Origin: Leifsonia xyli subsp. xyli str. CTCB07
GTDB taxonomy: Bacteria; Actinomycetota; Actinomycetes; Actinomycetales; Microbacteriaceae
DNA: 64,000 nucleotides
Direction of reading: 5' to 3'
NCBI RefSeq assembly: GCF_000007665.1
Contig: NC_006087.1
Coordinates: forward strand, 1,240,001-1,304,000
Shown here: piece after piece, positions 1-64,000 of the stretch
Layout: each line of letters begins with the position of its first letter
Numbering within the stretch: the stretch's first letter is position 1
Program-made: the position numbers and the translations under genes
Notes under the pieces: model-generated
The model's input: only the letters and a program-made list of their open reading frames with translations
The model's database searches: none
Told to the model about the DNA's origin: nothing

Positions 1-1356
1 TCGTGAACGGCCGGCGCAGCGGCGCACGCGGCGATGAGAGCATCGCCCTGATCGACCCGGCGATCGAGGAGGAGTACGCGGCCGCCTTCGAGAAGTGGGG
101 TCAGACCACGCCGTCCGAGCGCTCGCTCGCCCTCTTCCGCATCGCGGACGCGATGGAGGCGCGCGGAGGAGTTCGCCGATGCCGAGTCGCAGGACACCGG
201 CAAGCCCCGGGGAACGCTCGTGGACGACGAGATCCTGCTCTCCGTCGATCAGATCCGCTTCTTCGCGGGCGCCGCCCGGAACTTGGAAGGCCGGTCGGCG
301 GGTGAGTATCTGAAGGGCCACACCTCGTTCGTCCGCCGCGAGCCGATCGGCGTCGTCGGCCAGGTGACCCCGTGGAACTACCCGCTCAACATGGCAGTCT
401 GGAAGTTCGCGCCGGCACTGGCTGCGGGCAACACGACCGTGCTGAAGCCCTCGGACACGACGCCGCTCTCGACGCTTCTGCTGGCGGAGATCGCGAGCGA
501 GTTCCTGCCGGCGGGCGTGCTGAACGTCATCCTGGGCGACCGGACGACGGGCGTGGCGATGACCGGGCACCCGATCCCTCAGCTCATCTCGATCACGGGA
601 TCGGTGCGTGCGGGCAGGGAAGTGGCTCGCGGGGCATCGTACGACCTGAAGCGTGTCCACCTCGAACTCGGCGGCAAGGCGCCGGTGATCGTGTTCGACG
701 ACGCCGATGTCGAGAAGGCCGTCGCCGGGATCGTCGCGGCCGGGTACTTCAACGCCGGCCAGGATTGCACGGCAGCGACCCGGCTGCTGGTGCAGGAGGG
801 CGTCCACGACGAGTTCGTGGCGGCGCTCGCGCAGTACGCGGGCGAGAACGCGAAGATGGGCGGCCCGCGCGAGGACGGCATCCTGTACGGCGCTCTGAAC
901 AGCGCGAACCAGCTGGCCCGAGTCAACGGGTTCGTGGATCGGCTGCCCGACCACGCGAACATCGAGCTGGGCGGCCGCCGGCAGGGCGATCGCGGCTACT
1001 TCTGGGAGGCGACGATCGTCTCCGGACTGCGGCAGGACGACGAGGCGGTGCAGAACGAGATCTTCGGACCGGTGCAGACCGTGCAGAAGTTCGCCGGCGA
1101 AGCCGAGGCGATGGCTTCTGCGAACGACGTGCAGTACGGTCTCGCCTCCTCAGTGTGGACGAAGGACCACGGCCGGGCCCTGCGCTTCGCCAAGGGCCTG
1201 GACGCCGGGTGCGTGTGGATCAACACCCACATCCCGATCGTCGCTGAGATGCCGCACGGCGGTTTCAGGCACTCCGGCTACGGCAAAGACCTCTCCGCCT
1301 ACGGTTTCGATGACTACACCCGGATCAAGCACGTCATGTCGTACATCGGCGAGTGA
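1..1356 (+). pseudogene. Aldehyde dehydrogenase (aminobutyraldehyde type), broken copy, 5' end outside window
   Basis: This is a decayed paralogue of the intact dehydrogenase that follows at 1434. The C-terminal frame (about 166-1356) keeps the ALDH core: the NAD-site segment GQVTPWNYP, the catalytic Glu in LELGGKAP and the catalytic Cys in NAGQDCTAATR. The N-terminal part is in another frame. Comparison with the second copy shows that about two bases are missing near 163-166, where the downstream copy reads Ala-Glu-Glu-Leu. About 18 residues between PAIEEE and AAAFEKWG are also lacking in frame. The first visible codons (Val-Asn-Gly) match internal residues of the second copy, so the true start lies upstream of base 1. 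NAD-dependent oxidation of gamma-aminobutyraldehyde in putrescine catabolism is the likely ancestral role. The call of pseudogene is firm and the substrate is inferred. Confidence 0.85.
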
Positions 1357-1433
1357 GGAGAGCGGCTGCGGCGAGGGCGGAGCTAAGGTCATCAGAGATC
1401 GGGGGTCGTCAGGGAGCAGAGGAGAGGATCGCT

Positions 1434-2870
1434 ATGAGCACCCATGCACTGAGGAACTTCGTCGGCGGCGAATACGTCGACTCCACCGCGACGGAGCGGC
1501 TCGATATCACCGACCCGGCCACCGAGGAGGTGTTCGCCACGGCTCCGATCTCCACGGAACGGGATGTCGCGCTCGCCTGCCGGGCCGCCGCCGGTGCCTT
1601 CGAGACCTGGGGCGAGACCACTCCCGGTGAGCGGCAGCGGGCGCTTCTGCGTTTCGCAGACGCGCTCGAAGCGCGAGCCGAGGAACTCGCTGATGTCGAG
1701 GTCAAGGACACCGGGAAGCCCCGCGCCGGCATCGTCGCCGACGAGGTGGAGGTCATGATCGACCAGGTGCGGTTCTTCGCCGCCGCCGCCCGGAACCTCG
1801 AAGGCCGCTCGGCGGGCGAGTACCTGAAAGACCACACCTCCTTCATCCGCCGCGAGCCGATCGGCGTCATCGGCCAGGTGACCCCGTGGAACTACCCAAT
1901 GATGATGGCGATCTGGAAGCTCGCACCGGCGCTGGCCGCGGGCAACGCCGTCGTCCTGAAACCGAGCGACTCGACCCCGTCGTCCTCGCTGCTGCTCGCC
2001 GAGATCGCGAGTGAGTTCCTCCCCGCGGGCACCGTCAACGTCGTGACCGGGAACCGGGAGACCGGGCGGGCGCTCATCGCCGACCGGACCCCGCAGATGG
2101 TGTCGATCACCGGTTCGGTCCGCGCGGGTGTGGAGGTCGCCGGCTCTGCCGCGCTCGACCTCAAGCGCGTCCATCTGGAGCTCGGCGGTAAAGCGCCGGT
2201 CGTTGTCTTCGACGACGCCGACATCGAGCAGGCTGTCGAGGGCATCAGCGCCGCCGGGTTTTACAATGCCGGCCAGGATTGCACCGCAGCGACACGGCTG
2301 CTGGTGCAGGAGGGAATTCACGATGAGTTCGTGGCCGCCCTCGTCGAGTATTCACGCGACAACGCCAAGACGGGCGCACCGCTGGAGGAAGGCATCTTGT
2401 TCGGGGCTCTCTCCAGCGCCGACCAGCTGGCTTGCGTGCAGGGCTTCATCGAGCGCCTGCCCGACCACGCGCAGCTCGTGCTCGGCGGGAAGCGGCAGGG
2501 CGACCGCGGCTACTTCCACCAGGCGACGATCGTCTCCGGGCTGCGCCAGGAGGATGAGGCCGTGCAGAATGAGATCTTCGGTCCGGTCATCACGGCTCAG
2601 ACATTCTCCGACGAATCGGACGCGCTGCGTCGCGCGAACGGTGTGCCCTACGGCCTCGCCTCCTCGGTGTGGACGCAGAACCACGGGACGGCCATGCGAA
2701 TGGCCAAACGCCTCGATTTCGGGTGCGTGTGGATCAACACCCACCTCCCGCTCGTCGCTGAGATGCCGCACGGCGGCTTCAAGCACTCCGGCTATGGCAA
2801 GGACCTCTCGGCGTACGGTTTCGAGGACTACACTCGGATCAAGCACGTCATGTCGTACATCGGGGAGTAG
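1434..2870 (+). CDS. NAD-dependent aldehyde dehydrogenase, probably gamma-aminobutyraldehyde dehydrogenase
   Basis: This cytoplasmic enzyme of 478 residues, usual for the ALDH superfamily, oxidises an aldehyde to a carboxylate with NAD(P)+. GQVTPWNYP and KPSDSTP form the cofactor site. The general-base Glu lies in LELGGKAP (about residue 249) and the nucleophilic Cys in NAGQDCTAATR (about 282). The overall sequence resembles the PatD/YdcW aminobutyraldehyde branch, which makes GABA from putrescine-derived 4-aminobutanal. That would fit the two GABA aminotransferases further on, but the substrate is inferred. The ATG at 1434 is chosen because AGAGGAGAGG precedes it at a good distance. It follows a broken paralogue with roughly three-quarters identical residues by eye, so it may be the only working copy. 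Confidence 0.85.
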   Translation: MSTHALRNFVGGEYVDSTATERLDITDPATEEVFATAPISTERDVALACRAAAGAFETWGETTPGERQRALLRFADALEARAEELADVEVKDTGKPRAGIVADEVEVMIDQVRFFAAAARNLEGRSAGEYLKDHTSFIRREPIGVIGQVTPWNYPMMMAIWKLAPALAAGNAVVLKPSDSTPSSSLLLAEIASEFLPAGTVNVVTGNRETGRALIADRTPQMVSITGSVRAGVEVAGSAALDLKRVHLELGGKAPVVVFDDADIEQAVEGISAAGFYNAGQDCTAATRLLVQEGIHDEFVAALVEYSRDNAKTGAPLEEGILFGALSSADQLACVQGFIERLPDHAQLVLGGKRQGDRGYFHQATIVSGLRQEDEAVQNEIFGPVITAQTFSDESDALRRANGVPYGLASSVWTQNHGTAMRMAKRLDFGCVWINTHLPLVAEMPHGGFKHSGYGKDLSAYGFEDYTRIKHVMSYIGE

Positions 2871-2901
2871 CCCCGACCCGATCGCCTGGAGGACCGACCC
2901 G

Positions 2902-4077
2902 GTGACGCCCGGTTTCACACGGTACGCTCCGGCCGCCGGACCTTCGCGCTGGCTCTTCGTCGCCGGCCGCCGGTTTGTCGCGTGCATCGAGAGTGCGATC
3001 GCCGATAGCGTCCTGGATGAGGTCTGGCGGCTGGCCGACTCTGAGCTCGCGACGATCGAATCGGTCGTCGGGGCTTTCCCGCTGGCTGGGCCGGGCAGCG
3101 TCCGCTCGTTTGCGGTCGCTGATCTCGGCGAGCCGAACGCGGCGGGGGAGAACACGGTGACCGCTGTCGTGCGCGGTTCGGCGGCGATCGATGTGTTCTC
3201 GGTCGGAGGGGCGCGGCGTTTCGGGGCGGGTGGCGTCCAGCCCTGGGTGCTGGCGGAGTTCCGTTCGGTGTCCGGGCTCGTGCTCGGCGGTGAGGATCTG
3301 CCGACCGGCCCGGTCGCGCGACTCGGCACCGGCTCGCTCCCCCTCGGGCTCGGCGTGGTGGGCGGGGAGCTGCTGACCTGGTCGCTGTCCCCGATCGATC
3401 GGGCCGAACGCAGCGCACCCCGGCCGGAGGCCCTCAGCGAGGGCTCCAAGGCGGGCGCTGGGGAGACGGTCATCCCGGCTCCGTCGCAGGGTTCGAGCCT
3501 GTTCGCTTACATGACACCCCCAGAGGAAGCGGGTGCGCGGATGAGCGCAGACGGGCTCATGGCGGCGAAACCGCATCCCGTCGCCCACGAGCTGCCGGGT
3601 ACGGTGGATATCGAGGCGCCCGCCGGAGCGCCCAGCGATGCCCGGTACCCGCCGCTGGCGGACGAGTCCGCACCGACCGCGCCTGTGCGGCTGCCTCCCG
3701 CTCCGGTCTCTTACGCCATCCGGATCGGGTCGGGGGACGACATTCCTCTGGATGTCCCGGTTCTGCTGGGCCGGCGTCCCACCGTCCGGGGTCTCGACTC
3801 CGGTGTCGCACCGCGGTTGCTTCCGGTCCCCTCGCCCACCCAGGAGGTCTCCGGGACCCACCTGAGAATCGAGCAGTCGGGGGATGCCGCGGTCGTGACC
3901 GACCTGCGATCCACCAATGGGACCGTCGTCCTCCGGCCCGGCGCGCAGGCAGTTCAGCTGCGGCCAGGGGAGTCCGCGGTCGTGTTGGCGGGCACGGTCG
4001 TGGAGATCGGCGACGGTAATATCATCGAGATCATAGCCGCCCCGATCGGCGACCGCCGAGAAGAAGGACCCGAGTGA
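2902..4077 (+). CDS. FHA-domain protein
   Basis: The product has 391 residues. The first ~170 have no domain I recognise. A Pro/Ala-rich linker follows, and a C-terminal FHA domain lies at about 275-370: GRRP, then SGTHLRI (the conserved Ser-x-x-His that grips phosphothreonine), then STNGT. FHA domains bind phosphothreonine peptides, so this is a likely substrate or effector of the kinase two genes downstream. The GTG at 2902 is preceded by CTGGAGGA; an open frame extends further upstream but runs through the dehydrogenase gene. The stop overlaps the GTG of the phosphatase gene by 4 bases, implying translational coupling. It is the first gene of the envelope and signalling block at 2902-17777. 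Confidence 0.8.
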   Translation: MTPGFTRYAPAAGPSRWLFVAGRRFVACIESAIADSVLDEVWRLADSELATIESVVGAFPLAGPGSVRSFAVADLGEPNAAGENTVTAVVRGSAAIDVFSVGGARRFGAGGVQPWVLAEFRSVSGLVLGGEDLPTGPVARLGTGSLPLGLGVVGGELLTWSLSPIDRAERSAPRPEALSEGSKAGAGETVIPAPSQGSSLFAYMTPPEEAGARMSADGLMAAKPHPVAHELPGTVDIEAPAGAPSDARYPPLADESAPTAPVRLPPAPVSYAIRIGSGDDIPLDVPVLLGRRPTVRGLDSGVAPRLLPVPSPTQEVSGTHLRIEQSGDAAVVTDLRSTNGTVVLRPGAQAVQLRPGESAVVLAGTVVEIGDGNIIEIIAAPIGDRREEGPE

Positions 4078-4892
4078 CCCAGATCGGTCGCAGCAATAGG
4101 CGACACAGCGTGGCTGTCCCCGGCAGCTCGCATGCGCGCATCACGCTTGCGTGGGCGGCGCTGAGCGACTGCGGCTATCGTCGCAGTGTCAACGAGGACA
4201 GCCTGCTGGCCCGCTCACCGATCTTCGCCGTCGCCGATGGGATGGGCGGCCACACAGCGGGAGACTTCGCGAGCGCCGCCGTGGTGACCCGTCTCGCCGA
4301 ACAGGTTCGTGCCGACTTCGTCACTCAGTCCTCGCTCACGGGCGCGCTTCGCAATGCGGTGGAGGACATGGGGCGCGGCCTGGGCAAGACCGACCTGGGA
4401 ACCGGGACGACCGTCACCGGCATTGCGCTCACCATGCAGAACGGCTCGCCGTACTGGCTGGTCTTCAACATCGGCGACTCTCGCGTCTACAACTTCTTCG
4501 ACAGCGCTCTCGAACAGCTCACGGTCGACCACTCGGTCGTCCAGGAGCTGATGGATGCCGGAGCCATCACGCCCGAGGAGGCGGAGGTTCACCCGCACAG
4601 CAATGTCATCACACGGTCGGTTGGCTTCAATGAGGACCCGGTCCCCGATTTCTTCCTGTTCCCAATCGTCGCGGGTTCCCGCCTGCTGGTCTGCTCCGAC
4701 GGCCTCACCAAAGAGCTGACCGAGCAGGGCATTCGCTGGTTCCTCTCCGCGGGCAGATCGCCGCTCGACACCGCCCAGCAGCTGATGGACGCCGCCCTCG
4801 GTAACGGTGGCCGCGACAACGTCACCGTCGTTGTGGTCGATGTGCTTGCGTCGCCCGAGGGCAGCGTGGACCACTCAGCCCCCCGTCACTGA
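4074..4892 (+). CDS. PP2C-family serine/threonine protein phosphatase
   Basis: This 272-residue metal-dependent phosphatase is the expected antagonist of the kinase encoded next. PP2C motifs appear in order: the N-terminal Arg/Asn-Glu-Asp-Ser segment (RRSVNEDSLL), the metal-binding VADGMGGH, GTGTTVTG, NIGDSRVY, VCSDGLT and the C-terminal GGRDNVTVVVVDV. There is no membrane segment, so it acts in the cytoplasm. The GTG start overlaps the stop of the FHA gene (GTGA). Pairing of an FHA protein, a PP2C phosphatase and a kinase is common in Actinobacteria. About 260 bases separate it from the kinase gene, which probably has its own promoter. Confidence 0.92.
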   Translation: MTQIGRSNRRHSVAVPGSSHARITLAWAALSDCGYRRSVNEDSLLARSPIFAVADGMGGHTAGDFASAAVVTRLAEQVRADFVTQSSLTGALRNAVEDMGRGLGKTDLGTGTTVTGIALTMQNGSPYWLVFNIGDSRVYNFFDSALEQLTVDHSVVQELMDAGAITPEEAEVHPHSNVITRSVGFNEDPVPDFFLFPIVAGSRLLVCSDGLTKELTEQGIRWFLSAGRSPLDTAQQLMDAALGNGGRDNVTVVVVDVLASPEGSVDHSAPRH

Positions 4893-5090
4893 TGAACTGG
4901 TCCCCGAAAGGCGGGCTGGCTGAGTGTGTTTGCCGGGGGCTATAGCTGTCAGGGCCTTTCTCCGTCCAGCCCACGAGCGCTCGGCGTCTTCGCCGTCCGT
5001 ATCGTCGCTCGATTCCGTGTCCCCCGACTTGGGGGTAAGTGATGTGCATCTCGTCTGAATTCGACTGGTCGAAGCGTGGGAGAGCCCGCC

Positions 5091-5096
5091 TACAAT
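5091..5096 (+). promoter_or_regulatory. Candidate -10 element (TACAAT) of the kinase gene
   Basis: The 261-base gap between the phosphatase and kinase genes contains TACAAT, close to consensus, in an AT-rich patch about 60 bases before the kinase start. No convincing -35 box was found at 16-18 bp. The remainder of the gap shows nothing else that I can name. Confidence 0.4.
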
Positions 5097-5153
5097 TGGG
5101 AAACCGCTTTTGCACCTTTGACATGTTATCCATGACGACCGGAGAGGAGCCGT

Positions 5154-6569
5154 GTGGCCCGGCGCTTGCCTTCTCAGCCGCCGAATCTTCCTGGCTTCTC
5201 GTTCGTGAGAATACTCGGTTCCGGCGGCTTCGCCGACGTGTTCCTGTACGAGCAGAACCTGCCTCGGCGTCAGGTCGCGGTGAAGGTCATGCTGACCGAG
5301 GTGGTGACGAGTCAGGTCAAGCAGATGTTCCAGGCTGAAGCGAATCTCATGGCCAAGCTGAGCGCGCATCCCTCGATCCTCACGGTGTATCAGGCGAGCG
5401 TCTCGGCGGACGGGCGCCCGTATCTGGTCGTCGAGCTGTGCTCCGCGGAGATCGCGCAGCGCTACCGCACGAACCCGCTTCCGGTGACCGAGGCACTCGC
5501 TGTCGGCGTCCGGATCGCGAGCGCTGTGGAGACCACCCACCGTGCGGGTGTGCTGCACCGGGACATCAAACCGTCGAATATCCTGAGCACCGCCTACGGG
5601 CATCCGGTGCTGAGCGACTTCGGGATCGCGGCGACGCTGGCGGAATCGGCTGTCAGCGAGGCGCTCGGCCTGTCTATTCCGTGGTCGGCTCCTGAGGTTC
5701 TGCTCGACGAGACGAGCGGGACGATCGCGAGCGAGGTGTGGTCGCTCGGCGCGACGATACACTCGCTGATCGCAGGCCGGTCGCCATTCGAGCTGACGGA
5801 CAAGAACAACACCTCTGCCGAGCTGATCCAGCGCATCACGAAGGGACAGCCACAGCCGATCGACCGGCCGGACCTGCCTCCACGGCTGGAGCAGGTGCTG
5901 CTGCGCGCGATGGCAAAGAGACCGGCTCAGCGGCAGCGGAGCGCGCTCGAGTTCGCGCGTGAGCTGCAGATGGTCGAGGCGGAGCTCGGGCTGCTGCCGA
6001 CGCCGATCGAGGTCGCGATGGACGATTGGGCGCTCGCCACCGCCGACGACCCCGAGGACCGCACACAGGTCAAGGTGATGACGACCGAAACGGGGACGGC
6101 CCGACGACGCCGGAGAACTCCGCGCGTGACCGCCGCACGGGCGCCGGTTGTGGCTCCCCAGCAGAGGGGAACCGCGTCGAATGCGTTGCGGGTGGCGATG
6201 ACGTGGCCCTCCCGAGCACTGACCGCGGCGCTTGTCATCTGCGCGGTGCTGGCCGTCGGGCTGGCCATCGTCGCCGGTTTCGTGCTCACTCGAGCGGGAG
6301 CGCCCGAAAGCGTCCCGACGGTTCGCGACTTGAGCGGACGGGTCTCCGGCGGGATGATCGTGTTCCTGTGGAGCGACCCGGGCCTCCAGGACGGCGATGC
6401 CTACGAGGTGGCTGTGGACGGCCATCCGCCGAGCAGCCAGCACACCACGGAGTTCCGCGTGAATGCCGCAGCGGGTGAGACCGTGTGCGTCACCGTGACG
6501 GTGAATCGCGATGACCACACCGGCCAGCCGAGCGCTGAGAAGTGCGTGCAGCGGATGGATTCGCCGTGA
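5154..6569 (+). CDS. Membrane-anchored serine/threonine protein kinase (Hanks type)
   Basis: The product has 471 residues. The N-terminal kinase domain (about 12-280) has the Gly-rich loop LGSGGFADV, the ATP-binding Lys in VAVKVM (about 43), the catalytic loop LHRDIKPSN (about 133-141) and SDFGIA (about 154). A single hydrophobic segment at about 356-380 is followed by a ~90-residue outer part that looks like one Fn3/Ig-type domain (TVRDLSGRVSGG onward); no PASTA repeats are present. It probably senses or is tethered to the envelope and phosphorylates Thr residues read by the FHA proteins at both ends of this block. GAGAGGAG precedes the GTG start. The last codons overlap the GTG of the giant surface-protein gene. 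Confidence 0.93.
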   Translation: MARRLPSQPPNLPGFSFVRILGSGGFADVFLYEQNLPRRQVAVKVMLTEVVTSQVKQMFQAEANLMAKLSAHPSILTVYQASVSADGRPYLVVELCSAEIAQRYRTNPLPVTEALAVGVRIASAVETTHRAGVLHRDIKPSNILSTAYGHPVLSDFGIAATLAESAVSEALGLSIPWSAPEVLLDETSGTIASEVWSLGATIHSLIAGRSPFELTDKNNTSAELIQRITKGQPQPIDRPDLPPRLEQVLLRAMAKRPAQRQRSALEFARELQMVEAELGLLPTPIEVAMDDWALATADDPEDRTQVKVMTTETGTARRRRRTPRVTAARAPVVAPQQRGTASNALRVAMTWPSRALTAALVICAVLAVGLAIVAGFVLTRAGAPESVPTVRDLSGRVSGGMIVFLWSDPGLQDGDAYEVAVDGHPPSSQHTTEFRVNAAAGETVCVTVTVNRDDHTGQPSAEKCVQRMDSP

Positions 6570-9500
6570 TCCGCGTCTGGCTCATGGCGCACAAGTCCCT
6601 CGCGGCGACAGTCGTGAGCGGGGCCGTGATCACAGCCTTCGTGACGACCCTCGCGGTGGTCTCTGGTGGGTACAGCGCCCAGCGCTTCCAGATCGGCGAC
6701 GCCTCGGTGTGGGTCGCGAGCGAGGCGAAGAAGTCGCTGGGGCGGGCCAACACCGAGATCGGCAAGCTCAACTCGATCGTCCCGGGCTCCGGTGAGGCGC
6801 TGGATGTGGTGCAGGACGGGGAGAACGTGCTCCTGCTCGACCGCGAGGCGAACACCGCTGCGGTCGTCAACCCGGCCACGGCGGAGGCTGGCGAGTCCGT
6901 CGCTCTCCCGCCGCGCTCGCCGCAGGTACTCGTCGCCGGTGGCAGAGTCGCTCTGCTCTCGCGGGCGACGGGGCAGCTGTGGCTGACCAGCGTCGGGCAG
7001 CTGTCGACGTTCGCCTCGAGCTCGGTGGCGACGATGGATCTCGGCGGCCGTGCGGTCGCTGCGATGGACCCCGCGGGTGTGCTCTACGCCTACCAGCCCG
7101 ACGCCCGGACCGTCACCCGTGTCGATCTCGGCGGCGATCAGCCCACGAGGACGACCAGCAGAGTTCCCGCCTCCGGGGACGGCGCGAATGCCCAGCTCAC
7201 CACGGCCGGCGGGCAGTGGGCGATGTTCGACCCGGACGCCCGGACGCTGTGGCTCCCGGGGCGCAAAGTGGACCTCGCTTCGCTGCTCGGCGGCAGCAGC
7301 GCCGCCGTGGTGCAGCAGCCGTCGGGCGGGAGCGCAGCGGTGTGGATCGCGAGCTCCGGTGGTCTGCTCCGGGTTCCGCTCGACGGTTCGGCGCCCCGGC
7401 GGGTGCTCACGGCGGTGTCCGGAACGCCGGTTGCGCCAGCCGTGTCTCACGGTTGCGCGTACGCGGCTTGGGAAAGCGGCACGGTGTTCCGTTCCTGCTC
7501 GGATGACGGCCCCGGGCAGCGCTCGACGATCGACCGATCTCCGGGTGGTGGCGCGCTCGTCTTCCGTGCGAACCGGGGCCGGCTGCTCCTGAATGACACC
7601 CGCTCCGGTGTCGCCTGGGCGGTCCAGAACGGGAACACGCGCATCGACAACTGGGACGAACTGGTCTCGCAGAAGACCGCGAAGGAGCTTGTCGACCAGT
7701 CCCGGCAGGACACGAAGCCACACTATGAGAAGCAGGAGCAGCCCCCGGTCGCGGTGGCCGATCATTTCGGCGCCCGTCCGGGCCGGGTCACACCGCTCCC
7801 GGTGCTCCTCAACGACTACGACCCCAACGGCGATGTTCTGACGATCGACTCCGTCACGGCCATTCCCGAGTCGCAGGGAACGCTGGAGCTAACCAACGCG
7901 GATCAGCAGGTGCAGATTGCGCTGCCGGCCACCGCCTCCGGCTCGATCGCTTTCGACTACACGATCTCAGACGGGCGGGGCGGCACCGCGACCGCCCACG
8001 TCACCGTCACCGTGCGGAGCCCTGTCGAGAACTCGCCTCCGTTGTGCGTGCGGGCCGCGAAGGCTGTGGTGCAGGCCGGCGGCCGGGTCACCACCCCGGT
8101 GCTCGGCGACTGCTACGACCCAGACGGCGACTCTTTCTTCCTCGCCGGGGCGACCGTGCCGGCGCCGTACACGGTGACGTTCACTCCGCAGGGGCAGGTC
8201 GCTTTCTCCGACCACGGTCAGGGCGGCGGAGTCAAGGATGTCTCCCTCGTCCTCTCCGACGGCCGCGCGGAGGGCAGCGGCCAGCTCGCTGTGACCGTGC
8301 AGCCGCCGGGCCAGGTGCCGATCATCGCCGACCCGTTCGCTGTGGTGACCTCCCAGAGCCAGGAAGTCATGGTCCGGCCGCTCGACCACGTCCGCGGTGG
8401 CAACGGAACGGTCCGCCTGAGCACCGTGCCCAGTAAAGCCGACGCGACGATCACGCCCGACTACCAGGGCGGCACGTTCCGCTTCGTTTCCGACCAGCCG
8501 GGCCCCCACACCATCGAGTACTCGGTGACGGACGGCACCGTGACCGCGACCGGTGTGGTCCGGGTCGTGGTCCGGGCGTCTCTCGGAGCGAGGACCGCGC
8601 CGATCGCTGTACCGCACACGGCGTTCATCCGCGAGCTGTCCAACCAGGACGTCGATGTCCTCTCCACCGACATCGACCCCTCCGGCGGGGTTCTGCTTGT
8701 CACGAGTGTGGCCGGCCCCAGCCCGTCGACCGGCATCCGCGTCCAGGCGCTGCAGCAGCGCACCTTGCGGGTGACCCTCACCCGCCCCCTCGAGCAGTCG
8801 GTGGACTTCCACTACCGGCTCTCCAATGGCATCGCCGACGCCGAAGGAACGGTCACCGTTGTCCAGCTGCCGCCGTTGACCGTGCATCAACCGCCTGTCG
8901 CTGCGCCCGACTCTGTCGCGGTGCGCGTGGACGATGTAGTCGACATCCCCGTGCTTGCGAACGACGTTCAGCCCGACGGCGGCAAGCTAGCCCTCGACCC
9001 GACGCTCGCGACGCCGCTGCCCTCCGGTGCGGGACTGCTCTTCGCCAGCGGCGATCACCTGCGCTACTTGGCCCCGTCGAGACCGGGTAACTACACCGCT
9101 GTCTACCGTGTCACCGGCGAGGACGGGCAGTGGGCGACGGCGGAGGTCGGCATCGCGGTGCGGGAACGCGATGAGGCGGCTAACAATCCCCCGGTTCCGA
9201 AGACGGTCACGGTGCGCGTGCTCGCCGGTGACACCGTGCGGATCGCCATCCCGCTGTCGGGAATCGACCCGGACGGCGACTCCGTCCAGTTCGTCGGGCA
9301 GGAGACGAACCCGCAGAAGGGCGCGGTGATCGCTTCCGGGTCGGATTGGCTCGATTTCCGGGCCGGCGATTACGCGGCGGGGACGGACTCGTTCACGTAT
9401 ACGGTGGTGGATGCGCTGGGTTCCCGGGCGACCGGCACTGTCCGTGTCGGCATCGCGCCGCGGTCCGGGGGCGCGCACAACCCCGTCGCCGTCGAGGACG

Positions 9501-12484
9501 ATGTGACGACGCGGCCGGGAAAGACGCTGAGCGTCCAGGTGCTCAGGAACGACAGCGACCCGGACGGGAGCCCACTGTCTGTCACGGCGGTGACCTCGCT
9601 CGACAGCAGGGCCAGGGCGGAGATCCGGGGCGATATCGTCGTGGTGGCCGTGCCTAGGTCGGAGGGCGCGTACGGGTTCCTATACACTATCCAGAACGAC
9701 CTCGGCGGGACGAGCCAGGCCTTTCTCCGGGTCATGGCGGACAAGAACGCCCCTCCCGCGCGGCCGATCGTCACCGACACGACGCTCGAACTTTCGGACG
9801 TCCTGGGGAAGGACCGGATATCGGTCAACGTCCTGTCGAGCGTGTTCTTCGCGGACGGCCCGGTCAGCTCGCTGAAGCTCTCGATCGTTCCGGGATACGG
9901 CAGGAGCGCCGAGACCACGGCGGCCGGCCGCATCCGGGTGACGATCCGCGCCAAGAGCCAGGTCATCCCGTTCAAAGTGGCGAACCCCGAGGACGGGTCG
10001 TACTCGGCTTACGGCTTCGTGCATGTCCCCGGCTATGACGACGCGCTGCCGCAACGGAGACGCGGTGCGCCCGAACTCTCGGTGGTGAGTGAGAAGACGC
10101 TCACCATCCACCTGAACGACGTCATCGTCGCGGTCGGCGGACGTAAGGTGAGACTGACCGACGCGGCGACGGTCAGGGTGACGCACTCCAACGGCGCCGA
10201 CCCCGTGGCGAACAGCGACACGCTGCAGTTCACTTCGGCCAACCGCTACTTCGGTCCAGCCTCGATCTCCTTCCAGGTCACGGACGGATCCAGCCCCACC
10301 GATCCGAAGGGGAACGTCACGACGATCGTGTTGCCGATCGAGGTGACCCCGCGCGAGAACCAGCCGCCTGTGTTCACGGGCGCGCTCATCGACTTCGAGC
10401 CGGGGGAGTCCAAGACGATCGACCTCACCAAACTCACGAGCTATCCCTACGCCAAAGACCTGGCAGAGCTCGCTTACAGTATCCAGGACCCGCGTCCGGA
10501 CGGAGTTTCGCTGTCGCTCTCCGGGCAGAGTCTGACGATTGGAGTGGGTGCGGGGGTGGAGAAGGGCGCCAAGCCCGACATTCTGATCGGGGTGAAGGAT
10601 GTGGTGAAGACCGGTCAGCCCGGCCACATCGACCTCACCGTGGTGCCCTCGACTCGCCCGCTCGCGAGCCCCCAGCCCGACCGGGTGATCGCCCCGCGCG
10701 GTCAGACCACGACCGTCGACGTTCTGGCGAACGACGCCGCGACGAACCCGTTCCCGAACCAGGCGCTGCGCATGATCGCCGTGCGAGGCCTCGGCGGGAG
10801 CCTTCCGGCCGGGGTCACCGTGACCCCGAGCGCAGACAGCTCCGTGCTCGCGGTCACGGTCACGAGCACGGCCGCCCCGGTGGACACCACGCTCCAGTAC
10901 GAGGTCATGGACGCCACGGGAGACCCAGACCGCTACACCTGGGGCACCGTCGTCATCTCGGTCCAGGACCGCCCCTCGCCGGTTTCGGACGTCCGGGTCA
11001 CCGCCATCGGGGATCTCAGCCTCACCCTGAGCTGGACTCCGGGTTCTTTCAACAACGCTCCCATCACGGGGTTCGAGGTGACCCAGACGCGGGCCGCCAC
11101 TGGAGCCGTCGTGTCGACCACCAGCTGTCCCAGCACAGTGTGCGTCATCCCCACACCGGGCAACGGACCGGACGCCGCCGTCACCCTCAGCGTCCGGGCG
11201 AGGAATGCCCTCGGCCTCTCCGAGCCGACGGCGTATGTCGAGCCGGTCTGGTCGGATGTGGTCTCGAACGCACCGACCGGGCTCTCCGCCTCGCCGCTTG
11301 ACCACGGCCTGCGGATCAGCTGGACGAAACCGGTCGATGCCCCAGGCGCTAGCCCGATCACGTCGTACGTCGTGACCGTCGGCGGTCTCACGAACACGGT
11401 CCAGGTCTCCGGCGCGGATGCCGTCGGCTCCTCTTACTCCCTCAACGTCACCGACCCGGGAATCGCGAACGGCGCCGTGCTCTCGTTCAGCGTGGCATCG
11501 CGGAACGGGTTCTACCGGGGCCGCACGACCTCGAACCAGAGCACAGGCAGCGCTGTGCCCTCGGGGGCTCCGGTGCTGACCGGGGTCGCACCCGTCGCGA
11601 CACCGGACACAACCGATGGCACGAGCGCGACGCTGACCTGGTCGTCGGTCTTCGGCGAGAACGGCAAAGCCATCAGCGCCTACTACGCCGGGGTGTTCCA
11701 GGGCGGTGCGCCGCCGAACTGCTCGGTGACCGGTGTGCAGACGGGCGAGCCGGTGCTCCACGTCGATCCCGTGTCGGGATCGTTCCAGCGTGTCACCGAT
11801 GCGAACGCCACATTCACCGGACTGCTCCCCAACCACTCGTACAGCTTCGTCGTCTACGCCGACAACGGTCAGGGGTGTACGGCCTCGGCCGTGGTCAGCG
11901 CCACGCAGCGACAGAAGCCGGGAAGTGTAAGTAGCGTCCGGATCTTCGGTCCTGAGCGGAACGGCGCCGCGAACACTTGGGACTACTTCGCTTCGGTCGG
12001 CTACGCGCCGGGCAGCGGCTCGAACCCGACCGTCTCCTACCAGCTCCTCAGCGGCGGTGCGGTGGTCGACAGCGGAACGCTGAATGGAACTAAGGGGGTT
12101 CTTTCGGGGACGAGCGGCCAGCACTACGGGATGGATCTCACAGTGCGGATCACGAGCGTCTGCGAGACCTCTCCGGACGGTTCGCAGCTGTGTGCTTCCC
12201 AGAGTGCGTCCCGCAGTATGGGGACGGCGGTCAGCGCGGCGATCGAGAGTCCACGCTACGATCCGGAGAGCCGGAGGTTCACCTGGACGGGCTGGCCGAC
12301 CGGAAGTGGCTACGACCGCGTCGAGTACGGCTGCGACGGGATCACCCGGCAGGACATGCCGGCTGCCGGGCAGGTTGCTGACTGCACCGTCCCTCCGGGC
12401 GTCGCGCTCCCGGTGCTCACGATCATCGTCTCCGCCAACGGCGACGCCTATCGGTACGCCTATCCCGCATCAAGCATGCAATGA
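6566..12484 (+). CDS. Giant membrane-anchored Ig/cadherin-like and Fn3 repeat surface protein
   Basis: The product has 1972 residues with one N-terminal hydrophobic segment (about 10-32) and the rest predicted outside the cell. Residues ~40-390 look like a beta-propeller (repeated LLLDRE/VALLSR-type strands). About 393-1460 is an array of Ig/cadherin-like repeats of roughly 95 residues, each carrying an acidic loop such as NDYDPNGD, DCYDPDGD, GIDPDGD and NDSDPDG, likely calcium-binding. From ~1469 to the end come about five Fn3-like repeats (LTLSWTPG, LRISWTKP, ATLTWSS). No LPXTG sorting signal was seen. The GTG at 6566 overlaps the kinase stop; an in-frame upstream start at 6542 lies inside the kinase gene. 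A large adhesin or cell-surface scaffold is the best guess, and function is not established. Confidence 0.8.
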   Translation: MIRVWLMAHKSLAATVVSGAVITAFVTTLAVVSGGYSAQRFQIGDASVWVASEAKKSLGRANTEIGKLNSIVPGSGEALDVVQDGENVLLLDREANTAAVVNPATAEAGESVALPPRSPQVLVAGGRVALLSRATGQLWLTSVGQLSTFASSSVATMDLGGRAVAAMDPAGVLYAYQPDARTVTRVDLGGDQPTRTTSRVPASGDGANAQLTTAGGQWAMFDPDARTLWLPGRKVDLASLLGGSSAAVVQQPSGGSAAVWIASSGGLLRVPLDGSAPRRVLTAVSGTPVAPAVSHGCAYAAWESGTVFRSCSDDGPGQRSTIDRSPGGGALVFRANRGRLLLNDTRSGVAWAVQNGNTRIDNWDELVSQKTAKELVDQSRQDTKPHYEKQEQPPVAVADHFGARPGRVTPLPVLLNDYDPNGDVLTIDSVTAIPESQGTLELTNADQQVQIALPATASGSIAFDYTISDGRGGTATAHVTVTVRSPVENSPPLCVRAAKAVVQAGGRVTTPVLGDCYDPDGDSFFLAGATVPAPYTVTFTPQGQVAFSDHGQGGGVKDVSLVLSDGRAEGSGQLAVTVQPPGQVPIIADPFAVVTSQSQEVMVRPLDHVRGGNGTVRLSTVPSKADATITPDYQGGTFRFVSDQPGPHTIEYSVTDGTVTATGVVRVVVRASLGARTAPIAVPHTAFIRELSNQDVDVLSTDIDPSGGVLLVTSVAGPSPSTGIRVQALQQRTLRVTLTRPLEQSVDFHYRLSNGIADAEGTVTVVQLPPLTVHQPPVAAPDSVAVRVDDVVDIPVLANDVQPDGGKLALDPTLATPLPSGAGLLFASGDHLRYLAPSRPGNYTAVYRVTGEDGQWATAEVGIAVRERDEAANNPPVPKTVTVRVLAGDTVRIAIPLSGIDPDGDSVQFVGQETNPQKGAVIASGSDWLDFRAGDYAAGTDSFTYTVVDALGSRATGTVRVGIAPRSGGAHNPVAVEDDVTTRPGKTLSVQVLRNDSDPDGSPLSVTAVTSLDSRARAEIRGDIVVVAVPRSEGAYGFLYTIQNDLGGTSQAFLRVMADKNAPPARPIVTDTTLELSDVLGKDRISVNVLSSVFFADGPVSSLKLSIVPGYGRSAETTAAGRIRVTIRAKSQVIPFKVANPEDGSYSAYGFVHVPGYDDALPQRRRGAPELSVVSEKTLTIHLNDVIVAVGGRKVRLTDAATVRVTHSNGADPVANSDTLQFTSANRYFGPASISFQVTDGSSPTDPKGNVTTIVLPIEVTPRENQPPVFTGALIDFEPGESKTIDLTKLTSYPYAKDLAELAYSIQDPRPDGVSLSLSGQSLTIGVGAGVEKGAKPDILIGVKDVVKTGQPGHIDLTVVPSTRPLASPQPDRVIAPRGQTTTVDVLANDAATNPFPNQALRMIAVRGLGGSLPAGVTVTPSADSSVLAVTVTSTAAPVDTTLQYEVMDATGDPDRYTWGTVVISVQDRPSPVSDVRVTAIGDLSLTLSWTPGSFNNAPITGFEVTQTRAATGAVVSTTSCPSTVCVIPTPGNGPDAAVTLSVRARNALGLSEPTAYVEPVWSDVVSNAPTGLSASPLDHGLRISWTKPVDAPGASPITSYVVTVGGLTNTVQVSGADAVGSSYSLNVTDPGIANGAVLSFSVASRNGFYRGRTTSNQSTGSAVPSGAPVLTGVAPVATPDTTDGTSATLTWSSVFGENGKAISAYYAGVFQGGAPPNCSVTGVQTGEPVLHVDPVSGSFQRVTDANATFTGLLPNHSYSFVVYADNGQGCTASAVVSATQRQKPGSVSSVRIFGPERNGAANTWDYFASVGYAPGSGSNPTVSYQLLSGGAVVDSGTLNGTKGVLSGTSGQHYGMDLTVRITSVCETSPDGSQLCASQSASRSMGTAVSAAIESPRYDPESRRFTWTGWPTGSGYDRVEYGCDGITRQDMPAAGQVADCTVPPGVALPVLTIIVSANGDAYRYAYPASSMQ

Positions 12485-12495
12485 TCCCAGCAAGG

Positions 12496-12533
12496 CATAA
12501 TAATAACGATAAAATTGATAATGACGGCGCGCC
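12496..12533 (+). promoter_or_regulatory. AT-rich island upstream of the MoxR gene
   Basis: Between the giant gene and the ATPase gene lies a 38-base stretch dominated by A and T (for example ATAATAATAAC and AAAATTGATAATG) in otherwise ~68% GC DNA. GATAATG could serve as a -10 element. It may be a promoter that lets moxR and the three genes behind it be expressed apart from the giant gene. The assignment rests only on composition and position. Confidence 0.35.
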
Positions 12534-12578
12534 GTTAGCTCTGGCGACCCGCTCTTCACCTCAGAGAGAGGCCACCGA

Positions 12579-13550
12579 ATGACCATGACCTCCGAGCAAG
12601 CCAGCTGGTTCGCAGGCGTGTTCGAGCAGCTTGTGCAGAACATCGATCGCGTGCTGCTCGGCAAGACCCATGTCATCCGCATGGCGTTCACCGCACTGCT
12701 CAGCGAGGGCCATCTGCTGCTGGAGGACTTCCCAGGAACCGGCAAGACATCGCTCGCCCGGGCGATGGCCGAGAGTCTGCGGGGCACGACCAATCGCGTG
12801 CAGTTCACCCCCGACCTGCTGCCCGGCGACATCACCGGCGTCAACGTCTTCGACCAGCGAACCGGGACGTTCGAGTTCCATCGGGGGCCGATCTTCGCGA
12901 ATGTCGTGCTGGCGGATGAGATCAACCGGGCCTCGCCGAAGACGCAGTCGGCGCTGTTGGAGGTCATGGAGGAACAACAGGTCACGGTGGACGGGGTGCC
13001 CCATCCCGTCGAAGCGCCGTTCATCGTCATTGCCACGCAGAACCCGATCGAACAGGCGGGAACCTACCGGCTGCCCGAGGCCCAGCTGGACCGGTTTCTC
13101 TTGAAGGCCTCGATCGGCTATCCGGACCACGAAGCCATGCTGCGCATCCTCGAGGGTGCGGGCCGGCGGGCGCACGAGATCGTCGTGCCGGAAATGATCT
13201 CCGCGGCCACCGTCGCGAAGATGGCCGGGATGGCGCGAGGGGTGCATGTGGACACGACGATCAACGACTACGTCTCCCGGCTCGTGGACGCCAGCCGGAA
13301 CGCTGACGAGATCCGGCTCGGTGTCAGTGTGCGCGGAGCTCTCGCGCTCATCCGCGCGGCTAAGACCTTCGCTGCGGCGTCCGGCCGCTACTACGTGACG
13401 CCGGACGATGTGAAGGCCCTGGCCGAACCCGTGCTCGCACACCGCCTCGTGCTCGACCCGGAGGCGGAGTTCGACGGTGTCACCGCCTCCAGCGTCGTCG
13501 GCCAGTTCCTGATCGAGGTGCCGCCGCCGAGCGGCCGGGCCGCCGTGTGA
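12579..13550 (+). CDS. MoxR-family AAA+ ATPase
   Basis: The 323-residue product has the Walker A motif in EDFPGTGKTS (about 50-58), the Walker B-type VLADEINRA, the sensor region IATQNPIEQAGTYRLPEAQLDRF and the C-terminal helical lid. MoxR ATPases act as chaperone-like factors for assembly or activation of partner proteins and are nearly always followed by a DUF58 gene, as here. The ATG at 12579 is preceded by AGAGAGAGG. The next gene starts in GTGA overlapping the stop. The context suggests a role in maturing the giant surface protein or the membrane protein two genes on, which is inference. Confidence 0.93.
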   Translation: MTMTSEQASWFAGVFEQLVQNIDRVLLGKTHVIRMAFTALLSEGHLLLEDFPGTGKTSLARAMAESLRGTTNRVQFTPDLLPGDITGVNVFDQRTGTFEFHRGPIFANVVLADEINRASPKTQSALLEVMEEQQVTVDGVPHPVEAPFIVIATQNPIEQAGTYRLPEAQLDRFLLKASIGYPDHEAMLRILEGAGRRAHEIVVPEMISAATVAKMAGMARGVHVDTTINDYVSRLVDASRNADEIRLGVSVRGALALIRAAKTFAAASGRYYVTPDDVKALAEPVLAHRLVLDPEAEFDGVTASSVVGQFLIEVPPPSGRAAV

Positions 13551-14890
13551 CTGCCACGGCCGGCCACACCCAGGCGACACTCGAAAACACACGGACCCGC
13601 ATCGTCGGCGAGCGCGACGGTGTGCTCGCCGACGTCATCGTCGGGGCGGTGCGGACCGGTTCGGCGGCCGGCCACGGAATCGCCGCCGCCGCCGGGCGGA
13701 TCGGCGGTGTGGTGACGCCGCTCGGCTGGTCGCTGGCCGCCCTGGCGGTGCTGGCGCTCGTCTCCGGTTACCTGTTCGGCTGGGTGGAGGCGGTGGCCGC
13801 GGGCTGGACAGCGGTCGCTCTCTTGACCACCGCCTGTCTCTCCCTCGTCGGCCGGATCGCGTCTGACGTCTCCCTGCGGCTGCCCGCCCACCGCGTCGTC
13901 GTGGCAGACCGGGCGCCGGTCCAGGTCACCGTGCAGAACCCGGTGCGCCGCCGGCTGTCCGGTATCCGCGTTGAGGTGCCGGTTGGCCCGGGGCTGACGG
14001 AGTTCGCCTCGCCCGCGCTGGCGGCGGGGGAGGAGCACACGGAGGTCTTTGTCGTCCCGACGACCCGCCGCGGGATTGTCCCAATCGGCCCGGCGCGGAC
14101 CGTGCGCGCCGACCCGGTCGGACTGCTCCGGCGCGAGCTGGTGTGGGCGGACTCGCTCGATCTCTTCGTGCATCCGCGCATCGTCGCCATCCCGAGCATG
14201 AGCACCGGGCTCGTGCGCGACCTGGAAGGAGCGCCGACCCGCGATCTGACGGCCAGCCATGTCGCCTTCCACGCTCTGCGGGAGTACTTGCCGGGGGATG
14301 AGCGCCGCACCATCCACTGGAAGAGCACAGCCAAGACCGGCAACTATATGGTCCGTCAATTCGAGGAGACCCGGCGCAGCCACCTGCTGGTGGCCCTGAG
14401 CCTGTCGGCGGCCGACTACGCGAACGAGGAGGAGTTCGAACTCGCCGTGAGCGCCACCGGCTCGCTCGGCGTGCGGGCTCTGCTCGATTCGCGGACGGTC
14501 TCGGTCGTCGCCAGCGCAGAGACGCTCGGCTTCGCGAAGCGGACGCTGATCGGCGCTCGCCGCATCAGCACGGTCGGGCGCAGCTCTCTGCTGGACGATC
14601 TCGCGGGCGTGGAGCCGACCAAGTCCGCGCTGCGCCTGCCTGGGCTGGCTCAGGTCGCCGCCGGGGACGCGGCCGGGTCCTCCCTCGTCTTCCTCCTCTG
14701 CGGTTCCACGCTCGGCTCTGCGCAGCTACGGGCTGCCGCGGCCCACTTTCCGCTCGGGATGGAGGTGGTGGCGATCGTCTGCGGTGCGGGCACGGTTCCG
14801 TCGCTGCGGCGCGTGGCGGATCTCAGCGTCCTCAGGATCGGCTACCTGGAGGACCTCCAGCGAAGTCTCGCGAAACGGCTCGCGACGTGA
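13547..14890 (+). CDS. DUF58-domain membrane protein
   Basis: The product has 447 residues. Two hydrophobic segments lie at about 60-110 (LGWSLAALAVLALVSGYLFG and a second behind it). A periplasm-facing beta region follows, and then the DUF58 signature YLPGDERRTIHWKSTAKTG at about 247-265. DUF58 proteins accompany MoxR ATPases and are thought to bind them through a vWA-like fold. Start and stop each overlap a neighbour by 4 bases, so moxR, this gene and the transglutaminase-like gene are translationally coupled. Confidence 0.88.
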   Translation: MTATAGHTQATLENTRTRIVGERDGVLADVIVGAVRTGSAAGHGIAAAAGRIGGVVTPLGWSLAALAVLALVSGYLFGWVEAVAAGWTAVALLTTACLSLVGRIASDVSLRLPAHRVVVADRAPVQVTVQNPVRRRLSGIRVEVPVGPGLTEFASPALAAGEEHTEVFVVPTTRRGIVPIGPARTVRADPVGLLRRELVWADSLDLFVHPRIVAIPSMSTGLVRDLEGAPTRDLTASHVAFHALREYLPGDERRTIHWKSTAKTGNYMVRQFEETRRSHLLVALSLSAADYANEEEFELAVSATGSLGVRALLDSRTVSVVASAETLGFAKRTLIGARRISTVGRSSLLDDLAGVEPTKSALRLPGLAQVAAGDAAGSSLVFLLCGSTLGSAQLRAAAAHFPLGMEVVAIVCGAGTVPSLRRVADLSVLRIGYLEDLQRSLAKRLAT

Positions 14891-17199
14891 GCGCCCCACG
14901 CGCGAGCGGTCGTGCGGCTGCTGCCGACACCGTCTTCGCGCTGGCGGCGGTGAGTCTCGCCGCGTGGTCGTTCTGGCCGGTGTACCAGTCGGCTGCGTTC
15001 GTCGTCATGCTGGTCGTCACGGTGGTCCTGGGGTGTGCGATCGCGGTCGTGGGTGCGGTGTTCCGGGTTCCGAGCATCGCGCTGACGGCGCTCATCGTGG
15101 GGGCCTTCCTCGCCGGGGGAGTCCCGCTCGCCGTCCCCGCGGAAACGAACGCCGGGGGGCCGCTGCCGACCCTCCCCGGATTCCTGGATCTGGTGCGGGG
15201 AACCTGGCTGAGCTGGAAGCAGCTTGTCACCATTTCGCTCCCGGTCGGCTCCTATCAGGCTCTGCTCGTGCCCGCGTTCATCCTCGTGCTGCTGGGGAGC
15301 GCGGTGACGCTGACGATCGCGCTGCGATCGAAGACGCCGGAGCTGGCGGCGCTCCCGCCGGTCGCGGTCCTGGTCGGCGGCATCGCACTCGGCTCTGCGG
15401 TTGCGCCGGTCCCGCTCTGGCTCGTCCTCGCGCTGTTCGGGCTGCTGCTCGTCTGGAACATCGCCATCCGGCTCCGACGCCGCGCCGCGGCTGTCGGCAC
15501 GCTGCGCGAACGGAGCGGGCTCATCGTGGAGACACCGCGTGAGCGTCGCTCGACGGCGGCCATCACCGTGACAGGGGCCGCCATCATGTTCGGCGGGGTG
15601 GCCGTCATCGGCGTAGCCGCGACAGCGCTTCTCCCCCCGCAGGCCGAGCGGCAGGTCGTCCGCAGCTTCACGGAACAGCCCTTCGACCCGCGGGCGTACC
15701 CGAGTCCGCTGAGCGGTTTCCGCTCCTATCTGGAGCCGGCGAAGGCCCGTGCGCCGATGCTGAGCGTGACCGGGCTCCCCGCCGACCGGCGGCTGCGCAT
15801 CGCGACGCTCGACACATACGATGGCGTCGTCTACTCGGTGGGCAGTGGCGCTGCGACGAGCGCCTCCGGGGCCTTCACACGGGTCCCGTACCGGCTGGAC
15901 CAGTCCGGTGTGAACGGAACCGCCGCGAGAATCACGGTCACGGTGCATGGTTACCGTGGCCCGTGGGTCCCGGGAACCGGGCAGCTGGAGCAGATCGCCT
16001 TCCTCGGCCAGGATGCGAACCGGCTCTCTGGTGCCTTCTCTTACAACACTGTGACCGGGACCGGTGCGTCCACCGTCATGCTCCAGAGCGGCGACACCTA
16101 CAGCGCCGAATCCGTCGAAAAGCCCCTGCTCACGGCGACCCAGCTGGAAAGGGCGCAGCCAGGACCGGACACCGTGCCACGCCCGGCCGTGGTGCCCGAC
16201 CAACTGCACGCGCTCCTTCAGAAGTACACCGACGGCGTGTCCGGCGCGGGGCCGGGACTCGCTGCCGCTCTGCGCGGTATCGCACGCGACGGCTATCTCT
16301 CGCACGGTATCGACGCCAGCGAACCCGCGAGCCGATCCGGTCACGGAGCGGACCGGATCGCGGAACTGCTGACCGATGTCCCGATGCTGGGCGACCAGGA
16401 ACAGTACTCGGTGACGGCGGCGCTCCTGGCCCGGCAACTGGGCTTCCCCGCCCGCGTCGTGGTCGGTTTCGTGGCCCCCAAAGGCTCGGGCGACGCGGTC
16501 ACCTTCACCGGGTCCGACATCTCCGCGTGGATCGAGGTGCAGACGGCGGAGGGCTGGGTGAGTGCGGACCCCACCCCGCCCGTCCGCCCCGTCCCGCAGA
16601 AGGAGCCCAATCGGCCAACCGAAATCTCCCGCCCGCAGACGAACGTTCAGCCGCCGGTGGACGAGAGCCCGCGGCAGAACGACGAGCCGCCCCAGGCGCA
16701 GGTCGACCCGAGCCCACCACCGTCGCTGAAACCGTCGCTGGAGGGGCTGCGCGGCATCCTGACGATCGCCGGCTGGTCGCTGCTCGCGGTGGCTGTTTTC
16801 ACCGCACCGTTCCTCGCCGTGATCGCGGCCAAGTGGCGGCGACGGGCGCTCCGCCGGCGGGCTCCGACAGCGGTCGAGCGGATCGTCGGCGGATGGCGCG
16901 AATTCGCAGACGCCGCTGTGGACCACGGCTATGAGCGGCTGCCGTCGGCCACCCGTGTCGAATTCGCGACGGCGGTCGGCGGTTCCCGGGCTGCCGCTCT
17001 CGCGAACGTCGCCGACCGCGCGGTGTTCAGTCCGCTCCCGTTGACCTCGCAGGAGGCGGACAGCGTCTGGAAGGCCGTCGACGACCTCCGGCGGCAGCTG
17101 GAGAAGCGCGACACGCGCTGGAAACGGCTGCTGGCGGCGGTCTCGCTCCGCTCCCTCGGTTACCGTGGAAGGAGCGCAGAGAGGAAGAGCGAGCGATGA
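14887..17199 (+). CDS. Transglutaminase-fold membrane protein lacking catalytic Cys and His
   Basis: The product has 770 residues. About five hydrophobic segments occupy the first ~230 residues (DUF3488-like N-terminus). An extracytoplasmic region follows with a transglutaminase-like core at about 495-565, then a Pro-rich linker, one more membrane segment (~625-650) and a cytoplasmic tail. In the core, the position normally held by the nucleophilic Cys (G-D-C-E-Q) reads Gly-Asp-Gln-Glu-Gln, with Gln at about 504. The catalytic His of HAWxEV is Ser at about 546 (SAWIEV), while the Asp of the DPTP motif remains (~561). The fold is therefore likely kept without peptidase or crosslinking activity. 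It overlaps both neighbours by 4 bases. Third member of the MoxR/DUF58/transglutaminase triad. Confidence 0.87.
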   Translation: MSAPRASGRAAAADTVFALAAVSLAAWSFWPVYQSAAFVVMLVVTVVLGCAIAVVGAVFRVPSIALTALIVGAFLAGGVPLAVPAETNAGGPLPTLPGFLDLVRGTWLSWKQLVTISLPVGSYQALLVPAFILVLLGSAVTLTIALRSKTPELAALPPVAVLVGGIALGSAVAPVPLWLVLALFGLLLVWNIAIRLRRRAAAVGTLRERSGLIVETPRERRSTAAITVTGAAIMFGGVAVIGVAATALLPPQAERQVVRSFTEQPFDPRAYPSPLSGFRSYLEPAKARAPMLSVTGLPADRRLRIATLDTYDGVVYSVGSGAATSASGAFTRVPYRLDQSGVNGTAARITVTVHGYRGPWVPGTGQLEQIAFLGQDANRLSGAFSYNTVTGTGASTVMLQSGDTYSAESVEKPLLTATQLERAQPGPDTVPRPAVVPDQLHALLQKYTDGVSGAGPGLAAALRGIARDGYLSHGIDASEPASRSGHGADRIAELLTDVPMLGDQEQYSVTAALLARQLGFPARVVVGFVAPKGSGDAVTFTGSDISAWIEVQTAEGWVSADPTPPVRPVPQKEPNRPTEISRPQTNVQPPVDESPRQNDEPPQAQVDPSPPPSLKPSLEGLRGILTIAGWSLLAVAVFTAPFLAVIAAKWRRRALRRRAPTAVERIVGGWREFADAAVDHGYERLPSATRVEFATAVGGSRAAALANVADRAVFSPLPLTSQEADSVWKAVDDLRRQLEKRDTRWKRLLAAVSLRSLGYRGRSAERKSER

Positions 17200-17777
17200 C
17201 GTGCCGGGTGTGTGAAGCGGAGCTCACCGAGGGGACACTGTTCTGCGGGAACTGCGGGAGCTCGCTCACCGCGTCGCGCCTGCGTGCCCCGGAGGCCGCG
17301 GACCAGCGCCCCTCGGACACCTCGATCGTGCAGCCTCTCCCGAAGCCCGCCGTCGCCGGTCCGTTCCCCTGTCCTGAGCCCGGCGACGATGGCTTCCCTC
17401 CGACCGAGGCCATGCCCGCGGTCCCGGTGGAGGAAGCCCCACCGGCCGCGGCCCGCCCGTACACGCTCAGCTTCTCGACCGGAGAGAGCGTCGTCGTGCG
17501 AGGCAGCGGGCTCCTGGGCCGCCGCCCCATCGTCCGGCCCGGTGAGAGGGTCGATCAGCTCGTCGTCCTCTCGGACCCGACGCGTAGCGTGTCCAAAACC
17601 CATCTCCAGTTCGGTCTCGAGGGCGCCGACCTCTGGATCTGCGAGCGCTACTCCGGCAATGGCACTGTCGCCCGTCCCCTCGGCTCCACCGCACGCCAGT
17701 GCGAAGCCGGCCGCCGCTACCGTGTCTCCCGCGGCACTCGCGTCGACATCGGCGACCAGTGGTTCGACGTGAGCTGA
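17196..17777 (+). CDS. Zinc-ribbon and FHA domain protein
   Basis: The product has 193 residues. An N-terminal zinc ribbon (CRVCEAEL then FCGNCGSSL, two Cys-x2-Cys knuckles) is joined by a Pro-rich linker to a C-terminal FHA domain at about 95-190: LLGRRPIV, then VSKTHLQF (Ser-x-x-His) and SGNGT. It is the second phosphothreonine reader of this block and closes it. A cytoplasmic adaptor that responds to the kinase at 5154 is the natural reading, although no target can be named. ATG at 17196 overlaps the stop of the transglutaminase-fold gene. Confidence 0.82.
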   Translation: MTCRVCEAELTEGTLFCGNCGSSLTASRLRAPEAADQRPSDTSIVQPLPKPAVAGPFPCPEPGDDGFPPTEAMPAVPVEEAPPAAARPYTLSFSTGESVVVRGSGLLGRRPIVRPGERVDQLVVLSDPTRSVSKTHLQFGLEGADLWICERYSGNGTVARPLGSTARQCEAGRRYRVSRGTRVDIGDQWFDVS

Positions 17778-17788
17778 TTCCGGCGCTG

Positions 17789-17815
17789 CCGCCCCTTCTT
17801 CGCCGAAAAGGGCGG
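17789..17815. terminator. Candidate bidirectional terminator between FHA gene and ald
   Basis: The arms CCGCCCCTT and AAGGGCGG form an 8-bp stem with one bulged C and a short loop containing TTCG. It sits between two convergent genes. A short A-run in the loop side and no long T-run make the call tentative. Confidence 0.45.
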
Positions 17816-17828
17816 GGCGGGGGAGGCG

Positions 17829-18944
17829 CTACGCGAGCGCGGCGGCGATCTCGCTCTCGGGGAGGCCGTGGGCTTCGGCGACGCCGCGGTTCGTGACCTG
17901 GCCGGCGTGGACGTTCAGACCGAGGGCCAGCGAGGCGTCATCGCGGAGTGCTTCTGCCCAGCCGCGGTTCGCGATCGAGCGGGCGTAGGGCAGGGTCGCG
18001 TTAGTGAGGGCATATGTGGAGGTGTGCGGCACGGCGCCCGGCATATTGGCAACGCAGTAGAAAACCGACTGGTGAACGGTGAACGTCGGGGCGGCGTGGG
18101 TGGTCGGGTGGGAGCCGGCGAAGCATCCGCCCTGGTCGACCGCGATGTCCACGAGGACGCTGCCCGGCTTCATCCGCGAGACGAGGTCGTCGCTGACGAG
18201 CGTCGGGGCCTTCGCACCGGGCACGAGCACCGAGCCGATGGCGAGGTCGGAGGCTACGACAGCCCTGTCGATCTCGAAGCTGTTGGACGCGATGGTTTTG
18301 ATGCGTCCGGCGTACAGGGCTTCGAGTTCGCGGAGGCGCACGATGTTCGTGTCGAGGACGGTGACGTCTGCGCCCAGTCCGACGGCCACCGAGATCGCGT
18401 TCGTGCCGGCCACGCCGCCGCCGAGCACCGTCACGACGGCGGGATGCGTCCCCGGCACACCCGGGACCAGCAGACCCGGCCCGCCGTTTGGCTTGAGCAT
18501 AGTGTTCGCCCCCACGATGGGCGCGAGCCGCCCTGCGACCTCGCTCATCGGTGCGAGCAACGGCAGGGAACGGTTCGGCAGCTGCACGGTCTCGTAGCCG
18601 ATGGCGGTCATGCCGGAGGCGATGAGCGCGCGGGTGAGCGCTTCGTCGGCGGCGAGATGCAGATAGGCGAACAGCACCAGGCCCTCGCGGAAGTGGCCGT
18701 ACTCGCTCGCGACCGGCTCTTTGACTTTCAGGATGAGGTCACCGGCCGCCCAGGTCGCCGCAGCGTCCGGCAGGAGTGTCGCGCCCGAGGCCGCATAGAA
18801 CTCGTCGGGGATGGAGGAACCGGCCCCGGCGCCCATCTCCACATAGACCTCGTGCCCGGCGCCGACCAGATCATGCACACCGGCCGGGGTGATCGCCACC
18901 CGGAACTCGTTGTTCTTGATCTCGCGGGGGATCGTGACCTTCAT
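17829..18944 (-). CDS. ald: Alanine dehydrogenase
   Basis: The 371-residue NAD-dependent enzyme interconverts L-alanine and pyruvate plus ammonia. KVTIPREIKNNEFRVAITP at the N-terminus carries the substrate-binding Arg. VEMGAGAGSSIPDEFY, VKEPVASEY and the Rossmann motif VLGGGVAGTNA follow, and MPGAVPHTSTYALTNATLPY near the C-terminus is diagnostic of the family. Length is normal. The ATG at 18944 is preceded by GAGGA on the minus strand; an in-frame ATG four codons upstream has no such site. An AT-rich dyad about 55-75 bases upstream could be a regulator site. Confidence 0.96.
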   Translation of the reverse strand: MKVTIPREIKNNEFRVAITPAGVHDLVGAGHEVYVEMGAGAGSSIPDEFYAASGATLLPDAAATWAAGDLILKVKEPVASEYGHFREGLVLFAYLHLAADEALTRALIASGMTAIGYETVQLPNRSLPLLAPMSEVAGRLAPIVGANTMLKPNGGPGLLVPGVPGTHPAVVTVLGGGVAGTNAISVAVGLGADVTVLDTNIVRLRELEALYAGRIKTIASNSFEIDRAVVASDLAIGSVLVPGAKAPTLVSDDLVSRMKPGSVLVDIAVDQGGCFAGSHPTTHAAPTFTVHQSVFYCVANMPGAVPHTSTYALTNATLPYARSIANRGWAEALRDDASLALGLNVHAGQVTNRGVAEAHGLPESEIAAALA

Positions 18945-18999
18945 GGTGTTCCTCACACTTCGACGTGATGTTCGGTCTCACCCTAGCCTGGTTGACAGA

Positions 19000-19017
19000 T
19001 GATTTCGATATAAATCA
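19000..19017 (-). promoter_or_regulatory. Dyad TGATTT-N6-AAATCA upstream of ald, possible Lrp/AsnC site
   Basis: An inverted repeat with 6-base arms lies in an AT-rich patch in the 264-base gap upstream of ald. A nearby TTGATT/TGATTC pair (about 19044-19070) adds AT-rich half-site-like sequence. Lrp/AsnC regulators such as mycobacterial AldR control ald genes from AT-rich dyads. No such regulator gene is in the window, so the link is inferred. The remainder of the gap, to 19208, shows no gene. Confidence 0.35.
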
Positions 19018-19208
19018 GAATTTTTCATGCCGATTCCGTCATCTGATTCAATCCAAAGGGTTGATTTCCACGGTTCCCGTGAGCGAATGCTCTGGTGACC
19101 GGCTGCGGGTGCGTTTTCCGCGTCGCCGGGTCGTTCGGCCAGACGCCATTCGGGCGCTGGCGCGTGCGGATCACCGCATCTGGCGAGGGAGACCAGCCCG
19201 CCGGGCGG

Positions 19209-20261
19209 TCACGCGGAGGGGCGCTGCCGGAGCGCCGTCCCGCTGCGACCCTCCCTCGCTGCGCGGATTGCGCCCACCGGCTGCCCGCCGCCGAACACGG
19301 CGAGATCGAGCTTCGGTGTGATCGCCTCGACCGCCGATCGCTCGATCGCGCCCGCGTCGGCCAGAAGAGTCAGTGCGACGATGGAGGCCGCGCGCAGGCT
19401 CCCGTCGAGGATCTTCAGCGCGACGGTGACACCGTTCGGCGCGACCATGACCATCACTCCCTCGGCGCCCCCTTTCGCGAAGATCCCGAGTTCGTCGATG
19501 ACGACGGTGTTCGCGCGCCCCGGTCCGTCGATAGCCCAGCCGTCCGCGAGCACCGCCGACCGCAGCGACGCGGCGTTCTTGAAGAGAGCGAACGGCGAGC
19601 CCTCCGACGCGGTGCCGATCCGCTGGATTCCGCGGGCGAGCGCCACCAGCGACATCGCATGCACCGGAGCGCCGCAGCCGTCGATTCCGGTCGCGGTGAT
19701 CTTCTCGCCGGTAAGCCGCTCGACCGTGTCCCGGATGCGGATTTGCAGCGGATGCTGCGGGTCGAGGTAGCTCTCGAACGGCCAGTCATTGATCCGGCAG
19801 GCGAGCAGCATCGCCGCGTGCTTGCCGGAGCAGTTCATGAAGATCGCCTGCTTGGGCAGCCCCGCGCGGACGGCCTCGTCGCGGGCGTGTGCGTCGAGCG
19901 GCCCGTCGGCGGGGCACAGCAAAGCGTCTTCGGTCAGCCTCGCCTGCGCGAGCAGACCCCGCACGACGGAGAGGTGCGCTGGTGTGGCGCTGTGGCTTGC
20001 GGTCGCAAGAACGGCGCTCGGGCCCTTCAGCGGCGCTCCGGCGCTCATCACCCCGACAGCCTGGAATGGCTTCATCGACGAGCGCGGGAAGACCGGGCGC
20101 TCCGGAGCGCCGAGCGAGCGCACGATGCCGCTCTCAGCCCCGAGTACCACGGCCGAGCCGAGGTGCCGGGACTCCACGAAACCGCTGCGCTCGACCACGG
20201 CGAGCTCCGCGGCTTCGTCGGCCCGGAACACCGCAGGGGGCTGGGCGCTCTCCGGGCTCAC
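19209..20261 (-). CDS. Asparaginase (PF06089-type, asparaginase II family)
   Basis: The 350-residue product belongs to the family typified by Rhizobium asparaginase, which is unrelated to the E. coli enzymes. Visible hallmarks are FPRSSMKPFQAVGVM, LATASHSATPAHL, FMNCSGKHAAML and GIDGCGAPVHAMSL. It would hydrolyse L-asparagine to aspartate and ammonia in the cytoplasm. The GTG at 20261 overlaps the stop of the upstream GABA aminotransferase gene, so the two are co-translated. The open frame extends upstream, but only as a shadow of gabT. A nitrogen-scavenging role is consistent with ald and gabT next door. Confidence 0.85.
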   Translation of the reverse strand: MSPESAQPPAVFRADEAAELAVVERSGFVESRHLGSAVVLGAESGIVRSLGAPERPVFPRSSMKPFQAVGVMSAGAPLKGPSAVLATASHSATPAHLSVVRGLLAQARLTEDALLCPADGPLDAHARDEAVRAGLPKQAIFMNCSGKHAAMLLACRINDWPFESYLDPQHPLQIRIRDTVERLTGEKITATGIDGCGAPVHAMSLVALARGIQRIGTASEGSPFALFKNAASLRSAVLADGWAIDGPGRANTVVIDELGIFAKGGAEGVMVMVAPNGVTVALKILDGSLRAASIVALTLLADAGAIERSAVEAITPKLDLAVFGGGQPVGAIRAAREGRSGTALRQRPSA

Positions 20262-21613
20262 AGCGTCTCGAGGGCGTCGTCGATCACGGAGACGGCGTCT
20301 GCGATGAGCTCGTCCGAGACGGCGAGGCTCGGCAGGAACCGGAGCACATTGCCCCAGGTGCCGGCGGTGAGGAACAGGATGCCGTGCTGCGCCGCGTACG
20401 CGACGACCGCGCTGACGGCCTCCGGGTTTGGCTCCTTGCTCGTCTGCGCCGTTCCCGGCTTCACCAGTTCGATCGCGATCATCGCGCCGATACCGCGGAC
20501 CTCGCCGATGATGTCGTACTTCTCCTGGAGGGCGAGCAGTGCGGGCTTCAGGGCGTTCTCGATGCGCTTGCCCTCCGCGAGGAGATCGTTCTTCTCGATC
20601 TGGTCGAAGACGGCGATCGCGGCGGCCGCAGCGACCGGATTGCCGCCGAAGGTGCCGCCCAGGCCGCCGGGCTGGGCGGAGTCCATGATCTCGGCGCGGC
20701 CGGTCACTGCGGCGAGCGGCAGGCCGCCCGCGATGCCTTTGGCGCTCAGCACCAGGTCGGGGACAAATCCGAAGTGCTCGCTGGCGTAGTAGGCGCCGGT
20801 GCGCGCCATCCCGCTCTGGATCTCGTCGGCGATGAACACGACGCCGTTCGCGGTGCACCAGGTCTGGAGGGCCGGCAGGTAGTCGTCGGCCGGCACGATG
20901 AAGCCGCCTTCGCCCTGGATCGGCTCGGCCACGAGACAGGCCAGGTCGCTCGCGCCGACGACTTTTTCGAGATAGGCGATCGTGCGCGAGGCCGCCTCGG
21001 CGCCGCTGAGGCCGTCGCGGTAGGGGTAGGAGCCGGGGGCGTGGTAGACGTCGCCGGCGAGCGGCCCGAAGCCGCTCGCGTACGGCATGGCCTTGTAGTT
21101 CATCGCCATCGTCAGGTTCGTCCGGCCGTGGTAAGCGTGGTCGAGCGTGGCGACGGCGCGGCGGCCGGTGTGCTTGCGGGCGATCTTGACGCCGTTTTCG
21201 ACGGCTTCCGCGCCGGAGTTCACGAGCACCGTCTTCTTGGCGTGGTCGCCGGGGGTGTGCTCGGCGAGCAGCTCCGCGACACGCACGTACTCCTCGTAGG
21301 GCGTGATCGTGAAGAGCGTGTGGATGACGTCCTGCACCTGTTCGGTGGCGGCAGCGACGACCGCGCTGTCCGTGTGGCCAATCGTGGTCACGCCGATGCC
21401 GGCGCCGAAGTCCACGAACTGGTTGCCGTCGACATCGACCAGGACCGCGCCGTTCGCGCGGGCGATGTACACCGGGAGCGCCGAGGAGACACCGCTCGGC
21501 ACGACGGCGAGACGGCGCTGGTGCAGCTCCTGCGACTTCGGGCCGGGGATGGCGGTGACGATGCGGCGTTCTTGCGCCACGGAGTGGCCGGGCGCGCTCG
21601 GGGTCTCAGTCAT
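20258..21613 (-). CDS. gabT: 4-aminobutyrate aminotransferase, copy 1
   Basis: The 451-residue class III PLP-dependent aminotransferase moves the amino group of GABA to 2-oxoglutarate. Motifs seen: VNSGAEAVENGVKIAR, the PLP-phosphate segment, AEPIQGEGGFIVP, FIADEIQSGMARTG and the Schiff-base Lys in SAKGIAGGLPLAAVTG. The ATG at 21613 is used; TAGACT lies a few bases upstream and there is no clear Shine-Dalgarno. A second similar copy is at 23794. The OsmC gene runs divergently from it across a ~39-base gap. Confidence 0.9.
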   Translation of the reverse strand: MTETPSAPGHSVAQERRIVTAIPGPKSQELHQRRLAVVPSGVSSALPVYIARANGAVLVDVDGNQFVDFGAGIGVTTIGHTDSAVVAAATEQVQDVIHTLFTITPYEEYVRVAELLAEHTPGDHAKKTVLVNSGAEAVENGVKIARKHTGRRAVATLDHAYHGRTNLTMAMNYKAMPYASGFGPLAGDVYHAPGSYPYRDGLSGAEAASRTIAYLEKVVGASDLACLVAEPIQGEGGFIVPADDYLPALQTWCTANGVVFIADEIQSGMARTGAYYASEHFGFVPDLVLSAKGIAGGLPLAAVTGRAEIMDSAQPGGLGGTFGGNPVAAAAAIAVFDQIEKNDLLAEGKRIENALKPALLALQEKYDIIGEVRGIGAMIAIELVKPGTAQTSKEPNPEAVSAVVAYAAQHGILFLTAGTWGNVLRFLPSLAVSDELIADAVSVIDDALETL

Positions 21614-21652
21614 GATGAGTCCGAGTCTAATCGCGGTGGAATAATCGTCGCC

Positions 21653-22126
21653 ATGAAGCTCGAGCATCGATACGCTGTGGACGTCCAGTGGACGGGCAAC
21701 CGCGGGACCGGCACCAGCGGGTACAAGGACTACGGCCGCGACCACACCGTTAGCGCAGTCGGCAAGCGCTCCCTGGAGGGGTCGGCCGATCGCGCGTTCT
21801 TCGGAGACACCGACCGCTGGAACCCCGAGGAGCTGCTCCTCGCGGCGCTCAGCCAGTGCCACATGCTGAGCTACCTCGCTGAGGCAGCCCGGACCGGGCT
21901 GGTCGTCGTCGGCTACACGGACGCCGCGACCGGCGTCATGGCTCAGACCGGCAACGGCGGAGGCCACTTCACCAGAGCGACCCTGCAGCCGAAGGTGACG
22001 ATCGCGGATCCCGCGCAGACCGAGCTGTCGAACTCTCTGCATCGCCAGTCAGCGGAGAAGTGCTTCATCGTGGCGAACGTGAACTTCCCGGTGCGGCACG
22101 AACCGGAGACGCTCGTCCTCGTCTGA
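21653..22126 (+). CDS. OsmC-family protein
   Basis: The 157-residue product has the OsmC/Ohr fold signature: NPEELLLAALSQCHMLSYLA with the redox-active Cys, and SAEKCFIVANVNFPV with the second Cys. It probably reduces organic or fatty-acid hydroperoxides in the cytoplasm. Length is typical. The ATG at 21653 follows AATAAT by about 7 bases with no Shine-Dalgarno, so the transcript may be nearly leaderless. It is divergent from gabT copy 1 and convergent with the acyltransferase gene. Confidence 0.88.
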   Translation: MKLEHRYAVDVQWTGNRGTGTSGYKDYGRDHTVSAVGKRSLEGSADRAFFGDTDRWNPEELLLAALSQCHMLSYLAEAARTGLVVVGYTDAATGVMAQTGNGGGHFTRATLQPKVTIADPAQTELSNSLHRQSAEKCFIVANVNFPVRHEPETLVLV

Positions 22127-22133
22127 GCGGGTT

Positions 22134-22871
22134 CTACAGTCGCTCAGGCCGCAGCGCCCGCTTGATACGTTCCATGGTCGTCGCGGGCGGGGACTCATTG
22201 TAGACGCCCGCGAGCTCTTGGCCGGTGAGCGCGTGGATGGCCGCCATGATCTCATCGGTCGCCTGACGCCGTGCGCGTCCAGAGCCGGCCGAGCCGTAGC
22301 GGCTGACGTCGATCGGCTCGCCGAACGACACGGTCACGCGGTGGACGCGCGGGAACTTCGCGCCGACGGGCTGCATCTTCTCCGTGCCGCTCAGGCCGAC
22401 CGGGACGACGGTCGCGCCGGTTGTCAGCGCGAGCCAGCCGATGCCGGTGCGGCCCTTGTAGAGCCGGCCGTCCAGGGACCGGGTGCCCTCAGGGTAGACC
22501 GCGAAGGCCGCGCCCGTGTCGATGATGCGGCGCGATTGCTCCAGCGCCTCCTGCGCCGCCTGGCCTGCGCCGCGCTCGACGCCGATCGCGCCGATGGCGG
22601 TGAAGAAGCTGCGGCTGACGCGCCCCCGGAAACCGGCGCCCTCGAAGTAGTGCGACTTGGCGAGGAACTGCACACGCCGCGGCGACGTCATCGGGATGAC
22701 GATAGAGTCGATGAACGACAGATGGTTGCTCGCGAGGATGACTTTGCCGTGTCGCGGGACGTTGCGACGTCCGACCACTCGCGGACGGTAGACGATTTTT
22801 GCCAGCGGTGCGACGATCCACCGGCCGGCGAAATAGAGGAAGCCGGGTCGCCGCAACTCGTTCTGGGTCAC
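22134..22871 (-). CDS. PlsC-type 1-acylglycerol-3-phosphate acyltransferase
   Basis: The 245-residue membrane-associated acyltransferase has the catalytic His-x4-Asp in SNHLSFIDSI, the phosphate-binding YPEGTRSLDG and the downstream VPVGLSGTEKM. It likely acylates lysophosphatidate in phospholipid synthesis. The GTG at 22871 is preferred over an in-frame ATG at 22904 because TACGCT ends exactly 7 bases before it, the spacing seen at several other leaderless starts in this window. The secreted-protein gene lies upstream in the same direction. Confidence 0.82.
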   Translation of the reverse strand: MTQNELRRPGFLYFAGRWIVAPLAKIVYRPRVVGRRNVPRHGKVILASNHLSFIDSIVIPMTSPRRVQFLAKSHYFEGAGFRGRVSRSFFTAIGAIGVERGAGQAAQEALEQSRRIIDTGAAFAVYPEGTRSLDGRLYKGRTGIGWLALTTGATVVPVGLSGTEKMQPVGAKFPRVHRVTVSFGEPIDVSRYGSAGSGRARRQATDEIMAAIHALTGQELAGVYNESPPATTMERIKRALRPERL

Positions 22872-22877
22872 CCGTCG

Positions 22878-22883
22878 AGCGTA
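22878..22883 (-). promoter_or_regulatory. -10 hexamer TACGCT, leaderless start of the plsC-type gene
   Basis: TACGCT ends 7 bases before GTG 22871, so the first transcribed base would be at or next to the start codon. No Shine-Dalgarno is evident and no -35 element is clear. Confidence 0.45.
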
Positions 22884-22917
22884 ATCGCGGGTGCATGCCG
22901 TCATAGGTATGCGCCGC

Positions 22918-23790
22918 TCAGAACCGGAACCCGCTCGGCAGCGGACAGCCCTCTCCGCCTGTGTAGACGAGACACGGTTCCACGAAGCCCCGGTAGCGCA
23001 CCGCGAGCGGGTCGCCGAACCAGCGGTTGTAGAGGCGCGAGAAGTTCAGGTTGCCGTAGACAGAGCAGTCGCCGGCCGGTCCGTTCGGGTGGGCGAGCGT
23101 CTCGGCGTTCGGCTGGTATGGCGTGTAGTTGTACAGATTCGCGGTGGCCTGATTGAGTATCCGGACGGTGTGCGAACCGCACGAGCGGTGCGGATGGTAC
23201 TGGATGTCGTTGCGGTCGATCCGGTAGCGCCAATCGCCCGGATGCGCAGCGTACTCGCGGAACTGCCACGCCGCCCGGTACACCTGATTGTAGAAGCCGA
23301 AGTAGCGCTCGTCGCACGCGGCGGTGTCCGGGCACGCGTACCCGGTGGCCTTCTGGTATCCGGAGGCGCTCGGCGCTGTGAGCAGCGACTGCTCTTTCTG
23401 CAGCAGCGCCAGCAGTACGCGCGGGCTGATCGTGCAGGCCTTGGCCACCCGGGCGACGATGCTGCTTGCGCGCTCTCTCCTCTCGCTCTGCAGCGCGGCG
23501 CAGCGCCCGGCCGACGCTTTGGTGTCGGGAGTGTCTATCCGGTAGTCCGCCGGGCAGGGCGAGTCGTCCTTGGGCCGGCAGTCCAGGTGGTCGAGGAATC
23601 CTTGGATTTGGGCCGCGGTCATCGCGTCCGGGTTGAAGAAGCTGTCGTCGCTGATGATGTCGCCCGGGTCGAAGGACGGTGCGGTCGCGGCCGAAGCGGG
23701 GGCGAGCGGCAGAGCGCCGAAGACCGCGAGCGCCACCGCGGCCAGGGCGCCTGCGGCGACAGAGCGCGGGCGAAGGCACACCACCCGCAC
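22918..23790 (-). CDS. Secreted Cys-rich protein, probable lysozyme-like domain
   Basis: The 290-residue product has a signal peptide at 1-34 (Arg-rich n-region, LAAVALAVFGALPLAPASA). The mature part has about nine Cys, which suggests disulfides, and motifs I associate with a widespread actinobacterial secreted domain: FFNPDAMTAAQIQGFLD, VLLALLQKEQSLLT, ATGYACPDTAACDERYFGFYNQVYRAAWQF and LYNYTPYQPNAETL. The helix with KEQ followed by Tyr/Gly-rich segments recalls goose-lysozyme or SLT folds, so cell-wall hydrolysis is plausible with Glu of KEQ as acid. I cannot assign a named family. It starts 3 bases after gabT copy 2 ends. Confidence 0.7.
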   Translation of the reverse strand: MRVVCLRPRSVAAGALAAVALAVFGALPLAPASAATAPSFDPGDIISDDSFFNPDAMTAAQIQGFLDHLDCRPKDDSPCPADYRIDTPDTKASAGRCAALQSERRERASSIVARVAKACTISPRVLLALLQKEQSLLTAPSASGYQKATGYACPDTAACDERYFGFYNQVYRAAWQFREYAAHPGDWRYRIDRNDIQYHPHRSCGSHTVRILNQATANLYNYTPYQPNAETLAHPNGPAGDCSVYGNLNFSRLYNRWFGDPLAVRYRGFVEPCLVYTGGEGCPLPSGFRF

Positions 23791-23793
23791 CCC

Positions 23794-25131
23794 TCAGCCG
23801 AGCCGCTCGAGCGCCGCTTCGATGACGGTCGCCGCATCGTCGATCAGCTCCTCGCTGATCACGACCGACGGCAGCAAACGCAGAACGCTGTCCCAGCTGC
23901 CCGCGTCGAGCGGGATGACGCCGTTGCCCGTCGCGTGGGCCAGCACGGCTCTCAGCGCCTCCGGGTTCGGCTTCTTCGTGCCGGGCACGACAAGTTCGAT
24001 CCCGAACATCGCGCCCTTGCCGCGCACCTCGCCGACCACCGGGAAGCGCTCAGCCCAGTCGCCGATGCGCGCCCAGAGCGCGCGCTCGACGCGCTTCGCC
24101 TCGTCGAGGAGGTTTTCTCTCTCGACGACCTCGAAGACGGCGAGGGCCGCCGCAGTGGAGACCGGATTGCCGCCGAAGGTGCCGCCGATCCCGCCGGGCT
24201 GAACGGCGTCCATGATCTCAGCGCGTCCGGTGACGGCCGCGAGCGGGAAGCCGCCCGCGATGCCCTTCGCCGTCGTGATGAGGTCGGGGACGACCCCGTG
24301 GTGCTCGATGGCGTACCAGGTGCCGGTGCGGCCGATGCCGGCCTGGATCTCGTCAGCGACGAACACGATGCCGTTCTCGGAGCAGAACTCGCTGAGGCGC
24401 TTGAAGTAGCCGGGCGCCGGGATGACGATGCCGCCGTCGCCCTGAATCGGCTCCACGAACAGAGCGGCCAGCTCGGTGGCCCCGATGTGCGTGTTGATGT
24501 AGTCGATCGCGCGTTCCGCGGCCTCCTCCCCGATCATCCCCTCCGGGTCGCGGAACGGGTAGCTGAGCGGGAGGCTGTAGATCTCGCCGGGGAACGGCCC
24601 CATCCCGGCCCGCTCCGGCCACGGCCGGTAGGTCATCGCCATCGTCAGGTTGGTGCGCCCGTGGAAGGCGTGGTCAAGGGTCGCGATCGCGCGCCGGCCG
24701 GTGTGTTTGCGAGCGATCTTCACCGCGTTCTCGACCGCCTCCGCGCCTGAGTTGACCAGAATGCTGCGCTTCTCGACGTCGCCCGGTGTGATTTCCGCGA
24801 GTTTCTCGGCGACGCGCACGTAGTTCTCGTACGGCGTGACCGTGAAGAGCGTGTGCGTGAGCTTGGCCGCCTGCTCGGCGGCCGCGGCGGCGACCGCCGG
24901 GTGTGCGTGGCCGATGGTCGTGACGCCGATGCCGCAGCCCAGGTCGATGAGCCGGTTGCCGTCCACATCCACCAGGATCGCGCCGGAGCCGGACTCCATG
25001 TAGATATTCGCGAGTGTCCCCGCTCCGCGGCTCACCGACGCTTCGCGGCGACGCTGCAACTCCACCGAGCGCGGGCCCGGCAGTTCGGTGACGATGCGGC
25101 GGGACTGGGGCACAGAGAACTCGCGAGTCAT
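23794..25131 (-). CDS. gabT: 4-aminobutyrate aminotransferase, copy 2
   Basis: The 445-residue class III aminotransferase closely resembles copy 1: VNSGAEAVENAVKIARKHTGRR, FVEPIQGDGGIVIPAPGYF, FVADEIQAGIGRTG and the PLP Lys in TAKGIAGGFPLAAVTG. Either copy could serve GABA, 5-aminovalerate or a related omega-amine. The ATG at 25131 is chosen because TACGAT ends 8 bases before it; an in-frame ATG at 25140 is the alternative. It is divergent from the FKBP lipoprotein gene. Confidence 0.9.
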   Translation of the reverse strand: MTREFSVPQSRRIVTELPGPRSVELQRRREASVSRGAGTLANIYMESGSGAILVDVDGNRLIDLGCGIGVTTIGHAHPAVAAAAAEQAAKLTHTLFTVTPYENYVRVAEKLAEITPGDVEKRSILVNSGAEAVENAVKIARKHTGRRAIATLDHAFHGRTNLTMAMTYRPWPERAGMGPFPGEIYSLPLSYPFRDPEGMIGEEAAERAIDYINTHIGATELAALFVEPIQGDGGIVIPAPGYFKRLSEFCSENGIVFVADEIQAGIGRTGTWYAIEHHGVVPDLITTAKGIAGGFPLAAVTGRAEIMDAVQPGGIGGTFGGNPVSTAAALAVFEVVERENLLDEAKRVERALWARIGDWAERFPVVGEVRGKGAMFGIELVVPGTKKPNPEALRAVLAHATGNGVIPLDAGSWDSVLRLLPSVVISEELIDDAATVIEAALERLG

Positions 25132-25197
25132 GCGTCTCATCGTAGGGTGCGATTCTCTTTAGCGAGAGCTGAGGAAAATACGGCAGTATGGCTATTT

Positions 25198-26163
25198 GTG
25201 CGCAAAATCCTCTCCGTTACCACCGCAGTCCTGATCGTCGCCGGCCTCGCCGCGTGCAGCGGCTCGGGCTCGCCGGCCCCGTCCGCCACCTCCGCCAGCG
25301 CCTCCTGCCAGAACACGAAGGCCGGTAGCGCCTCGAAATCGGTGAAGGTCACCGGTGAGTTCGGCCAGACACCGACGGTCGCCTTCACCACTCCACTCAG
25401 GATGTCGGATGCTGAGCGGAGCGTCGTGATCGAGGGCAAGGGAGCGAAGGCGGCACCGGGCGCCACAGCCACCGTCGGCCTCGCCGCCTACAACGGCGAA
25501 ACCGGCAAGGAGCTCGCCGCACCGGAGGGCTTCGCGGGCAGCAGTGCCCTCACCGCCCAGCTCACGGGCTCCGCTCTTCTGCCCGGTTTCGTCCGCGCGC
25601 TCGAGTGCCTCAGCGTGGGCTCGCGCGCCGTCGTCACCACCACCGCCGAAGACGCCTTCGGCTCCGCCTACTCGCAGCTCGGCATGAAGGAGAAAGACCC
25701 GGTCGTCCTCGTCGCCGACCTCATCGGCATCCCGCCGACCCGCGCCGACGGCAAGCCGGTGACCCCGCCCGCGGGCTTCCCGACCGTGAAGCTCGCCAAG
25801 GACGGCGAGCCGTCGATCACCATCCCGAAGGCCGATCCGCCCACCGAGACCCGCATCGCGCAGCTCAAACAGGGCTCCGGGGAGACGGTCCTTCCGGGGG
25901 ACACCGTGACCGTGCAGTATAAGGGCGTGCTGTGGCGCAACGGGGAGATGTTCGATTCCAGCTGGAGCCGAGGGGCGCCGGCCCCGCTCAAGACCACCGG
26001 TGTGGTGAAGGGATTCCAGAATGCTCTGGAGGGCCAGACCGTCGGCTCGCAGGTCATCGCGATCATCCCGCCCGCTGACGGCTACGGGGAGAAGGGCTCG
26101 GGGAAGATCACCGCCACCGACACGATGGTCTTCGTCATCGACATCCTCGGAACGACCCGCTGA
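25198..26163 (+). CDS. FKBP-type peptidyl-prolyl isomerase lipoprotein with tandem FKBP domains
   Basis: The 321-residue product has a lipoprotein signal ending in the lipobox Leu-Ala-Ala-Cys at about residue 19. It therefore acts on the outer face of the membrane. The second half (about 215-320) is a clear FKBP domain: [44 protein letters not shown] and FVIDILG. The first half (about 70-180) looks like a second FKBP-like domain ([20 protein letters not shown]) lacking the normal F-D-S-S segment, so it may be substrate-binding only. GTG 25198 is the only start that leaves an intact signal peptide. The stop overlaps the dxr ATG by one base. Confidence 0.88.
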
Positions 26164-27248
26164 TGTCCGTGCGCCGCGTCGTCATCCTCGGCTCCACCGG
26201 CTCCATCGGCATGCAGGCGCTCGAGGTCGTCGCGGCCAATCCGGACCGGTTCCAGGTCGTCGGGCTGACGGCCGGCAGCAGTGCCGGCCAGCTCGCCGAG
26301 CAGGCCGAGCGATTCGGCGTGCGGGAGACCGCACTGGGCGCCGGGGACTCAGAGCGGCTCGTCCGCTCCGTCGACGCGGATGTCGTGCTCAACGGCATCA
26401 CCGGTTCGGTCGGTCTCGGCCCGACCCTCGCCGCACTCGAGTCAGGCCGGACGCTGGCCCTGGCCAACAAGGAGTCGCTGATCGTCGGCGGCGAACTCGT
26501 CAAACGGGCCGCCGCGCCGGGGCAGCTCATCCCGGTCGACTCGGAGCACTCCGCTCTCGCACAGGCGCTGCGTTCTGGGGCGGCGGGGGAAGTCAGCCGG
26601 CTCGTTCTGACGGCCTCAGGCGGCCCCTTCCGTGGCCGCTCGCGCGAGTCGCTGCGCCAGGTCACCCCGGCCGAGGCGCTCGCCCACCCCACCTGGGACA
26701 TGGGTCTGGTTGTGACGACCAACTCCTCGACACTCGTCAACAAGGGCCTGGAGGTGATCGAGGCGCATCTGCTGTTCGGTGTGCCCTACGACCGCATCGA
26801 GGTGACCGTGCATCCGCAATCCGTGGTCCACTCGATGGTCGAGTTCGTCGACGGCTCCACGATCGCACAAGCCTCGCCGCCGGACATGCGTCTCCCGATC
26901 TCCCTCGGCCTCGGCTGGCCGGACCGCGTGCCGGGGACCGGTCTCCCGCTCGACTGGACACGCGCTCACACCTGGACCTTCGAGCCGCTGGACGGCGAAG
27001 CCTTCCCGGCCGTCGCCCTCGCGAAGTGCGTGGGTGTGGCGGGCGGGACCTACCCGGCCGTCTTCAACGCGGCCAACGAACAGGCGGTGGCAGCGTTCCA
27101 CGCCGGGGCGATCGGCTATCTCGACATCGTGGACACGGTGGAGCGCGTGGTCGACGCGCACGAGCCCCAGGCTGAGCTGACGCGGGAGGGCCTCGCGGAG
27201 GCGGAAGGCTGGGCGCGGTCGGCGGCGGACAGGATGCTGGGCCGATAG
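26163..27248 (+). CDS. dxr: 1-deoxy-D-xylulose 5-phosphate reductoisomerase
   Basis: This 361-residue MEP-pathway enzyme converts DXP to 2-C-methyl-D-erythritol 4-phosphate with NADPH. The NADPH site [11 protein letters not shown] is at the N-terminus. [11 protein letters not shown] and VDSEHSAL hold catalytic acidic residues, SGGPFRG and HPTWDMG are typical, and the [16 protein letters not shown] and NAANEQAV motifs follow. Length is slightly short but complete. It is co-translated with the FKBP gene (TGATG). The order dxr, site-2 protease, ispG is a common actinobacterial arrangement. Confidence 0.97.
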
Positions 27249-27309
27249 CGCGCAGCAGCGCTGAGACCTCGCACATGCGCTTCCGGGCTGGTTCCAAGCC
27301 GAGCCCGGC

Positions 27310-27315
27310 TACCCT
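27310..27315 (+). promoter_or_regulatory. -10 hexamer TACCCT, leaderless start of the site-2 protease gene
   Basis: TACCCT ends 7 bases before GTG 27322, and no Shine-Dalgarno precedes the start. The hexamer is weak and no clear -35 was found, so the call rests on the repeated spacing seen at other genes. Confidence 0.4.
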
Positions 27316-27321
27316 TGCTCC

Positions 27322-28653
27322 GTGGATTCCGTGCTCCTGTTCATCCTTGGCGTCGTCGTCGTCCTGATCGGCCTCGCCGCGTCCATCGCGCTGCACGAGG
27401 TTGGGCATCTGGTCCCCGCAAAGCTGTTCGGCGTCAAGGTGACGCAATATATGGTCGGCTTCGGCAAGACGCTCTTCTCCGTCCGGCGCGGGGAGACGGA
27501 GTACGGTCTGAAAGCCATCCCGCTGGGCGGCTACATCTCGATGATCGGGATGTTCCCGCCCGGTAAGGAGGGCGGCGCCGGACGGAATGCGACCACCGGC
27601 TTCATGCAGACGATGGTGCAGGATGCGCGCGTCGCGAGCGCCGAGACGGTGAAGGTCGGCGAGGAGGAGCGGACCTTCTACCGGCTGCCGGTGTGGAAGC
27701 GGATCGTCATCATGTTCAGCGGGCCGTTCATGAACCTCCTGATCGCCGTGGTGCTGTTCGGGGTGCTGCTCATGGGCTTCGGCGCCCCGCAGAACTCCAC
27801 GACGATCGGCACCGTGAGCCAGTGCGTGCTCCCGGCGGCCAGCACCGCGAAGACCTGCCCGGAGAACGCCGTGCAGGGCCCGGCTGCGGCGGCGGGGCTG
27901 AAACCCGGTGACACGATCGTCAGTATCGACGGCGAGAAAATCACGAGCTGGGCGCAGTCGACCGCGATCATCCGCGAGTCGGCGGAGCGCCCGCTCTCGG
28001 TCGTCCTGAGTCGCGACGGGGCGCAGCGCACGGTCATCGTGACGCCGAAGACGAACACGGTGGCCAAGACCGACGCGAGTGGGCAGGTCGTCAAGAACAC
28101 GGATGGCAGCGTCCAGACTCTCACCGTCGGCTTCCTGGGGATCGGAGCGGCGCAGCAGCTCGTGCGGCAGCCGGTGACGGCCGTGCTGCCAGCGGTCGGC
28201 GCGCAGATGGCCGCCGTGACGGGCGTCGTCATCAACCTCCCCGAGCGTATGGTCGCGGTCTGGAACGCCGCTTTCGGCGCGGCGGAACGCGACCCCAACG
28301 GCCCGATGAGCGTCGTGGGAATCGGACGGGCGGCCGGAGAGCTGACCGCGCTCGACGGCGTCCCGGTCATCGACAAGGTCTACTCCATGCTCGGGATTCT
28401 GGCCTCCCTCAACGTTGCGCTGTTCGTCTTCAACCTCATCCCGCTCCTCCCGCTGGACGGTGGCCACATCGCCGGTGCGCTGTGGGAGGGCATCCGCCGC
28501 TCCTGGGCGAGGCTGTTCCGGCGGCGCGACCCGGGGCCGGTCGACATGGCCAAGCTGATGCCGCTCACCTTCGCGGTCGCGATCGTACTGGGCGGGATGA
28601 CCGTCTTGCTGATGTATGCGGACATCGTCAAGCCGGTTAAGCTCTTCGGCTGA
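27322..28653 (+). CDS. rseP: RIP zinc metalloprotease (site-2 protease)
   Basis: The 443-residue integral membrane protease cleaves substrates within the bilayer, typically anti-sigma factors and signal-peptide remnants. The zinc motif HEVGH lies in the first membrane segment (about 27-31). A PDZ domain at about 185-235 (AAAAGLKPGDTIVSIDGEKI) precedes the second metal motif NLIPLLPLDGGH near residue 377, followed by a C-terminal membrane segment. It resembles mycobacterial Rip1 and E. coli RseP. The GTG at 27322 has no ribosome site but has a -10-like hexamer at leaderless distance. It sits between dxr and ispG. Confidence 0.92.
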   Translation: MDSVLLFILGVVVVLIGLAASIALHEVGHLVPAKLFGVKVTQYMVGFGKTLFSVRRGETEYGLKAIPLGGYISMIGMFPPGKEGGAGRNATTGFMQTMVQDARVASAETVKVGEEERTFYRLPVWKRIVIMFSGPFMNLLIAVVLFGVLLMGFGAPQNSTTIGTVSQCVLPAASTAKTCPENAVQGPAAAAGLKPGDTIVSIDGEKITSWAQSTAIIRESAERPLSVVLSRDGAQRTVIVTPKTNTVAKTDASGQVVKNTDGSVQTLTVGFLGIGAAQQLVRQPVTAVLPAVGAQMAAVTGVVINLPERMVAVWNAAFGAAERDPNGPMSVVGIGRAAGELTALDGVPVIDKVYSMLGILASLNVALFVFNLIPLLPLDGGHIAGALWEGIRRSWARLFRRRDPGPVDMAKLMPLTFAVAIVLGGMTVLLMYADIVKPVKLFG

Positions 28654-28691
28654 CGCCCAGCCGGTTCACATCGCGGCGACGCCCGCGCGCG

Positions 28692-28697
28692 TAGGAT
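28692..28697 (+). promoter_or_regulatory. -10 hexamer TAGGAT, leaderless start of ispG
   Basis: TAGGAT ends 7 bases before GTG 28704. TTCACA lies 21 bases further upstream, longer than a usual spacer. The bases between hexamer and start contain no good Shine-Dalgarno, supporting a leaderless transcript. Confidence 0.5.
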
Positions 28698-28703
28698 TGT
28701 CGG

Positions 28704-29867
28704 GTGGCAGCAATCAATCTGGGGATGCCCAAGGTCCCCGAGACCCTCGCACCCCGTCGCACATCCCGTCAGATCCGTGTCGGAAAGGTCCTGGTCGGCG
28801 GCGACGCCCCGGTCAGCGTCCAGTCGATGACGACGACCCCGACCACCAACATCAACGCGACACTGCAGCAGATCGCCGAGCTCACGGCCTGCGGCTGCGA
28901 CATCGTCCGCGTCGCTGTCCCGAACCGGGACGACGCCGAGGTCCTGCCGATCATCGCGAAGAAGAGCCAGATCCCGGTTATCGCCGACATCCACTTCCAG
29001 CCCAACTACGTGTATGCGGCGATCGACGCCGGCTGCGCGGCCGTACGCGTGAATCCCGGCAACATCCGCAAGTTCGACGATCAGGTGGGGGAGATCGCCC
29101 GCCGCGCCAAAGCGGCGGACGTCTCGCTGCGGATCGGCGTCAATGCGGGCTCGCTCGACCGCCGCCTGCTGGAGAAGTACGGCAAACCGACGGCCGAGGC
29201 GCTCGTAGAGTCCGCGGTTTGGGAGGCGAGCCTGTTCGAGGAGCACGACTTCCACGACTTCAAGATCTCCGTCAAGCACAACGACCCGATCGTGATGGTC
29301 AAGGCGTACCGGATGCTCGCCGAGCGGGGCGACTGGCCGCTGCACCTCGGGGTGACCGAGGCGGGCCCCGCGTTCCAGGGCACTATCAAGTCGGCCACCG
29401 CCTTCGGCATTCTGCTGGGCGAGGGCATCGGCGACACCATCCGCGTGTCCCTGTCGGCGCCGCCGGCTGAGGAGGTGAAGGTGGGTCTGCAGATTCTGCA
29501 ATCGCTCAACCTGCGCGAGCGGAAGCTGGAGATCGTGTCCTGCCCGAGCTGCGGCCGGGCGCAGGTGGACGTGTACAAGCTGGCGGAGGATGTGACGAGC
29601 GGCTTCGAAGGTATGAGCGTGCCGTTGCGCGTGGCGGTCATGGGCTGCGTCGTGAACGGCCCCGGCGAGGCGCGCGAGGCCGACCTCGGCGTGGCGAGCG
29701 GCAACGGCAAGGGCCAGATCTTCGTCAAGGGCGAGGTCATCAAGACCGTCCCCGAGTCCGAGATCGTCGCCACCCTCATCGCGGAGGCCACCCGCATCGC
29801 CGAAGACATGGCCGACGCCGGCGCACCCTCCCCGTCCGGCAAACCCACCGTCACCGTCGGCCGCTGA
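28704..29867 (+). CDS. ispG: 4-hydroxy-3-methylbut-2-enyl diphosphate synthase (IspG/GcpE)
   Basis: The 387-residue 4Fe-4S enzyme carries out the penultimate MEP-pathway step, reductive ring opening of MEcPP to HMBPP. The N-terminal TIM barrel begins [17 protein letters not shown]. The C-terminal cluster domain has [13 protein letters not shown] and [17 protein letters not shown], which supply the three Cys ligands and a Glu ligand. Length is typical of the bacterial short form. The GTG start is probably leaderless. It shares its pathway with dxr two genes upstream. Confidence 0.97.
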
Positions 29868-29961
29868 TCGCCGTCTCCTCACTTGTTCCGGCCTCACCTC
29901 GGTGTGTCGTCTGAAGAAACGAGGAAGCGATGGGCGGGCGGGAGCGAGCGCGGGGCGGCAC

Positions 29962-29967
29962 TACCAT
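29962..29967 (+). promoter_or_regulatory. -10 hexamer TACCAT upstream of proS
   Basis: TACCAT ends 7 bases before GTG 29974. The intervening GGAGGG could instead act as a very close Shine-Dalgarno, so this example is ambiguous. Confidence 0.35.
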
Positions 29968-29973
29968 GGAGGG

Positions 29974-31746
29974 GTGCCTACTCGCCTCACGAACTACTTC
30001 CTCCGCACTCTCCGCGAAGACCCGGCCGATGCGGAAGTCACCAGCCACAGGCTGCTGGTCCGCGCCGGCTACATCCGGCGTCAGGCTCCGGGTGTCTTTG
30101 CCTGGCTGCCGCTGGGGCTGCGGGTTAAGGCGAAGATCGAGAGGATCATCCGGGAGGAGCTGGCCGCCGCCGGGGCACACGAGGTCCACTTCCCGGCGCT
30201 GCTGCCACGCGAGCCGTACGAGATCACCGGCCGCTGGGAGGAGTATGGCGACGCGCTGTTCCATCTGAAAGACCGCAAGGGCGCTGACTACCTCCTCGCG
30301 CCGACGCACGAGGAGGCTTTCACGCTGCTGGTGAAGGACCTGTACTCCTCCTACAAAGACCTGCCGCTGACCATCTTCCAGATCCAGGACAAGTACCGCG
30401 ACGAGGCCCGGCCGCGTGCCGGCCTCCTGCGCGGCCGCGAGTTCACCATGAAGGATGCGTATTCGTTCGACGCGACGGATGCCGGGCTCGACGTCAGCTA
30501 CCAGGCCCAGCGCGACGCCTACGAGCGCATCTTCGCCCGGCTCGGGCTCGATTTCGTGATCGTGCAGGCGGACGCGGGCGCGATGGGCGGTTCGCGCAGC
30601 GAGGAGTTCTTGCACCCCACTCCCATCGGCGAGGACACCTTCGTCCGCTCGGCCGGCGGCTACGCGGCGAACGTGGAAGCGTTCACCACGGTCGCGCCGC
30701 CCGCCCGCCCGTTCGAGGGCCTGCCATCGCCAGAGGTACACGACACGCCGAACGCTCCCACCATTCAGGCACTCGTGGAGGTCGCGAACGAGCAGAGCCC
30801 GCGCCCGGACGGCCGCGTCTGGACTGCTGCCGACACGCTCAAGAACGTCGTGCTGGCGCTCACCCACCTCGACGGCACGCGTGAGCTGGTCGTCGTCGGT
30901 CTGCCCGGCGATCGCGAGGTCGATCTCAAACGCGCCGAAGTGGCGTTCGCGCCGGCCGGGGTGGAGGCCGCCACCGAGGACGACTTCGCGGCGAACCCCG
31001 GCCTCGTCAAGGGCTACATCGGTCCCTGGTCGGCCGGGGGTCCCGTTCTGGGCGAGGAGGCCGCCACCGGCCTCCGATTCCTCGTCGACCTGCGGGTGGT
31101 GGACGGTTCCGGATGGATCACCGGGGCGAACCTCCCCGGAAAACATGTCTTCGGCCTGGTCGCCGGCCGCGACTTCGACTGGGACGGCACGGTCGAGGTC
31201 GCCGAGGTGAAAGCGGGCGACCCCGCACCGGACGGCTCCGGCCCTGTCGAGCTCGCGCGCGGCATGGAGATCGGCCATGTGTTCCAGCTCGGCCGCAAGT
31301 ACGCGGACGCTCTCGGGCTCACTGTGCTGGACGAGAACGGCAAGCTGGTCACCGTGACCATGGGGTCGTACGGCATCGGCGTCACCCGCATCCTGGCGAT
31401 CATCGCCGAGGAGAACAACGACGACAAGGGTCTGGTCTGGCCGGAGGCGGTGGCTCCCTTCGACGTGCATGTCGTCGCCGCGGGCCGCGAGCAGGTCGCC
31501 TTCGATGTCGCGGAGCAAGCGGTCGCGCAGCTCGAGGCTGTGGGTCTGGACGTGCTGTACGACGACCGCCCCAAGGTCTCGCCCGGCGTGAAGTTCGGCG
31601 ACGCCGAGCTGATCGGCGTCCCGCGTGTTCTCGTGGTCGGCCGCGGTGCGGCCCAGGGCGAGGTCGAGCTGTGGGACCGTCGCGGGGGCAACCACACGAC
31701 GCTTCCTTTGAGCGAGGCCGTCGCGGCTCTCACCACGTCATCGTAA
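29974..31746 (+). CDS. proS: Prolyl-tRNA synthetase, bacterial type with editing insertion
   Basis: The 590-residue class II synthetase charges tRNA-Pro. Motif 2 is in [21 protein letters not shown] region (about 130-150), and motif 3 is near [11 protein letters not shown] (about 465). Between them (roughly 225-390) lies the INS/YbaK-type insertion that hydrolyses mischarged Ala-tRNA-Pro. The C-terminal anticodon-binding domain ends the protein. The GTG at 29974 gives the expected N-terminus ([20 protein letters not shown]), while the open frame upstream encodes nothing family-like. It is convergent with the FUSC gene. Confidence 0.96.
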
Positions 31747-31755
31747 AACGGCGAC

Positions 31756-31785
31756 ACCGGCGGCGGCTCAGGAATCGTCGCCGGT
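31756..31785. terminator. Candidate hairpin between convergent proS and FUSC genes
   Basis: The arms ACCGGCGGCG and CGTCGCCGGT pair over 9 of 10 positions. The hairpin overlaps the last codons of the minus-strand gene. No T-run follows, so only weak support for termination. Confidence 0.3.
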
Positions 31786-32853
31786 GATTTCCGAGCGGAT
31801 GCGGCCCAGGTCCGCCATGAGCGAGCCGAGCAGCACCCAGTGCTCGGGGTCCGGCGTTTTGATGACGAGCGGGGCGGTCAACACCGGTATGCCCGCGGTC
31901 GCGGCGTCCGGGTCGCGAGCCAGCAGCCGCAGGTCGTGCGCCGCCCGGCGGAGCTCCTCGGCGATGGCGGTCATGGTCGGCTCTGTCAGGAGGCTGTCGT
32001 CGTAGTGGTCGTGGAAAGCGCGCGTCATCCCGAGCGACCGGGCGATAAGCGGTTTCAGACGCCCGAAGAGCGCCTCGTCGTGGGTGAGCACCCGGCGGTG
32101 CTTCGTTTGCCGTGGGTTCAGCGTCAGGCTCTCCTCAGCGGCGGTCAGAGCCGCCTCCGCTTTCTTCTCCATCGGCCGGAGCAGGCGCGCTTCGATGAGG
32201 AGCGCGTTTCGCTCTCCCGGCGTCTGCGGCGAGGTGAGCGCCATCGCGAGCCGGTCGAGTGTGGCCGCGATCTCATTCCCGAGCCCGAGCACGGCGGCGC
32301 GGGCCGGGCCGGTCTGCACCGGTGGAACGACGGTGATGTTGACGATGACGCCGATCGCCGCGCCGAGGATCGTCTCCACGATGCGCGCCCAGGCGTAGTC
32401 GGCGTTCGTCGCCCCCAGAGAGAGCACGAGCATCGCGCTGATCGGCACCTGGTTAGCGCTGCCCGGCGTCAGCTTCAGCGACCACGCCAGCAGGAGGGAA
32501 GCGACGACGGCCAGCAGGACGATCCAGCTGTTGGTTCCGAATGCGATCACGATCACAAAGGCGACCATCACACCGACGATGACGCCGAGGGAGCGTTCGA
32601 TCGCCCGACCGAGTGACTGGTTGACACTCGGCTGCACGACGAGAAGCGCAGCGATCGCCGCGAAGACCGGGAGCTCGTCGGGCAGCAGGAGACGGGCGAT
32701 GATCCAGGCGATGAGCATCGCGACGGCGGTCTTGACGATTTGGAGGAAGGGGATCCTCGTCGTTGCCCGGATGCTCGCCGGAAGCGCGATCTTGACCGGG
32801 AACTTGGCAGCCACGGTTCCAGGGTAACTGTCCGCGGGGCCCAGCCGCGGCAT
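31768..32853 (-). CDS. FUSC-family (aromatic acid exporter-like) membrane protein
   Basis: The 361-residue product has about six hydrophobic segments in residues ~35-190, with the typical ALLVVQPSVNQSLGRAIERSLGVIVG segment, then a long cytoplasmic helical tail. The family contains aromatic-acid efflux proteins such as AaeB and many uncharacterised bacterial members. The substrate is unknown here. The ATG at 32853 is preceded by GGGAGAGG; the open frame extends 51 codons upstream without a better start. The next 195 bases, up to the APP1 gene, contain nothing that I can identify. Confidence 0.75.
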   Translation of the reverse strand: MPRLGPADSYPGTVAAKFPVKIALPASIRATTRIPFLQIVKTAVAMLIAWIIARLLLPDELPVFAAIAALLVVQPSVNQSLGRAIERSLGVIVGVMVAFVIVIAFGTNSWIVLLAVVASLLLAWSLKLTPGSANQVPISAMLVLSLGATNADYAWARIVETILGAAIGVIVNITVVPPVQTGPARAAVLGLGNEIAATLDRLAMALTSPQTPGERNALLIEARLLRPMEKKAEAALTAAEESLTLNPRQTKHRRVLTHDEALFGRLKPLIARSLGMTRAFHDHYDDSLLTEPTMTAIAEELRRAAHDLRLLARDPDAATAGIPVLTAPLVIKTPDPEHWVLLGSLMADLGRIRSEITGDDS

Positions 32854-33048
32854 CGGCGTGTGCCTCTCCCGCGGGGGCGGTCTGCTGCGCGCCGGGAGTG
32901 GTCCAAGCGTCGTGAGCGGCTTTCCTCCGCACCGGCCGCCCGATTTCCGCGCCCGCCCCTCGACCGGCCCCGGGTCCGCGATCGTCGCCGGGTCGTGGCC
33001 GTGCAAGCAGCGGAGCGGGAAGCCGGCCCTGGCCGCTTCCGGGCAGGG

Positions 33049-34113
33049 CTAGGGGAGGAGGCCCAGATCCTTCAGCTGGTCGCTCAGACCGGCGCCGTCG
33101 GGGGCGTAGACCCAGGGAGCGCCGGAGAACTCGCTGTGCTTCTCTGCCTTCGAGCGCCCGCCAGCGAGCACGGCTTCGCTATTGGAGAGCTGCCGGATGG
33201 CGACCGCTGCCACATTGTCCGGATGCGCGGAGGTGAATTCACCGTAGAGCTGTTCGTCGTGCTGCCCGTCGTCCCCGACCAGGAGCCACTTGAGCCCGGG
33301 GAACTCCTCGGCGAGCCGGGCGAGGCTGGTGCGCTTGTGCTCCCGGCCGCTGCGGAACCAGCGATCGTGCGTCGGCCCCCAATCGGTCAGGAGCAGCGGG
33401 CCGGCGGGGAAGAGGTTCCGGGAGAGGAAGCGGGTCAGCGTCGGTGCGACGTTCCAGGCGCCGGTCGAGAGGTACACGACGGGTGCTCCGGGACGCGCCG
33501 CCGCCAGGCGCTCCAGCAGCACCGACATGCCGGGCGTCGGAACACGGGCGTGCTCGTCGAGGACGAAGGTGTTCCAGGCGGCCAGCAGTGGTCGGGGGAG
33601 CGCCGTGACCATGACGGTGTCGTCCACATCGGAGATGATTCCGAACGTGGCCGCCGGATCGACGATGTACACCGGCGCTTCGAACGCGCGGCCCGATTCG
33701 GGCGTCGAGAGCCGCACGGTGTGCCAGCCCGGGGTCAGCTGCACCGGGAGGACGGTGTCGATCACGCCACCGCGATCGGGGGGGACCTCGTGACGGTCGC
33801 CTTCGATCTCGATCGTGACCGGGACATCCCCGATCGGGACGCTGACGAAGGAGCGCCAGCCGCGGATGGACTCTTCGCGCTTGCGGTGTTTGCGCTCGGC
33901 CCGGCTGTCCGGGCGCGGCTCCCGGGCGAGGACGACGCGGCCCAGGATGCGGACCCAGGCCGAGGAGCCATAGCCTGTGTACGGCACGACCGTCGCGAGG
34001 AAGCCGCGTTTCCGGGCACGGCGGGCCCGGAACTCGTGGAACGCATCCTCGATGCGGGCCGCGCGGTGCATGATGGGCTCGACGCCGACGCGCTTGCTGG
34101 AGGTGGGAGACAT
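33049..34113 (-). CDS. APP1-type phosphatidate phosphatase domain protein (DUF2183)
   Basis: The 354-residue product has an N-terminal region of ~130 residues leading to a beta-rich segment, then a HAD-like APP1 domain. ISDVDDTVMVT (about 153-163) supplies the Asp-x-Asp-x-Thr nucleophile motif, VYLSTGAWNV the second motif, and LLVGDDGQHDEQLYGEF the third. Yeast App1 dephosphorylates phosphatidic acid, and bacterial members are largely untested. There is no signal peptide. The ATG at 34113 is used. Two direct repeats lie just upstream. Confidence 0.8.
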   Translation of the reverse strand: MSPTSSKRVGVEPIMHRAARIEDAFHEFRARRARKRGFLATVVPYTGYGSSAWVRILGRVVLAREPRPDSRAERKHRKREESIRGWRSFVSVPIGDVPVTIEIEGDRHEVPPDRGGVIDTVLPVQLTPGWHTVRLSTPESGRAFEAPVYIVDPAATFGIISDVDDTVMVTALPRPLLAAWNTFVLDEHARVPTPGMSVLLERLAAARPGAPVVYLSTGAWNVAPTLTRFLSRNLFPAGPLLLTDWGPTHDRWFRSGREHKRTSLARLAEEFPGLKWLLVGDDGQHDEQLYGEFTSAHPDNVAAVAIRQLSNSEAVLAGGRSKAEKHSEFSGAPWVYAPDGAGLSDQLKDLGLLP

Positions 34114-34125
34114 AGGTGCTTCAGT

Positions 34126-34159
34126 TTCTCACGGAGTGCTGGAACTTCTCATGGAGTGC
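34126..34159. repeat. Direct repeat TTCTCAYGGAGTGC, two copies 20 bp apart
   Basis: Copies at 34126-34139 and 34146-34159 differ at one position and are separated by two helical turns. They lie in the 225-base gap between the APP1 gene (minus) and the TetR gene (plus). They could be a binding site for a regulator, possibly the TetR protein, or a local duplication. Confidence 0.4.
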
Positions 34160-34248
34160 GGGAAATGCCTCGCCGCATCCCCCGATCTGGGGGATCCGGT
34201 CTGGGGCGGTTTCGCGGTTTTCCCGAGCAAAAGTGAGATTTCCCCCCA

Positions 34249-34254
34249 TAAAAT
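34249..34254 (+). promoter_or_regulatory. Candidate -10 element (TAAAAT) of the TetR gene
   Basis: TAAAAT stands in an AT-rich spot about 85 bases before the TetR start. No -35 element is clear. The gap otherwise shows only the direct repeats near 34126-34159. Confidence 0.3.
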
Positions 34255-34338
34255 CGCGACGGTGAGCGACACGACGGTCTCGCCTGGGCTGAGGAACGGT
34301 ATCGCCGCATTGTCCAGACCGCAGTAAGGAGTACCCGC

Positions 34339-34995
34339 GTGCCCATCAACGACCTGGTCGCCGGTCAGAACAGCGTCGGAGCACCGCTCGTTCGCACGGA
34401 GCCGGTCCAGGAGCGCAGCGCTGCGCGGGTGGACGCCCTCCTGGACGCCGCTGCCGATGTGGTGGATGAGATCGGCTTCGACCGGCTCACCACAGCGATG
34501 GTCGCCGAGCGCGCCGGTGCGTCGATCGGGACCGTATATCGGTACTTCCCCGACCGCATCGTTCTCTTGCAGGCGCTGCGCGATCGTGCGCTCCTGCGCT
34601 ACCGCCACGCGGTCGTAAAAGGCATTCACACCGATGGCCCGGAGCGCTGGTGGGACGCGGTGGAGTGCGCGATCGATGCCTTCGTCGGGATGTTCCGCTC
34701 CGAGCTGGGCTTCCGCATCATCTGCTTGGCCGACGCCGAGCGCGCGGGCGCGCCGGGCGAGGAATCGGCCCACGAGGTCTCGTTCGCCGCGCAATTCGCC
34801 GAGATCCTCTCGGACGAGTATGGGCTGCCCGCCGGCGACGAGCTCACATTCCGCCTGGAGGTCGTGGTGGAGATGATAGACGCGCTGGTCACGCGCGCCT
34901 TCCAGGACGATCTCGCCGGGGACGAACGTTTCATCGTCGAGGCGCGGACGGTCGCCCGCGAGTACCTGGAGCGCCGCTATTCGCCGGAGGAGTGA
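34339..34995 (+). CDS. TetR-family transcriptional regulator
   Basis: The 218-residue product has an N-terminal TetR DNA-binding domain (about 22-70): AALLDAAADVVDEIGFDRLTT-type first helix, then the helix-turn-helix VAERAGASIGTVYRYFPDRIVLL. The C-terminal ligand domain is unassigned. The GTG at 34339 is preceded by AAGGAG. It lies just upstream of, and in the same direction as, the osmoprotectant transporter genes, so it may control them or the divergent APP1 gene. No ligand can be inferred. Confidence 0.88.
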   Translation: MPINDLVAGQNSVGAPLVRTEPVQERSAARVDALLDAAADVVDEIGFDRLTTAMVAERAGASIGTVYRYFPDRIVLLQALRDRALLRYRHAVVKGIHTDGPERWWDAVECAIDAFVGMFRSELGFRIICLADAERAGAPGEESAHEVSFAAQFAEILSDEYGLPAGDELTFRLEVVVEMIDALVTRAFQDDLAGDERFIVEARTVAREYLERRYSPEE

Positions 34996-35184
34996 CGCCT
35001 TTCGTTGCGCGCCGGCCACCACCGGCCGGCCGGCGCTGCCGGGGCGTGCGCAGGGGCCGGCGATTTCCGCCATATTTCGTTGTCATTCGTTGAGTATTCG
35101 GAGAAACGCTGTTTGGCTGGGGAGGATGGTTCCGTACTGCAAAGCCACACGAGCGTCTCTCAGCCGACCGAAAGCCTTCGACTC

Positions 35185-36078
35185 ATGATCGAGTTTCGCT
35201 CGGTGACGAAGCGTTTCCCAGACGGGACCGTGGCCGTCGACGATTTCTCGCTGGTCGTCCCGTCCCGGCGGATCACCGTGCTGGTGGGGTCCTCCGGCAG
35301 CGGTAAGACCACAATCCTGCGCATGATCAATCGGATGGTGGACCCCACGAGCGGCACGGTCGAGATCGACGGCGAGGGCGTGGAACGGCTGAAGCCGGTC
35401 CAGCTGCGGCGGAGCATCGGCTACGTCATGCAGAATTCCGGCCTGCTGCCGCACCGGAAGGTCGTGGACAACATCGCCACCGTCCCACTGCTGCTCGGCG
35501 AGAGGCGGATGGCCGCGCGCGCCCGCGCGCTGGAACTGATGGAGACCGTCGGGCTGGAGCGTTCGCTCGCCGACCGCTACCCTGCTCAGCTCTCCGGCGG
35601 ACAGCAGCAGCGTGTGGGCGTCGCCCGCGGGCTCGCCGCCGACCCGAACATTCTGCTGATGGACGAACCTTTCGGAGCGGTGGACCCGATCGTCCGCGAG
35701 GACCTGCAGAACGAACTGTTGCGGCTGCAACGAGACCTCGGGAAGACCGTCGTGTTCGTCACACACGACATCGACGAGGCATTCCGGCTCGGCGATCAGG
35801 TCGTCATCTTCCAGAAAGGCGGCATCGTCGCGCAGAGAGGGGCCCCGGCGGAGATCCTCGCCTCGCCTGCGGACGAGTTCGTCGCGTCCTTCTTCGGCGC
35901 CGATCGCGGCAAACGCGTGCTGCGCATCGAGCGGACCCCCGCCGGGTCCGTTCTCGTGGACAGTGAGGGCCGCGCGGCGGGGGTGCTGAGCGGCCTCGAC
36001 CCGAGTGCCGCGGGTGAGACGAGGGCCGCGGCCGTTCCGGTCGCGGGTGCTGCAGCGCAGGGTGAGGATTCGACGTGA
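35185..36078 (+). CDS. Osmoprotectant ABC transporter ATP-binding protein (OpuCA-like)
   Basis: The 297-residue ATPase has Walker A GSSGSGKTT (about 33-41), the signature LSGGQQQRVGVAR (about 136) and Walker B ILLMDEPFGAVD. FVTHDIDEAF follows. Similarity is to the ATPases of glycine betaine, choline or carnitine importers (OpuC/OsmU). Only a short C-terminal tail is left where many relatives carry paired CBS domains, so ionic-strength sensing of that type may be absent. The ATG at 35185 begins the conserved MIEFRSVTKRFPDG; no strong ribosome site. It overlaps the permease gene by 4 bases. Confidence 0.88.
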   Translation: MIEFRSVTKRFPDGTVAVDDFSLVVPSRRITVLVGSSGSGKTTILRMINRMVDPTSGTVEIDGEGVERLKPVQLRRSIGYVMQNSGLLPHRKVVDNIATVPLLLGERRMAARARALELMETVGLERSLADRYPAQLSGGQQQRVGVARGLAADPNILLMDEPFGAVDPIVREDLQNELLRLQRDLGKTVVFVTHDIDEAFRLGDQVVIFQKGGIVAQRGAPAEILASPADEFVASFFGADRGKRVLRIERTPAGSVLVDSEGRAAGVLSGLDPSAAGETRAAAVPVAGAAAQGEDST

Positions 36079-36764
36079 GCTTCTTGTGGCCGAACCTCGG
36101 CCAGGTCTGGAGCCTCACACTCTCCCACGTCTGGCTCAGCGCCATTCCGATCGTGGCAGGCTTCCTTCTCTCGCTGCCGATCGGCTGGATCGCGAACCGC
36201 TACCGGATGAGCCGTCCCGTGCTGCTGACGATCGGCGGCCTGCTGTACGCCATCCCGTCGCTCCCGCTCTTCTTCGCGATGCCGGCTCTGATCGGCACCA
36301 AGATCCTGTCCCCGCTGAACGTTGTGGTCGCGTTGAGCGTCTACGCCGTCGCGCTGATGGTGCGCACGACCGCCGACGCGCTCGCCTCCGTGCCCGGGGA
36401 GGTCGTGCAGTCCGCGACGGCGGTCGGATTCTCCGCCTGGCGCCGGTTCTGGTCCGTGGAACTCCCGCTCGCCGGACCGGTGCTCCTGGCGGGGCTTCGC
36501 GTCGTGTCGGTCTCCACGGTCAGCCTGGTCAGCGTCGGCGCGCTGCTCGGCGTTCCGAATCTCGGTCAGCTCTTCACCGACGGCCTCAACCGTTCGTACA
36601 ACGATGAAGTGCTCGTCGGAATCGTGGGGATCATGGTCGTCGCGCTGGTGTTCGACGTCGTGCTGGTTCTGCTCGGCCGGCTGCTGCTGCCCTGGTCGCG
36701 GTTCGATCGGCGCAGCGGCCGTCTGGACCGCTCGTCCGCGATGAAGGCGGTGGTCGGCGCATGA
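36075..36764 (+). CDS. Osmoprotectant ABC transporter permease (OpuCB-like)
   Basis: The 229-residue protein has about six membrane segments and the permease EAA-type loop in VVQSATAVGFSAWRRFWSVELPLAGP (about 115-140), with VSLVSVGALLGVPNLGQLF as the following conserved stretch. It forms the channel with the second permease. The GTG start overlaps the ATPase stop, and its own stop overlaps the next ATG. Confidence 0.88.
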   Translation: MSFLWPNLGQVWSLTLSHVWLSAIPIVAGFLLSLPIGWIANRYRMSRPVLLTIGGLLYAIPSLPLFFAMPALIGTKILSPLNVVVALSVYAVALMVRTTADALASVPGEVVQSATAVGFSAWRRFWSVELPLAGPVLLAGLRVVSVSTVSLVSVGALLGVPNLGQLFTDGLNRSYNDEVLVGIVGIMVVALVFDVVLVLLGRLLLPWSRFDRRSGRLDRSSAMKAVVGA

Positions 36765-37504
36765 CCGACTTCATCGCCGCCTTCGGCTGGCTGTTCGACC
36801 CCGCGAACACGGCGGGTCCCCGCGGCATCCCCACCCGGGCCGGCGAGCACATCCTGTATTCGCTGCTGACGCTGCTCCTCTCCGGCGCGATCGCGCTGCC
36901 CATCGGTTTCCTGATCGGGCACACCGGCCGGCTGCGGGGAGTCGCTGTCGGGTTTTCCGGCGCGCTCCGGGCGCTGCCGACGCTCGGCCTCGTCGTGTAC
37001 CTGGCGCTCCTCACTGCCAATATCTCAATCGTGCCGCCGCTGATCGCCCTCACTGTGCTGGCCATCCCTCCACTCCTTGCCGGCGCCTATTCGGGTCTGC
37101 AGGCGGTGGATCGGCGGACCATCGACGCCGCGCGCGCCGTCGGCATGACGGAGTGGCAGATCTTCTCGAAGGTCGAACTGCCGCTCTCCCTTCCGCTGGT
37201 GCTCGGCGGCATCCGGGCCGGGGCGCTGCAGGTGATCGCGACTTGGACGGTCGCGGCGATCCTGCCTGTCGGCGGCCTCGGCCGGTTCCTGTTCGATGGC
37301 CTCGCCGTGCAGAACTATCCCGAGATGCTGGGGGGCTCGATCATCGTGGTCGCGCTCGCCCTCGTGGTCGACGGGCTGTTCGCCCTCACCCAGAGAATCG
37401 TCGTCCCGCGGGGCGTCGCCGCCGGAAAGGCCCGGACCGACCGGGGGAAGGACCCGGCGCGAGCGTTCGGCATCGTCGCAGCGAGACGGCAGCAGACCCC
37501 CTGA
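36761..37504 (+). CDS. Osmoprotectant ABC transporter permease (second subunit)
   Basis: The 247-residue protein has about six membrane segments and the EAA-type loop RTIDAARAVGMTEWQIFSKVELPLSLPLVLGG (about 110-140). ALPTLGLVVYLALL is also typical of OpuC/OsmU permeases. Heterodimeric permeases are usual for this transporter type. The ATG overlaps the stop of the first permease gene. Confidence 0.88.
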   Translation: MTDFIAAFGWLFDPANTAGPRGIPTRAGEHILYSLLTLLLSGAIALPIGFLIGHTGRLRGVAVGFSGALRALPTLGLVVYLALLTANISIVPPLIALTVLAIPPLLAGAYSGLQAVDRRTIDAARAVGMTEWQIFSKVELPLSLPLVLGGIRAGALQVIATWTVAAILPVGGLGRFLFDGLAVQNYPEMLGGSIIVVALALVVDGLFALTQRIVVPRGVAAGKARTDRGKDPARAFGIVAARRQQTP

Positions 37505-37539
37505 ACCGCATGCGCCACCGTCCAAAGAGAGGTAATCAC

Positions 37540-38463
37540 ATGTTCGCATCCAAGAGAGCCCGCGCGGCGGCGGGCGTGCTCGCTGCCGGCGCACTCCTCG
37601 CGCTCAGCGCGTGCTCCGCCGGGGGCGGCGGGGCGTTCAGCTCCGGCTCCTCCTCCAGTGGCACCGTCACCATCGGTTCGGCGGCGTTCGGCGAGTCCGA
37701 GATCCTCATGCGGATCTACGGTCAGGCTCTCGCGGCCAACGGGGTGAAGGTCGCGTACAAGCCGAGCATTGGCCAGCGCGATGTCTATCTGAAGGCGCTC
37801 CAGGACGGGTCGATCGACCTTCTCCCGGAGTACAGCGGCAATCTGCTGCAGTTCTACGACAAGAACAGCACGGCGACGTCGAGCGACGATGTCTACGCTG
37901 CGCTGAAGGACGCTGTGCCGGAGGGCTTCGAGGCACTCGATCAGGCGAAGGCGCAAGACGCCGACTCCTACAACGTCACCAAGGAGTTCTCGGACAAGTA
38001 CGGCGTGACCAGCCTCGACGATCTGAAGAAGGTCACCGAGCCGCTCGCGGTCGGGGCCAACCCGGAGTTCGAGACGCGTCCCTACGGCATCCTGGGTCTC
38101 AAATCGGCCTATGGGGTCACAGCGACCCTCAAGCCGATCAGCGACTCCGGCGGTCCGCTTACGGTGGCGGCGCTGAAGAACGGCGATGTCCAGCTGGCCA
38201 ATATCTACACGGCCACACCGGCCATCAAAGACAACGACTTCGTCACCTTGAAGGACCCGAAGAATCTGATCGCCGCGCAGAACATCGTGCCGCTGATCAG
38301 CGCCAAGAAAGCCTCCGCCACGGTCAAGGAGGTGCTCAACAAGGTCTCGGCCGAACTCATCACCGATGACCTCATCGCGATGAACGGCGAGAACCAGGGC
38401 ACGAACAAGACGCAGCCCGAAGCTGTCGCTAAGAAGTGGCTGTCGGAGCACTCGATCAAGTAG
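37540..38463 (+). CDS. Osmoprotectant ABC transporter substrate-binding lipoprotein (OpuCC-like)
   Basis: The 307-residue product has a lipoprotein signal with the lipobox Leu-Ser-Ala-Cys at about residue 25 and a Gly/Ser-rich linker. The binding domain matches the QAT-type periplasmic fold: TIGSAAFGESEILMRIYGQAL, KPSIGQRDVYLKALQDGSIDLLPEYSGNLL and TKPLAVGANPEFETRPYG-like segments. It delivers glycine betaine, choline or a related compound, and the exact ligand cannot be read. The ATG at 37540 is preceded by AAAGAGAGG. Last gene of the transporter operon. Confidence 0.87.
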   Translation: MFASKRARAAAGVLAAGALLALSACSAGGGGAFSSGSSSSGTVTIGSAAFGESEILMRIYGQALAANGVKVAYKPSIGQRDVYLKALQDGSIDLLPEYSGNLLQFYDKNSTATSSDDVYAALKDAVPEGFEALDQAKAQDADSYNVTKEFSDKYGVTSLDDLKKVTEPLAVGANPEFETRPYGILGLKSAYGVTATLKPISDSGGPLTVAALKNGDVQLANIYTATPAIKDNDFVTLKDPKNLIAAQNIVPLISAKKASATVKEVLNKVSAELITDDLIAMNGENQGTNKTQPEAVAKKWLSEHSIK

Positions 38464-38476
38464 CGGATCTCCGACT

Positions 38477-38516
38477 CGGCCGGCGGCGGCTCGGGCGACA
38501 GGGTCGCCGTCGGCCG
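38477..38516. terminator. Hairpin downstream of the osmoprotectant transporter operon
   Basis: The arms CGGCCGGCGGCG and CGCCGTCGGCCG pair at 11 of 12 positions around a 16-base loop, in the 164-base gap between convergent genes. There is no T-run. It could act for both directions. Confidence 0.45.
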
Positions 38517-38627
38517 GGTGAACCTCGCACGGGGAAGCGGCTCTGCGCGTTCGCCGACGCTCGCGTGCGTAGTGCTTTCAGGCCAGCTGCCCGCCGCTGA
38601 GCAATGTGTGCGCCGGGGGAGGCTGGT

Positions 38628-39569
38628 TCAGCTGGCGAGGACGATCCCCGGCGGCACGACGACCAGCAAGACGGTGGTGGCGACCACGAGCAGGCGGACA
38701 CCGGTTCCGATCCTCTGGCGGCCGGACGTCAGGCGCTCTTCCCGGGCGGCGAGAGCAGAACGCCGCTGTTCGGGTGTGCGCGGGTCTTTCGGCGCGCCGA
38801 GCACGGTTCCCGCGGTTCCGGTCTCGTCGACGATCCGGATCGCGCCGGCCAGCGTCTCGTTCCTGGAGTGGCGTCGCGCGGTGTCGTCGGCGAGCATCTC
38901 CACCAGCAGGGCCACTGCGTCCAGGGCGCGGGTCGCGATGGGGAACCAGGGAAGGGCGCGCTTCCAGGAGCGGAAGGCGTCGAGGAGGAGGTGATGTTTC
39001 TGGCGCAGGTGCGCCTCTTCGTGAGCGATCACCGCTTCGAGCTGTTCCGGGCTGAGCAGCGCCACCATGCCCTCCGACAGCACGGTGACGCTGGGCGCAC
39101 CGGGCAGGCAGTAGGCCGCCGGCGCGGGGTGGTCGATGATGCGCGTGCGCGGCGCGTCCGGCAGCGGTGAGCTCAGCAGGCGCAGGAGCTCACGGTGCCG
39201 CTGCCGCTGATTGCGGCTGCGAACGGCAGTGAGGGCGAGGCTCAGCAGCAGCTGCGCCGTGATCAGCAGGCCTGCGCTCAGCGCGAAAGCGTGCGTGAGG
39301 CTCACTCGGGCGGGCAACGGACCGTGGAAGGCGCAGGAAGCCGCCCGGGCGATCCTGCTCCACAGGTCGTCGCCGAACGGCTCGATCCCCGCCAGTAGCA
39401 GGGAGCCGATCATGGAGATCCCGCCGGCCAGGGCGATCGACTGCCAGAGTGCGAGCGCCAGGACGGGGGCCGCAGCCGGCCACGTCGCGCGCGACAGAAG
39501 GGCCGGAGCCGGCCAGGCGAGCGCCACGGCGAGGAGGCCGAGGACGATGGCCGAGATGTCGGCGTTCAC
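38628..39569 (-). CDS. M56-family membrane metallopeptidase (BlaR1/MecR1-like)
   Basis: The 313-residue protein has about four hydrophobic segments and the zinc motif HEEAH in VIAHEEAHLRQKHH (about 177-181). It lacks the penicillin-binding sensor domain of BlaR1. In the known systems the membrane peptidase triggers cleavage of the paired BlaI repressor. Here the gene follows blaI with a 4-base gap. What the protein senses is unknown; control of the divergent cyd genes suggests a respiratory or envelope cue. Confidence 0.87.
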   Translation of the reverse strand: MNADISAIVLGLLAVALAWPAPALLSRATWPAAAPVLALALWQSIALAGGISMIGSLLLAGIEPFGDDLWSRIARAASCAFHGPLPARVSLTHAFALSAGLLITAQLLLSLALTAVRSRNQRQRHRELLRLLSSPLPDAPRTRIIDHPAPAAYCLPGAPSVTVLSEGMVALLSPEQLEAVIAHEEAHLRQKHHLLLDAFRSWKRALPWFPIATRALDAVALLVEMLADDTARRHSRNETLAGAIRIVDETGTAGTVLGAPKDPRTPEQRRSALAAREERLTSGRQRIGTGVRLLVVATTVLLVVVPPGIVLAS

Positions 39570-39573
39570 GGCT

Positions 39574-39939
39574 TCAGCCGCGTGCGGCGAGCAGTCGTCG
39601 GAGGACCTGGGCTTCCGACTCGTCCACCGATCCCACGAAGAAAGCGAGTGCCTCGGTGCGGTCCGATGAGGATTCGAGCACCTCGTGCATCAGATCGGCG
39701 ACATGGTTGGCCCGGCTCAGGCTCGCGTCATAGAGGTGTGGGCGCGCCTGGCGGTCCCGCTTCACGAAACCCTTCTGCTCCAGACGGGAGAGGACCGTGA
39801 GCACGGTCGTGAGCGCCGGGGTCTTCCCCCGCTCCCGGTTCGCCGCCAGTTTGTCGCGCAATTCGTTGGCGGTGACCGGGACGCCGTTGCTCCACAGGGC
39901 CTCCATGACGGCCCGCTCCAGTTCTCCGAGGTTTGTCAC
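39574..39939 (-). CDS. BlaI/MecI/CopY-family transcriptional repressor
   Basis: The 121-residue product has the winged helix of the family: LGELERAVMEALWSNGVPVTANELRDKLA, then TTVLTVLSRLEQKGFVKR, followed by a dimerisation tail. The GTG at 39939 matches the family N-terminus, and TACGCT ends 7 bases before it, so the transcript is probably leaderless. An open frame runs 51 codons further upstream but through the operator region. It is divergent from cydA, with two candidate operator sites between. Autorepression and repression of cydABDC are inferred. Confidence 0.9.
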   Translation of the reverse strand: MTNLGELERAVMEALWSNGVPVTANELRDKLAANRERGKTPALTTVLTVLSRLEQKGFVKRDRQARPHLYDASLSRANHVADLMHEVLESSSDRTEALAFFVGSVDESEAQVLRRLLAARG

Positions 39940-39945
39940 GGACCC

Positions 39946-39951
39946 AGCGTA
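39946..39951 (-). promoter_or_regulatory. -10 hexamer TACGCT, leaderless start of blaI
   Basis: TACGCT ends 7 bases before GTG 39939 on the minus strand. The first BlaI-like site (39972-39988) would cover the -35 region, which would allow autorepression. Confidence 0.5.
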
Positions 39952-39971
39952 ATGCGAAGAGCCGACGAGTG

Positions 39972-39988
39972 TTCTACAATCTGTATAA
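39972..39988. promoter_or_regulatory. Imperfect BlaI-type operator, site 1
   Basis: TTCTACAATCTGTATAA shares the TCTACA-N2-CTGTA core with the perfect palindrome 21 bp downstream, centre to centre about two helical turns. TATAAG within it could be a cydA -10 element. Assignment rests on similarity to the TACA/TGTA half-sites known for BlaI. Confidence 0.6.
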
Positions 39989-39992
39989 GATC

Positions 39993-40015
39993 GAATTCTA
40001 CAGTCTGTAGAATTC
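39993..40015. promoter_or_regulatory. Perfect 23-bp palindrome, BlaI-type operator, site 2
   Basis: Two 11-base arms (GAATTCTACAG and its complement) flank a single T at 40004. The TACAG/CTGTA core matches the half-site pattern of BlaI/MecI operators. It lies 19 bases before the cydA start and overlaps the candidate -10 TAGAAT (40008-40013), so a bound repressor should block cydA. Confidence 0.75.
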
Positions 40016-40033
40016 GTCTGAAAGGAAGCCCCT

Positions 40034-41446
40034 GTGAACGAATGGCTCGACCCGCTCTTGCTCTCGCGGTGGCAGTTCGGTCTCACCACCATCTACCATT
40101 TCCTGTTCGTGCCGCTCACCATCGGCCTCGTGACGGTCGTCGCCGTGTTCCAGACCGCCTGGTATCGCACGGGCAAAGTCCACTACCTGCAATTGACCCA
40201 CTTCTTCGGGAAGCTCTTCCTCATCAACTTCGCGATGGGAGTGGTGACCGGCATCGTGCAGGAGTTCCAGTTCGGGATGAACTGGTCCGACTACTCGCGC
40301 TTCGTCGGCGACATCTTCGGCGCCCCGCTCGCCCTGGAGGGTCTGCTCGCTTTCTTCCTCGAAGCGACCTTCATCGGCCTCTGGATCTTCGGCTGGGACA
40401 AACTGCCGAAGGGTCTGCACCTCGCCACGGTCTGGGTGACCGCCGCCGGCACCATCCTCTCCGCCTATTTCATCATCGCGGCCAACGCCTTCATGCAGAA
40501 TCCGGTCGGCTACCACCTCAACGAGTCCCGTGGCCGGGCGGAGCTGACGGACATCGGCGCGGTGCTGACCAACAAAGTCGCCCTCGCGGCCTTCCCGCAC
40601 ACCATCTTCGGCACGTTCATGGTCTCCGCCGGTCTGATCATCTCGGTCGCCGCCTGGCACCTCTCCCGCAACCAGCACCTCGAGTCGATGCGGCCGGCGC
40701 TCAAAGCCGGTCTGTGGCTGATGGTCGGCGCGAGCATCAGCACCGTGATCTCCGGCGACCAGCTGGGCCTCGCTATGGTGCAGACGCAGCCCATGAAGAT
40801 GGCGGCGGCGGAGGCGCTGTACAAAACCTCGACGGGCGCGGACGCATCGTTCTCCATTTTCACGCTCGGGACACCGGACGGCGTGCATGAGCTGTTCAGC
40901 ATCCGCGTGCCGTACCTGCTGTCGTTCCTCTCCACGCACACACTGGACGGAACGGTCGAGGGCATCGATGACCTTCAGGCGCAGTACGCACAGCTCTACG
41001 GACCGGGCGACTACACCCCGATCGTCTGGATCACCTACTGGTCGTTCCGCTGGATGATCGGCCTCGGGATGCTGCATGCGCTGGTCGCAGTCGCCGGCCT
41101 GTGGCTGACCAGGAAGGGCCGGACGCCGCAGCATGTGTGGCAGTGGAAGATCGCCATCTGGGCGATGCCGCTCTCCCTCCTGGCGATGGTCGTCGGCTGG
41201 GTCTTCACCGAGATGGGCCGGCAGCCGTGGATCGTCTTCAGCCTGATGAAGACGGCGGACGGGGTCTCGACCGGCACGACCGGCCTGGACGTCCTCCTCT
41301 CGCTTCTGGCCTTCACCGCGGTCTACGGCGCCCTCACCGTGGTCGAGTTCACCCTCATCAAACGCGCGGCCCAGAAGGGACCCGCCCCCGCCGAAGACCA
41401 CCTCGACGACGAGGGTCGGCACGTCCCGGTCGCGACGGTCTACTAG
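40034..41446 (+). CDS. cydA: Cytochrome bd oxidase subunit I
   Basis: The 470-residue, roughly nine-helix subunit oxidises quinol and holds hemes b558, b595 and d. The heme ligand His is in TTIYHFLFVPLTIG (about residue 19), acidic residues of the heme core are in ALEGLLAFFLEATFIGLWIFGWD, and the second His region is near AAFPHTIFGTFM. The Q-loop is of the short type usual in Actinobacteria. GAAAGGAAG precedes the GTG at 40034. First gene of cydABDC, and the palindromic BlaI-like site sits over its promoter. Confidence 0.97.
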   Translation: MNEWLDPLLLSRWQFGLTTIYHFLFVPLTIGLVTVVAVFQTAWYRTGKVHYLQLTHFFGKLFLINFAMGVVTGIVQEFQFGMNWSDYSRFVGDIFGAPLALEGLLAFFLEATFIGLWIFGWDKLPKGLHLATVWVTAAGTILSAYFIIAANAFMQNPVGYHLNESRGRAELTDIGAVLTNKVALAAFPHTIFGTFMVSAGLIISVAAWHLSRNQHLESMRPALKAGLWLMVGASISTVISGDQLGLAMVQTQPMKMAAAEALYKTSTGADASFSIFTLGTPDGVHELFSIRVPYLLSFLSTHTLDGTVEGIDDLQAQYAQLYGPGDYTPIVWITYWSFRWMIGLGMLHALVAVAGLWLTRKGRTPQHVWQWKIAIWAMPLSLLAMVVGWVFTEMGRQPWIVFSLMKTADGVSTGTTGLDVLLSLLAFTAVYGALTVVEFTLIKRAAQKGPAPAEDHLDDEGRHVPVATVY

Positions 41447-41459
41447 GAGAAGAAGCACA

Positions 41460-42479
41460 ATGGATCTCGCCGTTCTCTGGTTCCTCATCGTCGCCTTCTT
41501 CTTCGTCGGCTACTTCGTGCTCGACGGCTTCGACTTCGGTGTCGGGATGGCGCTGCCCTTCCTCGGCAGCGACGAGGTGGACCGCCGCGTCATGATCAAC
41601 ACCATCGGCCCGGTCTGGGACCTGAACGAGACCTGGCTGATCGTCGCCGGCGCGGCTTTGTTCGCCGCTTTTCCCGAGTGGTACGCGTCGCTGTTCAGCG
41701 GCTTCTACCTGGCGCTGCTGCTCATCCTGCTCGCGCTCATCCTGCGCGGTGTCTCCTTCGAGTACCGGCACCAGCGCCCCGGCAGCCGCTGGAAGAGGTG
41801 GTTTGACGGGATGATCGTGGTCGGCTCGGCCGTCCCCGCCCTGCTCTGGGGCGTGGCCTTCGCGAACATCGTCCAGGGTGTCGCGCTGGACGCCGGCCAC
41901 AACTACACGGGCACCCTGTTCGACCTCCTCAATATCTACGGGCTGCTCGGCGGCCTGACCACCCTGCTGCTCTTCTTCACCCACGGCGCCGTCTTCATCT
42001 CGCTGAAGACCGAGGGGGACATCCGGGAGCGGGCGCGCAGACTGGCCGTGACCTCCGGCGCCCTCACCATCGCGGTCGCGGCAGCGTTCCTGATCTGGAC
42101 AGCGATCGCCCACTTCTCGGTGGTGTTCGTGATCGTCGCCGCGCTCGCCGCCGTCGCCCTCATCGCCTCCTGGCTGTTCACTCTCCGCGGGGCCGAGGGC
42201 TGGTCGTTCGCCTTCATGGCACTGACGATCGCGCTGGCCGTCACCGCGCTGTTCACCGCGCTGTTCCCGAACGTTCTGCCATCGGCGCCGAACCCGGAGA
42301 ACAGCCTCACGATCGCCAACGCCTCCAGCACCGACGCAACGCTCACCGTCATGACGTGGGTCGCTGCGTTCTCGCTGCCGCTCGTCCTGCTCTACCAGGG
42401 CTGGACCTACTGGATCTTCCGCAAGCGCGTCAGCCGGGCTCACATCCCGGAAGAGCCGTCGGAACCGGTGGCCGTGTAG
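41460..42479 (+). CDS. cydB: Cytochrome bd oxidase subunit II
   Basis: The 339-residue membrane subunit has eight or so hydrophobic segments. It opens WFLIVAFFFVGYFVLDGFDFGVGM and contains GPVWDLNETWLIVAGAALFAAFPEWYA, both diagnostic of CydB. It forms the oxidase with CydA and helps conduct protons to the active site. AGGAGAAGAA precedes the ATG, 14 bases after the cydA stop. The cydD GTG follows one base after its stop. Confidence 0.96.
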   Translation: MDLAVLWFLIVAFFFVGYFVLDGFDFGVGMALPFLGSDEVDRRVMINTIGPVWDLNETWLIVAGAALFAAFPEWYASLFSGFYLALLLILLALILRGVSFEYRHQRPGSRWKRWFDGMIVVGSAVPALLWGVAFANIVQGVALDAGHNYTGTLFDLLNIYGLLGGLTTLLLFFTHGAVFISLKTEGDIRERARRLAVTSGALTIAVAAAFLIWTAIAHFSVVFVIVAALAAVALIASWLFTLRGAEGWSFAFMALTIALAVTALFTALFPNVLPSAPNPENSLTIANASSTDATLTVMTWVAAFSLPLVLLYQGWTYWIFRKRVSRAHIPEEPSEPVAV

Positions 42480-42480
42480 C

Positions 42481-44106
42481 GTGCGTCCCCTCGATCCCCG
42501 CTTGCTCCGCTACGCCTCCGCGGCGCGCACGGCCCTCACCGTGGGCGGTCTCCTCGCGCTGGCGCAGACCATCGCTGCTGTGGCGTTCGCCTGGCTGGTC
42601 ACCCAGCTCGTCGTCCGCGCCATCGCGGGAGCGCCGACCGCGGAGCTCAGCCCGCTCTTCGCGACGCTCGCGCTGGCGGTGATCGGCCGCGCCGCTCTGC
42701 TCTGGCTGTCCGAAGCCGCCTCCACGCGAGGGGGCGCGACGGTCGTCGGACAGCTGCGAGACAGGCTCATGACTGCCGTCGGCGAGCAGGGACCGGGAGG
42801 GGTGGCCGGGCGCAACAGCGCGGATGTCGCCCTCATCGCCGGGCGGGGGATGGAGGCGCTCGACGGTTACTTCGCCAAATACCTCCCGCAGCTCATCCTC
42901 ACCGTCATCGCGACTCCAACCCTGGTGTTCGTGATCGGCTGGCAGGACCTCACGAGCGGCATCGTCCTCGTCTGCACGCTCCCGCTCGTCCCGATCTTCA
43001 TGGTGCTCGTCGGCTGGGCGACGCAGGCCGCGCAGAAGAAGCAGTGGGATGCGCTGTCCCGGCTCTCCCGCGGATTCCTCGAGGTCGTCGAGGGGCTCTC
43101 GACCCTCAAACTCTTCGGCCGTCAGCACAGGCAGACCGGCCGCATCCTGACAGTCTCGGATGAGTACCGCGAGCGGACCATGCGCGTTCTGCGCATGTCG
43201 TTCCTCTCGGGCTTCGTCCTCGAGCTGGCCGCCAGTCTCTCCGTCGCCCTCATCGCCGTGACGATCGGCCTGCGGCTCCTCGACGGTTCGCTCGACCTCT
43301 CGACGGGGCTGTTCGTGCTGCTTCTCGCCCCGGAGGCGTACCTGCCGCTGCGGAATGTCGGCGCCAGCTACCACGCGGCGACAGAGGGGATCGAAGCGGC
43401 CGCCGCTGCCTTCGCGATCCTCGATGCGACGCGGGAGACCGGGGGCGAAGCGCCATCCGGCTCGCCCGTCGCCGGTCTGGAATTCCGGGAAGTCAGCGTG
43501 GCCTACGAGGGCCGGACGGTCATCGGCCCGTTCTCCGCCCTTGTGCAGCCGGGCACGCTGGCCGTGCTGAGCGCACCGAGCGGCGCGGGCAAGTCGAGTC
43601 TTCTGGCCGCGGCGCTCGGTTTCGTCCCGCACAGCGGCTCGATCGCTGTGGCCGGGCGAGCAGACGCTGCGGGACGGAGGGACGGCATCGCGTGGGCGAG
43701 TCAGCTTCCGGGGCTCTTCGCCGGGACGATCACGGAGAACGTCGCGCTCGGAGCACCGGTGGCGGACCCGGACGCGATCGCCCGGGCGCTCGCCGACGCG
43801 GCGGCGGACGAGCTCGACCCGGAGCTGATCGTCGGGCCCGGCGGAGCCGGGCTCTCCGGCGGGCAAGCCCAGCGCGTCGCCATCGCCCGCGCGCTCTACC
43901 GGTTGCGCACGCGCTTGCTCCCGGTGCTGCTGCTGGACGAGCCGACCTCCGCGCTCGACGCCGGCACCGAGCAGCGCCTCGTGTACACGCTGCGCCGGTT
44001 CGCGGCAGACGGCGTGGCCGTGCTCATCGTGAGTCACCGGAAGGCTCTGGCACACGCGGCCGACCTCGTGCTGGGACCGGGGGAGGCCGTCGATGTCTGT
44101 CGCTGA
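42481..44106 (+). CDS. cydD: ABC exporter subunit CydD (cytochrome bd assembly)
   Basis: The 541-residue fused membrane and ATPase protein has about six membrane segments to residue ~300, then the nucleotide-binding domain with Walker A APSGAGKSS (about 364), signature LSGGQAQRVAIARAL and Walker B LLLDEPTSALD. With CydC it exports glutathione or cysteine-type thiols in E. coli and is needed for cytochrome bd maturation. As actinobacteria lack glutathione, the thiol or heme-related substrate here is open. It overlaps cydC by 14 bases. Confidence 0.9.
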   Translation: MRPLDPRLLRYASAARTALTVGGLLALAQTIAAVAFAWLVTQLVVRAIAGAPTAELSPLFATLALAVIGRAALLWLSEAASTRGGATVVGQLRDRLMTAVGEQGPGGVAGRNSADVALIAGRGMEALDGYFAKYLPQLILTVIATPTLVFVIGWQDLTSGIVLVCTLPLVPIFMVLVGWATQAAQKKQWDALSRLSRGFLEVVEGLSTLKLFGRQHRQTGRILTVSDEYRERTMRVLRMSFLSGFVLELAASLSVALIAVTIGLRLLDGSLDLSTGLFVLLLAPEAYLPLRNVGASYHAATEGIEAAAAAFAILDATRETGGEAPSGSPVAGLEFREVSVAYEGRTVIGPFSALVQPGTLAVLSAPSGAGKSSLLAAALGFVPHSGSIAVAGRADAAGRRDGIAWASQLPGLFAGTITENVALGAPVADPDAIARALADAAADELDPELIVGPGGAGLSGGQAQRVAIARALYRLRTRLLPVLLLDEPTSALDAGTEQRLVYTLRRFAADGVAVLIVSHRKALAHAADLVLGPGEAVDVCR

Positions 44107-45820
44107 CCCGGAGCAGCGCACGCCATCCCGCGCGGACATCCGCCGCATTCTGCGCCTCGCACTGCCTCCGGGCCGCCGGCTCGCGGTGGCGATCGCGTTC
44201 GGCGCGCTCAGCGGCGGCAGCGCTGTCGCCCTCCTTGCCGTCTCCGCGTGGCTGATCGCCCGCGCCGCCGAGCAACCGGCCCTGATGTACCTCTCGGCGG
44301 CGGCGGTCGGGGTGCGGGCGTTCGCGCTCGGCCGCGCGTTCTTCCGCTACCTCGAACGGCTGGCCGGCCATGACGCGGCGTTCCGCCGGCTCGGTGGTGT
44401 GCGTGCGGACATGTTCGCCCGCCTGGTCCCTCTCGCCCCCGATGGTCTGGGGAGAGCGGGTCACGGGCTGGGCGAAGCGGGCGGCGGGGACCTGCTGGCG
44501 CGCTTCGCTGACGATGTGGACGATCTGCAGGACTACACGCTCCGTGTGGTGCAGCCGCTCATCACGGCCGTACTGGTCGTCCTGCTGAGCGTCGCCGCCG
44601 CCTTCTGGCTGCTCTCCGGGGCTGGGCTCGCACTCGTGGCGACGCTCGCCGCCGCCTTCCTGGTCGGCGCGTTGGTGAACCGCTGGGCAGCGGGCAGCGC
44701 GGAGCGCCGGATCGCCCTGCTCCGGGCGAGCCTGGCCGACAGCATCCTGGATCTCGTCCGCAGTCTCGACACGCTGATCGCCTATGGGGCGCTGCCGGCC
44801 GCGCAGAAGCGAGTGAGCATCGCGAGCGCGGAGCTGATCCGTGTCGTCCGCCGTCGCGCGACCGGGCTCGGCCTGACAGCGGGCGCGGTGTCGCTGTTTG
44901 CGGGTGTAGCGACCGCGCTCGGGCTCGCGGCCGGTGTCCCCGCCCTCTCGGCCGGACGCCTAGACGGGCCGACGCTCGCTGTCCTCGCGCTGCTGCCGCT
45001 CGCGGTCTTCGAAGCGTTCGGCGCCCTCCCACTCGCCCTCGGTGCGTGGCGACGTGTCCGCACAAGCGCCGAGCGCATCGCGGCGACGGCCCCCGACGCG
45101 CTCCCCGCCGGCATCCCCGTCGATGCCGCCGATGCGGTGTCTCTCGTCTGCAGGGGTGTCCCGCAGCTGTGTCTCTCCCGGGCGAGCGCTCACTGGCCGG
45201 GCGCATCCGCGCCGGTGCTCCGCGGTGTGGAGCTCACCCTCGAACCCGGAGAGCGGGTGCTTTTGAGCGGGGCGACCGGCGCGGGCAAGACCGCGCTCGC
45301 GCACGCGCTCACCCGCCTCATCGACCTCGACGGCCAATACACCATCGACGGCGTAGACGTGTGCTCGGTCCGCCAGGACGACGTTCGCGCGATCGTGGGG
45401 CTGTGCGAGCAGCGTCCCCATCTCTTCGACGCCGACCTGCGCCAGAATCTGCTGTTCGCGCGCGAGACCGCGACGGACGAGGAACTGCTGGCCGTGCTGG
45501 AACGGGTTCGCCTCGGCGAATGGGCGCGTGAGCGCGGGGGACTCGGCACGCCGATGGGGGAGCGCGGCGCGCTCGTCTCCGGCGGCCAGGCCCAGCGGAT
45601 CGCGCTGGCCCGGGCGCTGCTGGCGGACTTCCCGGTGCTGATCGTGGACGAGCCGACCGCCAATGTGGACGCCGCCGTCGGCTCGCAGATCGTCCACGAC
45701 ATCCTGAGCACGGCCGCAGAGGACGGCCGGACCGTGTTGCTGATCTCGCACAGCGAGGTGCCCCCGGCACTCGTGACAAGGAAGCTCCGGATGGCCGGCG
45801 GGGTGGTGCTCGACAGCTAG
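44093..45820 (+). CDS. cydC: ABC exporter subunit CydC (cytochrome bd assembly)
   Basis: The 575-residue partner of CydD has the same layout: membrane domain to ~330 (including FARLAG-like EYRFLERLAGHDAAFR region), then the ATPase domain with Walker A LSGATGAGKTALA (about 392), signature VSGGQAQRIALARALL and Walker B VLIVDEPTANVD. The ATG at 44093 lies inside the end of cydD. Last gene of the cyd operon, converging on pabC with only 3 bases between the stops. Confidence 0.9.
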   Translation: MSVADPEQRTPSRADIRRILRLALPPGRRLAVAIAFGALSGGSAVALLAVSAWLIARAAEQPALMYLSAAAVGVRAFALGRAFFRYLERLAGHDAAFRRLGGVRADMFARLVPLAPDGLGRAGHGLGEAGGGDLLARFADDVDDLQDYTLRVVQPLITAVLVVLLSVAAAFWLLSGAGLALVATLAAAFLVGALVNRWAAGSAERRIALLRASLADSILDLVRSLDTLIAYGALPAAQKRVSIASAELIRVVRRRATGLGLTAGAVSLFAGVATALGLAAGVPALSAGRLDGPTLAVLALLPLAVFEAFGALPLALGAWRRVRTSAERIAATAPDALPAGIPVDAADAVSLVCRGVPQLCLSRASAHWPGASAPVLRGVELTLEPGERVLLSGATGAGKTALAHALTRLIDLDGQYTIDGVDVCSVRQDDVRAIVGLCEQRPHLFDADLRQNLLFARETATDEELLAVLERVRLGEWARERGGLGTPMGERGALVSGGQAQRIALARALLADFPVLIVDEPTANVDAAVGSQIVHDILSTAAEDGRTVLLISHSEVPPALVTRKLRMAGGVVLDS

Positions 45821-45823
45821 CTG

Positions 45824-46618
45824 TCAGCGCGCGCCGCCGATCGGGCGCGCCAGCGCCGCGAACCGCGCTCGCCAGGCCAGGGTGCGCTCGGCGTCGCGTC
45901 CGAGAGCCGGCCCGTCCACCCACGCTGTGACTTCACGAATGCCGTGCAGAGCGTTCACCGCCCAGAGCGCCGCGCCCTCCAGAGCCGCCGGGCACACGGC
46001 CGCTTCGACGACCGGGACGCGCATCGCCGCCGCGATGCCGCGGACGGTCCGGGCCGCCACGCTGTCCACGCGCGCCAGGGAGAGCGGGGGAGCGAACAAC
46101 GTCCCCTCCCGCCACCACAGCAGCGCCGTCGTCACCCCGTCGCACACAGCGCCGTCCGCCAGGATGACCGCCTCCTGCGCGCCGCGCCGCTGCGCCGCCT
46201 GCCGCAGCGCGCCGAGCCGTTCGATGTCGGGCCCTTTGACATCCGGTTCGGTGCGGGGGTCCCCGATCGCCGTCGCGACCACCAGCTCGGCGCCGAGCGG
46301 CGGCGCCGTCCGCAACCGGAACCGGAGCCGCAGCGCCCCGCCCACCCGGGCCAGCTCGAAGCGCGGGAACCAGCCGCCTGCCGCGGGCAGCGTCTCGACC
46401 GCGGCGTCCCAGAAGGCGTTCAGCTCCGGGCCGTCGCGGAACCCCTGCCGTGCCGCGGAGCCGGCGAATCGTTCGCGGTGCAGGCCGAGTGCGAGAGCCC
46501 GTCCCTCCGCCACGAGGAAGGAGTCGGCGACCAGGAGTGCGGTCCTGCCGGTGTCGCCATCGTCACGTGTCACCAGCGCGCCAGCGGACCAATCGAACAT
46601 GATGTCGGTCGCAGCCAT
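45824..46618 (-). CDS. pabC: Class IV aminotransferase, probable aminodeoxychorismate lyase
   Basis: The 264-residue PLP enzyme of the fold-type IV family has the Schiff-base Lys probably in DVKGPDIERLGALRQAAQ (about 125), EAVILADGAVCDGVTTALLWW and the closing VEAAVCPAALEGAALWAVNALHGIREV. It would split aminodeoxychorismate into p-aminobenzoate and pyruvate for folate. The neighbour pabB, transcribed the other way from a shared 17-base gap, supplies the substrate. The ATG at 46618 has TAGCCT ending 7 bases before it and is probably leaderless. Confidence 0.83.
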   Translation of the reverse strand: MAATDIMFDWSAGALVTRDDGDTGRTALLVADSFLVAEGRALALGLHRERFAGSAARQGFRDGPELNAFWDAAVETLPAAGGWFPRFELARVGGALRLRFRLRTAPPLGAELVVATAIGDPRTEPDVKGPDIERLGALRQAAQRRGAQEAVILADGAVCDGVTTALLWWREGTLFAPPLSLARVDSVAARTVRGIAAAMRVPVVEAAVCPAALEGAALWAVNALHGIREVTAWVDGPALGRDAERTLAWRARFAALARPIGGAR

Positions 46619-46623
46619 TCGCC

Positions 46624-46630
46624 TAGGCTA
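46624..46630. promoter_or_regulatory. Overlapping -10 elements of divergent, leaderless pabC and pabB
   Basis: The plus strand reads TAGGCT (46624-46629), ending 7 bases before GTG 46636. The minus strand reads TAGCCT (46630-46625), ending 7 bases before ATG 46618. Both lie in the near-palindrome CTAGGCTAG. With 17 bp between start codons there is no room for conventional leaders. Confidence 0.65.
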
Positions 46631-46635
46631 GTCCC

Positions 46636-48093
46636 GTGCTCCTCCCACCCCGTGTGCACCACCTCAACGCCCCCGTCGACCCAGCCGACGCCTTCGCAGC
46701 GCTTTACCCCGCAGGCGATGCCGTCTGGCTCGATTCGGGCCCGGACGCCGCAGCGGGCATGAGCGTCATCGGCACCGGGACGCGCGTCGCGACGGCGTCC
46801 GTGGCGGACGGGACGGTGACCGTCGACGGGGAGACCCGCACCGGCAGCATCGTCGAGGTGCTGCGGGCGACCGGTCGCGCGGACACCGCAGGCTACCCGC
46901 TCGGCTGGATCGGCTGGCTCGGCTATGAGGCGGGCGCGGCGGATCTCGGGCTTCCGCACGCGCCGGGCGAGGGACAGGACGCGGCGTTCGTCTGGGCGGA
47001 CCGGCTGATCGTGTTCGATCACGACACCGGGCGGGTGACGCTCGTGGACGCTCGCGACGGCGGGGCGGACCCTGAGCCAGCAGGCGGCGAATCATCGGCG
47101 GGAGGAGCGTCGGACTCCGCACCGGCCTCCTCCGCTCCTCCCTGGCTCCGCGCGACCGCCGCCGCCCTCACCGCTCCGGCCGCCGCCGGCTCGGCCGCGC
47201 GGCACCTCGCGGCCCACCCGCTGCCCGGCCCGCGCGCCCAAGCCGGCTGGCGGTATGGACCGGCGGCCTACCGCGCCCTCCTCGACGCCTGTCAGTCCGC
47301 CATCCACGCCGGGGATGCCTACCAGCTCTGCCTGACGAACACCGCAACCGCCCAGACGTCCGCCGACCCGCTTGCCGTCCACCTGCGGCTGCGCCGGGAA
47401 AGCCCCGCACCCCACGCAGGTTTCCTCCGTATTGGCGGCGAAACCCTCGTCAGCTCGTCGCCCGAGCAGTTTCTCCGGGTCGAGCCCGATGGACGGGTGC
47501 GAACCAAGCCGATCAAGGGCACCCGGCCGCGCGGAACGACGCCCGCCGAGGACCGCCGCCTGCGAGCCGAGCTCGAAGCCAGCGAGAAGGAGCGTGCCGA
47601 GAATGTCATGATCGTGGATCTCATGCGGAACGATCTCGCTCGGGTGTGCGAGACCGGTTCGGTGGAGGTGCGGCACCTTCTCGCCGTCGAGTCGTACGCC
47701 CAGGTCCACCAGCTCGTCAGCACGGTCGAGGGACGCCTCCGCGACGGCCAGGGCGTGCTGGACGCTCTGGCCGCCTGTTTCCCCGCCGGCTCGATGACCG
47801 GTGCGCCGAAACTGAGCGCCATGCGCATCCTGAACCGTCTCGAGCAGGGTCCGCGCGGTGTCTACGCGGGGTGTTTCGGCGCCCTCGCGGCCGACGGTTC
47901 GGCCGACCTCGCGATGGTGATCCGCAGTGTCCAGTTCCGCGGCTCCGTCGCCACCATCGGCTCCGGTGGCGGGATCACCGCGCTTTCGGTGCCCGACGAA
48001 GAGCTCGCGGAGGTCGGCGTGAAGGCGGCGGCGCTCTTGCGTGCGGCTGGCCTGGACGGCGCCGGGAACGGACAGGACCTGCCGAACGTTTAG
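46636..48093 (+). CDS. pabB: Aminodeoxychorismate synthase component I
   Basis: The 485-residue chorismate-utilising enzyme has the family signatures [46 protein letters not shown] and [17 protein letters not shown]. It converts chorismate to 4-amino-4-deoxychorismate with ammonia from a PabA-type glutaminase not in this window. The paired pabC supports folate rather than tryptophan synthesis. A short low-complexity insert (Ser/Ala/Pro-rich, about 145-185) lies between the N-terminal domain and the core. The GTG at 46636 is probably leaderless. Confidence 0.9.
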
Positions 48094-48181
48094 TACTCTG
48101 GAAGCTCGGGCCCGAAACACCCGACGTCTTCACGCCGCGCGCATCCGGCATCCGGGCGCGTCGCCATCGAGAGAGAGTTCA

Positions 48182-50782
48182 GTGGCACACCAGCACGACA
48201 CAGGAACGGCCGCGGCCGCCGCCGGCAAGACCGCCATACACTACGACTTCGCGCAGATCCAGGCCAAGTGGCTCCCTGTCTGGGAGAAGCTCAAGCCGTT
48301 CGCGACCGACGACCCCGAGGACAATCGTCCTCGCAAGTATGTGCTCGACATGTTCCCGTACCCCTCCGGCGACCTGCACATGGGCCACGCCGAGGCGTAC
48401 GCGCTGGGCGATGTGATCGCGCGCTACTGGCGGCATCAGGGCTTCAGCGTTCTGCACCCGATCGGCTGGGACGCCTTCGGGCTGCCCGCGGAGAACGCTG
48501 CGATCAAGCGCGGTCTGGACCCGCGCGGCTGGACCTACGACAACATCGCGCAGCAAAAGGCGTCCATGCGCCGCTACGCGCCGAGCTTCGACTGGGATCG
48601 CGTCCTGCAGACCTGCGACCCGTCCTACTACAAGTGGAACCAGTGGCTGTTCCTGAAGCTGTACGAGAAGGGTCTGGCCTACCGGAAGGCGTCGCAGGTC
48701 AACTGGTGCCCCTTCGACCAGACCGTGCTGGCCAATGAGCAGGTCGTGAACGGCCGCTGTGAGCGCTGCGACAACCTGGTCACCAAAAAGAAGCTGACCC
48801 AGTGGTACTTTCGCATCACCGACTACGCGGACCGCCTGCTGGACGACCTGAACCAGCTGGAGGGAGCCTGGCCGGCAAAGGTGATCTTGATGCAGCGCAA
48901 CTGGATCGGCCGTTCCACCGGCGCGGACGTCCAGTTCGCCATCGAGGGTCGCGAGGAGCCGGTCGCTGTCTACACGACCCGTCCGGACACGCTGTACGGG
49001 GTCACTTTCATGGTGGTCGCCCCGGACTCCGAGCTGGCGGCGGAACTGGCCGAGGACGCCCGTCCCGAGGTGAAGCAGCGCTTCGAGGAGTATCTGGCGG
49101 CGGTGCGCGGCACCACCGAGATGGACCGCCTGAGCACCGAGCGCGAGAAGACCGGCGTCTTCCTGGAGCGGCACGCTGTCAATCCGCTCACGGGAGAGAG
49201 CATCCCGATCTGGGCCGCCGACTATGTGCTGAGCGACTACGGCCACGGCGCGATCATGGCCGTGCCCGCTCACGATCAGCGCGATCTGGACTTTGCGCGA
49301 GCCTTCGACCTGCCGGTGCGCGTGGTCGTGGACACGACCCAGCCGGCGACCGGTGCCGTACCGGTCATCAAGACCGACCCGCAGACGGGCGAACCCCTCC
49401 TGCCCGAGAGCGCGCCGCTGGAGAGCCCGGCCGAGACCGGCCAAGCCCTGACCGGCGAAGGACGCCTCATCAACTCGGGACCATTCGACGGCCTGAGCAA
49501 ATCCAATGCCATCCGTCGCGTCACCGAGGCGTTGCAGGGCTCGGGATTGGGCGCCCCGGCGAAGAATTTCCGGCTGCGCGACTGGCTCATCTCGCGCCAG
49601 CGGTACTGGGGCACCCCGATCCCGATCGTTCACTGCGAGGCGTGCGGCGAAGTGCCCGTTCCCGAGTCGGAGCTGCCGGTGCTGCTGCCACCGGCCGAGG
49701 GACTGGACCTGCAACCGAAGGGGAGGAGCCCGCTGGGCGCAGCCTCCGATTGGGTCAACGTCTCCTGCTTCTCCTGCGGCGGACCCGCCCAGCGGGACAC
49801 GGACACGATGGACACCTTCGTGGACAGCTCATGGTATTTTCTGCGCTTCCTGAACCCGAACGACGACACCCGGGCCTTCGACCCGCGCGAAGCGGAGAAA
49901 TGGGCGCCGGTCGACCAGTACGTCGGCGGCGTGACGCACGCCATCCTGCATCTGCTGTACTCGCGCTTCATCACAAAGGTGCTGTTCGATCAGGGCTTCG
50001 TCAGCTTCACCGAGCCCTTCACCGTGCTGCTGAATCAGGGCATGGTGTTGATGGACGGTTCCGCCATGAGCAAATCCCGCGGAAATCTGGTCAAGCTGTC
50101 GGATCAGCTCGACGCGCACGGCGTCGACGCTGTGCGCCTGACCATGTCGTTCGCCGGACCGCCGGAGGACGACATCGACTGGGCCGACGTCTCCCCGTCG
50201 GGCAGCGCCAAGTTCTTGGCCCGCGCGTGGCGCGTCGCCCACGATGTGACCAGCGCCCCCGATGTGGTCTGGAAGAGCGGCGACCCTGCCCTTCGCCGGG
50301 TGACCCACCGTTTCCTCGCCGACACACCCGGGCTGGTGGAGGCGTTCAAGTTCAATGTCGTCGTCGCCCGGTTGATGGAGCTGGTGAACGCCACCCGCAA
50401 GACGATCGACAGTGGGGCCGGACCCGCCGATCGCGCCGTGCGGGAGGCGGCGGAGGTCACAACGATGGCGCTGAATCTGTTCGCCCCGTACACGGCGGAG
50501 GACATGTGGGCGCGGCTGGGCTACGAGCCCTCCGTCTCACTCGTCCCGTGGCGTAAGCCCGACCCGACACTGCTGATCGAGGAGGCGGTGACGGCGATCG
50601 TCCAGGTGGACGGCAAGGTCCGTGACCGCGTCGAGGTCTCGCCGAAGATCTCCGTCGACGAGCTGGAGGCGCTCGCCCGTTCCTCCGAGGCTGTCCTCCG
50701 CAGTGTCGGCGACCGCGAGATCGTCACCGTGATCGTGCGCGCGCCGAAACTGGTCAACATCGCCACCCGCTCTCGCAGCTGA
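48182..50782 (+). CDS. leuS: Leucyl-tRNA synthetase
   Basis: The 866-residue class I synthetase has the HIGH-type motif in [15 protein letters not shown], a zinc-like CysCys region ([24 protein letters not shown]), the CP1 editing domain (about 230-430, with [14 protein letters not shown]), and the KMSKS-type loop as SAMSKSRGN at about 629. The C-terminal domain ends with [11 protein letters not shown]. Length is normal for bacteria. GTG 48182 is chosen for the preceding GAGAGAG and because upstream codons overlap pabB. TAGTAC about 90 bases upstream could be a -10 element. Confidence 0.97.
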
Positions 50783-50804
50783 GGACGGCCCGGTCGCGGT
50801 CCTC
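50781..50804 (+). terminator. Weak hairpin downstream of leuS
   Basis: GAGGAC and GTCCTC can pair around a 12-base loop starting at the leuS stop codon. There is no T-run. The rest of the 274-base gap to the next gene holds only the AT-rich promoter region described below. Confidence 0.3.
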
Positions 50805-50998
50805 AGCACGGGGACCGTCCCGGGTCTTGTCCACGAACTCCGCTCCCGCGGCTCGTCGGCGTGCGGTCTCCCTGACGGGGGATGCGACACCGAGCGAATC
50901 GTCTCCGTCGACCCCGGAGAAGGCAGGAAAGCTCCCCGTCTCAAACGGGCTGCTCCGCTCGGAACGATCATGGCGCAGGAGCGCGGCGCGATGCCCGG

Positions 50999-51018
50999 CA
51001 TCTATAGTGACTATGATG
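50999..51018. promoter_or_regulatory. Dyad CATC-ATAGT-G-ACTAT-GATG upstream of the BacA-like gene
   Basis: ATAGT and ACTAT (51004-51014) form a perfect inner dyad around G51009, framed by CATC and GATG with one extra base on the left. It lies in an AT-rich stretch some 40-55 bases before GTG 51057 and just upstream of a candidate -10 TACAAT at 51033-51038. An operator is plausible, but no regulator is known. Confidence 0.4.
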
Positions 51019-51032
51019 TGTTTCATATTTTT

Positions 51033-51038
51033 TACAAT
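51033..51038 (+). promoter_or_regulatory. Candidate -10 element (TACAAT) of the BacA-like gene
   Basis: TACAAT sits in an AT-rich run (CATATTTTTTACAATG) unlike the surrounding GC-rich DNA, about 19 bases before GTG 51057. No consensus -35 at 17 bp. Confidence 0.4.
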
Positions 51039-51056
51039 GAAGAAAGTCGGGGGATA

Positions 51057-51603
51057 GTGAAAGTAAAGAAACAGATCGCGATTCGAAAAGTGCATACGCT
51101 CGGCCCGGAGGGATCGAACCTGGAAGCAGCATCCTGGGAAATGGCTTCAGCATGCGGGCATCGAAGGCAGCGTGGAGCTGCACAACACTGTCGAAGACGC
51201 CGTAGCCGCGCTCGACAACCCGGGCGAAGCAGTCATGGCATGCGCAGCGTACCCCGCGCTTCACAACGTGGTCTTCCAGAACCTCGGCACTCTGACGATC
51301 GTCGACGCCTTCCTCATGCCGACGCACTCGATGATCTCGGCTACCCGTCCGGGCACCGACCCGGATGACATCGTCACCTATGCGGCCCACCCGGCACCGC
51401 AGTCGCTGGTTCCGAAGTCCGCCCAGTGGACGCCCAGCACCAGTAAATCGCAGGCCGCGTCGGACTGCGCAGAAGGGCGCACGGACGCGTGCATCACGAC
51501 ATCGGCGGCGGCCGAGCGATACGGACTGGTCACGATCGAGGACCACGGACCCGTGGATATGCCGTTCACGCTGCACGCGGCCCCGTCATCACGACACAAC
51601 TGA
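51057..51603 (+). pseudogene. BacA-like prephenate decarboxylase/dehydratase-fold gene, frameshifted
   Basis: With one base removed at the AAA of 51139-51141 the gene reads through as 181 residues. VHTLGPEGSNLEAAS opens it, as in prephenate dehydratases. VELHNTVEDAV, ACAAYPALHNVVF, FLMPTHSM, YAAHPAPQSLV and SKSQAASDCAEGRTDACITTSAAAERYGL follow the order of Bacillus BacA (LHDTFE, VPHAY, SHPSPINL, NSTSQAA, ALTNELARQKYGL). BacA decarboxylates prephenate without aromatisation on the way to anticapsin; plain dehydratase activity is the alternative. The GTG at 51057 follows a GGGGGA ribosome site. It heads a four-gene remnant that continues with an unknown protein, an ATP-grasp ligase and an aminotransferase. 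Assignment by remembered motif similarity, no search done. Confidence 0.7.
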
Positions 51604-51632
51604 TATCGACACAGTGAGACGAGGAGAAGAAC

Positions 51633-52910
51633 ATGAGCACAACCCTGGCCTGCATGGTGCGATCCGAGCATGAGGAGCGCGCGGCGCGCATCCGGGAGGA
51701 GATCGTTCCGCTCGTGGACGAGTTCCGACTCCGTCAGACGGCGACCGGCAGCATCGTCGAGCCGGCCGATCACGACGTCGCGCTCCTCACCGCTATCCGG
51801 GACGCCGTCGCCGAGACGTACCGCGACATGGGCCGCGAGGATAAGGCGGATGCTTTCAGCGCGGACGTCGACGACTGGCTCGCGCACAGCCTGGACGCGA
51901 AGCCGCACTTCGACCGGGTGCGCGATGCGTTCCGTCGAGTCGGAAACGGGGAGAGCGCCCTCTTCGTCGGCGTGACCCGCGCGACCAACAGCACGACGCC
52001 TTCCGGTGTGCGCCTGGAGCTCTTCTTCGTGCAGCACCATCAGTCGCAGCTGCTCGTCGCTGTCGAGGAGAAGTACCCTCATCAGAACGACGTGCATATG
52101 GACGTCATCCTGCTCGCCGGCCCGGAGGGCTTCGCACTCGGGAACTGCCTGGTATTCTTCCCCGAGAGCGTCGCCGCCCTCAACAAGATCGAGCGCCAGC
52201 ACTACGCCGTGTTCTTCTTCAGCAAGTTCTATGACATCCACGGGACGATCACAGCAGAGAACGCCAACAGCCTTCTCGCTCCCGGTCAGGGGCTGGACAG
52301 CTCCGCTCGGCTCGACCCGTACCTCAGCTACCAGGTCCGCAGCCTCTGGGGATACCTCCACGACCGCGTCCACGCCCACTTCACGGGGCCTTGGTCGATG
52401 GCCGACAACGCTGTCCTGAAGATGCACTGGTACATCGGCGTCCTCGAGGAGATCAAAGTGGACGTCAAGCTCATTCTCATGGCCCGCAACGGCGACGTCC
52501 CCTTCATCGATGAGCTGTTCACGATGATCGTCCTGGAGCGCATCTTCCGATACCCCCTCGAGCCGCGACCCGAGAGGAACTTCGACGCGGGAACCGGCTT
52601 CTTCCTGTTCTCGTACCTGTTGGAGAAGGAAGCGCTCCGCCTTGAGGACGGGCTGGTCGCGATCGACCAGGGGTGCGCGATCGACGCTCTCGAGACGCTC
52701 GTGGCCGAGATCGAGGCGCTCGAGCACCGCTCCACGACCCCGGACGAGTACCGGGCGAACGCCACGCAGATGGTGCGGCGCCACCTGGCTGAGGGCGAGG
52801 ACCCGAAGGACAAGTTCGCACTGAACCAGGAGCAGCGCCTTTTGCGCACGCATGTCGAGCTGTTCGAAGAGCGGCCGCCGCTGGCCTTCTCCGAACTGGC
52901 CGCAGCGTGA
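51633..52910 (+). CDS. Unrecognised 425-residue protein in the BacA-like/ATP-grasp cluster
   Basis: I do not recognise this family. The product is soluble, with no signal peptide or membrane segment, and acidic. Conspicuous conserved-looking stretches are VRLELFFVQHHQSQLLVAVEEKYPH, DVHMDVILLAGPEGFALG, VFFFSKFYDIHGTI, SLWGYLHDRVHAHFTGPWS and LKMHWYIGVLEEIKVD. The clustered His residues in HDRVHAHFTGPW and KMHWYIG, with Glu nearby, could form a metal site, but this is only a guess. It is the sole intact gene of the remnant, with AGACGAGGAGAAG before ATG 51633, and its stop overlaps the ATP-grasp start (GTGA). That coupling argues for a step in the same pathway. Confidence 0.8.
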   Translation: MSTTLACMVRSEHEERAARIREEIVPLVDEFRLRQTATGSIVEPADHDVALLTAIRDAVAETYRDMGREDKADAFSADVDDWLAHSLDAKPHFDRVRDAFRRVGNGESALFVGVTRATNSTTPSGVRLELFFVQHHQSQLLVAVEEKYPHQNDVHMDVILLAGPEGFALGNCLVFFPESVAALNKIERQHYAVFFFSKFYDIHGTITAENANSLLAPGQGLDSSARLDPYLSYQVRSLWGYLHDRVHAHFTGPWSMADNAVLKMHWYIGVLEEIKVDVKLILMARNGDVPFIDELFTMIVLERIFRYPLEPRPERNFDAGTGFFLFSYLLEKEALRLEDGLVAIDQGCAIDALETLVAEIEALEHRSTTPDEYRANATQMVRRHLAEGEDPKDKFALNQEQRLLRTHVELFEERPPLAFSELAAA

Positions 52911-54179
52911 GCGGCCGCCGCGCCCACGGCGAGGTTGTCGTCCTCGTGCATCCGCGGCGTCAGCTGGATGACGCCGTCAGGAGCGCGGAACATGCGGGCG
53001 TCGGCCTGGTCATCGTGTCCCGGGCCGAGGAAGTGGACCTGTGGCGCGCTGGCGAGCCCGGCCCGATCGCCGGGGTTGAGGTCTGGTCGAATGGTCCCGA
53101 GGACGCGGGGTTCGCCGATTTCCTCGTGGCGGTGATCGAGCGGTACAGTGCCCAGGGTATCCTCGGAGTCCACGAGGCTTCTCTGCTCGCTGTGAACGAG
53201 GCGGCTGCACGGTGCGGGCTGATCGGGCTCGATTCCGCTGTCATCGCTCGTCTTCGAGACAAGGGGGCGACCAGGGTGGCGCTGGCCGAGAACGGGCTGC
53301 CGGTTCCGGGGTTTGTCTCGGGTCCCGTCGATGAGCGCCTGCTCCGTGCGGCGCGAGAGCTGCGGCTTCCCGTCGTCGTCAAGCCGTCCAGAGGCTTCTC
53401 CAGCGCGGGAGTCCAGAGGGTCGACCGATACGAGCAGCTCGCCGACGCCAGCCAGCGCGCGGTCGCGGCGATGCTGGACGTGGGCGTACACACACGGGAC
53501 GTCGTCATCGAGGAGTACGTCGGAGGTCCCGAGTACGCGGTGGAGTCGATATCGTTCGGCGGTCACATCCGCGTTCTCACGGTCGGTTACAAGGGCAATT
53601 CCGAACGATCGTAAGGACCGTACTTCGAGGAGTCCATATACCAGGTTCCCTCCGGGCTGACGGAAGACCAGGAGGATCAGGTCCGCCGGACGGTCGAGAG
53701 GGCGCATCGTGCTCTGGACGTGGAGAATGGGCCGACGCACACGGAGCTCCGGCTCGACTCCGACGGCGTCCCGTACATCCTGGAGATCGGCGCACGGGTC
53801 GGCGGCTCTGGAGTGTCGCACGCCATCGTCGAGTCCGCGACGGGCGTGGACTTCTTCGCCGAGGCGTTCGCTGTGGCGCTCGGACGCCGCCCAGGCTCGT
53901 TCGGAGCCCCGGCGCCCGGGTATGTGAACGCTGCGGGGAACTACATCAGTCCCCTGCCGCGGAAGCGGCGTAATCCGCGAGATCCGCGGTCTTGAGAAGC
54001 TTAGGGGGCATCCCTCGGTGATCTCGGTGATTCAGATGATGCACCCCGGCGACGTTGTGCGGCCGTATCCGGATTTCACCGGGTACCCCGCCTTCGTCCT
54101 CTCGGCGCACGCCGCCTACGAGGAGCTGATCGGGTTCCATGAGCTGCTGGACCGGGAGATCGAGGTGGTCTACGAATGA
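52907..54179 (+). pseudogene. ATP-grasp ligase (BacD-like amino-acid ligase type), nonsense and frameshift mutations
   Basis: Removing two lesions restores a 423-codon gene. An in-frame TAA at 53612-53614 interrupts GYKGNSERS-x-GPYFEESIYQVP, and an extra A at about 53963-53964 shifts the frame before SGVIREIRGLEKL. Recognisable ATP-grasp parts: DKGATRVALAENGLPVPGF (central domain entry), LPVVVKPSRGFSSAGV (ATP-binding Lys), VVIEEYVGGPEYAVESIS, and HTELRLDSDGVPYILEIGARVGGSG (metal-binding acidic residues), then the C-terminal MMHPGDVVRPYPDFTGYP. The layout is that of carboxylate-amine ligases that join amino acids, as BacD does for bacilysin. Start overlaps the 425-residue gene and stop overlaps the aminotransferase ATG. 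Confidence 0.85.
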
Positions 54180-54420
54180 TCCCCATTACCGAGGTGTGGG
54201 TCGACGGGAGGATCGTCCCGCGCGAGGAGGGCGTCCTTCCGGTCATGACGCATGCGCTTCACTACGCCGGAGCCGTGTACGAGGGCATAAGGGCCTATGA
54301 CGGCGTGCCGTTCGAGCTCCAACGGCACGCTGAACGGCTCGCTGCGTCCGCTGCGCACCTGAGGTTCAAGCTCCCCCTGAGTGTGGAACTGATCTGCGAG
54401 GAGACGAGAGACTACCTAGG
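54176..54420 (+). pseudogene. Class IV (branched-chain type) aminotransferase, truncated by IS element
   Basis: The first ~81 residues of a branched-chain-type aminotransferase remain: ITEVWVDGRIVPREEGVLPVMTHALHYAGAVYEGIRAYDG, then LQRHAERLAASAAHLRF. The catalytic Lys region and the rest are missing. The frame runs into the left end of the insertion sequence, giving a short chimeric tail before a stop at 54458-54460. Sequence on the far side of the element (from 55531) is the rpsB leader and not the missing part, so a deletion accompanied or followed the insertion. ATG overlaps the stop of the ATP-grasp gene. It may have supplied the amino group to the pathway product. Confidence 0.88.
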
Positions 54421-54442
54421 TGTGATGTCCAGGGGGGTTGTT
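54421..54442 (+). repeat. Left inverted repeat of the IS481-family element
   Basis: It begins TGTGATGTCCAGGG and continues GGGTTGTT; it matches the right end at 21 of 22 positions. Confidence 0.9.
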
Positions 54443-54536
54443 TCGGCGATACGGTCGTGAGGAGTTGAGGGGCGAGGGCCTCCGGTTGTGAAGTGGAGCT
54501 GTTCAGTTCAACCGCTTCACGATCCAGGAGGCCTTC

Positions 54537-55535
54537 GTGTCCCACGTTAACGCTGCTCTCACACCGCGCGCTCGTCTGCGCCTTGCCAGGCTCATCGTCG
54601 AGGACCATTGGCTGGTCTCCGTCGCAGCGAAGATGTTTATGGTCTCGCCCGTTACCGCGCGGAAATGGGCGGCGAGGTTCCGCGCCGAAGGCACGGGAGG
54701 GATGACCGACCGGTCTAGCCGCCCACGATCGATGCCAACGCGGACGCCGTTGCCCGTGCTCAAGCGGATCGTGCGGGCGAGGTGGCGACGACGCCTGGGG
54801 CCGGTGCAGATCGCCGGCGAGCTTGGCCTTCCCGCCTCGACCGTCCACGCCGTCCTGGTGTGCTGCCGCATCAACCGGCTCTGCACCATTGATCGGGTCA
54901 CGGGCGAGCCGATCCGTCGCTACGAGCACGACCACCCTGGATCGCTGATCCATGTCGACGTGACGAAGTTCGGCAACATCCCCAACGGCGGCGGCTGACG
55001 ATTCGTCGGCCGCGTCCAGGGCGAACGCAACCGGGAAGCGACCGCCACCCGCACGAAGAGCAGGAACCACCGCTACGAGCCACGGTTGGGCACCGTGTTC
55101 GTCTACACGATCATCGACGACCACTCCCGCGTCGCCTACGCCGAGATCTGCTCCGACGAGAAGGCGGACACCGCGATCGGTGTCCTGCGGCGTGCTGTCG
55201 CCTGGTTCGCCGACCGGGATGTCAGCGTCGAACTCGTCCTCTCGGACAACGGCTCCGCCTACAAGTCCTACGCCTGGCGAGACGCCTGCACAGAGCTCGG
55301 GATCAGGGCGAAGAAGACCCGACCATACCGACCACAGACCAACGGGAAGATCGAACGCTTCCACCGCACACTCGCCGACGGCTGGGCCTACGCCCGGTTC
55401 TATGGTTCAGAGGCCGAACGACGAGAAGCACTCCCCGGCTGGCCCCACTTCTACAATCATCACCAGCACCACTCCGCCATCAGAGCCCCACCCATTAGCA
55501 GAATCGACAACAACCTCCCTGGACATCACACCTAG
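54537..55535 (+). pseudogene. IS481-family transposase, interrupted by one stop codon
   Basis: The open frame would be 332 residues if TGA at 54996-54998 (in GGG-stop-RFVGRVQGE, normally Trp) were sense. The N-terminal helix-turn-helix (RLARLIVEDHWLVSVAAKMFMVSPVTARKW) precedes the rve-type catalytic core: first Asp in HVDVTKF, second in LSDNGSAYKS, Glu in TNGKIERFHRTLADGW. A GGAGG site precedes GTG 54537. The C-terminus (NLPGHHT) is encoded by the right repeat and ends on the TAG of the flanking CCTAG. The part after the stop still reads well, so the mutation looks recent. Confidence 0.88.
55509..55530 (-). repeat. Right inverted repeat of the IS481-family element
   Basis: On the minus strand it begins TGTGATGTCCAGGG and continues AGGTTGTT. 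It also encodes the last residues of the transposase. Confidence 0.9.
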
Positions 55536-55545
55536 CGACGGTTCC

Positions 55546-55554
55546 TGCTAGACT
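55546..55554 (+). promoter_or_regulatory. Extended -10 element (TGC-TAGACT) of rpsB
   Basis: TGC-TAGACT stands 16 bases beyond the end of the insertion sequence and about 195 bases before the rpsB start. At 17-bp spacing the -35 position would fall on the last bases of the element and its flank (about 55526-55531, TCACAC), which is not a good -35. The rest of the 218-base leader shows no gene. Confidence 0.5.
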
Positions 55555-55748
55555 CTCTGATGCACTCTGCTCGCCGGAGTGACTACGCGTGCCCGCAACC
55601 CTCTCGTGAGGGCGGGCGCTCCACCGCCGGTCTCCTCTCAGCCAGCACGGTCTCCGTGCCGGATTCGGGGGGAGCGGGGAGCGCGGGGCACCAGGAACGG
55701 ACGGCCGTGGGCCGTCCCGATCAACCGCCAACAGAAGGAGAACGGCAA

Positions 55749-56645
55749 ATGGCCGTCGTCACCATGCGCCAGCTGCTCGACAGCGGCGTCCACTTTGGAC
55801 ACCAGACCCGTCGCTGGAACCCGAAGATGAAGCGCTTCATCCTCACCGAGCGCTCGGGCAGCTACATCATCGACCTCCAGCAGTCGCTGACCTACATCGA
55901 TAAGACCTACGACTTCGTGCGCGAGACTGTCGCTCACGGCGGCACCATCCTGTTCGTGGGAACCAAGAAGCAGGCGCAGCAGGCGATCGCCGAGCAGGCG
56001 ACCCGCGTCGGTCAGCCCTACGTCAACCAGCGCTGGCTGGGCGGTCTGCTGACCAACTTCCAGACCGTCTCCAAACGCCTCGCCCGCATGAAGGAGCTCG
56101 AGGAACTCGACTTCGAGGGCACCACCAGCGGCTTCACCAAGAAAGAGCTGCTGATCAAGAAACGCGAGCTGGACAAGCTGCACAAGTCGCTCGGCGGCAT
56201 CCGCAACCTGTCGAAGACGCCGAGCGCGCTCTGGGTGGTCGACACGAAGAAGGAGCACCTCGCGATCGACGAGGCGAAGAAGCTGGGGATTCCGGTCATC
56301 GCCATCCTCGATACGAACTGCGACCCCGACGAGGTGCAGTACCCGATCCCGGGCAACGACGACGCGATCCGCTCCGTCTCGCTGCTGACCCACATCGTCG
56401 CCGACGCGGCGGCCGAGGGCCTCATCCAGCGTCACCAGAAGCCGGAAGAGGGAGTGGAGGCGGCTGAGCCGCTCGCCGAGTGGGAGCAGGAGCTCCTCGC
56501 TCAGCCCGCCGCCGAGGTCCAGGCCAGCGCCGAGACCGAGAAGGCAGCGGACGCCGACCTCGCCGAGGCCAAGGCGGACTCCGCCGCCGTCGTCGCCGAG
56601 GGCGAAGCAGCTGCCGACGCGGTCGCCGAGACTCCGGCCGAGTAA
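55749..56645 (+). CDS. rpsB: 30S ribosomal protein S2
   Basis: The 298-residue product begins [27 protein letters not shown] and has the usual S2 core ([57 protein letters not shown]). After about residue 235 it has a ~60-residue acidic Ala/Glu-rich tail, as in many actinobacterial S2 proteins. AGAAGGAGAA precedes the ATG. tsf follows 42 bases later in the conserved rpsB-tsf order. An insertion sequence ends ~220 bases upstream. Confidence 0.98.
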
Positions 56646-56687
56646 CCCCACCATTCATCTTCGAGTCAGAAGGTTCCAGTTACGAAC

Positions 56688-57518
56688 ATGGCAAACATCA
56701 GCATCGCTGACATCAAGGCCCTGCGCGAACAGCTCGGCACGGGCATGGTCGACACTAAGAAGGCCCTCGAGGAGGCCGGTGGCGACCTCGAGAAGGCCAC
56801 CGAGATCCTGCGCCTGAAGGGCGCGAAAGGCAACGCCAAACGTGCCGACCGCTCCACCAGTGAGGGGCTCGTCGCCGCTAAGGAGAACGCCAACGGCACC
56901 GCCACGATGATCGAACTCGCGTGCGAGACCGATTTCGTCGCGAAGGGCGAGAAGTTCGTCGCCCTCTCGGACACGGTGCTCGACGCGATCGCCGCGGCCG
57001 GCTCCACCACTATCGAGGAGGCGCTGGCCGCTCCCGCCGGGTCGCAGACTGTCGCCGAGTTCATCGGTGACGAGGCCGCGATCCTGGGCGAGAAGATCGA
57101 GCTGCGCCGTGTCGCCGTCGTGAACGGCGAGCACGTCGCGATCTACCTGCACAAGACCTCCAAAGATCTGCCGCCCCAGGTCGGTGTCGTGGTCGGCTAC
57201 GCCGGCGACGACACGGAGACCGCGCGGTCGATCGCTCAGCACATCTCATTCGCCAACCCGGCGCACCTCACCCGTGAGGACGTCCCGGCGGAGGAGGTCG
57301 AGAGCGAGCGTCGCATCGTCAAGGAGATCTCGCGCAGCGAGGGCAAGCCGGAGGCAGCCCTCCCGAAGATCATCGAGGGCCGTCTCGGCGCCTTCTTCAA
57401 GCAGGTGGCCCTGCTCGAACAGGAGTACGCCCGCGACAACAAGCTCACCATCAGCCAGGTGCTGAAGGACTCGGGTCTGACCGTGTCCGGGTTTGCCCGG
57501 TTCAAGGTCGGCGCCTAA
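56688..57518 (+). CDS. tsf: Elongation factor Ts
   Basis: The 276-residue nucleotide exchange factor for EF-Tu has the N-terminal UBA-like domain (ISIADIKALREQLGTGMVDTKKALEEAGGDLEKA), the core motif ELACETDFVAKGEKF and the C-terminal part VALLEQEYARDNKLTISQVL. Length is typical. It is followed at once by a strong terminator. Confidence 0.98.
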   Translation: MANISIADIKALREQLGTGMVDTKKALEEAGGDLEKATEILRLKGAKGNAKRADRSTSEGLVAAKENANGTATMIELACETDFVAKGEKFVALSDTVLDAIAAAGSTTIEEALAAPAGSQTVAEFIGDEAAILGEKIELRRVAVVNGEHVAIYLHKTSKDLPPQVGVVVGYAGDDTETARSIAQHISFANPAHLTREDVPAEEVESERRIVKEISRSEGKPEAALPKIIEGRLGAFFKQVALLEQEYARDNKLTISQVLKDSGLTVSGFARFKVGA

Positions 57519-57528
57519 ACATGTTGCG

Positions 57529-57567
57529 AAGGAGTCCGGATCGTGTCGTACGATCCGGACTCCTTTT
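57529..57567 (+). terminator. Strong Rho-independent terminator after tsf
   Basis: A perfect 16-bp stem with arms AAGGAGTCCGGATCGT and its complement encloses a 5-base loop (57545-57549) and ends in TTTT with a short pyrimidine run. It separates rpsB-tsf from pyrH. A matching A-tract on the other side could make it work in both directions. Confidence 0.93.
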
Positions 57568-57631
57568 CTGTGGGCGCACTCGACGCGCGCATGAGGTTTG
57601 ATGGAACACACGGAAGGACTTCGAGACAGGT

Positions 57632-58345
57632 ATGACGATGGCAGACAAGAGGCGAAGGGTCCTTCTCAAACTTTCGGGTGAGGCGTTCGGCGGCGGCCAG
57701 CTCGGAGTCAACCCCGACATCGTCAGTGGAATCGCGCGTGAGATCGCCCAGGCGGCCACGGACGTCGAGATCGCGATCGTCGTCGGCGGCGGTAATTTCT
57801 TCCGCGGCGCCGAACTGTCGCAGCGCGGAATGGACCGTGGGCGTGCCGACTACATGGGGATGCTGGGCACCGTCATGAACTCTCTCGCCCTCCAGGACTT
57901 TCTCGAGCAGGCCGGCGCGGAGACGCGCGTGCAGTCGGCCATCGAGATGATTCAGGTCGCCGAGCCTTACATCCCGCTCCGTGCCGAGCGGCACCTGGAG
58001 AAGGGTCGCATCGTGATCTTCGGCGCCGGTGCCGGATTGCCCTATTTCTCCACGGACACCGTCGCCGCCCAGCGTGCTCTGGAGATCATAGCCGATGTGG
58101 TTCTCGTCGCCAAGAACGGCGTCGATGGGATGTACGACGACGACCCCCGCACGAACCCGGATGCCCGCAAGATCGACCAGATCAGCCACCAGGAAGCGCT
58201 GAAGCAGAACCTCAAGGCTGTCGACTCGACGGCGCTCAGCCTGTGCATGGACAATGGCATGCCGATGCGCATCTTCGGCATGGAGCCCGCTGGCAACGTC
58301 ACCGCCGCCCTGCTGGGCGCCGAGATCGGCACGCTCCTCGGCTGA
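57632..58345 (+). CDS. pyrH: UMP kinase
   Basis: The 237-residue amino-acid-kinase-fold enzyme phosphorylates UMP to UDP. Motifs: [60 protein letters not shown], and [12 protein letters not shown]. The ATG at 57632 or the second Met codon at 57638 could be the start; ACAGG lies just before the first. Order tsf-pyrH-frr-cdsA is widely conserved. Confidence 0.96.
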
Positions 58346-58395
58346 GCATGCGAGCCCTAGACTAGACAACGATTCACCGATCTGAAGGAGTGACC

Positions 58396-58950
58396 GTGAT
58401 CGCGGATGTGATTTCCGACGCCAGCCAGCGTATGAGCAAGACCCTCGAGGCGGCGAAGGAGGATTTCGGCACCGTGAGCGCTGGCCGCGCGAACCCGGCT
58501 CTCTTCCAGAAGGTGCTGGTCGACTACTATGGCTCGCCGACGCCGCTCGCGCAGCTGGCCGGTTTGCAGAACCCCGAGGCCCGCGTCCTGATCGTCACCC
58601 CGTACGACAAGGGCGCGCTCAAGGAGATCGAGAGGGCGATCGTCACCATGCCGAGCATGTCGGCCAACGTCGGCAACGACGGCGAGATCGTGCGCGTCAC
58701 CCTTCCGGAGCTTACCGAGGACCGCCGCAAGGAGTTCGTGAAGATCGTCCGCGGCAAGGGGGAGGACGCCAAGGTTGCGATCCGCAACATCCGCCGGAGG
58801 GCGAAGGACGAACTGGACGCTCTGAAGGGCGAGGTTGGGGACGACGAGGTCGCGCGGGGGGAGAAGGAGCTGGAGGCCCTCACCCGGACGAACGTCGACC
58901 TCGTCGACGAAGCCCTCAAGCGCAAGGAAGCCGAACTCCTCGAGGTCTGA
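58396..58950 (+). CDS. frr: Ribosome recycling factor
   Basis: The 184-residue factor splits post-termination ribosomes together with EF-G. It begins [36 protein letters not shown] and ends [21 protein letters not shown], as the family does. GTG 58396 is chosen over GTG 58390 because GAAGGAG ends at 58390 and needs spacing. TAGACT about 35 bases upstream could be a separate -10 element. The cdsA ATG follows the stop directly. Confidence 0.97.
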
Positions 58951-59940
58951 ATGAGCGAGGGGAGCGGCACCGGCACACCGGCAAAGGGCAGACGAGGAAA
59001 AGCGCTCTCGCGCGAGGAGATCCGCGCCCAGGTGCAGGCGACCCGTGCCGATTTCGAGCGGCAGGTGCAGGCTCGCAAGGCGCGGCTGGACGCTACGAGT
59101 GAGAAGATCGAGCAGCGCACCGGCCGCAATCTCATCCTCGCGATCCTGATTGGCCTGGTGGTCAGCGGGCTCGTTGTGGTGAGCCTGATCTTCATCAAGG
59201 AGCTCTTTCTCGTCTTCGATGTGACGATGGCGGGTTTCGCCGCTTTCGAGCTGACACAGGCGCTCCGGGGCGCGGGCCGGCGGGTGCCACGCATCCCGAC
59301 AGTGATCGGCGCCGTCGCGATCGTCCCGGCGTCGTTTTTCCTGAACGCGGGCGGGCAGCTGGTCTCCCTCGCCGCGGGCGTGGCCCTGGTCATCGTCTGC
59401 CGACTCGCCGAGGAAGCTTTCGCCGGCGCGGCGGGGCGCGGCGGTGGTGAACTCGTCCAGGATCTCACCTGGAGCGTCTTCGTGCAGATGTACGTGTCGC
59501 TGCTGGCCAGCTACGCCATTCTGCTGCTCGCGCAGGACCACGGCGAGTGGTGGGTGCTCGGGTTCGTCATCCTCGTCGTGGCGGTGGACACCGGAGCCTA
59601 CGTGAGCGGTCTGACCTGGGGCCGGCATCCGATGGCGCCGACGATCAGCCCGAAGAAGACCTGGGAGGGGTTCGCCGGCGCGGGCGTCACCGCGGTGGCC
59701 GCGGGCGTCCTGGTGTCGGTCTTCATGCTCGGGCAGACCTGGTGGTTCGGGATCGTCTTCGGTCTCGTGATGCTCCTCACAGCGACTTCCGGAGACCTCG
59801 CAGAGTCTCTCGTCAAGCGGGATCTCGGCATTAAGGACATGAGTTCGTGGCTGCCGGGCCACGGGGGGTTCCTGGATCGTCTGGACAGCATCCTGCCCTC
59901 GGCGGCGGCGGCTTATGGTCTCTTCCTCATCTTCTCCTGA
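58951..59940 (+). CDS. cdsA: Phosphatidate cytidylyltransferase
   Basis: The 329-residue integral membrane enzyme makes CDP-diacylglycerol from phosphatidate and CTP. A charged cytoplasmic N-terminus of ~60 residues (EEIRAQVQATRADFERQVQARK) is followed by about eight membrane segments. The signature near the C-terminus, SLVKRDLGIKDMSSWLPGHGG then LDRLDS, carries the metal-binding acidic residues. The ATG directly follows the frr stop. Confidence 0.95.
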   Translation: MSEGSGTGTPAKGRRGKALSREEIRAQVQATRADFERQVQARKARLDATSEKIEQRTGRNLILAILIGLVVSGLVVVSLIFIKELFLVFDVTMAGFAAFELTQALRGAGRRVPRIPTVIGAVAIVPASFFLNAGGQLVSLAAGVALVIVCRLAEEAFAGAAGRGGGELVQDLTWSVFVQMYVSLLASYAILLLAQDHGEWWVLGFVILVVAVDTGAYVSGLTWGRHPMAPTISPKKTWEGFAGAGVTAVAAGVLVSVFMLGQTWWFGIVFGLVMLLTATSGDLAESLVKRDLGIKDMSSWLPGHGGFLDRLDSILPSAAAAYGLFLIFS

Positions 59941-59952
59941 CAGAATGGACCG

Positions 59953-60489
59953 GTGAGCACCTTTCCCCGGAGCCCCAAGAAGCAGCTCGGATACGACATC
60001 GACGAGGTCGACGACTTCCTCGCATCGGCCCGGCACGCCTACGATGGCGTCACCGGACTGACCGCACAGGAGATCCGCCGAACAGCGTTCCCCATGAGGA
60101 AGGGCGGCTATTCCCCCCCGCATGTCGATGCGGCTCTGGAACGTTTGGAGGACGCGTTCGCTGCCCGTGAGCGCGAGAATGCGCGCGCTGCGAAGGGCGA
60201 TGCGGTCTGGTATAAGGAGGCGCGCGCCACCGCGCAGGTCATCATCGACCGGCTCGAGCGGCCGCTGGGCCGCCGCTTCCAGCGGATGAGCTTTATCGCT
60301 CTCGGGTACAACCGGCAGGATGTGGACCGGTTCTCTGCGCGCCTGGTGAAGTACTTCCAGGAAGGACGTCCGATGAGCATCGAGGAAGTGAGGACGGTGA
60401 CGTTCCGCGAGCAGCGCGGCGGCTACCGCGAAGCCCAGGTCGACCTCCTCTTGGACAGCGTCACCGATGTGATGCTGGCTGTCCGCTGA
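59953..60489 (+). CDS. DivIVA-repeat protein
   Basis: The 178-residue product consists of two DivI1A-type repeats: GYDIDEVDDFLASARHAYDG with EIRRTAFPMRKGGYSPPHVDAALERLEDAF (about 12-70), and GYNRQDVDRFSARLVKYFQEG with EVRTVTFREQRGGYREAQVDLLLDSV (about 115-172). Such repeats bind negatively curved membrane at poles and septa. It lacks the long coiled coil of DivIVA/Wag31. GTG 59953 has CAGAAT ending 7 bases before it, so it may also be leaderless. Confidence 0.83.
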   Translation: MSTFPRSPKKQLGYDIDEVDDFLASARHAYDGVTGLTAQEIRRTAFPMRKGGYSPPHVDAALERLEDAFAARERENARAAKGDAVWYKEARATAQVIIDRLERPLGRRFQRMSFIALGYNRQDVDRFSARLVKYFQEGRPMSIEEVRTVTFREQRGGYREAQVDLLLDSVTDVMLAVR

Positions 60490-60522
60490 GTCTGGCTGTT
60501 CTCTGAGGATGGGCATGGGTTC

Positions 60523-60551
60523 TTGGAAAGTCAGGACTTCTTCGTTATGGT
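60523..60551 (+). promoter_or_regulatory. Promoter of the transglycosylase-like gene (TTGGAA-17-TATGGT)
   Basis: The -35 TTGGAA (60523-60528) and -10 TATGGT (60546-60551) are separated by exactly 17 bp. The start of transcription would be at about 60558, only a few bases before GTG 60561, so the leader is absent or nearly so. Confidence 0.65.
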
Positions 60552-60560
60552 GTTGTCATC

Positions 60561-61274
60561 GTGGGTACAGAGACAACCGAGATCGTTCCGCTGAACCCGG
60601 CCAATCCGGTCGGTTTCGCTTTTAAGCGTTCTCAGCGTCCACACATCCGTTCGCGCACGGCGGTCTGGAGCTTTGCCTTCACCGCAGCGGTCGGCTTCGC
60701 CCTCGTCAACGTCGTTGACCCGTACTCGGGCTCGGCCGCCTCGCCCGCGTACGCCGACACACTGCGGGCGATCGGCCAGACGTCGCGCTATGGCGACGCT
60801 CCCGTGCAGAGCCTGACCGCTCCGGACGCGCAGGGTCTGACCGTCACACGCGACGCGGTCGGGGTCAAGTCAAAACCGAAACCGGAACCGGCTCCTACTC
60901 CCGTTGCCACCGCGGTGCAGAAGCCGTCTTCCGCCGGGTCGAGCAGCGCTCCCGCCGTTGGTTCCCCGGACCCGGGCTCCGCCCAGGCCATCGCGTACCA
61001 GATGCTCCAGGCGCGGGGGATGGGCGACGACCAGTATGCCTGCCTCGTCTCCCTGTGGAACAGGGAATCCCACTGGAACGTGTACGCCCACAACAGCGGA
61101 AGCGGCGCGTATGGCATCCCGCAAGCCCTCCCCGGCAGCAAGATGGCTTCGGCCGGGCCGGACTGGCAGACGAACGCCGCCACGCAGATCACCTGGGGGC
61201 TCGGCTATATCTCCGGCCGCTACGGAAACCCCTGCGGCGCGTGGAGCCACTCCCAGTCCAACGGCTGGTACTGA
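60561..61274 (+). CDS. Secreted transglycosylase-like (SLT/APF-type) protein
   Basis: The 237-residue product has a membrane or signal segment at about 30-60 (AVWSFAFTAAVGFALVNVVDP, then SAASPAYA as possible cleavage site). A Pro/Ser-rich linker carries KPKPEPAPTP. The C-terminal lysozyme-like domain (about 138-237) reads AIAYQMLQARGMGDDQYACLVSLWNRESHWNVYAHN, then GAYGIPQALPGSKMA and NPCGAWSHSQSNGWY; Glu of RESHW is the predicted catalytic acid. Wall remodelling is likely. Members are called aggregation-promoting-factor or resuscitation-type proteins in Gram-positives. Confidence 0.85.
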   Translation: MGTETTEIVPLNPANPVGFAFKRSQRPHIRSRTAVWSFAFTAAVGFALVNVVDPYSGSAASPAYADTLRAIGQTSRYGDAPVQSLTAPDAQGLTVTRDAVGVKSKPKPEPAPTPVATAVQKPSSAGSSSAPAVGSPDPGSAQAIAYQMLQARGMGDDQYACLVSLWNRESHWNVYAHNSGSGAYGIPQALPGSKMASAGPDWQTNAATQITWGLGYISGRYGNPCGAWSHSQSNGWY

Positions 61275-61280
61275 GCGCTT

Positions 61281-61286
61281 TAGACT
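61281..61286 (+). promoter_or_regulatory. -10 hexamer TAGACT upstream of the 99-residue gene
   Basis: TAGACT ends 7 bases before ATG 61293. The intervening GGGGGA might be a weak Shine-Dalgarno but is too close to the start to be typical. Confidence 0.4.
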
Positions 61287-61292
61287 GGGGGA

Positions 61293-61592
61293 ATGTCCCG
61301 CAGCAGGCCTTCTCGTCGTCGTTCCGGCGGCGGTCACGAGGACGAGGAGACCGGTCTGGACCGGTTGCTCGCCGGCTGGCGGCGTATCGAGACACGGCGC
61401 GGCACGGAGTGGAACGTGCAGCCGGTGTCGGCCGCTCAAGCGCAGAAGAACTACAGCTGCCCCGGATGCGGCCGTGGGATCGTGCCCGGTGTGGCGCACA
61501 TCGTGGCGTGGCGCGCAGACGGTGTGCTGGGAGACGCGGCCGACCTGGCCGCCCGTCGGCACTGGCACATCTCGTGCTGGCGAGCCGTGTGA
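61293..61592 (+). CDS. Small conserved-looking protein with possible zinc site
   Basis: The 99-residue product has a basic N-terminus (SRSRPSRRRSGG) and a C-terminal half with CPGCGRGI, AHIVAW and HWHISCW. One Cys-x2-Cys pair plus His and Cys further on could bind zinc, loosely recalling HNH or zinc-ribbon folds. I cannot name a function. It lies 15 bases before the hydrolase gene in the same direction and may be co-transcribed with it. Confidence 0.75.
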   Translation: MSRSRPSRRRSGGGHEDEETGLDRLLAGWRRIETRRGTEWNVQPVSAAQAQKNYSCPGCGRGIVPGVAHIVAWRADGVLGDAADLAARRHWHISCWRAV

Positions 61593-61607
61593 CGCAGAGG
61601 AGAGCAA

Positions 61608-62339
61608 GTGACAACGGCCCCTGTCGAGATCCGTGGCGGCGTCGAGCTGCCGGCACGGCGCGAGGACATCGAACTGCGCACCCGCGATGGGTTGACGCTC
61701 CTGGGCGAGCTGGCGAGCCCACTGGAGCGGGACCCGCTCGCGACTCTCGTCACCCTGCACCCGCTGCCCACCGCGGGCGGGTTCATGGACTCACACATCC
61801 TGCGCAAGGCGGCCTGTCGCTTGCCTGCTCTCGCGGACATCGCCGTGCTGCGGTTCAACACGCGGGGGACCTCCTCGCCCCGAGGGCGCAGCCAGGGTGA
61901 GTTCGGGGACGGGATCGAGGAGCGGTACGACATGGAGGCGGCGATGACGTTCGTCGCCGAGCGCGGGCTTCCGCATCCGTGGTTGCTCGGCTGGTCGTTC
62001 GGGACGGAACTCGCTCTCCTGCACGGCCGTGACTGTCCGGTGGAGGGCGTCATCCTGCTCTCGCCACCGCTGCACCGTGCCAAACCGGAGCACTTGGCGG
62101 CCTGGGCGGGGGACCAGCGGCCGATCGTGGCGCTCATCCCGGAGCATGACGATTATCTGCGACCCGCCGAGGCGGCGGAGCGGTTTCGTCCGCTGCCGCA
62201 GATCGAGCTGGTGGCGGTCGCAGGCGGCAAGCACCTCTGGGTGGGGGAGAACCAGACCCGGCGTGTGCTCGATGAGGTCGTGGCACGCCTCAACCCGGCG
62301 GCGGTTCCGCTGCCGACGCACTGGCCGCCGGCTCCGTAG
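61608..62339 (+). CDS. Alpha/beta hydrolase
   Basis: The 243-residue cytoplasmic hydrolase has the nucleophile elbow GWSFGTE (Ser at about 127), the oxyanion region HPLPTAGGFMDSHILRKAAC and the RFNTRGTSSPRG strand, which resembles the dienelactone-hydrolase-like or YqiA/OtherS15-type family. The acid could be Asp in PEHDDYLRPAEA and the His in AGGKHLWVGEN. The substrate is unknown. GTG 61608 follows AGAGGAGAGCAA. Confidence 0.85.
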   Translation: MTTAPVEIRGGVELPARREDIELRTRDGLTLLGELASPLERDPLATLVTLHPLPTAGGFMDSHILRKAACRLPALADIAVLRFNTRGTSSPRGRSQGEFGDGIEERYDMEAAMTFVAERGLPHPWLLGWSFGTELALLHGRDCPVEGVILLSPPLHRAKPEHLAAWAGDQRPIVALIPEHDDYLRPAEAAERFRPLPQIELVAVAGGKHLWVGENQTRRVLDEVVARLNPAAVPLPTHWPPAP

Positions 62340-62349
62340 CCTTACGCGG

Positions 62350-63387
62350 TCAGAGCTCGTTCTGGCGCGGGACCAGGACCTGCTTGATGATCAGCAGGAT
62401 GGCGGCTGCGAACGGGATGGCGACGAGCGCACCGAGGATGCCGAGCAGCGTGCCGCCGGCGAGAGCGGCCACGACGACGACCGCGCCCGGGACCGAGACT
62501 GCCCGGTTCATGATGCGCGGGCTGAGGACGTACGCCTCGACCTGCATGTAGACGATGTAGTAGACAGCGGCGGCGATCGCGGTCGGCGGTCCGGAGAAGA
62601 GGCAGACGAACACGATGATGACCGAGCCGGTGATCGTTCCGACCAGCGGGATCAGCGAGAAGAAGAAGGCGATCGACGCGAGCAGAATCGGGAACTTGGC
62701 GCCGATGACGCTCAGGAAGATCGTGGAGAGCACGCCGTTGACGAGTGCGAGCACGACCTGACCCATCACGTACTTGCCGACGGAATCGGTGATCTGGTCG
62801 CCGATGTCCGCGAACCGGGAGCGACGGGAGGCCGGCACAAGCTGGTATCCCGCGCGCTTGATCGACGGCAGGGAAGCGGTGAAGTAGATCGTCAGGATGA
62901 TGACGATGACCACGCCGAAGGCGCCCTGGACGATCCCGATGCCGGTCTGCAGGACTTTGGAGGTGATGTCGGGGAGGTTCTGCTGCAGCCACTGGGTCAC
63001 AGCGTCGATGTTCTGCTGGTTGACGATCGTCGGGAACTGGTGCTGCAGCGTGAGGAACCACTTCTCGGCGTCACCGTTGCTCACCCAGGAGACGGTGTTC
63101 TGAACCAGCTGAGTTGCCTGGCCGACGGCGACCGGGACGATCGCCCAGATCAGGCCGACGAAAGCTCCGATCACGATCACCAGGGTGGTGATCAGCGCGA
63201 GCCAGCGCGGAACCTTGCGGCGCTCGAGGAAGACGATGAGCGGCTCGATGCCGAGCGCGAGGAAAAGCGCGGCACCGATGTAGGTGATGATCGTCGCGAG
63301 GCTGACGATGGAGGTCAGGATGAGTATCCCGAGCCCTACCCCGAGAGCCCCGATGAGACCGACGCGGAATGGGTTCTGGATCTTCAC
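62350..63387 (-). CDS. AI-2E/PerM-family membrane transporter
   Basis: The 345-residue protein has about eight membrane segments, paired at the N-terminus (GALGVGLGILILTSIVSLATIITYIGAALFLALGIEPLIVFLERRKVPRW), a central soluble part and a C-terminal membrane block with the typical LIPLVGTITGSVIIVFVCLFSGP. Family members export autoinducer-2 or act in Na+/H+ exchange; here only membership is clear. The GTG at 63387 is preceded by AGAAGGG on the minus strand. The coiled-coil gene lies just upstream in the same direction. Confidence 0.88.
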   Translation of the reverse strand: MKIQNPFRVGLIGALGVGLGILILTSIVSLATIITYIGAALFLALGIEPLIVFLERRKVPRWLALITTLVIVIGAFVGLIWAIVPVAVGQATQLVQNTVSWVSNGDAEKWFLTLQHQFPTIVNQQNIDAVTQWLQQNLPDITSKVLQTGIGIVQGAFGVVIVIILTIYFTASLPSIKRAGYQLVPASRRSRFADIGDQITDSVGKYVMGQVVLALVNGVLSTIFLSVIGAKFPILLASIAFFFSLIPLVGTITGSVIIVFVCLFSGPPTAIAAAVYYIVYMQVEAYVLSPRIMNRAVSVPGAVVVVAALAGGTLLGILGALVAIPFAAAILLIIKQVLVPRQNEL

Positions 63388-63408
63388 TGATGCGTCCCTT
63401 CTGGCTTG

Positions 63409-64000
63409 CTAGTCCTGCCGGACTGCGCTGACGTGATCCGCCTGCTGCAGCATCCCTCGCAGGTTCTCGAAATAGCCGGCGACGGCTTCGCGCTCGATCC
63501 TAATCTGCGACAGACGTTCTTCGGCGTCGGAGACCAGGCGTTGCGTCCGCTCTTCGGCATCTCCGATCAGAGAAGCAGCGCGCTCTTCGGCGTCGTGGAC
63601 GATGTCAGCGGCGGTCTGCTCGGCCTCTTTTCGGGCCGACTTGACCGTCTCACGAGCCTCCGACTCATGGGCTTCGGCCTCGGCGCGGGCCTGCGCGGTG
63701 CGCTTGACCGCCTCCGCGAGCTGGACATTCGCCTCATCCAGGTACTTCTGCGTCTGGGCGACGGCCTCTTGATGGCGGCTGAGGTGCTCTTTCTCGGCTT
63801 CGTCGCGGCGGGCGCGCAGTTCGACCTCGAGGTCGATCCGGGCCTGCTCGACCTCCCGCGTGTGCCGGTCGACCTCTTCGAGCGTTGTCGTGCGCAGGGT
63901 CACCAGTTCGGCGTCCAGAGCGGCGCGTGCGGCCGCGGCTTCCTGGTCGAAAGCGGCCTGGCGCTCGGCGAGCTGGGCGTTGAGCGCGGTCGTGCCCGCA
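63409..64000 (-). CDS. Coiled-coil protein (DivIVA-like), partial, continues beyond window
   Basis: At least 196 residues of almost uninterrupted charged helix rich in Glu, Ala, Gln and Arg (for example VAQTQKYLDEANVQLAEAVKR, then repeated DAEERAASLIGDAEERTQRLVSDAEERL). A possible internal GTG at 63903 exists, but the frame stays open and equally helical to base 64000 (ALNAQLAERQAAFDQEAAAARAALDAEL), so the real start is outside. The C-terminal VAGYFENLRGMLQQADHVSAVRQD resembles the tails of actinobacterial cell-division or polarity proteins. Exact family undetermined. Confidence 0.75.
   Translation of the reverse strand, partial: AGTTALNAQLAERQAAFDQEAAAARAALDAELVTLRTTTLEEVDRHTREVEQARIDLEVELRARRDEAEKEHLSRHQEAVAQTQKYLDEANVQLAEAVKRTAQARAEAEAHESEARETVKSARKEAEQTAADIVHDAEERAASLIGDAEERTQRLVSDAEERLSQIRIEREAVAGYFENLRGMLQQADHVSAVRQD

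Follow-up and report, generated by a model that had tools for sequence, protein, structure and literature searches.

Remains of a putative amino acid biosynthesis operon encoding a BacA-like protein and a relative of the Fe/pterin-dependent oxidase PolE in Leifsonia xyli subsp. xyli

The window, a 64,000-nucleotide stretch of the Leifsonia xyli subsp. xyli str. CTCB07 genome (contig NC_006087.1), was found to carry four adjoining genes on one strand at 51057-54430 (+), encoding, in this order, a BacA-like protein of the prephenate dehydratase (PDT) fold, a DUF6421 protein, an ATP-grasp ligase and an aminotransferase (Table 1). This arrangement had been proposed from the letters alone (hereafter the sequence-only reading), together with a frameshift in the BacA-like gene and a nonsense codon plus a frameshift in the ligase gene, and on all three counts the proposal held. 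When the intact Plantibacter proteins were used as tblastn queries, they matched the window pieces at 54-70% identity and in the same gene order, indicating that the pieces are more than chance similarities. The Plantibacter BacA-like protein (P0059) aligned through residues 35-57 with 51081-51149 (70% identity) and, in a different frame, through residues 54-205 with 51139-51594 (62.5%). For the Plantibacter ligase (P0060), residues 8-345 aligned with 52931-53956 (54%) and residues 339-417 with 53937-54173 (61%); the window gene contains a single in-frame stop and a frame change near 53937-53956. Residues 1-85 of the Plantibacter aminotransferase (P0061) aligned with 54176-54430 (55%).

Table 1. 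Features of the decayed gene stretch, in window coordinates.
Feature	Position	Strand	Basis
BacA-like (prephenate dehydratase-fold) gene, piece 1, to frame change	51057..51152	+	tblastn
BacA-like gene, piece 2, different frame	51172..51603	+	tblastn and weak PF00800
DUF6421 protein, relative of PolE-type Fe/pterin-dependent oxidase, 425 aa, open frame	51633..52910	+	
HDxxH metal-motif region with two-residue insertion	52359..52379	+	alignment A1
ATP-grasp L-amino acid ligase, piece 1, to in-frame stop 53612-53614	52907..53614	+	ATP-grasp_4, E 1.2e-10
ATP-grasp L-amino acid ligase, part after stop	53615..53995	+	tblastn of P0060
ATP-grasp L-amino acid ligase, last piece, different frame, C-terminal domain	53937..54179	+	tblastn, LAL_C2
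Class IV (branched-chain type) aminotransferase, N-terminal about 80-85 residues, cut by insertion sequence	54176..54419	+	PF01063, E 1.7e-7
IS481-family insertion sequence, 1121-bp repeated unit, CTAG target	54416..55536	+	LZ_Tnp_IS481 and rve domains

The aminotransferase gene had been described as truncated by an insertion sequence. It is indeed cut at the IS481 element, but the gene was split, and its residues 79-281 survive in two frames at G000:C1:1531582-1532197 (-), beside a second copy of the element (G000:C1:1532184-1533304, -) that is identical to the window copy at 1119/1121 bases. A fifth gene, encoding the first 95-115 residues only of a second ATP-grasp protein, was found at the same site, and both remnants lie ~237 kb from the window cluster, which was originally longer than the four genes seen there. 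The repeated unit starts with CTAG and carries the IS481 leucine zipper and rve domains; ISLxc2 is an IS481 element with target NCTAGN, and ISLxx4 is described as the nearest Lxx element to it (PMC2516522). No match to an MFS exporter was obtained by tblastn in the window or at locus L103, plasmids yielded just one 143-bp match to the window stretch, and base composition revealed no sharp boundary. A search of the 27 other genomes of the genus detected no member of the DUF6421 subfamily. The cluster would be the relic of an operon with five or more genes, gained by horizontal transfer and placed between leuS and comEA; in Leifsonia xyli subsp. xyli it is no longer able to function as a pathway. 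The locus illustrates how a pathway that a host-restricted plant bacterium had acquired was dismantled by an insertion sequence and a rearrangement.

The second gene had been left unrecognised by the sequence-only reading. Its product is one open frame of 425 residues, as was stated, but it matched DUF6421 (PF19985) at 60.9 bits against a cut-off of 25. The Plantibacter protein scored 78.9 bits, and since both values lie far under the 588-822 bits or so of ordinary members, the cluster-type proteins form a divergent subfamily. A structural model of an intact relative (pLDDT 95.1) displayed the PolE fold, with PolE entries making up all of its best PDB matches, and the metal residues of the relatives align with those of PolE at an overall identity of 20-22%. 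PolE is described as an Fe- and tetrahydrobiopterin-dependent, L-Ile-specific desaturase of polyoxin biosynthesis, the family metal motif is given as HE/DxxHX(21-23)E, and many DUF6421 members are reported to adjoin amino-acid-modifying enzymes (PMC12614342, 2025). In an alignment of 53 proteins the two His, the Asp and the following Glu pair were invariant columns, with a spacing of 22 in Plantibacter. The window protein carries two extra residues within HDxxH, giving a spacing of 24; this insertion was absent from the other 26 proteins of the 27-protein alignment A1, and the same insertion is present in a second record, P0002. As the added residues fall within the metal motif, the window DUF6421 may be damaged too, despite its open frame. 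The model and the aligned metal residues indicate that DUF6421 is a relative of the PolE-type Fe/pterin-dependent amino acid oxidases, with an oxidation as its predicted reaction.

The gene neighbourhood was then examined at 43 loci of this one subfamily, selected out of 88 stretches that fit two peptide patterns derived from close relatives, with flanks of up to 10 kb. A BacA-like gene was present at 42 loci, an aminotransferase at 32 and a ligase at 17, while all four genes occurred together at 15, every one of them actinobacterial; the co-occurrence check suggested by the sequence-only reading thus came out in its favour. In Plantibacter the intact order is BacA-like, DUF6421, ligase, aminotransferase, ATP-grasp and MFS. 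The BacA-like gene lies within 300 bp upstream of DUF6421 on the same strand in 36/42 cases, and the pair stands alone at 7/43 loci. The sole locus without a BacA-like gene (L039) is a 3.3-kb contig. Ordinary DUF6421 genes, viewed with flanks of ≤1.5 kb (less for L095, at a contig end), had no BacA-like neighbour at any of 22 loci, compared with 37/43 subfamily loci within 1.5 kb (Fisher P 3e-12, uncorrected for relatedness). A further divergent DUF6421 match, L101, which was assigned to neither class, was also without a BacA-like gene. BacA-like genes do occur without DUF6421: 73 plasmid records matched the BacA-like family, 58 of them from Phaeobacter, and none of the 10 plasmid records with DUF6421 was from that genus. 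Many clusters are accompanied by amino acid exporter families (EamA, AzlC, LysE), AzlC-type exporters being present at 16/43 loci. In the Paenibacillus cluster a class I/II aminotransferase and a carrier protein stand in place of the ligase and class IV aminotransferase. A Pseudoalteromonas plasmid cluster encodes a DAHP synthase/chorismate mutase of its own, as would fit prephenate being the precursor; such supply genes were seen in this one cluster, the remainder having been probed with that single query protein.

The TRF motif is essential in prephenate dehydratases. In the alignment it was present in 5/5 usable dehydratases and in 0/15 BacA-like members and 0/4 BacA proteins, while a PMx[FW][ST]-type end is common to the BacA-like proteins and BacA. 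The PF00800 scores fell under the cut-off of 25.2 bits, both for the window piece (18.7 bits, E 0.0017) and for the Plantibacter protein (19.6 bits), which lacks the second (ACT) domain. The Leifsonia genome encodes its ordinary prephenate dehydratase elsewhere. Taken together, these observations make it unlikely that the BacA-like protein is another one, the outcome that had been named as refuting the sequence-only reading. Opposing this view at the family level, 10/17 members matched PF00800 at E 0.01 and some carry PF00800 in precomputed annotation. The BacA-like proteins grouped with TdaC (42% identity to the Plantibacter protein), apart from ordinary dehydratases and from bacilysin BacA (25-28% identity). 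TdaC, an enzyme described as having an obscure role and suggested to supply phenylpyruvate (PMC7497051), thereby becomes linked to the BacA-like group. Sequence searches identified no solved structure for the family, two of them listing unrelated chains only (E ≥0.24).

ATP-grasp domains were detected in both the window and Plantibacter ligases, the domain type of the bacilysin dipeptide ligase. Residues 76-417 of P0060 aligned with residues 71-415 of BL00235 (PDB 3vot; E 6.2e-78), the closest solved structure by sequence, so that its relationship to a characterised L-amino acid ligase spans most of the sequence. The LAL_C2 domain (PF18603) scored 28.6-28.7 bits against a cut-off of 29.4, the window piece giving E 1.6e-6. 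Orthology with BacD was rejected (31.7 bits against a cut-off of 850). The aminotransferase is nearest to branched-chain transaminases.

The favoured interpretation of the computed gene content, order and co-occurrence, of the relatives' fold and metal motif, and of the decay and split is that the locus is a dead acquired operon for a prephenate-derived product, to which we assign a probability of about 0.6. The BacA-like enzyme would decarboxylate prephenate without aromatising it, giving hydroxycyclohexadienyl pyruvate, which the aminotransferase would convert to a ring-reduced amino acid. DUF6421 would then use Fe(II), reduced pterin and O2 to oxidise this amino acid by desaturation, hydroxylation or epoxidation, and the ligases would couple the oxidised amino acid to other amino acids before export by the transporter; substrate, step order and product are our inference. 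Intact relatives probably make an unusual amino acid, which could be of the cyclohexenyl or cyclohexadienyl type, or a dipeptide containing it. Some clusters lack the ligase or the class IV aminotransferase, which speaks against the full scheme, and the prephenate decarboxylation is not assured, because the BacA-like group includes TdaC, with its obscure role and DUF6421-free neighbourhood.

The classical Fe/pterin enzymes are aromatic amino acid hydroxylases, and it could be that the BacA-like protein aromatises its substrate, with the aminotransferase yielding an amino acid of the phenylalanine type and DUF6421 serving as a bacterial hydroxylase of aromatic amino acids. The grouping with TdaC, as the suggested phenylpyruvate supplier (PMC7497051), and the PF00800 annotations fit such a route, but the absence of TRF from the 15 aligned members and the presence of an ordinary dehydratase in the genome render it unlikely. 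AzlC is a branched-chain amino acid exporter family, and its frequency among the loci, the kinship of the aminotransferase and the L-Ile specificity reported for PolE (PMC12614342) would fit a branched-chain substrate. DUF6421 would then retain PolE chemistry, the BacA-like fold acting on a later intermediate or an unrelated keto acid with no part for prephenate. The DAHP synthase/chorismate mutase of Pseudoalteromonas tells against this, at 20-22% identity specificity need not be shared with PolE, and we know of no PDT-fold protein that acts on branched-chain compounds; such a route therefore appears quite improbable.

It is conceivable, given the decayed surroundings and the lack of the subfamily from the other genomes of the genus searched, that unrelated remnants became adjacent by chance; this was rejected as extremely improbable, as the same order is intact in Plantibacter and the four genes recur together at 15/43 loci. 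Prephenate as the precursor remains the preferred reading. That one DUF6421 subfamily is tied to one partner points to substrates that could be tested with intact genes of other species.

A single paper on DUF6421 was found (PMC12614342, 2025, on PolE), and no report of the BacA-like/DUF6421 pairing was recognised in the literature searched; the authors of the PolE paper may have remarked on it in supplementary material. We tentatively suggest, as a rather speculative extension, that the pair might be the core of widespread, cross-phylum pathways to prephenate-derived amino acids, in which the ring oxidation, spread over BacB, BacG and BacC in bacilysin producers, is carried out by one Fe/pterin/O2 enzyme. 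If so, versions with ligases would give bacilysin-like dipeptides and those with AzlC or LysE would export the free amino acid; even the anticapsin of Streptomyces griseoplanus could be explained, and the roles of Fe/pterin enzymes would extend past aromatic hydroxylation and Ile desaturation.

The resemblance to bacilysin (bacABCDEFG, Bacillus) noted in the sequence-only reading stands in part. Each of the two systems opens with a short PDT-fold enzyme that lacks TRF and further includes an aminotransferase, an ATP-grasp dipeptide ligase and an exporter, and a common logic from prephenate through an unusual amino acid to a dipeptide is likely; BacA itself, however, falls in a separate group. 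That reading had also noted a lack of BacB and BacC relatives: BacB matched 0/50 targets (the window, L103, the 43 loci and 5 plasmid loci; two queries, E 1e-4), and BacC/BacG gave matches in just 4/50, no nearer than 2.5 kb to the core, so that membership as a true bacilysin cluster was rejected. A Pantoea plasmid has an SDR oxidoreductase annotated next to DUF6421 on the opposite strand, with no match to the BacC/BacG queries. The aminotransferase here is of class IV, whereas BacF is of fold type I (PMC9147277), and the BacA-like clusters contain the DUF6421 oxidase, whose step would replace those of BacB, BacG and BacC. PolE differs in its described partner, PolF (DUF6202; PMC12614342), the partner here being the BacA-like protein. 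TdaC (tropodithietic acid, Phaeobacter) falls inside the BacA-like group, but the Phaeobacter gallaeciensis record examined has no annotated DUF6421, ligase or aminotransferase within 2 kb of it. For the Plantibacter ligase, the nearest solved relative is BL00235.

Domain and homology searches of the window found the four genes of the sequence-only reading at the location and in the order it had claimed (see table). The reference for their decay was Plantibacter sp. ME-Dv--P-122b, which carries an intact six-gene run of BacA-like, DUF6421, ATP-grasp ligase, class IV aminotransferase, second ATP-grasp and MFS genes. When the Plantibacter proteins were compared with the window by tblastn, the BacA-like protein aligned in two frames (residues 35-57, 70%, and 54-205, 62.5%), DUF6421 over residues 2-419 (69% identity), the ligase over residues 8-345 (54%) and 339-417 (61%) with one stop in its frame, and the aminotransferase over residues 1-85 (55%). 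Two pABA-pathway genes, recognised by eye, sit directly upstream of leuS and are probably housekeeping genes unrelated to the cluster.

Coordinates of cluster remnants and related features
Feature	Sequence	Position	Strand
Four-gene cluster	window	51057-54420	
Stop in ligase frame	window	53612	
Aminodeoxychorismate lyase-like gene	window	45824-46618	-
Aminodeoxychorismate synthase-like gene	window	46636-48093	+
Aminotransferase remnant (residues 78-281)	chromosome	1531582-1532197	-
Second ATP-grasp remnant (residues 1-115)	chromosome	1531227-1531592	
comEA-like gene	chromosome (L103:9155-9358)	1531155-1531358	-
Ordinary-type DUF6421 gene (L098 and L100)	chromosome (G000:C1)	2414853-2416161	-
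FAD monooxygenase, Staphylococcus arlettae	L043	12079-13209	
Aminotransferase pieces, Streptomyces philanthi	L035	11685-12512	
TdaC, Phaeobacter gallaeciensis plasmid	L059	1953-2555	

A genome search with the Plantibacter queries located a distant part of the aminotransferase, split over two overlapping pieces that differ in frame, and directly past it the single match to the second ATP-grasp protein, with one stop. A second 1121-bp IS481-family copy adjoins these remnants, ~237 kb from the window copy, in opposite orientation and with 2 mismatches. Both copies start with CTAG; PMC2516522 gives NCTAGN as the target of a related element, ISLxc2, whose nearest relative in this subspecies is ISLxx4. 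The cluster was originally longer and has since been taken apart, the simplest account being that the IS element entered the aminotransferase gene and that an inversion between the two inverted copies would then have followed.

The neighbours of the ATP-grasp remnant are a piece read by eye as comEA and a comEC-type competence protein (PF03772). The comEA-like gene adjoins the open comEC-type frame and appears to have lost its start at the cluster insertion point. Three other genomes of the genus have the same comEA-like gene after the end of leuS, and no cluster protein was matched there in the stretch compared; the most likely insertion site of the operon is therefore between leuS and comEA. 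Within the genus, the DUF6421 subfamily was found in 1 of 28 genomes, that of the window, with weak matches (26-27% identity) in three others, and 2 of 398 genomes of the family, those of the window and Plantibacter, gave a match at E 1e-20. The host is a sugarcane pathogen.

The interpretation as a dead bacilysin-like cluster was supported and sharpened. A scan with a single genome for each species yielded 43 relative DUF6421 loci. By tblastn, a BacA-like gene was present in 42, in 36 of these at most 300 bp upstream on the same strand; the aminotransferase was present in 32, the ligase in 17 and all four genes in 15, every one actinobacterial. A Pseudoalteromonas plasmid likewise carries all four kinds, and the BacA-like/DUF6421 pair also occurs in Paenibacillus, Staphylococcus, Paracidovorax, Thiomicrorhabdus and the cyanobacterium Dolichospermum. 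Thirteen loci have BacA-like, DUF6421, EamA, ligase and aminotransferase genes (L033 in a different order), and 15 have BacA-like, DUF6421, SnoaL, aminotransferase and AzlC genes; each type has one further locus lacking only the aminotransferase. The Plantibacter type is shared with Glycomyces sambucus, which has an extra ligase-like gene and an MFS match. In four Paenibacillus loci other genes separate the pair; in L042, the one scanned, the intervening genes include those for ABC transporters and for a class I/II aminotransferase, and downstream of DUF6421 come genes for a carrier protein and for an AMP-binding enzyme.

Near the EamA, ligase, BacA-like and DUF6421 genes of Staphylococcus arlettae lies an FAD monooxygenase that gave a match to squalene epoxidase and is possibly a further ring-oxidising enzyme. 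The cluster aminotransferase of Streptomyces philanthi, an insect symbiont, matches as three separate pieces, and the pathway may therefore be decaying there too.

As a control, a PF19985 profile search found DUF6421 at 26 places in 22 of 396 Actinomycetota genomes. Twenty-two places held ordinary members covering most of the profile, and none had a BacA-like gene within flanks of 1.5 kb each (shorter in L095); the association is therefore specific to the subfamily and not to DUF6421 generally. The remaining places were the window, which has the BacA-like gene, and three without it: the divergent partial match L101 and two pieces (431.7 and 345.7 bits) of a broken ordinary copy in the window genome.

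Ten plasmid records matched DUF6421; four were examined, and five of the rest were 24-30% identical. Pantoea, Pseudoalteromonas, Serpentinimonas and Staphylococcus carry DUF6421 genes of this type on plasmids, which suggests that they are mobile. In the records of Pantoea sp. SS70, Pseudoalteromonas and Serpentinimonas, DUF6421 comes after a BacA-like gene; the Staphylococcus xylosus record opens with DUF6421 and does not show the gene before it. In Pantoea sp. X85 the two matches are side by side. The Pseudoalteromonas cluster is closed by a DAHP synthase/chorismate mutase, for which tblastn found no second such cluster among the relative loci then collected.

The BacA-like family was aligned with six dehydratases and four BacA proteins, two adjoining BacD above the curated score and two adjoining BacD relatives below it (656-689 vs 850 bits). 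Fifteen BacA-like proteins, including TdaC, split from BacA and the dehydratases with branch support 0.91 once L049, a badly cut dehydratase, was removed, and 0.58 with it. Identity of the Plantibacter protein to the other members is 42-65%. With BacA it is 25-28% (best E 3e-10), and with four of the dehydratases 22-23% (E 4e-5 to 3e-4), a fifth giving a short match only. The family shares a PMx[FW][ST]-type C-terminal end with BacA and, unlike the dehydratases, lacks TRF, which is required for dehydratase activity. Databases list many Streptomyces members as 'bacilysin biosynthesis protein BacA', a name that we regard as automatically assigned. The group that elsewhere pairs with DUF6421 also includes TdaC from the tropodithietic acid pathway, whose role is called obscure in PMC7497051; 58 of 73 plasmid records matching the family are from Phaeobacter.

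The intact relatives are of more interest than the wreck, as they conserve the pairing of a BacA-like enzyme with a relative of an Fe/pterin oxidase, for which no description was found in the literature searched. From the demonstrated gene content, fold and motif of the intact relatives, and their partner gene, a pathway is proposed in which prephenate would be decarboxylated without aromatising, the product transaminated and then oxidised by DUF6421, and the result ligated and exported. Prephenate-derived cyanobacterial peptides are covered in PMC10157211. In bacilysin synthesis the ring steps are divided among BacB, BacG and BacC (PMC9147277). BacB matched 0 of 50 targets and BacC/BacG 4 of 50, in each case 2.5 kb or more away from the core, which would leave the oxidation to DUF6421. 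Streptomyces griseoplanus, too, makes the bacilysin warhead, anticapsin, as the free amino acid (PMC9272926); the Streptomyces AzlC-type clusters look as if built for export of a free amino acid, and it might be guessed that S. griseoplanus anticapsin is tied to clusters of this type.
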